Positions 1-20,311 of a stretch of DNA of 20,311 bases are shown in pieces. The notes under the pieces were generated by a model. That model ran no database searches and was not told where the DNA came from. It saw only the letters and a program-made list of their open reading frames with translations. The stretch comes from a virus. How positions within the stretch are numbered: position 1 is the stretch's first letter; every line of letters starts with the position of its first letter. A program made the translations under genes and the position numbers. The DNA is taken from positions 1 through 20,311 of the IMG/VR virus record IMGVR_UViG_3300006923_000169. One strand, written 5' to 3'.

Positions 1-474
1 AGGTAGTTTAATATTCTTAGTGTTGTCTTTGGTGATATTAGTAGTATTATCTTTATTGATTATATTAGGTAGTTTAATATTCTTAGTGTTGTCTTTGGTG
101 ATATTAGTAGTATTATCTTTATTGATATTAGTAGTATTATCTTTATTGGTTACATTAGGTAGTTTAATATTCTTAATATTCTTAGTGTTGTCTTTATTGG
201 TTACATTAGGTAGTTTAATATTCTTAATATTCTTAGTGTTGTCTTTGGTGATATTAGTAGTATTATCTTTATTGATTATATTAGGTAGTTTAATATTCTT
301 AGTGTTGTCTTTGGTGATATTCTTAGTGTTGTCTTTGGTGATATTCTTAGTGTTGTCTTTATTGATTACATTAGGTAGTTTAATATTCTTAGTGTTGTCT
401 TTGGTGATATTAGTAGTATTATTGATTACATTAGGTAGTTTAATATTCTTAGTGTTGTCTTTGGTGATATTCTT
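1..474 (-). repeat. In-frame tandem repeat encoding KDNTKNIT / KNIKLPN units
   Basis: On the minus strand the sequence is a mosaic of short units whose lengths are multiples of three. One type encodes KDNT(K/T)NI(T/N); it alternates with units encoding KNIKLPN(V/I)(I/T)N. Copies are nearly identical in DNA, with mainly silent or single-base differences (for example GAT versus GAC), which points to recent expansion by slippage or recombination that preserved the frame. The array reaches the left edge, so its full length is unknown. Confidence 0.9.
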
Positions 475-804
475 AGATGTTTGATGTGTTGAATTAATCC
501 TATTGGTTGAATTATAATTGTTGTTTGTTACGGGTGTATTTTGTATTTTTTGGGTATTTATATTCTTGGATGATAATAAGTCTATTTTTTTATCTATTTG
601 AGATAATTTTTTTTCGACAATTGGAAATACGCTATCAATTTTGGGTTTTGGGGTTTGTATGTCGGCATCTTTATCATTATTTGTAGGAGTGATAACAGAA
701 GGTATTTTTCGTTGGTTTGCTTTCTTTACATTGTTATGTTTACCGTCTTTTTTATCTTTGAAAAATGATAAAGTATGTGCTTTGATGCGTTTGTTGTTAT
801 TCAT
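1..804 (-). CDS. Repeat-rich phage protein, 3' end beyond the window
   Basis: This minus-strand frame is open for 268 codons from ATG at 804-802 to the left edge, so the C-terminus is missing. The protein starts MNNNKRIKAHTLSFFKDKK, has a basic, polar N-terminal region of about 110 residues (including VEKKLSQIDKKIDLL, a possible short coiled coil), then changes into a low-complexity Asn/Thr/Lys/Ile repeat that fills the rest. It starts 13 bases after the stop of the 67-residue gene and lies last in the leftward gp4-gp54-gp26 block. No strong ribosome binding site is visible, so translation may be coupled to the upstream gene. By position it could be a hub-associated, tape-measure or other virion protein, but nothing in the visible part identifies it. 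The opposite strand over the repeat is also open and would give a Leu/Val/Ile-rich product; I treat that as a mirror artefact. Confidence 0.7.
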   Translation of the reverse strand, partial: MNNNKRIKAHTLSFFKDKKDGKHNNVKKANQRKIPSVITPTNNDKDADIQTPKPKIDSVFPIVEKKLSQIDKKIDLLSSKNINTQKIQNTPVTNNNYNSTNRINSTHQTSKNITKDNTKNIKLPNVINNTTNITKDNTKNIKLPNVINKDNTKNITKDNTKNITKDNTKNIKLPNIINKDNTTNITKDNTKNIKNIKLPNVTNKDNTKNIKNIKLPNVTNKDNTTNINKDNTTNITKDNTKNIKLPNIINKDNTTNITKDNTKNIKLP

Positions 805-817
805 TTGTTGTAATTGC

Positions 818-1021
818 CTAAAATGGTGATTTATTGGTATGATTGCGTTTGGATTCTAACATTTCTAATTGAATTCTTTCATTCTCAATTTCTATGTATT
901 CTATTAATTGAGAAAGATAAATATCCCGTTCCCACGGAATTAATCCCTCCATTTCCGTTAAAGAATAATTATGATGTTGCATCATCTGAAATGTTACTTC
1001 AAAATAATTTTGCAGACTCAT
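818..1021 (-). CDS. Small protein downstream of gp26 (67 aa)
   Basis: A 67-residue, probably helical protein with the segment HHNYSLTEMEGLIPWERDIY followed by an acidic/basic helix (EYIEIENERIQLEMLESK). It starts 11 bases after the gp26 stop. AGGA overlapping that stop (TTAGGACTC) is a suitable ribosome binding site, which supports the ATG at 1021. Small proteins with an S-x-x-E-I/M-E...PWERDIY pattern commonly lie beside tail-assembly or hub genes in phages; this is recall, not a search. It may be an assembly factor or chaperone acting with gp26. It is far shorter than T4 gp51 (about 249 aa), so I do not assign that name. Confidence 0.75.
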   Translation of the reverse strand: MSLQNYFEVTFQMMQHHNYSLTEMEGLIPWERDIYLSQLIEYIEIENERIQLEMLESKRNHTNKSPF

Positions 1022-1032
1022 GTGACTGAGTC

Positions 1033-1731
1033 CTAACCGAAAAAATCCGACAAACCAGACAAAATTACCTCCCTTTCGATTTCATCGGATGTGGTGTATT
1101 TGGTCTTATATTCTAATCTAGGAGAATCTAAGAAAAAATCTAATATTTTTTCAAATTGAGGCACCGTTAAGTTGTCTATAAATTCAGAAACTTCTTCTTT
1201 TGATAATAATTTAGCGTCAATCTTTTCATTTTGTGTTTGTATGGTGGATATGCAATCTATTAGTATATCATAAAAAGAGTTGGTTGAATCTTGATTAATG
1301 GTCGAGTTAATAGTGGGATGCAACATGGATATAATGATGTTATCTTGAATTTTTATTTTATTTGAATGGTTTTCTGTTTTATTTAATTTGATGTCTGGGA
1401 TATTTATAGTAAGATTAATATCCTCTCCTGTTTCTGGACATGTAAAAATTGATGAGATAACTTCACCAACCGATTTTGCACGAATCTGTAAAAATAAATG
1501 TTCCACGTCAACCAATGGAATTGATTTTGCATCTGCTATATCTTCCACACATGCTTCAATTACTTTAGCAATTGCATCCATCATGCCGGAATCATCTTCT
1601 GATTGTTGTGCAAGTAACAATATTTTTTCTTCTTTGACTAAAAACGGTCTAAAAGAAATAGATTTGTTTGAAGATGGTAGTTTTGTTTTGTATGTCGGAA
1701 TCATCGACAATAGGTTTGGTAATTGGCTCAT
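1033..1731 (-). CDS. 26: Baseplate hub protein, T4 gp26 family
   Basis: A 232-residue protein, close to T4 gp26 (about 208 aa). The pattern matches the T4-type baseplate family: an N-terminal MSQLPNLLSMIPTYKTKLPS segment, then SISFRPFLVKEEKILLLAQQS, an acidic helix (MMDAIAKVIEACVED), IPLVDVEHLFLQIRAKSVGE and a CPETGE segment. gp26 is a component of the baseplate hub and is needed for hub assembly in T4. The start at 1731 is preceded by AAGGA at a good distance. A TATAAATA octamer on the same strand lies about 46 bases upstream inside the end of the preceding gene. Its neighbours are a tube-initiator-like gene upstream and a small protein downstream. The C-terminal half is less diagnostic. Confidence 0.8.
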   Translation of the reverse strand: MSQLPNLLSMIPTYKTKLPSSNKSISFRPFLVKEEKILLLAQQSEDDSGMMDAIAKVIEACVEDIADAKSIPLVDVEHLFLQIRAKSVGEVISSIFTCPETGEDINLTINIPDIKLNKTENHSNKIKIQDNIIISMLHPTINSTINQDSTNSFYDILIDCISTIQTQNEKIDAKLLSKEEVSEFIDNLTVPQFEKILDFFLDSPRLEYKTKYTTSDEIEREVILSGLSDFFG

Positions 1732-1757
1732 AATTTTAATCCTTACGTTTAATCGTT

Positions 1758-2402
1758 CTAACGATAATATACATAATATTTATATTGAAATTTGACTGTG
1801 ATACTCATAAAATCGTTATACATTCCAGCCCCCAAATTTACTGGTAATATATCAGAAACATATGCATCATGAAGTGCATATGACCCCATTTTTTCGTTTT
1901 TCATATCTAAACAATGAATATTGACTCTGGCTGTATCAACAACTCCCGACCCATAAAGTACACGATTGGTATATGGGTTGACCACACCGTTCATCCACCT
2001 TTCGAAAAATGCTCTCATTGATCCTTTTTCATTTTCCATAAAGGACATAATGACATCACCACTATATTGATGGCATAGGGGAATGGTTTTTACTGGACCA
2101 AACCATTGTTCATCGATGGTGACAAATGATTTTGAAGGTAATGTTACTGAGATAGGGGTCCAACCCGTTATTGATGTGTTCTCCATCGGCACACTATCTT
2201 CTGTGTGCTTATATTTGTTAAGACCAACACCTTTCGAGAGTTTTGGGTCAGTGACAGTGCCCACGTTGTCGAAATCGAGACCTTCGGGTATTTCTGTCCC
2301 AGAGAGAAGGAAATCTACTTCATAACGAGTTGGCCGAGCAACACCATGTTTCAACTGGTTGTTTCTAAACCACGAAGTTCCAGATTTTCCATCGTTTCCC
2401 AT
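1758..2402 (-). CDS. Tail tube or tube-initiator protein (gp54/gp19-like)
   Basis: A 214-residue protein with features of the contractile-tail tube fold: an early ARPTRYEVDFLL strand similar to the ARPNLFQVEI start of T4 gp19, a central DVIMSFMENEKGSMRAFFERW helix region, and a C-terminal strand pair ending DFMSITVKFQYKYY. Tube proteins stack as hexamer rings; gp54 of T4 is the specialised ring that starts tube growth on gp48. A separate tube protein in the hub block, next to gp26 and gp48, makes a gp54-like role the best guess, although it is shorter than T4 gp54 (about 320 aa). It could instead be a gp19-type major tube protein. No Shine-Dalgarno sequence precedes the ATG at 2402; instead a TATAAATA lies 4 bases upstream. 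Confidence 0.65.
   Translation of the reverse strand: MGNDGKSGTSWFRNNQLKHGVARPTRYEVDFLLSGTEIPEGLDFDNVGTVTDPKLSKGVGLNKYKHTEDSVPMENTSITGWTPISVTLPSKSFVTIDEQWFGPVKTIPLCHQYSGDVIMSFMENEKGSMRAFFERWMNGVVNPYTNRVLYGSGVVDTARVNIHCLDMKNEKMGSYALHDAYVSDILPVNLGAGMYNDFMSITVKFQYKYYVYYR
1777..1784 (-). promoter_or_regulatory. Candidate late promoter for gp26
   Basis: An exact match, on the minus strand, to the T4 late-promoter octamer TATAAATA. With T4 geometry transcription would start near 1771, giving a leader of about 40 bases before the gp26 ATG. It lies within the last codons of the preceding gene (encoding QYKYY), so it may be a chance result of AT-rich codons. Confidence 0.4.
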
Positions 2403-2406
2403 GCTA

Positions 2407-2414
2407 TATTTATA
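2407..2414 (-). promoter_or_regulatory. Candidate late promoter at the gp54-like start
   Basis: Exact TATAAATA on the minus strand in the 29-base gap between gp4 and the gp54-like gene. T4 spacing would put the transcript start at about 2401, essentially on the start codon, so a transcript from here would have no leader. Either this mRNA is leaderless, the true start lies further in, or the match is accidental. Confidence 0.4.
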
Positions 2415-2431
2415 AAGGAATTATATGAATA

Positions 2432-2866
2432 TTAAGGTAAAATTATATCTTCGGTCAATATAATGAATTTCCATCCATTTTTCCTGCAATATTCGGAAGC
2501 GTTTTTCCATTTTGCTTCATTGATGCTATATGTCATGCATTCGTTAATGTATGTTTTAGTTTTTTTCTTCTTTTTGGTGGGTGGTTGGGTTTGTTTCTTA
2601 GGTTTAACTTCAATCATAAATGTTTCCACTTCTCCCTTTATTTTTTTTATTTTAGCAAGAAAGTCGGGATAATATTTATGCATCTTTTGGTCAACTGGTG
2701 AATAATAGGGAATAGACATTTCTTCACTGCTCCATTGTAATACATTTTGGTTTTGGTCCAAATATTTGCAAACTCTACGTTCCCATAGTGATCGACAGAT
2801 AATGTTGGTGGGATTTCCTGTATATTTTGATGGGTTTATTAAATTATATCGAGTTTTATATGCCAT
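2432..2866 (-). CDS. 4: Head completion nuclease, T4 gp4 family
   Basis: A 144-residue protein close to T4 gp4 (about 150 aa) in length and pattern. Shared elements are the MAYKxxY..NPSKYxGNPTNI opening, RSLWERRVCKYLDQN, IPYYSPVDQKMHKYYPDF and FMIEVKPKKQTQPP, then TYSINEAKWKNASEYCRKNGW and a terminal ILTEDI. The E29, P67-D68 and E86-x-K88 residues form a PD-(D/E)xK nuclease-type active site, as in TnsA-like endonucleases. In T4, gp4 acts with gp50 to complete filled heads, probably by trimming DNA at the neck before tail attachment. It is the first gene of the leftward block and diverges from gp48. Only a weak purine run (AAGAAAAT) precedes its ATG. A lysine run (KKKKKKTKT) follows the EVKPKK motif. 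Confidence 0.9.
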   Translation of the reverse strand: MAYKTRYNLINPSKYTGNPTNIICRSLWERRVCKYLDQNQNVLQWSSEEMSIPYYSPVDQKMHKYYPDFLAKIKKIKGEVETFMIEVKPKKQTQPPTKKKKKTKTYINECMTYSINEAKWKNASEYCRKNGWKFIILTEDIILP

Positions 2867-2900
2867 ATTTTCTTATATATATTTGCAGTAGGAGATAAAA
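2867..2900. promoter_or_regulatory. Divergent gp4 / gp48 junction
   Basis: This 34-base gap separates the leftward and rightward blocks. It contains TATATATA at 2874-2881, a self-complementary sequence one base away from the late octamer TATAAATA in both directions, and the gp48 ribosome binding site AGGAG at 2890-2894. T4 spacing would start rightward transcripts near 2887 (14-base leader) and leftward ones near 2868 (about 2-base leader). A shared divergent promoter is inferred from layout; the octamer is imperfect. Confidence 0.4.
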
Positions 2901-3788
2901 ATGGCAAATGCATACAATGATAGTTGGTTAGATCTGAAATATGGGCTGGATGATGGAAAGGAAGATCCCCTTACCACTCACTTCCTTAACTTCAAAGCCG
3001 TTGAATATGCGAATAAGCAAAGTGTACGAGAAAATCCTGCGAGTGATTGGTCAAATTCGGATACGTTTGCAGATATAACTTTACCAATGTCTAGAAATAT
3101 GAACACAAATAATAGCATTAATTACTCATTGGGCCAAACTGAAGCACAGGGCGGAATTCTTGATCCAACAACTGGTGGGTTTTGGGAACAAATCATGACT
3201 GGATTTGGTATTACGACTTGGTTCAAAGATCTTGCCGGTAGTTTTGGTTCGGGTTGGGAGGGTCAAAGACCAATGGACGAAAGAGATAGTATCTTTAGGG
3301 GAGCAAATTTTAGACAACATAATTATGAATGGGTATTAATAAATAAGTGGGCTGGACAGGGGGCACAAATTTCTGGAATTTGTAATGCGTTTCAGTCTCT
3401 TGCATATCCGTTTATGGCAGATGATCAGTATTATTCCAGAGTCATCCATCCACCAGTATGGTATTTCAATGAGTTCCAACAAAAATATAACCCAGCTAGT
3501 GCGAAATGGGAAAAGGTGGGAAGAAAAGTTGACGGTCATGGAATTGAAGACGATAACGCGAAGACGCAAGTGTCTTCGTGGGATAACTGGCCGTTACCAA
3601 GCGTGTTGACCAAGGTTAATATTCAATCGTCAGGAGCGGCTGGTGGGATGTATGTAGGACAAGACGGACATCCAGCAGTAACAAAATTGTCAGTAACTTT
3701 CCAAGAATTAGAACCTGCAATCAACACAGGTTCAAGAATACATTCAAGGAGTCAAGTTCGAGGTGGAGAATATACCAATCCCCAATAA
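2901..3788 (+). CDS. 48: Baseplate tail-tube cap, T4 gp48 family
   Basis: A 295-residue protein (T4 gp48 is about 364 aa). The diagnostic stretch is FRGANFRQHNYEWVLINK near residues 132-149, followed by a helix with ICNAFQSLAYPF, and near the C-terminus PSVLTKVNIQ, a GHPAVTKLSVTFQELEPAI strand and RSQVRGGEY. gp48 sits on top of the hub and forms the platform on which the gp54 ring and the tail tube polymerise. The early segment contains a Gly/Trp-rich loop (FGSGWEG). It has a strong AGGAG ribosome binding site and is the first gene of the rightward block. A gp54 assignment is the main alternative, because gp48 and gp54 have related folds. Confidence 0.8.
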   Translation: MANAYNDSWLDLKYGLDDGKEDPLTTHFLNFKAVEYANKQSVRENPASDWSNSDTFADITLPMSRNMNTNNSINYSLGQTEAQGGILDPTTGGFWEQIMTGFGITTWFKDLAGSFGSGWEGQRPMDERDSIFRGANFRQHNYEWVLINKWAGQGAQISGICNAFQSLAYPFMADDQYYSRVIHPPVWYFNEFQQKYNPASAKWEKVGRKVDGHGIEDDNAKTQVSSWDNWPLPSVLTKVNIQSSGAAGGMYVGQDGHPAVTKLSVTFQELEPAINTGSRIHSRSQVRGGEYTNPQ

Positions 3789-3802
3789 GGAGCTAATTAA
3801 TT

Positions 3803-4795
3803 ATGTACTTTGATTTTATGCCAAAATTTAATTATAATTTTCCATCATTTGTAGATATAGAAATGGTAGATTTATTTCGCAGAGTAAAATTTACAAAAAA
3901 AACATTAAATGATGCAAAGAACTTTGAATCTTATGTGGTAAGAGATACTCAACGACCCGAAGATGTTGCGGCCGATTTTTATGGAAATGCCAATTTATGG
4001 TGGTTAGTGTTATTATCAAACGATATAATTGATGTAGAGAACGAATGGTCGAAATCGTCCACAGAATTGCGGTTTTTATTTTCTAATTATCTTGATGGAT
4101 ATAGTTATTTTTTATTTGAAACTTTAGACATATTAAAAGGTGATATTATAATAAAAAGAGATATCGGTTCGACAGGCGGAATTGATATCGACAATTTTGG
4201 TATTATAGACTCGTATGATAAAATATTACATAAAATAGATGTCAAACAATCAAAAGGTGAATTAGAAGTCGATGATGAAGTATATATCTTTAGAGGAGAA
4301 GGTGATGAATATAAGTTAATTGATGGTTTTGGTTCAACTGGGTGCTACAAACCAAATTTCGATTCTAATGTATGTATTATTGTTGATGGCCCAGATGAAG
4401 ATTTTGCACCATATTGTTCAGCGGCAGGAACAACTTTTGGTGTGATACGCAAAAAAGATTCAATTAAAGATTCGATTGTCGAATTTCAATATGATAACAA
4501 TAAGATTAATCCATATAGTGGTTTAGATTCGCTTGGTGGTCCTACGGGAGATTATTTAAGTTTTCAAAATTTATGCGGTATGACTGGAACTATATTATAT
4601 AAATACTTGACTAATGTTTCCATCGGAACGGTGCAGACATTCTCGGTTGAAGATAAAACACATTTAAAAAATGATAAAATGAGACATATTAAATTAATGT
4701 CGCCAAAGTTTGTAAGTAAAGTAAGTAACGAAATGTCAACATTATTTAAGGGTAATGTTCCAAAAGGAACGAATGTATTATTAGAACAAAGATAA
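3803..4795 (+). CDS. 53: Baseplate wedge protein, T4 gp53 family
   Basis: A 330-residue protein. Residues 1 to about 110 match gp53: FMPKFNYNFPSFVDIEMVDLFRRVKF, YVVRDTQRPEDVAADFYGNANLWWLVLLSN (the LysM-like segment, where a low-profile 'RPEDVA..FYGN..LWW' motif is typical), then DVENEWSKS. gp53 joins neighbouring wedges around the hub in the T4 baseplate. T4 gp53 is about 196 aa, so this protein has an extra stretch of about 130 residues, rich in Asp, Gly and aromatic residues (roughly residues 110-290), with three cysteines in close succession (TGCYKP, NVCII, YCSAAG). AAGGAG overlaps the gp48 stop codon and sets the start at 3803. Confidence 0.85.
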   Translation: MYFDFMPKFNYNFPSFVDIEMVDLFRRVKFTKKTLNDAKNFESYVVRDTQRPEDVAADFYGNANLWWLVLLSNDIIDVENEWSKSSTELRFLFSNYLDGYSYFLFETLDILKGDIIIKRDIGSTGGIDIDNFGIIDSYDKILHKIDVKQSKGELEVDDEVYIFRGEGDEYKLIDGFGSTGCYKPNFDSNVCIIVDGPDEDFAPYCSAAGTTFGVIRKKDSIKDSIVEFQYDNNKINPYSGLDSLGGPTGDYLSFQNLCGMTGTILYKYLTNVSIGTVQTFSVEDKTHLKNDKMRHIKLMSPKFVSKVSNEMSTLFKGNVPKGTNVLLEQR

Positions 4796-4808
4796 AGGGT
4801 GAAATATT

Positions 4809-6977
4809 ATGGCAGAAGAAACACGAAAAAGACAAACACCAGCCGATATTGATATAAAATATATTAAAATTGCGAAACCGAACGAGTCATGGAACTATAA
4901 CAAAGTATTACAAGTATTGCCCAGTCCTGAAGACTCTCCCAAAAATATTTTTGAAAATTTAACTATTACTGAAAGTATATTCAACTCTGGAATAACTGGG
5001 ATTCTTAAAATTCACGATACAAATGTAGTAGGTGATTATTTCAATATGACTGGTAATGAACAGATAATGATTAGTTTTAACACACCAAACAAAGATAATT
5101 CGGAACACATTTTAACTTTTTGTGTCAATGATGTTAGACACATTCAAGATGAATCGGCACTTGCTTTGGATGGACCTTCTGTTAGATCAAATATGGGTTG
5201 GGAAATTTCATTTATATCATGTGAAGATTATTTGTTGAATTGGGAAGATCTTGAGTATATGGATAATGATTTTATCGGTAAAATTGCATTCGAAGGTGGT
5301 GATGATAAAGGGTTCGTGGATAAACTAGCAGAAAAATATTTCAACCCAAACACAACACAATTCTCTAAAGCACAAGAACCAATGGACATTGAAAATACAA
5401 GCAATTCTTTATGGTTGAAAAAGAATCAAAATATGTATCCGTGGGGAAAAGATGTTCATCCACCAATTCTTGGAAAGTTGATGAATAATCTCGCTGAAAA
5501 CGCCGTCTGTGATGAAGATACCTTCGGAGTGAATTATTTATTCTATGCAGATCTAAAGGGATGGCACTTTAAATCTATTAGAAAGATGATAAAAGATGGA
5601 TCGGAAGAAGGTGTCCTGGTTGGTGAACTTCAAGACGAGAGCAAGAACGAATATGTAATTTCTGATATGGAACATGATGAGCCGTGGCTTGGAGCTAATT
5701 CAATTTTGAAACATTCAGAAATCACCGAATATGATCATTTAAATGCATGGAATGATGGAGTATATTCATCTTATTATCAACTGATGAAACCATATTATGA
5801 TGATCCATATTTTGATTATATCGATTTTACAAGTCAACATACTGGTACTACAGCAGAAAATTGGGGTGATAGGGAAATTATAGACTATAGTTATCATCGA
5901 GAACAAGAACAATGGGGAGGACCCGAAAAAGGTGGTAGAGTAGAAAAGTTCAAATTAATTCCTGACCTTTGGGAAACCGATATAGAGTTCAAAAACAACG
6001 GAGAAGTAAAAAAGAAATCCAGAAGAAAATATGATGAAAGTGGAATATATGGATATTTTGATTCGCCGTATAATCATCCAAACGAAAAGCCTTACGATTT
6101 TATCGGATCAGATGCTCTACATGCAAAAACAGGAAAACAGAATGATATTTTATGGCAGACAATGTTTGATCAAACAAAACTTTCAGGAACCATCTTGAAA
6201 ACAATTCAAAAAGAAATTAAGGATCCTACAAGGGAAAATTACAAGTCTCATGTTGCTATGGTGAATTTAAAAGAAAAATTTAATGTATATCGTCATTCTA
6301 TATGTTGTGATGAACAAGCAATTAAAAACTTTGTATTTCTTGCTTGGGTAGATGATGCAAGAAAAATTCAAGATGATGCAAGAGGTGGAATATATGAATA
6401 TTCGTGGAAAGAAGTAGAAATTTGGCCTGTAGATTTCGTTGAAGAAATTAAAGGAGAAGAAGTTCCAGTTGATAGTCGTTCTCCTTTAAAAATAGTTATT
6501 CCAGAAAATGGAATGACAGGAGGATTTCATAATGAAGAGGATGAAAAATATAGCAATCCAGCATATAATATAAATGAATTATTAAATACAACAGATGGAG
6601 ATAATGTGTATGTTGGTCCTGGTGTAAATGCGGCTGATGAAGATCATAATGATTATCCCGAATCATATCAAATGATGCCTGTTGGTGGATTTTTTGAAAT
6701 TGGTGATGATGGAATTTCAATAGACCCTTGCGAACTACAAGACGAAGATGATAATGGCATCATGGATGGGCCGTGGACTGCAAGAGGACACATAGTTCAA
6801 ATGTATAGAATTCCAAATTATATTTTAGGAGAAATCAATGAAGATGGAGAAGTAGTTCGTGGTGGAATTGCACCAGTTGAATCGGATCCTGAAAATATTG
6901 ATCCGAAGATTCCTACAGACATTTTCTTTTTTGATGTTCCGAATGCCCACGATGGATTGTGTTCTTGCTTGTCATAG
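4809..6977 (+). CDS. 27: Baseplate hub protein, gp27-like N-terminal part, enlarged
   Basis: A 722-residue protein. Residues about 48-115 resemble the first domain of T4 gp27: a LTITESIFNSGITGILKIHD strand pair, then DYFNMTGNEQIMISFNTP and VNDVRHIQ, parallel to the T4 pattern LTMRDSLYGRNEGMLQFYD followed by KMDGNEIIQISVAN. Next come an ISFISCEDYLLN strand and a second module around LGKLMNNLAENA and NYLFYADLKGWHFKSI. gp27 is the trimeric hub ring linking spike and tube. The protein is nearly twice the T4 length (about 391 aa), with long acidic, aromatic insertions, and its very end is HDGLCSCLS. The closing domain of gp27 is not evident here but seems to be encoded at 12228-13073. The start is supported by AAGGGTGA upstream. 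Confidence 0.7.
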   Translation: MAEETRKRQTPADIDIKYIKIAKPNESWNYNKVLQVLPSPEDSPKNIFENLTITESIFNSGITGILKIHDTNVVGDYFNMTGNEQIMISFNTPNKDNSEHILTFCVNDVRHIQDESALALDGPSVRSNMGWEISFISCEDYLLNWEDLEYMDNDFIGKIAFEGGDDKGFVDKLAEKYFNPNTTQFSKAQEPMDIENTSNSLWLKKNQNMYPWGKDVHPPILGKLMNNLAENAVCDEDTFGVNYLFYADLKGWHFKSIRKMIKDGSEEGVLVGELQDESKNEYVISDMEHDEPWLGANSILKHSEITEYDHLNAWNDGVYSSYYQLMKPYYDDPYFDYIDFTSQHTGTTAENWGDREIIDYSYHREQEQWGGPEKGGRVEKFKLIPDLWETDIEFKNNGEVKKKSRRKYDESGIYGYFDSPYNHPNEKPYDFIGSDALHAKTGKQNDILWQTMFDQTKLSGTILKTIQKEIKDPTRENYKSHVAMVNLKEKFNVYRHSICCDEQAIKNFVFLAWVDDARKIQDDARGGIYEYSWKEVEIWPVDFVEEIKGEEVPVDSRSPLKIVIPENGMTGGFHNEEDEKYSNPAYNINELLNTTDGDNVYVGPGVNAADEDHNDYPESYQMMPVGGFFEIGDDGISIDPCELQDEDDNGIMDGPWTARGHIVQMYRIPNYILGEINEDGEVVRGGIAPVESDPENIDPKIPTDIFFFDVPNAHDGLCSCLS

Positions 6978-6995
6978 ATATAATACAAGTATACT

Positions 6996-9900
6996 ATGAG
7001 AACAAAGAAAACATGTTGTTGTTGCGGTGATAGAACCTGTAGGGGTGATGAATATCGTTATAATTCCACCGAAAATACCAATTGTAAAATATGTGCGCTG
7101 GGTGTTACGACTGTAAATGTTTCAGAGTATGAAGATTTTGCACCATCCGAGCCGTCTGCAAATCAGGGGGACGAAGTGTGGTTAGGAATGGATGGTGATG
7201 GTCATCCCGATAACTTATACATGGGGAATATTTGTTGGCATAATGGTCATGAGGGGTGGGATTATTATCCCAATGAATGTGAATGGAATAAGTGTTGGAA
7301 TGATTATGAATCGTTTGGATTATCTAATCCACCCAAAGTAAGTTTTTATCAATTTGATTCACCTTATGGTATTTTACCGTGGTCTCCAATTTCTTTTATG
7401 GATTGGAGAGATAATTGGAATGGACCATTATTACCTCAAGGTGATTGTACAATGCACTGTACCCAAGAAAACATAGGTTGTCACTCTTTGGCATTTGTTG
7501 GTGCAATTGGGAAAAATTTTGGTTCTACTGATTTAGCAGACGGGTTACCACTTTGTGGTTCAGACATTGTAACAGTTCCTCCACCCAGAAGCGAATGGGA
7601 CTGGATTCGGTCTTGGGTGAAAAGTGGTGGTAAACTTATTATTATGGGAGAGTCGAGTGGGAGTCCTATGTCTAGTATGCCCAGTTGCAGAACGAAAATG
7701 GATTTCTTTAATCCTGATTCATCATATTATACACAGAGATGTACCGACGCTATCAATTCTGAAGATACAATGAGTGGGGAAGAGGTTGCGTTGTTGTTGC
7801 AAGAATTTGCATTTTATATTGCTAGGCAGGATGATGAAGAAGAAGAGTCCATAAGATGGTTTGAATTTGAAAATGAGGAAGTAGAACCAGATAACTTTAT
7901 TAATAATTTTGAAGCTTACGTAGATGATGATGGAAATGAAACTGCAATCGTTCGCTCTTGTTGCCAAAAATCTAAAAGACCATTTATAAAAAGAGATTCG
8001 GTGGATGATCCCATGAAACCATTTTCTTTTCAATGTTCTTCAAGTAGTGGACTATTACCAAAAGGTAAAGGTAAAGGATTAGTAGGTCATTGCAACGGTG
8101 ATGGTTGTACTGTGGTATGGAAACCTAATGATTTGGGTGCTGTAGTGGTTGTATATGATTCTGATGTCTGGGGTGCTTCTAATTCTCAAATACCTTTAAG
8201 TTGGTGGGAACAAGAAGCACAATACCCACAACATCAAGAACTTGGATTGGGTGCTATTGAATTAAAAACTAGGGCATGCAATAATGACTTTTGGAATTTT
8301 ATGTGTGTTGACTTTCTTTCCGAAAATGCATATATTCCTTCTGAATGTGGAGATGAAGTATATTGGAAACATAAAGAATCTGATGATTATGAGTTTGGAG
8401 AAAATCCTTGCTTAAAAACAGCAAAGTGTTGTATACCAGATGGAAGTTGCATAGAAACAAATATTTGGGATTGTTGGGGATATACAGATTATAATGGTCG
8501 AGAATTACCAGGTACTTGGTATGGTTCAGAATTTATTCATCCAGATGGAAGAGGTGGTGGGGAATGTCAAAGCTGTGGTTCTTGTGAAGAATTTAAGAAG
8601 GGTCTTTGTTGTGTTGTTGACCCAGATGGATTGGGTTGTGGACACGATTGCTGTTTAGAGCTAGATAATGTTGGTCACGAAATGTATGAATATGAATGTA
8701 ACTGCTTGGTGAAATCAGACAATTATTCGTGGGTGAATGAAGTTGAGTGGAAACAAGGAGAAACTAATTGTGATATTTGTTTTGTAAAAGGTGCTTGCTG
8801 TACAGGAAATGAAATGTGCGAGGTTATGCGGGAAATTGAATGTAATAAATTATATGGACCTGAATTTTTTCATGGTGAAGATTCAACTTGCGATCCGGAG
8901 AATCCTTGTGAAATTCCTAGAGGTGCATGCTGTGATGGGTTCACTTGTATCTCTGACGTTACCGAGGACTTTTGCAATAGCAGCGGCGGAGAATATATGG
9001 GAGATGAAATGCCATGCGATGAAGATCTCTGCGAAGGTGATCCCGGTGCATGTTGTTTGCCAAATGGAAATTGCGTCTTTGATACTGAACATGATTGTAA
9101 TTCACTTGGAGGAACGTGGCAGGGCGCGAATGTGCAGTGCAATCAAGTGGATTGTGATATCAGTCAAGCATGCTGTATTCCTACTGGTGTTGTTGATTGT
9201 TACGAATGTAACGATATGATGCCTGATGCTTGCTATGGAGCCAGCGGCGAACCACAAGGGAATGGTATAATGTGTGATGATGATCCGTGTGATGAAAGTG
9301 GGTGTGGAACGGGAGCGTGTTGTTATTGGACCGGTTCTCAATGTTCATGTTTTGAAGCGGAAGAAGAAGATTGTGATTGCTACCCAGGGTGGGATGATTG
9401 TTTTAAACCGGGAAAGAATTGTGGTGAAGTAGATTGCTGTGGAATTTGTTGCGATAGAAGCAATGGAGATTGTTTGAGTGGTGGGGCCTGTACCATTCCA
9501 GAATGGGTATGCAACAGTTACGATAACGAACTGTTCATACCATGTACCGATTGTGGATGTATTTCTTCGTGTAGTGGTGAATATACAAGTTGTGAAGGTG
9601 TAGGAATATGTTGTGTAGAAGAAGAATGTGAAGACGTAACGTCTTCACAAGAATGTATAAAGTTGAATGGGATTTATACAATTGGTACACAATGTGCTGA
9701 TGTATCATCTTCGTTTTGCCGTTTGGGTGCTTGTTGTGTTGAAGAAGAATGTGTAGAGATAACGATAAAATCTGCGTGTGATGGCACTTGGGTTGAAGGT
9801 ATTTTGGATTGCGGTGAAGTGGATTGTGGTATTGGTGCTTGTTGTTATTATCAAAATGTAATCCAACCGCATGAATGTGAAGATATGCTGTTGCAGGTGT

Positions 9901-12209
9901 GCATTGACAAGTTTGATGGTGAATTTCATAGTGGCACATTATGTGAGGATGATGCGGACTTGTGTATTCCGACAGGTGCGTGTTGCTTTGAAAATGGGGG
10001 TGATATGCAATGCGCTTGTTGTATGACCGAGGACGATTGTGAATATGTGTACAACGGTGTTTGGATTGGAGGTGTTGATTCTTGCGATGACATAGATTGT
10101 GACAACATCGGACCCTGTTGTATTCAACCACCCAACTTTCCAATGGATTGCAGTTACTTACGTTTTAGTGAGTGTGAGATGATGAATGAAGATGCTTGCC
10201 TTAAGGTTGATGGATTTCCTGGGCCTAATGGAACAGATTGTGCTGGGTATTCATGTGCGGGAACTTGTTGTGCAGAAATTGAATACTTGGACGATGGGTG
10301 GATGACATTGTATTGGTGCGATGAAAGCGTGTCTGAACATTTTTGTGATTCAATTGTACTTGCAGATTGCTTCATAGACCAGGGTTATAACGTCTGGTAT
10401 GCTACCGCGAACTATTCAATGTTGGAGGATTGTTGTTGGTGTCAGGAATCTGGTGGCACGACTGCTCCGTGGGAGGGCCCGTGTTGTTTCGGCACTGATT
10501 GTGATGACAACTACACCGAATGCGAATGCAATGCAACCCCAGACGGGGTTTGGATGGGCATAGTAGATAACCTCGGTTGCAATAATACTGAATTGTGTGG
10601 GGTTAGCGCCTGTTGCATCCAGTCTAATATGAATGGCAATCCTGTGGCCGGATGCGTCATGATGGATGCTGACGAATGTACAGATTTTAATGGCCAGTCC
10701 GGCACAGTGTTTGGTGATAATTTGGTTGCCTATCCGTACCTTGGAGTCCATTGTGATGACAATCCGTGTCTGGTAGGTTGTTGTGTAAAGTGGTGGGACA
10801 CGTACATGGGATGTAATCCTAGTACAATCGGTGATTGTGACTATGACGATGGAGATTACTACACAAACCCCATCGAGTGGTTTTGGGATGGACAATGGTG
10901 GAACAATTATTTCCGATGCGCCTATGATGGAGATAACAACGAGTTGTTGTGTCCCCAGGCTTGTTGCGAAGGTACAAATTGCACCAACACCATTTACTCC
11001 GACTGCTGGGGTGATGTTGTGTGGGGAGAAGATTGCGATTGGGATGGCGATCCATGTATTGACACAGGGGCTTGTTGCACCCCGAATTCTGGGTGTTCAT
11101 CAAAGACTCAAGCAGAATGCGTCAGTAACCACAACCCCCCATATTATCCCACCCACTGGATATCTGAAGATTGCGGAGATGTGGAATGTGACGATTATTT
11201 TGGTGCTTGTTGCGATTGGTGGAATGTAGAGTGTTACGAAACCACTGAAGACGAGTGTCCTGGGGATGCGGAATTTGAACTAGGCATCAAGTGTCATCAA
11301 ACGCAAGAAGTATGCATGCAGGTCCATGCCTGTTGTTGGTCGGACGGCAGCTGTGACGATGAAATATGGTTTGACTGTTGGGATAACTGGGGTAACTGGG
11401 ACGCAGATCATCTTTGTAGTGACTGGGGTTTTAATTGTGCTGAAACTGGTGCATGTTGTTATGATGATGGGGTTTGTGTGGATAGTTCAACGGAATCAAA
11501 TTGCATATACTGGGGTGGCACATGGTGGGGAGAAGGTTCTTTTTGTTGGGAGTGGGAGTGTGCAATCGCAAATGGTGCATGTTGTTATGGAGGTTGGGAT
11601 GATTGCACTGAAGACACTTCCCAAAGCGCATGCAATGCAGGTGGTGGTAGTTTTATGGGTGCGGAGAGTGCCTGTATTGATTGTGTGAGTGCTTGTTGCT
11701 ATCAACATCCCATTTATGGACCGTATTGTGCTGAGGTGGCGGCATGGGATTGCTGGGCGAATTACTGGAATGGAGAACCCCATCCGTATTCTGGCTGCAA
11801 TGGTGTTGGCTACTGCTGGGATTATACTGGGTGTTGTTTGGGGAATTGTGAATGGTCATATTGCTGGTATACTGACAACACAGATTGGCATTGGCATGAT
11901 GAGACTATACGGTGGATCGATTGTGATGGAGAATGGTACATGCATGATTCTTGCGGATGGGATTGCGATTGGTGTTATTTAACAAATCCAGAAGGAAGAG
12001 AAGATGAACCAAGTAGAACACGGAGCAGAACACAGAAACCCGATGGAGGCATTGGTGGTCTGGGTGGAGCGACCAATAATGAATCGAGCAATAAACGAAA
12101 CGATAGCAGACTAATACCGCCAAGCGAACCAGAATGTTCTCAAAAATGCAAAGACGCTGGATGTGATTGTCATTGTTTGGAAACAAATAACGGAATAGTT
12201 TGCTTATAA
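6996..12209 (+). CDS. Giant cysteine-rich modular virion protein (1737 aa)
   Basis: I do not recognise this protein as a known phage family. It begins MRTKKTCCCCGDRTC. Residues about 160-280 could be an alpha/beta domain: a CHSLAFVGAIG strand, SDIVTVPPP, the helix-strand pair EWDWIRSWVKSGGKLIIMGE (the form seen in glutamine-amidotransferase-like folds), and a helix EEVALLLQEFAFYIA. From about residue 475 to 1660 it is about two dozen modules with paired cysteines. A linker rich in Arg/Ser/Gly follows, then a closing cysteine cluster (CSQKCKDAGCDCHC). My hand count is about 200 cysteines (roughly 12%), with many Asp, Glu and Trp and few Lys. There is no signal peptide. It lies between the two hub-like genes in the same orientation, so it is probably virion-associated. 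No Shine-Dalgarno sequence precedes the ATG; TATAAT lies at 6979-6984. Confidence 0.85.
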   Translation: MRTKKTCCCCGDRTCRGDEYRYNSTENTNCKICALGVTTVNVSEYEDFAPSEPSANQGDEVWLGMDGDGHPDNLYMGNICWHNGHEGWDYYPNECEWNKCWNDYESFGLSNPPKVSFYQFDSPYGILPWSPISFMDWRDNWNGPLLPQGDCTMHCTQENIGCHSLAFVGAIGKNFGSTDLADGLPLCGSDIVTVPPPRSEWDWIRSWVKSGGKLIIMGESSGSPMSSMPSCRTKMDFFNPDSSYYTQRCTDAINSEDTMSGEEVALLLQEFAFYIARQDDEEEESIRWFEFENEEVEPDNFINNFEAYVDDDGNETAIVRSCCQKSKRPFIKRDSVDDPMKPFSFQCSSSSGLLPKGKGKGLVGHCNGDGCTVVWKPNDLGAVVVVYDSDVWGASNSQIPLSWWEQEAQYPQHQELGLGAIELKTRACNNDFWNFMCVDFLSENAYIPSECGDEVYWKHKESDDYEFGENPCLKTAKCCIPDGSCIETNIWDCWGYTDYNGRELPGTWYGSEFIHPDGRGGGECQSCGSCEEFKKGLCCVVDPDGLGCGHDCCLELDNVGHEMYEYECNCLVKSDNYSWVNEVEWKQGETNCDICFVKGACCTGNEMCEVMREIECNKLYGPEFFHGEDSTCDPENPCEIPRGACCDGFTCISDVTEDFCNSSGGEYMGDEMPCDEDLCEGDPGACCLPNGNCVFDTEHDCNSLGGTWQGANVQCNQVDCDISQACCIPTGVVDCYECNDMMPDACYGASGEPQGNGIMCDDDPCDESGCGTGACCYWTGSQCSCFEAEEEDCDCYPGWDDCFKPGKNCGEVDCCGICCDRSNGDCLSGGACTIPEWVCNSYDNELFIPCTDCGCISSCSGEYTSCEGVGICCVEEECEDVTSSQECIKLNGIYTIGTQCADVSSSFCRLGACCVEEECVEITIKSACDGTWVEGILDCGEVDCGIGACCYYQNVIQPHECEDMLLQVCIDKFDGEFHSGTLCEDDADLCIPTGACCFENGGDMQCACCMTEDDCEYVYNGVWIGGVDSCDDIDCDNIGPCCIQPPNFPMDCSYLRFSECEMMNEDACLKVDGFPGPNGTDCAGYSCAGTCCAEIEYLDDGWMTLYWCDESVSEHFCDSIVLADCFIDQGYNVWYATANYSMLEDCCWCQESGGTTAPWEGPCCFGTDCDDNYTECECNATPDGVWMGIVDNLGCNNTELCGVSACCIQSNMNGNPVAGCVMMDADECTDFNGQSGTVFGDNLVAYPYLGVHCDDNPCLVGCCVKWWDTYMGCNPSTIGDCDYDDGDYYTNPIEWFWDGQWWNNYFRCAYDGDNNELLCPQACCEGTNCTNTIYSDCWGDVVWGEDCDWDGDPCIDTGACCTPNSGCSSKTQAECVSNHNPPYYPTHWISEDCGDVECDDYFGACCDWWNVECYETTEDECPGDAEFELGIKCHQTQEVCMQVHACCWSDGSCDDEIWFDCWDNWGNWDADHLCSDWGFNCAETGACCYDDGVCVDSSTESNCIYWGGTWWGEGSFCWEWECAIANGACCYGGWDDCTEDTSQSACNAGGGSFMGAESACIDCVSACCYQHPIYGPYCAEVAAWDCWANYWNGEPHPYSGCNGVGYCWDYTGCCLGNCEWSYCWYTDNTDWHWHDETIRWIDCDGEWYMHDSCGWDCDWCYLTNPEGREDEPSRTRSRTQKPDGGIGGLGGATNNESSNKRNDSRLIPPSEPECSQKCKDAGCDCHCLETNNGIVCL
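8418..11985 (+). repeat. Array of about 24-25 cysteine-pair modules
   Basis: The translated array repeats a degenerate pattern: (G/S/Q)-A-C-C, 3-10 residues, C, about 5-7 residues often with T and D/E, C, then G-x-(W/F)-x-G, C, 2-5 residues, C. Clear copies include GACCLPNGNC...GGTWQG, GACCYDDGVC...GGTWWGEG and GACCTGNEMC. A typical copy has six cysteines, an even number suited to three disulfides or to metal binding. Copies are diverged in DNA and vary from about 35 to 60 residues, so the array is old. Similar GACC...C...GG.W.G modules occur in secreted proteins of several bacterial groups (recall only). Confidence 0.85.
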
Positions 12210-12212
12210 ATA
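12205..12212 (+). promoter_or_regulatory. Candidate late promoter before the hub C-terminal gene
   Basis: Exact TATAAATA overlapping the TAA stop of the cysteine-rich gene. T4 spacing would start a transcript near 12218, inside the AGGAG ribosome binding site (12217-12221) of the next gene, leaving a leader of only about 10 bases. The overlap with a stop codon makes a chance match quite possible. Confidence 0.35.
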
Positions 12213-12227
12213 AGTTAGGAGATATCT

Positions 12228-13073
12228 ATGGCAAAACATGATTTTTTAGTAAAACTTACACACTTTGCAAACACCGATTGGCCCACAGTTAGATTAGGTC
12301 ATTCTGTCGGTGCATTCGATGATAAGTATCCATGTGCAAATCCAGAAGGGCCTGTGGATAATTCGGGTTGTAGTGATCCTGAATCACCCGATTATGACCC
12401 AAATAATCCTCTTTGTATGTGCCCCTGTCAAGAATTGAATCCTGCACTCCATAGTAATTTGGTCGATTTTCCGTGGTATGTTGATATTTTTACTGGATTC
12501 GGTGCTGGGGCTGCAATTTGGAATTGGTTGATGGGAAATTCCGAGACTGTTAGAGAACCTACAATCGAACAACTTAAAGAATCGGCGGAATCTATAAAAG
12601 AATGTGATTTAATTAAAAGTAAACTTGGCGAATCTTGGATGGGATGTCTATGGAAAACACAAAATCATCCTAGCAGCTGTAATTGTCCCTGTGTGGGTGA
12701 GGACTTCAAAAAATATATCGAATATTCTAGAACATATTCTACCTATTGGGACACACCACCAACGACTCCTTTATGGAGAGCATCTCAAATGTCTCTTGCA
12801 CGGGCGCAAACGTCTGTTATTGTGGTTAATGGTGATTTGACGTTGAGACCCGGACATTTAATTTATATTTCCGCCCATCAAGCTGGGGCGATGGGTAAAA
12901 CGAAAAAGTTTTCTGGGCGTTGGTTGGTGTCTGATATTTCCCACATTATTCAAGGAATGCAACACAAGATGGCACTGAAATTGATTAGAGATAGTTCTCC
13001 TATAGATCCAAATAAATCTGAGTTGGATGGAAAATCGTGGTGGGAAAAAATATGGAACTTTATTACCGCGTGA
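12228..13073 (+). CDS. Hub protein resembling the C-terminal part of gp27
   Basis: A 281-residue protein. Residues about 165-265 resemble the last part of T4 gp27: a long helix (LWRASQMSLARAQTSV), then VNGDLTLRPGHLIYIS, a loop, FSGRWLVSDISHIIQG and the closing strand HKMALKLIRDSSPIDPNK. These correspond to the T4 run with NFNLTPGVKIIF, EFYVDEVIHEL and LYMFTNATKLETIDPVK. The first half is different: an N-terminal segment, two cysteine clusters (CANPEGPVDNSGCSDP and LCMCPCQE), a Gly/Ala hydrophobic segment VDIFTGFGAGAAIWNWLMG, a helix, and a third cluster SCNCPCVGE just before the gp27-like domain. It may complete the hub ring together with the 722-residue protein. AGGAG at 12217-12221 supports the start. 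Confidence 0.65.
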   Translation: MAKHDFLVKLTHFANTDWPTVRLGHSVGAFDDKYPCANPEGPVDNSGCSDPESPDYDPNNPLCMCPCQELNPALHSNLVDFPWYVDIFTGFGAGAAIWNWLMGNSETVREPTIEQLKESAESIKECDLIKSKLGESWMGCLWKTQNHPSSCNCPCVGEDFKKYIEYSRTYSTYWDTPPTTPLWRASQMSLARAQTSVIVVNGDLTLRPGHLIYISAHQAGAMGKTKKFSGRWLVSDISHIIQGMQHKMALKLIRDSSPIDPNKSELDGKSWWEKIWNFITA

Positions 13074-13143
13074 ACATAACATAATATGCTTACATAAATA
13101 ATTTTCTTGCATTATTATTTATACATATAACAAAGGATAGTAA
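13074..13143 (+). promoter_or_regulatory. Intergenic region with candidate promoter for gp25
   Basis: This 70-base gap is one of the larger ones in the rightward block. It holds two near-matches to the late octamer, CATAAATA (13093-13100) and TATACATA (13120-13127), each with one mismatch. The second would give a leader of about 11 bases starting at the ribosome binding site AAGGA (13133-13137). No terminator-like hairpin is visible. A promoter for the gp25-gp6 wedge genes is likely on layout, weak on sequence. Confidence 0.4.
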
Positions 13144-13548
13144 ATGTCTCAAGAGTATCAATATTCCGATTTCGATGTGGATTTCACCAAAAATGAATTT
13201 GTTGATGATATATCATTGGTTAAAGAAATTAATGCAATTCGGCAATCAATTACCAACATAATCTTAACATCACCCGGAGAAAAACCATTTATTAGAAATT
13301 TTGGAGTTGGAATATATAAAATATTATTTGAGTTGTGGACTCCGTTATTGGAATTTAAACTAGAAAGAGATATCATTGATGCAGTAAGAATTTGGGAGCC
13401 GAGAGCAGTTGTCCAAAGTGTATTATTTGATGGAACAGAAATGGACAGTAATTTGCTCATTCTTGATATACGGTTTCAAACTAAACGAGGAACTAGAGCA
13501 AATCCCAAACTAAATAGTCTAAAAATATCACTCGTAAAGGTAAGATAA
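13144..13548 (+). CDS. 25: Baseplate wedge protein gp25 (lysozyme-like family)
   Basis: A 134-residue protein, almost exactly the length of T4 gp25 (132 aa). The family signature is the SPGEKPFIRNFGVGIYKILFE segment near residues 43-63, followed by helix LEFKLERDIIDAVRIWEPRA and a terminal strand pair. gp25 is part of the wedge core with gp6 and gp53 and helps start sheath assembly; despite the old name 'lysozyme' the family is structural. It is conserved across contractile injection systems (gpW/gp25). Its stop codon directly abuts the ATG of gp6, which implies coupled translation. Confidence 0.95.
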   Translation: MSQEYQYSDFDVDFTKNEFVDDISLVKEINAIRQSITNIILTSPGEKPFIRNFGVGIYKILFELWTPLLEFKLERDIIDAVRIWEPRAVVQSVLFDGTEMDSNLLILDIRFQTKRGTRANPKLNSLKISLVKVR

Positions 13549-15330
13549 ATGTCACAAACCCCAAATATCCAATTAGGAAGCCTCGAATATACAGATATAA
13601 AAAATAGTATTATAGAACATCTAAAATCACAAGATACTTTAAAAGATTATGATTATAGTGGTTCTGTAGCTCAAGTATTGTTGGATATACTTGCATATAA
13701 TACATTGTATTATGGTTTTTATGCAAATATGATTGCAAGTGAAATGTTTTTAGATACGGCACAAAAAGAAGAGTCTATTATTTCACTTGTCAAGCCTCTC
13801 GGATATGTAGTACCTGGTCGAAATTCTGCAAGAGCAAGAGTAAAAATTCGACACGGTGGTGCAGACGGTGAAATACCTAGATACACGAAATTTATCGGAT
13901 ATAATTCATCGGGTATTGCATATAGTTTTTATACGATTGAAAAATATGCATTGGATTCTGATGGTGAAAACATTATTGACATATTAGAAGGAAACTCTTT
14001 AATCAAAGAAGAACCTCTTTCAGTTGATGAACATACTCAAAAAGGATTCTTGTATGGTACAGATATTGATATTACTACTATCAGGTTGGATGTAAAAAAT
14101 TCAGATGGTGAATGGGAAGAGTGGACGATAGTAAACAATATTCAAGCTGGATTAGATAGTTTTAGTAAAGTATTCTGGTTAGAAAGAACAGAACTTGGGT
14201 TTTTTATAGTATTCGGTAGTAATTTTGATTCATCCTATAATCAAATCGGCCAGTCATTAACCCCCAATCAAGAAGTAAGAGTGTCATATCTGAAAAGTAG
14301 TGGAACTTCAGGAAATAATATTGGAAGTTTTGAAATTCAAAACTTTTCAGGCGTATCCACCACTACGACCACAAATCTATCTGCCGGTGGTTCAAGCAAA
14401 CCCGATCTTGAAGCAATTAGATTCTTTGCACCAAAATGGTTTGCATCACAGGGCCGAGCAGTGACGATTGAAGATTGTCGAGGAATTCTTGCAGAGTCTG
14501 GAATTGTGGGTTCGGCAGAAGATGCATATTCAGAATTTATTGTTTGGGGTGGTGAAGAAGAATATCCTCCTCGGTACGGTCGACTTTTTGTTTCTTTGAA
14601 AGAGAGTAATATTGTTGATCCTGTATCGGCTCATAATGCTATTAAGTTGCTCGAAGAAAAAACTTGTGTTACTATAATTCCAGAATTTATGAATGTTGAA
14701 TCCTATAAACTGATAGTATCTGGAACTTTACTATATGAACCGATGAATACCCAATATTCATCAACTCAATTATTGAATTATTCAATCGATAAAATTAAAG
14801 AAAATTATCCAAGTAGATTTAAACTTGAAAATGTAGATTCTTCCACAATGACTACCTTAATTAATTCTGTAGATACTGCAATTGTGACGAATTCTGATGA
14901 TATTTCATTAAAATTAATGAAGGTTGTTAATGTCAATTCCGATGGAAGTATCAATTCTCAAAGTTTTAATAATAAATGTAAGGAATCTTCTTTGGAATCT
15001 GATTGGTTTAAACCGTCAGATACTTTAAAAACTTTATACAACATTCCAAATAATACTGATATTAAAATCAATTGTATTGATTTGGTAAATAAAGATGGTT
15101 GGCAAAAAATTAATGCTTATTTTAATTCTGGTGGTGTAACAAATTCGTGGACTACTGGGAAATGGAATCCAGATAGTGGAGAAGTTACATTTTATCAACC
15201 CATTTCAGCTGATAATGAAATATATTTGTATGTTGGTTCGGGACATTCTGGTTCAGATAAATTTGACATAAAATATAACATGTATGCATCTGGTATTATT
15301 TTTGATTTAAGCATAGAACCAAGAGGATAA
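13549..15330 (+). CDS. 6: Baseplate wedge protein gp6
   Basis: A 593-residue protein (T4 gp6 about 660 aa). The N-terminus matches the gp6/gpJ-like pattern: LEYTDIKNSIIEHLKSQDTL, a DYSGSVAQVLLDILAYNTLYY helix, ANMIASEMFLDTAQKEESI and VKPLGYVVPGRNSARARVKI. Later it has EAIRFFAPKWFASQGRAVTIEDCRGILAE, the conserved core that precedes the wedge dimerisation domain. gp6 dimers form the inner ring of the baseplate and change conformation on sheath contraction. The ATG follows the gp25 TAA without a gap; AAGG lies inside the end of gp25. The C-terminal part (about residues 480-593) ends in a beta-rich domain. Confidence 0.93.
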   Translation: MSQTPNIQLGSLEYTDIKNSIIEHLKSQDTLKDYDYSGSVAQVLLDILAYNTLYYGFYANMIASEMFLDTAQKEESIISLVKPLGYVVPGRNSARARVKIRHGGADGEIPRYTKFIGYNSSGIAYSFYTIEKYALDSDGENIIDILEGNSLIKEEPLSVDEHTQKGFLYGTDIDITTIRLDVKNSDGEWEEWTIVNNIQAGLDSFSKVFWLERTELGFFIVFGSNFDSSYNQIGQSLTPNQEVRVSYLKSSGTSGNNIGSFEIQNFSGVSTTTTTNLSAGGSSKPDLEAIRFFAPKWFASQGRAVTIEDCRGILAESGIVGSAEDAYSEFIVWGGEEEYPPRYGRLFVSLKESNIVDPVSAHNAIKLLEEKTCVTIIPEFMNVESYKLIVSGTLLYEPMNTQYSSTQLLNYSIDKIKENYPSRFKLENVDSSTMTTLINSVDTAIVTNSDDISLKLMKVVNVNSDGSINSQSFNNKCKESSLESDWFKPSDTLKTLYNIPNNTDIKINCIDLVNKDGWQKINAYFNSGGVTNSWTTGKWNPDSGEVTFYQPISADNEIYLYVGSGHSGSDKFDIKYNMYASGIIFDLSIEPRG

Positions 15331-15333
15331 TAT

Positions 15334-16617
15334 ATGTCTTGGATTCCGTATATTATACAAAATCAACATGAAAGGAACACCCGATATCAGATGCTTGTGT
15401 TGGGTGCAACTATACCTTCTCTTCCACCGACACTAAAATCAATTATTGATATACGATCTTTATTTCCTTACTGGATTCTTGATAGAAATGAAAGTGATCA
15501 AACTGATTCTTATTTTGTTGATTTTATACAGTCATATTATGACTGGTTGTATACTGAAAGTGGATACGAACTTAATTTTACAGATTTACATTCTATTGGA
15601 CTTTTAAAACTAGTTGATATTGATGAAACTCCTTTAACATTTTTGTCGAATTTTTCTTATTCATATGCTTCTGGTATTTCTTCTTGGTTTATTGGTGATT
15701 CTTCAGATGATTCTTCAGAAGAAACTCAAGAAACTCAAACGGTTGATGTTCGAGAATTAATAAAAGGAATTCGTCAAAATCTATATCAGAAAAAGAGCAA
15801 CGAAGAAGCATACAAATATTTCTTTCAATCTTTATTTAATATAAATGCAACTGATATTGTTATTAATTATCCAAAGCTAAGTATAATGAGATTAAATGGT
15901 GGAAGATTTAAAGATGAAAGGTGGGGAACTGAAGATTCGTCAGGGTATTATGGAGATTTACCACATCTCGGTGGAAGCTTTTTAAACAGTGGTGCTAAAA
16001 TACAAGATAGTTTTTGGTATCAAAACTTTTCATACCTATTGAAAGTTGGTATTGAAGATATAATTGAAGATTCTACTGGATTGCCATATTATTATAACGA
16101 TTTGCAAAGCATTCTTCACCCTGCGGGAATTAAGGGGTTCTTTGAAAAAACAACACAAGATTATATTCCACCAGACGATTATGACGGTGGAATATTACAA
16201 GGCGAAGAACCCAGGTTGCATAATTATTTTCCATATAGGTTAAGTGATACAATGGGATACACTGCTTGTATTGGATGTTCTGGAAGTGGTTTTGGATATG
16301 ATGGGCCGACGGCTCATGCGGGATCAACACCACTTGTGGAAAATGGTGATGGAACATACACCTTCGGTGTTTTTGGGGGTTCATCGGGTGGGTGGATATC
16401 AGGTGGTGCGTGGGGTGGTGTTGGTGGTGGTGGAATTAGTGCAGGATTTAATGCACCCTGTCATCATTTCCCCGATTGGGATAACGACATTGATATGGGT
16501 GTGATGTTTGGTAATATAAATATACGAGAGTTCATCTATCTTTATCCTGCATTAGAAAGTCCAAATTTGGGACTAACAGGATGTACCGCATCTGGTGGTA
16601 CAGGAGCATGTTATTAA
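15334..16617 (+). CDS. Baseplate wedge protein in the gp7 position
   Basis: A 427-residue protein just 3 bases after gp6. Its N-terminal half is helical, with SLFPYWILDRNESDQTDSYF, a FIQSYYDWLYTESGY segment and VRELIKGIRQNLYQKKSNEEAYKYFFQSLFN. The middle has KIQDSFWYQNFSYLLKVGI...LHPAGIKGFFE, a pattern seen in phage wedge and structural proteins. The C-terminal 110 residues are very Gly-rich with a few cysteines (CIGCSGSG, CHHF, GCTAS, GACY). The position between gp6 and outer-baseplate proteins suggests an equivalent of T4 gp7, though T4 gp7 is over 1000 aa. AGAGGAT precedes the ATG. The wedge role is fairly likely; the gp7 name is uncertain. Confidence 0.6.
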   Translation: MSWIPYIIQNQHERNTRYQMLVLGATIPSLPPTLKSIIDIRSLFPYWILDRNESDQTDSYFVDFIQSYYDWLYTESGYELNFTDLHSIGLLKLVDIDETPLTFLSNFSYSYASGISSWFIGDSSDDSSEETQETQTVDVRELIKGIRQNLYQKKSNEEAYKYFFQSLFNINATDIVINYPKLSIMRLNGGRFKDERWGTEDSSGYYGDLPHLGGSFLNSGAKIQDSFWYQNFSYLLKVGIEDIIEDSTGLPYYYNDLQSILHPAGIKGFFEKTTQDYIPPDDYDGGILQGEEPRLHNYFPYRLSDTMGYTACIGCSGSGFGYDGPTAHAGSTPLVENGDGTYTFGVFGGSSGGWISGGAWGGVGGGGISAGFNAPCHHFPDWDNDIDMGVMFGNINIREFIYLYPALESPNLGLTGCTASGGTGACY

Positions 16618-16636
16618 AAAATCATAGGACAAAATT

Positions 16637-18502
16637 ATGACTAAATCACTTTCAACCAACACTTCAGAACAAACTATTGCTCAAGTTCAACATTATCGAG
16701 ATAAACAATTAGCTATTGTATTGGGGTACACTAACCAAGAAGATATTATAGAAAATAGTGTCGATAGTTATGCAGATTCCCTTGCGAATTCATCTGTTGC
16801 ATGCAGAATATTGAATAGTGAAATAAAAACTTGTATAGACCATGAAACTCTTTGGGGTAGTAATAAGCATTGGACATATGGCTGCGGGGCGGGAAAATGG
16901 AATTCTTCGGGAATTTCTAATCGGCAAACTATGTTTGAAGTTGATGGTATTTTGTATATGGTGGTGGGATTTTCAGCCAATAATAATAGAATAGATTTAG
17001 AAAAAGATATTATATCGCGAGATGTATTCACAAATTCATCTGGACTGATATCTTCTACGGATGATGGACTCGAATATGTTGCAATTAATGCACTTCCAAC
17101 AACATCATTTGATACGTTGAGTAGTAAATATACTTGGGTTTCTTTACCCCAAGAAGCACTTGTTAATATATTAAATAGTTCTACTTCGCTGTCAACGAGG
17201 GCAAGCAATATTTGTGGAAGTGGAAATGAAACAACGATTGGTTCTTGTGGATTATATCATAAGGAAGCAGGATATGATGCTGTTGCAGGAGTGTCGTATG
17301 ATGGGGGTGATATTTACAAATGTGATTGTACAGAATGTTATAGATGTTTAGAACTTGCTGATGCACTTGATATGAATTATACTTTTCAGCACCTTGGTGG
17401 ATCAACTAAAATCGAATGTGATTATGAATGTGGTAAGGGGGACCATGGAATATGTGATGGTTCAATTGATTGGGACGATAAGAGTTTCTATTCTCAAGTC
17501 ATATCTAACGCTCATATTAATAAAGCATCTTCAGCCAAATTAAATGCTACAATAATTGAAAATAATGAAAGTGAGTCTGGGGCAATAGTTTCGATTGATG
17601 TAGACTTTACTGGATTGTCGCCTGAGGCAAAATTATTAGAACGTGCTTTCGAACCAGATGCTGAAAAAGGAGAACTATATGTTCCGTGTGTTGGTTCTTG
17701 TGAAGAAGAAGGATTGGTTGGAATATCTGTTAAAAAGGATGCTATTTCTAAACGATGGGTGATGGATGGAATAAAAATACCCACAAAAAGAGGTAAAAAC
17801 CATACATCAATTGCAGTTGATCCAGATCGGTGGAGTGCAATGTTTCCGCTTATTGATGTATCTCGCTTGACAATAAATATTGTTCCTGTGGGAGGGTGGG
17901 CAATGAATATTCCTCGATTTGTCCCATTATCTTGTGTAATTCATAAGGTAATTAAATCTGAAGAGATTGCGAATGTAACCGATGCTAAAGAATTTAATTT
18001 CTATACGATATCTACATTAAAAGACGAAAATGGTGCATCCCTATATTCTGGGCATGGTGAAGAACAAGCAGACGTGAAGAATCTTGTTTCTAGTTTTATT
18101 GCAACTGGTTCACCTGGTTTTGTAGAAAGTGCCATGCCTTCCGCAAAGTCCACGATTCAAAATACCAATACATTTGATAATACTTATATTGAAGAAGTAA
18201 TATCTTCCGATTCGGTAGATTTAAAAACTGCTAATACTGCAAGAATACATATACAAACGGCATTTCCTGATGAGAGAGTGGGCGATGTTTTTAGTGGGGG
18301 AGAGATTCGGACAGAATGGACTATTAATTCTATAGATTCTAGACCATACGGATCAACATTGGTGCCTTATGATGCATTAAATTCAGAAGAGATACATAGA
18401 AATAAAACAACAATCAACTTAGATAACAACCCAGACAATGTGAAATCGTTCGCATTTGAATTGAAAATTGGGTCAGGATGTCGAAGTATATCAGGAGAAT
18501 AA
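16637..18502 (+). CDS. Baseplate-periphery virion protein, unknown (621 aa)
   Basis: I cannot place this 621-residue protein firmly. The N-terminal part has DSYADSLANSSVACRILNSEIKTCIDHETLW, reminiscent of the T4 gp8 layout in which a helix is followed by a short run and DW, but this is weak. The middle holds a cysteine-rich patch (YKCDCTECYRCLELADALD, then IECDYECGKGDHGIC), and another pair in LYVPCVGSC. The C-terminal half is a beta-rich domain with WSAMFPLIDVSRLTINIVP and many Asn/Ser loops. It follows gp6 and the gp7-like gene, where gp8-type wedge proteins lie in T4, so an outer-wedge role is inferred. TAGGA precedes the start. Confidence 0.55.
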   Translation: MTKSLSTNTSEQTIAQVQHYRDKQLAIVLGYTNQEDIIENSVDSYADSLANSSVACRILNSEIKTCIDHETLWGSNKHWTYGCGAGKWNSSGISNRQTMFEVDGILYMVVGFSANNNRIDLEKDIISRDVFTNSSGLISSTDDGLEYVAINALPTTSFDTLSSKYTWVSLPQEALVNILNSSTSLSTRASNICGSGNETTIGSCGLYHKEAGYDAVAGVSYDGGDIYKCDCTECYRCLELADALDMNYTFQHLGGSTKIECDYECGKGDHGICDGSIDWDDKSFYSQVISNAHINKASSAKLNATIIENNESESGAIVSIDVDFTGLSPEAKLLERAFEPDAEKGELYVPCVGSCEEEGLVGISVKKDAISKRWVMDGIKIPTKRGKNHTSIAVDPDRWSAMFPLIDVSRLTINIVPVGGWAMNIPRFVPLSCVIHKVIKSEEIANVTDAKEFNFYTISTLKDENGASLYSGHGEEQADVKNLVSSFIATGSPGFVESAMPSAKSTIQNTNTFDNTYIEEVISSDSVDLKTANTARIHIQTAFPDERVGDVFSGGEIRTEWTINSIDSRPYGSTLVPYDALNSEEIHRNKTTINLDNNPDNVKSFAFELKIGSGCRSISGE

Positions 18503-18506
18503 TTAG

Positions 18507-19517
18507 ATGTCAGAAAAAGCAACACAACCATTATATTCGGGTGGTAATCCATCATTTCCTTTAAGTAGCAGTCCATATTATAGCAGAACGGAAGATAAAA
18601 ATGTTCGATTTCTTTCAGAAGACGAATTATCTAACAGGAAAAACTATCAATTCGTTGCTTTCCGTCCTGGATTTTCTTTACAAGCATCTGAACTTAATGA
18701 AATGCAAGAAAATATGCAGATGCAGATGTCGCTTTCCATTACTATGATGCATAATTGGATTACTTCTGGTTCTGGATATTTGTGGAGTGGATGGGATGTA
18801 GATTCTCCAGTCGGAGAAGGTGATAAGTGGAATGGGGACACCAGTGACTTACCTCCAAATACAGGAATTGGTGTTGGTGGTGATTTAACAAGCGCAGGCT
18901 CACCATTTCATGATCAAAATTGGGTAGTTTCGGGACCAGGATGGAAAGGTGCAACACCTCTTTATCCATTCAAATCACCTTATCAGGGAGATGGTGGAAA
19001 AAAATTAGTAGAAGTGATCAAGTTTACAGATACAGAAGCGACAATAAAATTCAATCCGGGGTGGTATTTAGTGGAAGCAAGAGCTTGGTGGAATGGAACA
19101 CTTTCAGAGCAACCACCACATGTAAGTGGTCTCAAACACTGGGTATATTTGGACGATAATACAATTGGTGATGGTGGTGAGATAAGTGTCGGATACTCGA
19201 CAGAGACCAAAAGTATTGTTGTTGGATTAGTAGTCGATTCCGAGTTTATGGAATGTTGCTCTGGTGTTGATGGGTGTGATGATACTTTAGCAGATAATGC
19301 TAGTGGATTCCCAAATTCAGCGTCATGTGGTGCGAGTAGATATCGTCTTAGCATAACAGAAGCCACGCACGTCTTTTGTCAGGACGATAATTGGGGAGAT
19401 GAAGATAATGAAAGTTCGGACTTTGCCGATAGGGAAAGAATGAATCCAGTTTGTGTGATTCGTCCAGATGATAATACTATCAGGTATATTAACAATTTAG
19501 TTATAAAAACAAAATAA
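18507..19517 (+). CDS. Tail structural protein with FRPGFSLQASELNEMQ motif
   Basis: A 336-residue protein. The N-terminal segment FVAFRPGFSLQASELNEMQE (about residues 50-69) is characteristic of phage proteins beside baseplates and tail fibres, in which a PG-x(4)-AxELNExQ run precedes an amphipathic helix; here MQMQMSLSITMMHNWI follows. The rest is beta-rich with Gly/Trp loops (WKGATPLYPFKSP, WYLVEARAWWNG). A cysteine cluster MECCSGVDGCDD lies near residue 250. It ends NTIRYINNLVIKTK. AGGAG overlaps the end of the preceding gene, so the two are likely co-translated. A fibre-connector or outer-baseplate role is inferred. Confidence 0.6.
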   Translation: MSEKATQPLYSGGNPSFPLSSSPYYSRTEDKNVRFLSEDELSNRKNYQFVAFRPGFSLQASELNEMQENMQMQMSLSITMMHNWITSGSGYLWSGWDVDSPVGEGDKWNGDTSDLPPNTGIGVGGDLTSAGSPFHDQNWVVSGPGWKGATPLYPFKSPYQGDGGKKLVEVIKFTDTEATIKFNPGWYLVEARAWWNGTLSEQPPHVSGLKHWVYLDDNTIGDGGEISVGYSTETKSIVVGLVVDSEFMECCSGVDGCDDTLADNASGFPNSASCGASRYRLSITEATHVFCQDDNWGDEDNESSDFADRERMNPVCVIRPDDNTIRYINNLVIKTK

Positions 19518-19522
19518 TAAAG

Positions 19523-19530
19523 TATAAATA
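19523..19530 (+). promoter_or_regulatory. Candidate late promoter for the fibre gene
   Basis: Exact TATAAATA in the 29-base gap before the last gene. T4 spacing puts the transcript start near 19536, an 11-base leader before the ATG at 19547. Because this copy is intergenic, it is the best late-promoter candidate in the rightward block. Confidence 0.5.
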
Positions 19531-19546
19531 AAAAGAGAACTAATAT

Positions 19547-20311
19547 ATGGCAAGTGTAGACACAAATTCATTCGATATTTCTTATTTGACGGGTAATGAC
19601 ACCTTTTTAGATTGGGTCAATCATTACAATACTTATTCTATTGAAAAACTTAATAATCTTCGGATATATACAGGATTTTCTGGTGATGGTATTAATGTAA
19701 TTACAGGATCCACAGGATCTATGCAAGTTAATTTGGCGGATATAATTCCTATTGGTATAACCTTTAGTGAAGATGTGTCTATACTTGGTGACTTGACTTA
19801 TGATTGGGACTCGGTATCTTTGGGAGGAATCAAGCAAAGGGTATTTCCGCAAGGTGGATATACTGGTATATCTGGAGGATTTACATTTGGTCAAGTAGTC
19901 AGAATTGGTGCTTCTGGTGGCGATACTGAATACTTTTTAGCTCGTTCCGATGATAAAGATTTAGCAGAAGCAATCGGAATTGTTTCTGATAGGGTTTTGG
20001 GATCTACCGGACCTTATTCTGTAAATGATACTTATCTAGAAATTACAACACATGGTGTGGTTGAAGGAGATTTTAGAAATGCAACGGTTGATGGCAGAGG
20101 ATTAACTTACGGTTGTGTATATTTTCTGAGTCCGGGTATTAGTGGTGGTTTAACAAATGTTGAACCGAGTATTTCTGGACAAGTAAGTAAACCAATATTG
20201 GTTGGTATTACCGCCGATAAAGCAATGGTATTAAACTATCGAGGTCAATATCTTCAAGGTTCTGGTACTGGTGGAACGGGTGGTATAGACAACAATAAAA
20301 AGATTATATCG
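19547..20311 (+). CDS. Probable tail-fibre protein, C-terminus beyond the window
   Basis: The frame is open for 255 codons from ATG 19547 to the right edge, so only the N-terminal part is present. It opens MASVDTNSFDISYLTGNDTF, then LDWVNHYNTYSIEKLNNLRI, then GINVITGSTGSMQVNLAD; this is the usual N-terminal layout of T4-like fibre proteins, where a short helix that binds the baseplate is followed by beta repeats. The remainder is Gly/Ser/Thr-rich beta sequence, including QGSGTGGTGG. The position at the end of the baseplate genes agrees. The weak GAGA element before the start overlaps the candidate promoter leader. Receptor specificity would lie in the missing C-terminal part. Confidence 0.6.
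   Translation, partial: MASVDTNSFDISYLTGNDTFLDWVNHYNTYSIEKLNNLRIYTGFSGDGINVITGSTGSMQVNLADIIPIGITFSEDVSILGDLTYDWDSVSLGGIKQRVFPQGGYTGISGGFTFGQVVRIGASGGDTEYFLARSDDKDLAEAIGIVSDRVLGSTGPYSVNDTYLEITTHGVVEGDFRNATVDGRGLTYGCVYFLSPGISGGLTNVEPSISGQVSKPILVGITADKAMVLNYRGQYLQGSGTGGTGGIDNNKKIIS

Follow-up and report, generated by a model that had tools for sequence, protein, structure and literature searches.

Genomic context of gene X

The left end of the window (the whole stretch of 20,311 nucleotides analysed here) carries the 5′ part of a gene, hereafter gene X, that is a candidate for a tape measure-type tail gene. Gene X lies on the minus strand (positions 1–804), starts with an ATG at position 804 and runs off the left edge; the ORF list gives this minus-strand frame (804 to 1) as 268 codons without a stop, open past the edge. 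It consists of a non-repeat N-terminal region (475–804, minus strand), with two helices predicted at low confidence, and of a modular minisatellite array (1–474, minus strand). Upstream of X on the same strand, comparison with PHROGs detected a gp51-type baseplate hub assembly catalyst as immediate neighbour (818–1021; phrog_634, E 5e-20), followed by a gp26-type baseplate hub protein/chaperone (1033–1731; phrog_150, E 3.9e-57), a tail tube protein (1758–2402; phrog_45, E 1.6e-19) and a head closure/completion protein (2432–2866; phrog_218, E 1.5e-54). Adjoining the two hub genes and the tail tube gene, X is encoded in a tail module, and PHROGs matches on the divergent strand of the window correspond to tube cap, wedge and hub genes. 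The initial annotation, made from the sequence alone, had described the array as a minisatellite that preserves the frame of a gene within a virion block, and the matches of the neighbouring genes to hub, hub catalyst, tail tube and head closure families bear this out.

The gp26-type protein matched 646 phage records in tblastn searches, all of them below 60% identity and mostly from cyanophages. The whole X proteins (those of the window and of the related contigs L005, L008 and L010, described below) matched no family in PHROGs or Pfam; such a match would count as evidence for a tape measure protein but is not strictly needed for that assignment. The tape measure protein (TMP) of T4, a phage of similar kind with a broadly similar hub gene neighbourhood, is gp29; the gene order around gp51 in our locus differs from that of T4.

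Elsewhere in the window, the hub/tail family phrog_350 matches two separate ORFs on the plus strand (4809–6977 and 12228–13073). The two are separated by a cysteine-rich ORF of 1737 aa (6996–12209), an arrangement that looks like a split hub gene, and the order in the L005 contig is similar, with an ORF of 1384 aa.

A real and modular repeat array

A scan for the gp26-type neighbour turned up a second contig, G001 (IMGVR_UViG_3300037634_003492, 29,763 bases), in which 9,731 bases are identical to the window, including all 474 nt of the array. The two contigs align over 14,627 bases in piece L018, with 0 mismatches and one 5-base gap; in the overlapping piece L019, the alignment covers 6,684 bases at 100% identity. 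The gap, at window position 13080, is the only difference seen between them and is intergenic, between the second hub ORF and a gp25-type gene. Right of the window, G001 encodes two ORFs of about 1010–1024 aa (L019, 9489–15610) with collagen-like GPTGPTG stretches; they share a cysteine-rich GACC module type with the 1737-aa ORF of the window.

G001 adds 378 nt of array to the left of the window, and the frame stays open to the end of this contig. The array thus runs past the left edge, as the initial annotation had proposed, and the gene, when read leftwards as it had advised, shows no stop in the added part. The combined sequence reads through 394 codons with no stop. Of these, 284 (852 nt) belong to the array, which comprises at least 284 residues, as both contigs break off within it. 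Two exact-pattern scans of viral contigs for the far end of the array found G001 as the sole contig, and a degenerate pattern also matched one unrelated contig (L015), with one match only.

Tandem Repeats Finder reported rows with scores of 232–709 and periods of 51–216 over the window array, and the longest exact repeat within positions 1–474 is 98 nt long, compared with a maximum of 18 in 200 dinucleotide shuffles. The agreement of the two contigs over all 474 nt speaks against random assembly error, and the repeat array is confirmed as real. It is a mosaic of the modules KDNTKNI, KLPN(V/I)(I/T)N and KDNTTNIT with an optional extra KNI, and a further module, NRNKTAINL, is present leftwards in G001. 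With module boundaries set by our own splitting, the array divides into 25 pieces of 13 kinds, two edge pieces among them; apart from the edge pieces, these are 8, 9, 13, 14, 16, 17 or 20 residues long, and the repeat periods in the window array are 8–22 residues. Seven of the 13 kinds recur, every one of them with a single DNA spelling, so that these copies are young or kept alike; the spelling differs a little between kinds (e.g., the VIN piece has either ATC or ATT). The near-identity of the copies, noted from the outset, therefore holds within each recurring module, and the simple alternation of KDNTKNIT and KNIKLPN units gives way to the mosaic. All pieces have whole-codon lengths and the 394-codon frame is open, in agreement with the earlier remark that every copy-length change is a multiple of three.

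The opposite strand is also open over the array (2–484, plus strand), with 160 codons in the window, as previously noticed, and a longest run of 286 codons in G001. The simplest cause is that the repeat unit contains no stop in that frame; since this accounts for the plus-strand open frame, we rejected it as a gene and consider it a by-product of the repeat.

Relatives of X

Relatives were found through gp26, X being in these contigs the gene that follows gp51. Their X proteins comprise 479 aa (L005, L006 and L012), 453 aa (L008), 418 aa (L007), 466 aa (L010 and L011) or 485 aa (L022), and combine a spacer rich in N, T, K and I with a conserved C-terminus. Truncated copies are present in L009 and L021, both of the L010 type, and in L106, which covers the first 338 residues of L022; apart from L106, six further X matches lie in already known contigs. 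In Smith-Waterman comparisons, the N-terminus of the window X scored 113, 115 and 108 against X of L005, L008 and L007, respectively, scores that none of 1000 shuffles reached in any of the three cases, and BLASTP of the window X against L005 gave an E value of 0.001. The similarity to L010 is weak (24 of 1000 shuffles reach the score) and none was detectable between the window N-terminus and L022 (329 of 1000). The X proteins of L022 and L010 are themselves 43% identical in their alignment. A single-strand-DNA-binding-type gene follows X on the other strand in L005 (where it matches phrog_224), L008 and L010. A protein-family scan of genome contigs for X relatives yielded 227 candidate stretches, none of which was confirmed, and neither the full-length X of L005 nor its C-terminus had a match among 50,697 phage records.

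Similarity of the C-terminus to tape measure proteins

The C-terminus of the L010 X protein matched in tblastn the tail tape measure protein of Paenibacillus phage PG1 (E 2e-6). Among the matches listed, most of the annotated ones are tape measure proteins, weaker than PG1, and some are annotated as minor tail protein or carry no annotation. For the C-terminus of L022, the same type of search (E up to 0.1) retrieved eight records, five of them annotated as tape measure, the best match (E 1e-3) being located in an unannotated record. Against PHROGs (E up to 1), four of the seven families listed for the L010 C-terminus are tape measure families (best E 0.0009), as are all three for L022 (best E 0.0027); these tape measure matches all lie at the C-terminal end of the profile. 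The L005 C-terminus matched no PHROGs family within the same limit, and a search of five records for phrog_1535 was negative in all five.

Profile-profile comparison of six X C-termini with five TMP C-termini gave a Prob of 93.4 (E 2.5e-7, 42 columns). Since the five TMP rows had been picked from the tblastn matches of L010, this test lacks independence where L010 and L022 are concerned; ten column shuffles of the six-row profile gave a Prob of at most 0.17. The four L005-type rows alone reached only a Prob of 53 (E 1.4e-4) against the TMP profile, and at most 1.15 in ten column shuffles. The motif common to the X and TMP C-termini reads roughly KIP-lA-GG-a--PTiAqiGD...PEi(V/I)(T/A)PlSK. The conserved C-terminus of the relatives includes PEI(V/I)TP and WRRGxG. 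In the contigs of L010 (55 kb) and L005 (50 kb), no ORF of 250 aa or more other than X has the C-terminal motif. The motif was not matched anywhere in G001, and the C-terminus of X itself lies in neither the window nor G001; by analogy with its relatives, the X protein of the window phage would end in a similar domain. X has no strongly hydrophobic stretch (19-residue maxima of 0.60 in L010 and 0.78 in L005). Hydrophobic segments are usual in TMPs, and we do not take them as required for all of these proteins.

Position of tape measure-type genes in T4-like loci

From 588 confirmed gp26 relatives we kept 80 loci, some of which represent the same virus twice (e.g., L023 and L012), and scanned them for VPAxLxxGE(F/Y)(V/I) or PExxxP, motifs that we take to be typical for TMPs. 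Among complete genes of 250 aa or more that come first after gp26/gp51, 23 of 50 contain such a motif (23 of 54 with a limit of 150 aa), and it is present in none of 33 second genes or 149 other ORFs of the same 80 T4-like loci. When seven of the first genes were compared with PHROGs, two matched tape measure families (L027, E 3.5e-7; L090, E 1.4e-6); those of L036, L024 and L066 had no match at 1e-5. Homology and position together give the assignment of gene X as a tape measure-type tail protein fair but not complete support.

At the same position in S-RIM8 (L002, 6636–11674), two large proteins encoded after gp51 match phrog_790 and phrog_1200, which are labelled endolysin. For proteins at a tape measure position, this label may be misleading.

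Variation of the repeats among relatives

The number of KTIEKH units is six in L005, five in L008 and three in L007, and relatives that differ in unit number are about 86–88% identical at the DNA level. The repeat period is 13 aa in L005 and L008 and 10 aa in L022, where an unlike repeat, PAPTIQNHIN, is present in 3.7 copies; no clear array is visible by eye at the spacer position of L010. The spacer of L005 also contains a second, separate 18-base repeat of the ITKNNN type (9593–9704, 6.2 copies).

The contigs of L005 and L012 differ at two of 12,438 bases, both within the array, and those of L005 and L006 at two of 7,953 bases, at the same two sites. These sites (9263 and 9302 in L005) are 39 bases, i.e., one unit, apart and occupy the matching place in adjacent units; the number of units is equal in the three contigs. 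Such differences between adjacent units suggest unit turnover. They fit a duplication or conversion of units, or else a mixture in the sample that the assembler resolved differently. L022 and L106 also differ at two bases (out of 4,014), neither of them within the array, and the window and G001 show no copy-number difference over the 474 nt that they share. Slippage, invoked in the initial annotation as the source of length variation, is thus plausible in view of the different unit numbers and adjacent-unit differences among relatives, and finds no counterpart in the comparison of the window with G001.

Composition and predicted structure of the spacer

The spacers of the window/G001, L005, L008, L010 and L022 contain 16–28% Asn, 12–17% Thr and 11–19% Lys, and the window array and the other four spacers carry a charge of +8 to +11 per 100 aa. 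Thirteen of the 14 other ORFs of the window encode proteins with a net negative charge; only the head completion protein does not follow this pattern. The richness in N, K and I is partly expected from AT-rich DNA. A passage of a review describes tail tubes as lined by negatively charged residues (PMC9022992), and a positively charged tape would therefore suit the lumen.

Two AlphaFold models, each resting on six sequences and therefore weak evidence, had a mean pLDDT of 38–40. They show no helix in the spacer, where the pLDDT is about 30; short helices are predicted for the N-terminus and for some parts of the C-terminal half of X. Over the array, the model has no secondary structure, at very low confidence and with a shallow alignment, which fits the flexible spacer proposed in the initial annotation.

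Possible function of X and of its repeats

Our analyses suggest that X is probably a tape measure-type tail protein of a T4-like phage, with the array as its spacer. The terminal parts of X would then act as anchors, one at either end of the tail: an N-terminal part of about 110 residues and a C-terminal part of about 200 residues, seen in the relatives only, whose TMP-type motif would sit at the baseplate hub. Between them, a disordered, positively charged tape rich in Lys, Asn and Thr would run inside the tube. As the modules have lengths divisible by three, gaining or losing units, by slippage or unequal recombination, would keep the frame and alter the length of the spacer. X would in that case set the length of the tail, and this length may change upon gain or loss of units.

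A protein with the same TMP-like hub motif could also carry its repeats as a tolerated, non-functional expansion of a linker, without any readout in tail length. The predicted disorder of the spacer agrees with this alternative, as do the variation of repeat sequence and period between relatives and the lack of a clear array by eye in L010; however, the total length of X varies narrowly (418–485 aa) in five distinct relatives, and charge and N/T/K/I bias are kept across unlike repeats, so that we consider it rather unlikely, if the most serious of the alternatives. A different virion protein, e.g., a hub-tail linker or an internal tail protein, with the tape measure encoded elsewhere, would agree with the observation that X has neither the hydrophobic nor the long helical segments of classic tape measures, and the genomes are incomplete. 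It is nevertheless improbable given the TMP-type C-terminus of the relatives, the position of X after gp26/gp51 and the fact that two contigs of 50–55 kb contain no second ORF with the motif. Finally, both contigs end within the array and short-read assemblies cope badly with such repeats, which could have produced a false expansion or a wrong order of units. An artefact of this kind is very improbable, since the 474 nt read identically in two contigs that elsewhere show a 5-base gap relative to each other, 394 codons are open, and relatives have in-frame arrays at the corresponding position of complete genes.

The interpretation put forward in the initial annotation is, as a whole, partly supported; the tape measure-type identity, absent from it, gives a different meaning to any change in length. 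A bolder extension of the tape measure reading would be a class of T4-like marine phages with a disordered, positive and fast-evolving tape in place of a helical rod, held by charge in a negative tube, in which the minisatellite generates a spread of tail lengths within a population, adjustable by gain or loss of units. We regard this extension as speculative and unlikely.

Comparison with known systems

Tandem repeats of 11 residues (or 11/18) are described for TMPs such as that of TP901-1 (PMC5099701) and the Clostridium and Staphylococcus sets of Belcaid et al. (2011; PMC3271669). As in these TMPs, the repeats of X are located in the middle of the protein, may change in number by duplication or loss and lie between fixed ends. 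Unlike these TMPs, with their fixed period of 11 or 11/18 residues and W/F markers, X varies in period; W is absent and F is rare, the array itself containing neither, and proline occurs within units. Moreover, its DNA copies are nearly identical, the phage is T4-like and the spacer is predicted to be disordered, in contrast to the extended helix of these TMPs.

An in-frame minisatellite is also reported for the gene clg55 of corynephage CL31, with units of 42 bp (14 aa) and plaques that have 4, 6 or 8 of them (PMC8002715). Both cases involve a tail gene and an array beyond the resolution of the assembly. However, clg55 is annotated there as a minor tail protein, the tape measure of CL31 being Clg58, and its sequence is unrelated to X; copy-number variation was shown in CL31, and for the window only an in-frame array was read. 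Repeats in TMPs and variable minisatellites in tail genes are thus each already known separately. Their combination in T4-like phages, with a tape predicted to be disordered and without 11-residue repeats, would be new. Our literature search found no paper joining a tape measure with such a DNA minisatellite; a paper on Brevibacterium tandem repeats (10.1111/1462-2920.15113) may bear on the question.

If the tape measure reading is correct, these phages would provide a natural experiment on tail measuring, in which the ruler has been swapped for varied low-complexity repeats and the ends have been kept. They could serve to test the need for a helical tape and the variation of tail length driven by repeats within one population; assemblies of such phages are to be viewed with caution, as they break at gene X. 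The tape of TP901-1 acts as an extended helix with 0.145 nm per residue (PMC5099701). If this value held for X, a unit of 22 residues would account for about 3 nm of tail length, and the array as far as it was read for about 41 nm; a disordered or stretched tape would give a length per unit other than about 3 nm.

Follow-up and report, generated by a model that had tools for sequence, protein, structure and literature searches.

The 20,311-nucleotide stretch of virus DNA analysed here (the window; IMG/VR record IMGVR_UViG_3300006923_000169) carries, at positions 6996-12209 of its plus strand, an open reading frame of 1737 residues (CYS) that is located inside a split hub gene of a T4-like baseplate cluster. 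CYS is a conserved gene and not an artefact. Because its modules resemble those of secreted Planctomycetota proteins, CYS is probably a disulfide-stapled tail part that touches the host. The more specific proposal that CYS would be a hub-anchored, disulfide-stapled and diversifying host-contact chain, a structural component at the tip of the tail, has in our estimate about an even chance of being correct; the location in the virion, binding to the hub, disulfides, receptor role and host that go with it are what we infer.

CYS contains 203 cysteines (11.7%), in agreement with the roughly 200 (about 12%) counted when the open frame was first noticed in the letters of the DNA (the sequence-only reading). 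Thirteen strict six-cysteine modules (xxCC-C-C-C-C) were detected, against a mean of 0.85 and a maximum of 5 when the same residues were shuffled 2000 times, and beyond residue 475 the looser xxCC starts number about 28; these counts bear out the description of CYS as a giant modular cysteine-rich protein. Contig L001 (IMGVR_UViG_3300037634_003492) aligned across the full window with no mismatches and one 5-base gap, which is located outside the CYS ORF between the hubC and gp25 genes described below, and the CYS protein of L001 is identical to that of the window. As homologues with the same layout are present in many other contigs, an assembly error, named by the sequence-only reading as something that could undo its interpretation, is excluded by these homologues and by the second identical assembly. 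Also present in both contigs is an ORF of Asn/Thr/Lys/Asp-rich repeats (NITKDNTKNIKLPN) at positions 1-804 on the minus strand of the window, which extends further in L001.

No significant match of CYS or its modules to a Pfam, NCBIfam or PHROG model was obtained. Searches of 50,697 phage records by tblastn with CYS, a three-module query, hubN and a head consensus gave no match either, nor did a megablast of 8.3 kb against the same records; of these queries, the three-module and the head one were constructed to resemble a consensus and, since BLAST masks low-complexity sequence, a search with modules has a lower sensitivity than one with the head. The possibility that CYS is an already described cyanophage or pelagiphage protein was therefore not supported by these records, and a literature search found no paper on a protein of this type. 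As judged from these searches, CYS appears to be new, nothing like it seeming to have been described in the searchable phage records or literature.

The genes around CYS constitute a T4-like contractile-tail baseplate cluster, as the sequence-only reading had proposed. Pfam and PHROG searches identified, all on the plus strand, gp53-like (3803-4795; PF11246, 5.2e-12), gp25-like (13144-13548; PF04965, 5.7e-12) and gp6-like (13549-15330; PF21379, 7e-17; phrog_219, 1.6e-80) baseplate wedge genes, which are clustered with hub genes, including a gp26-type one, and with phrog_150 and phrog_230. CYS had been placed between two hub-like genes. Its flanks are indeed hub genes, but they are the N- and C-terminal parts of one and the same hub gene (phrog_350), a split that had been overlooked. 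Gene hubN (4809-6977, plus strand) encodes the gp27-like/phrog_350 N-terminal part of the hub (residues 1-500; match to profile positions 174-277, 1.9e-17) followed by a 222-residue extension that ends in ...GLCSCLS and is kept in L023, L024, L025 and L029. Gene hubC (12228-13073, plus strand), whose product contains Cys in its N-terminal stretch, encodes the C-terminal part (profile positions 351-435, 1.3e-9) and aligns with the C-terminus of the HTVC008M tail protein. Thus, hubN and hubC match the N-terminal/middle and the C-terminal parts of the profile, in that order. In Pelagibacter phage HTVC008M, by contrast, the phrog_350 hub is one ORF of 445 residues (YP_007517895.1; profile positions 8-433), while here there are two ORFs, with Cys-rich coding sequence of about 1.2-8.2 kb between them. 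Because hubN and hubC match different parts of a protein that is a single ORF elsewhere, we conclude that the CYS gene lies inside a split hub gene.

The hub was found to be split in the window and in all CYS relatives, and unsplit in HTVC008M, L005 and L006. In the latter two, which are sister contigs (L005, 5171-9544; L006, 3488-7948), a single ORF of about 1460-1490 residues encodes it, with an insert of about 800 residues, Cys-poor and unrelated, at the site of the split; homology of this insert to the CYS head or to the hubN extension was sought with hhalign and rejected. From its gene position and general knowledge we take the hub to be the counterpart of T4 gp27, and no profile match to T4 gp27 was found among PDB sequences. 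In the window hubN, CYS and hubC share one reading frame, which is not so in L023, L024 and L025. Read-through or fusion of the three ORFs was discarded, since the frames differ in the relatives and stop codons and a strong ribosome site are present before hubC.

That ribosome site, AGGAG, is accompanied by a T4-late-promoter-like sequence, TATAAATA; together they occupy positions 12205-12227 (plus strand) and overlap the CYS stop codon. From the base composition we estimate that chance would place about two copies of the promoter-like sequence on this strand of the window, so that only its conserved position counts; the same arrangement is present in L004, L023, L024 and L029. No clear ribosome site precedes the start of CYS. 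Taken together, the two elements at the CYS stop and the start of CYS suggest that hubC is expressed separately and probably more strongly.

Relatives were retrieved with a hubN profile (L023, L024, L025/L026 and L029), with a module DNA pattern (L153 and the L156 group) and with a profile of the CYS head, which matched 21 viral loci whose heads are 31-64% identical. On the basis of head identities, of which none exceeds 88%, these correspond to about 15 distinct viruses, to which the headless L153 and the fragment L004 are added; about 16 distinct viral contigs share the layout, and the order hubN, Cys-rich gene(s), hubC was observed in every complete locus. Uncultured T4-like phages with a split hub and a Cys-rich giant form a widespread group. 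The lack of a clear ribosome site for CYS, when hubC has its own, would fit a cargo gene parked between the hub halves whose product stays outside the particle. We hold this to be very improbable, as the position, always between the hub halves, is kept over deep divergence (head identity down to about 31%).

The Cys-rich protein varies across the loci from 396 (L153) to 2745 residues (L180). In L169, L171, L172 and L182 the head and the array of modules are encoded by separate adjoining ORFs and in L153 the array is present without a head, which indicates that head and array are separable units. In CYS the head comprises residues 1-475 (6996-8420, plus strand), contains 5.3% Cys and is a virus-specific domain with invariant motifs (GDCTMHC...CH, GGKL and others). 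The profile search that had been recommended for this part led to the viral loci mentioned above and to no match in Pfam, PDB or Planctomycetota. An AlphaFold2 model of the head had a pLDDT of 31 and was unusable. A GATase-like fold was considered for the head on the basis of a single weak match (L184, near a GH42-like domain; E 0.006, 101 genomes) and was not upheld by a better profile.

The array (residues 476-1711; 8421-12131, plus strand) consists of the xxCC-started modules, contains 13.9% Cys and is followed by a C-terminal stretch (12132-12209, plus strand; ...ECSQKCKDAGCDCHCLETNNGIVCL) that is 65-85% identical to those of L023, L029 and L004, while the arrays there are about 32-38% identical. 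In the loci analysed, arrays combine a GACC-type module with a second, DxDCP..CC type. Comparison of L023 with L029 gave identities of 86.6% for hubN, 86.5% for the head, 82.6% for hubC and 80.9% for gp6, but of 52.4% for the array, in which there are 166 gap columns and 87.4% of the Cys are kept at a non-Cys identity of 46.3%. This contrast indicates that the head keeps pace with the hub in its evolution and that the array behaves as would an exposed part diversifying on a Cys scaffold. It favours the receptor-binding chain that was among the roles suggested by the sequence-only reading, receptor binding itself staying a presumed role. The array could instead be purely structural and read no receptor: a collar, spike or cross-linked cage around the hub, locked by disulfides, would then stiffen the tail tip. 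The hub locus, the very high Cys content, the acidic composition (D+E 18%, K+R 4%) and the different Cys-poor insert that sister phages carry at the same hub site are consistent with this; we consider it rather unlikely, since an array length of about 400 to more than 2200 residues and a sequence that changes far faster than hub and head are unlike a fixed-geometry load-bearing part.

When the module profile was compared with the PDB, only iRhom chains matched (E 1.2e-4). A template-free AlphaFold2 model of three consecutive modules (window positions 8790-9164; pLDDT 79) gave iRhom chains as the top four rows in Foldseek. The best-superposed match was to chain 8snl_B (39 residues, 1.6 A, probability 1.00, chain segment 568-611), and Foldseek and sequence-profile matches fall on the same segment of the iRhom chain. 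Thus, the modules match the iRhom homology domain in both profile and fold, with modest scores (Foldseek E-values 0.02-0.6, VIA Z 4.4). This domain contains eight disulfides (PMC11248996, PMC12184519) and its fold was described as unprecedented (PMC11248996). One module aligns with the domain of iRhom1/2 by profile and fold, Cys included; the iRhom domain, however, is a single domain of a eukaryotic membrane pseudoprotease and forms no array, and homology and convergence could each account for the likeness. The checks proposed earlier, a module profile search and a model of consecutive modules, accordingly led to iRhom, and the former also to Planctomycetota repeats. The suggested disulfide-locked state is favoured insofar as the modules resemble extracellular disulfide-rich modules (iRhom, secreted bacterial proteins), the disulfides themselves being presumed. 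Among modules that depart from six Cys the Cys count was even in 16 of 31, which is weak evidence on pairing, and Cys parity was rejected as proof of disulfides.

Alternatively, the cysteines of CYS might bind a metal (zinc, copper or iron) in the cytoplasm and form no disulfides. CYS starts with MRTKKTCCCC and displays no hydrophobic secretion signal (by inspection only), the head has an invariant CxxxC...CH motif, and an Evr1/Alr sulfhydryl oxidase was not found in two long related contigs; all three would fit metal binding. We regard it as quite improbable, because His makes up only 1-3% of the array, the homologous bacterial modules are secreted and the similar iRhom domain is disulfide-bonded. 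Neither metal binding nor a central spike, both put forward in the sequence-only reading, gained positive evidence. The thioredoxin family was represented in related contigs by matches below the cut-off only, and both ORFs concerned look glutaredoxin-like. In a 123 kb relative (L031, 325-1818, minus strand) an ORF of 497 residues appears by eye to combine glutaredoxin-like and glutamine-synthetase-like domains.

An exact codon pattern for GACCLPDG[ST]C, a form of the module that occurs in phage L023, matched over 119 bacterial loci, most of which carry Planctomycetota or Phycisphaerae in their titles, a count that is biased because the pattern represents one module version previously known from Planctomycetota. 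Many of the matched proteins start with apparent signal peptides, and one contains 30 modules in 1759 residues. A profile built from phage modules only also matched six-cysteine modules in bacterial genomes (E down to 2.6e-10 per genome); in evenly drawn genomes its matches numbered 3 among the 78 other genomes in the phylum of one such genome, 9 among the 60 others in its class, and 0 among the 79 others in the phylum of a Bacteroidota genome. The Planctomycetota modules (e.g. L046, L071, L130, L139) share with those of the phages the six-Cys spacing, a similar Cys content and an arrangement in arrays of up to 30 modules. They differ in that the bacterial proteins have signal peptides and lack the phage head, whereas in the phages the modules diverge more and occur alongside the DxDCP..CC type. 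On this likeness we infer a putative Planctomycetota host; a host search for the phage gp6 gave 0 of 392 Planctomycetota genomes. A record titled Leptolyngbya sp. PLA1 (L084) also carries the module, and its bin label PLA1 suggests a mislabelled planctomycete.

Besides being common to secreted Planctomycetota proteins, the modules are present in fibre genes; the sequence-only reading had missed both. In a 29.8 kb contig of the same virus, modules recur in the fibre-region genes that come next, of 1010 and 1024 residues; the 1024-residue one also begins with a collagen-like part and has a VWA domain, a combination with cysteine modules that was recorded in one fibre-region protein of this virus at L019 16537-19611 (VWA: PF00092, 2e-8). 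The L005 genome contains four consecutive Cys-rich fibre-region ORFs of 976, 1920, 2052 and 341 residues (L021, reverse strand). A module-bearing fibre protein of L020 (10001-13075) displays a weak, below cut-off match to Lcl_C (PF07603, 0.0014), and G014 (L156 contig) contains at about 2.4-6.6 kb, besides the hub-locus protein, an open frame of 3080 residues with many GACC modules. The modules that phages and secreted Planctomycetota proteins have in common could also mean that the array travels out with the genome or stays behind in the host envelope, as an effector or inhibitor mimicking secreted module proteins of the host, and is not a permanent adhesin. The link to the hub, the presence of the same modules in fibre genes and the failure to match any catalytic or inhibitor family leave this a low probability.

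In the host-contact chain that we favour, the head would be a virus-specific adaptor binding the hub, whose polypeptide splits exactly at the CYS gene, and the array of disulfide-stapled modules would reach out from the hub to the host surface. The array would diversify by gain, loss and swapping of modules and by point changes around the retained Cys scaffold. CYS would be made in reduced form in the cytoplasm and be oxidised after release, which would result in a stable, protease-resistant chain outside the cell. CYS is a fast-evolving modular chain encoded in a tail gene cluster, as are the modular tail fibres and the adhesins of T4-like phages; to our knowledge, none of these described so far is cysteine-rich or has its gene within a split hub gene. 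A bolder and only tentative version, which we think is more probably wrong than right, holds that the hub gene was opened into two chains and that the gap is used to display an exchangeable array of disulfide modules with relatives among the extracellular proteins of the (Planctomycetota) hosts. This would be a hub-borne diversifying recognition system that has no counterpart in cultured phages and whose module fold is shared with eukaryotic iRhoms.

CYS thus represents a protein type that was not found in the 50,697 GenBank phage records and yet is common to many uncultured phages, with a presumed role in the virion, and its locus indicates that a core hub gene tolerates being split with a giant gene in between. 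The protein may serve as a marker for phages of Planctomycetota, and its modules would provide bacterial and viral relatives for the iRhom homology domain.
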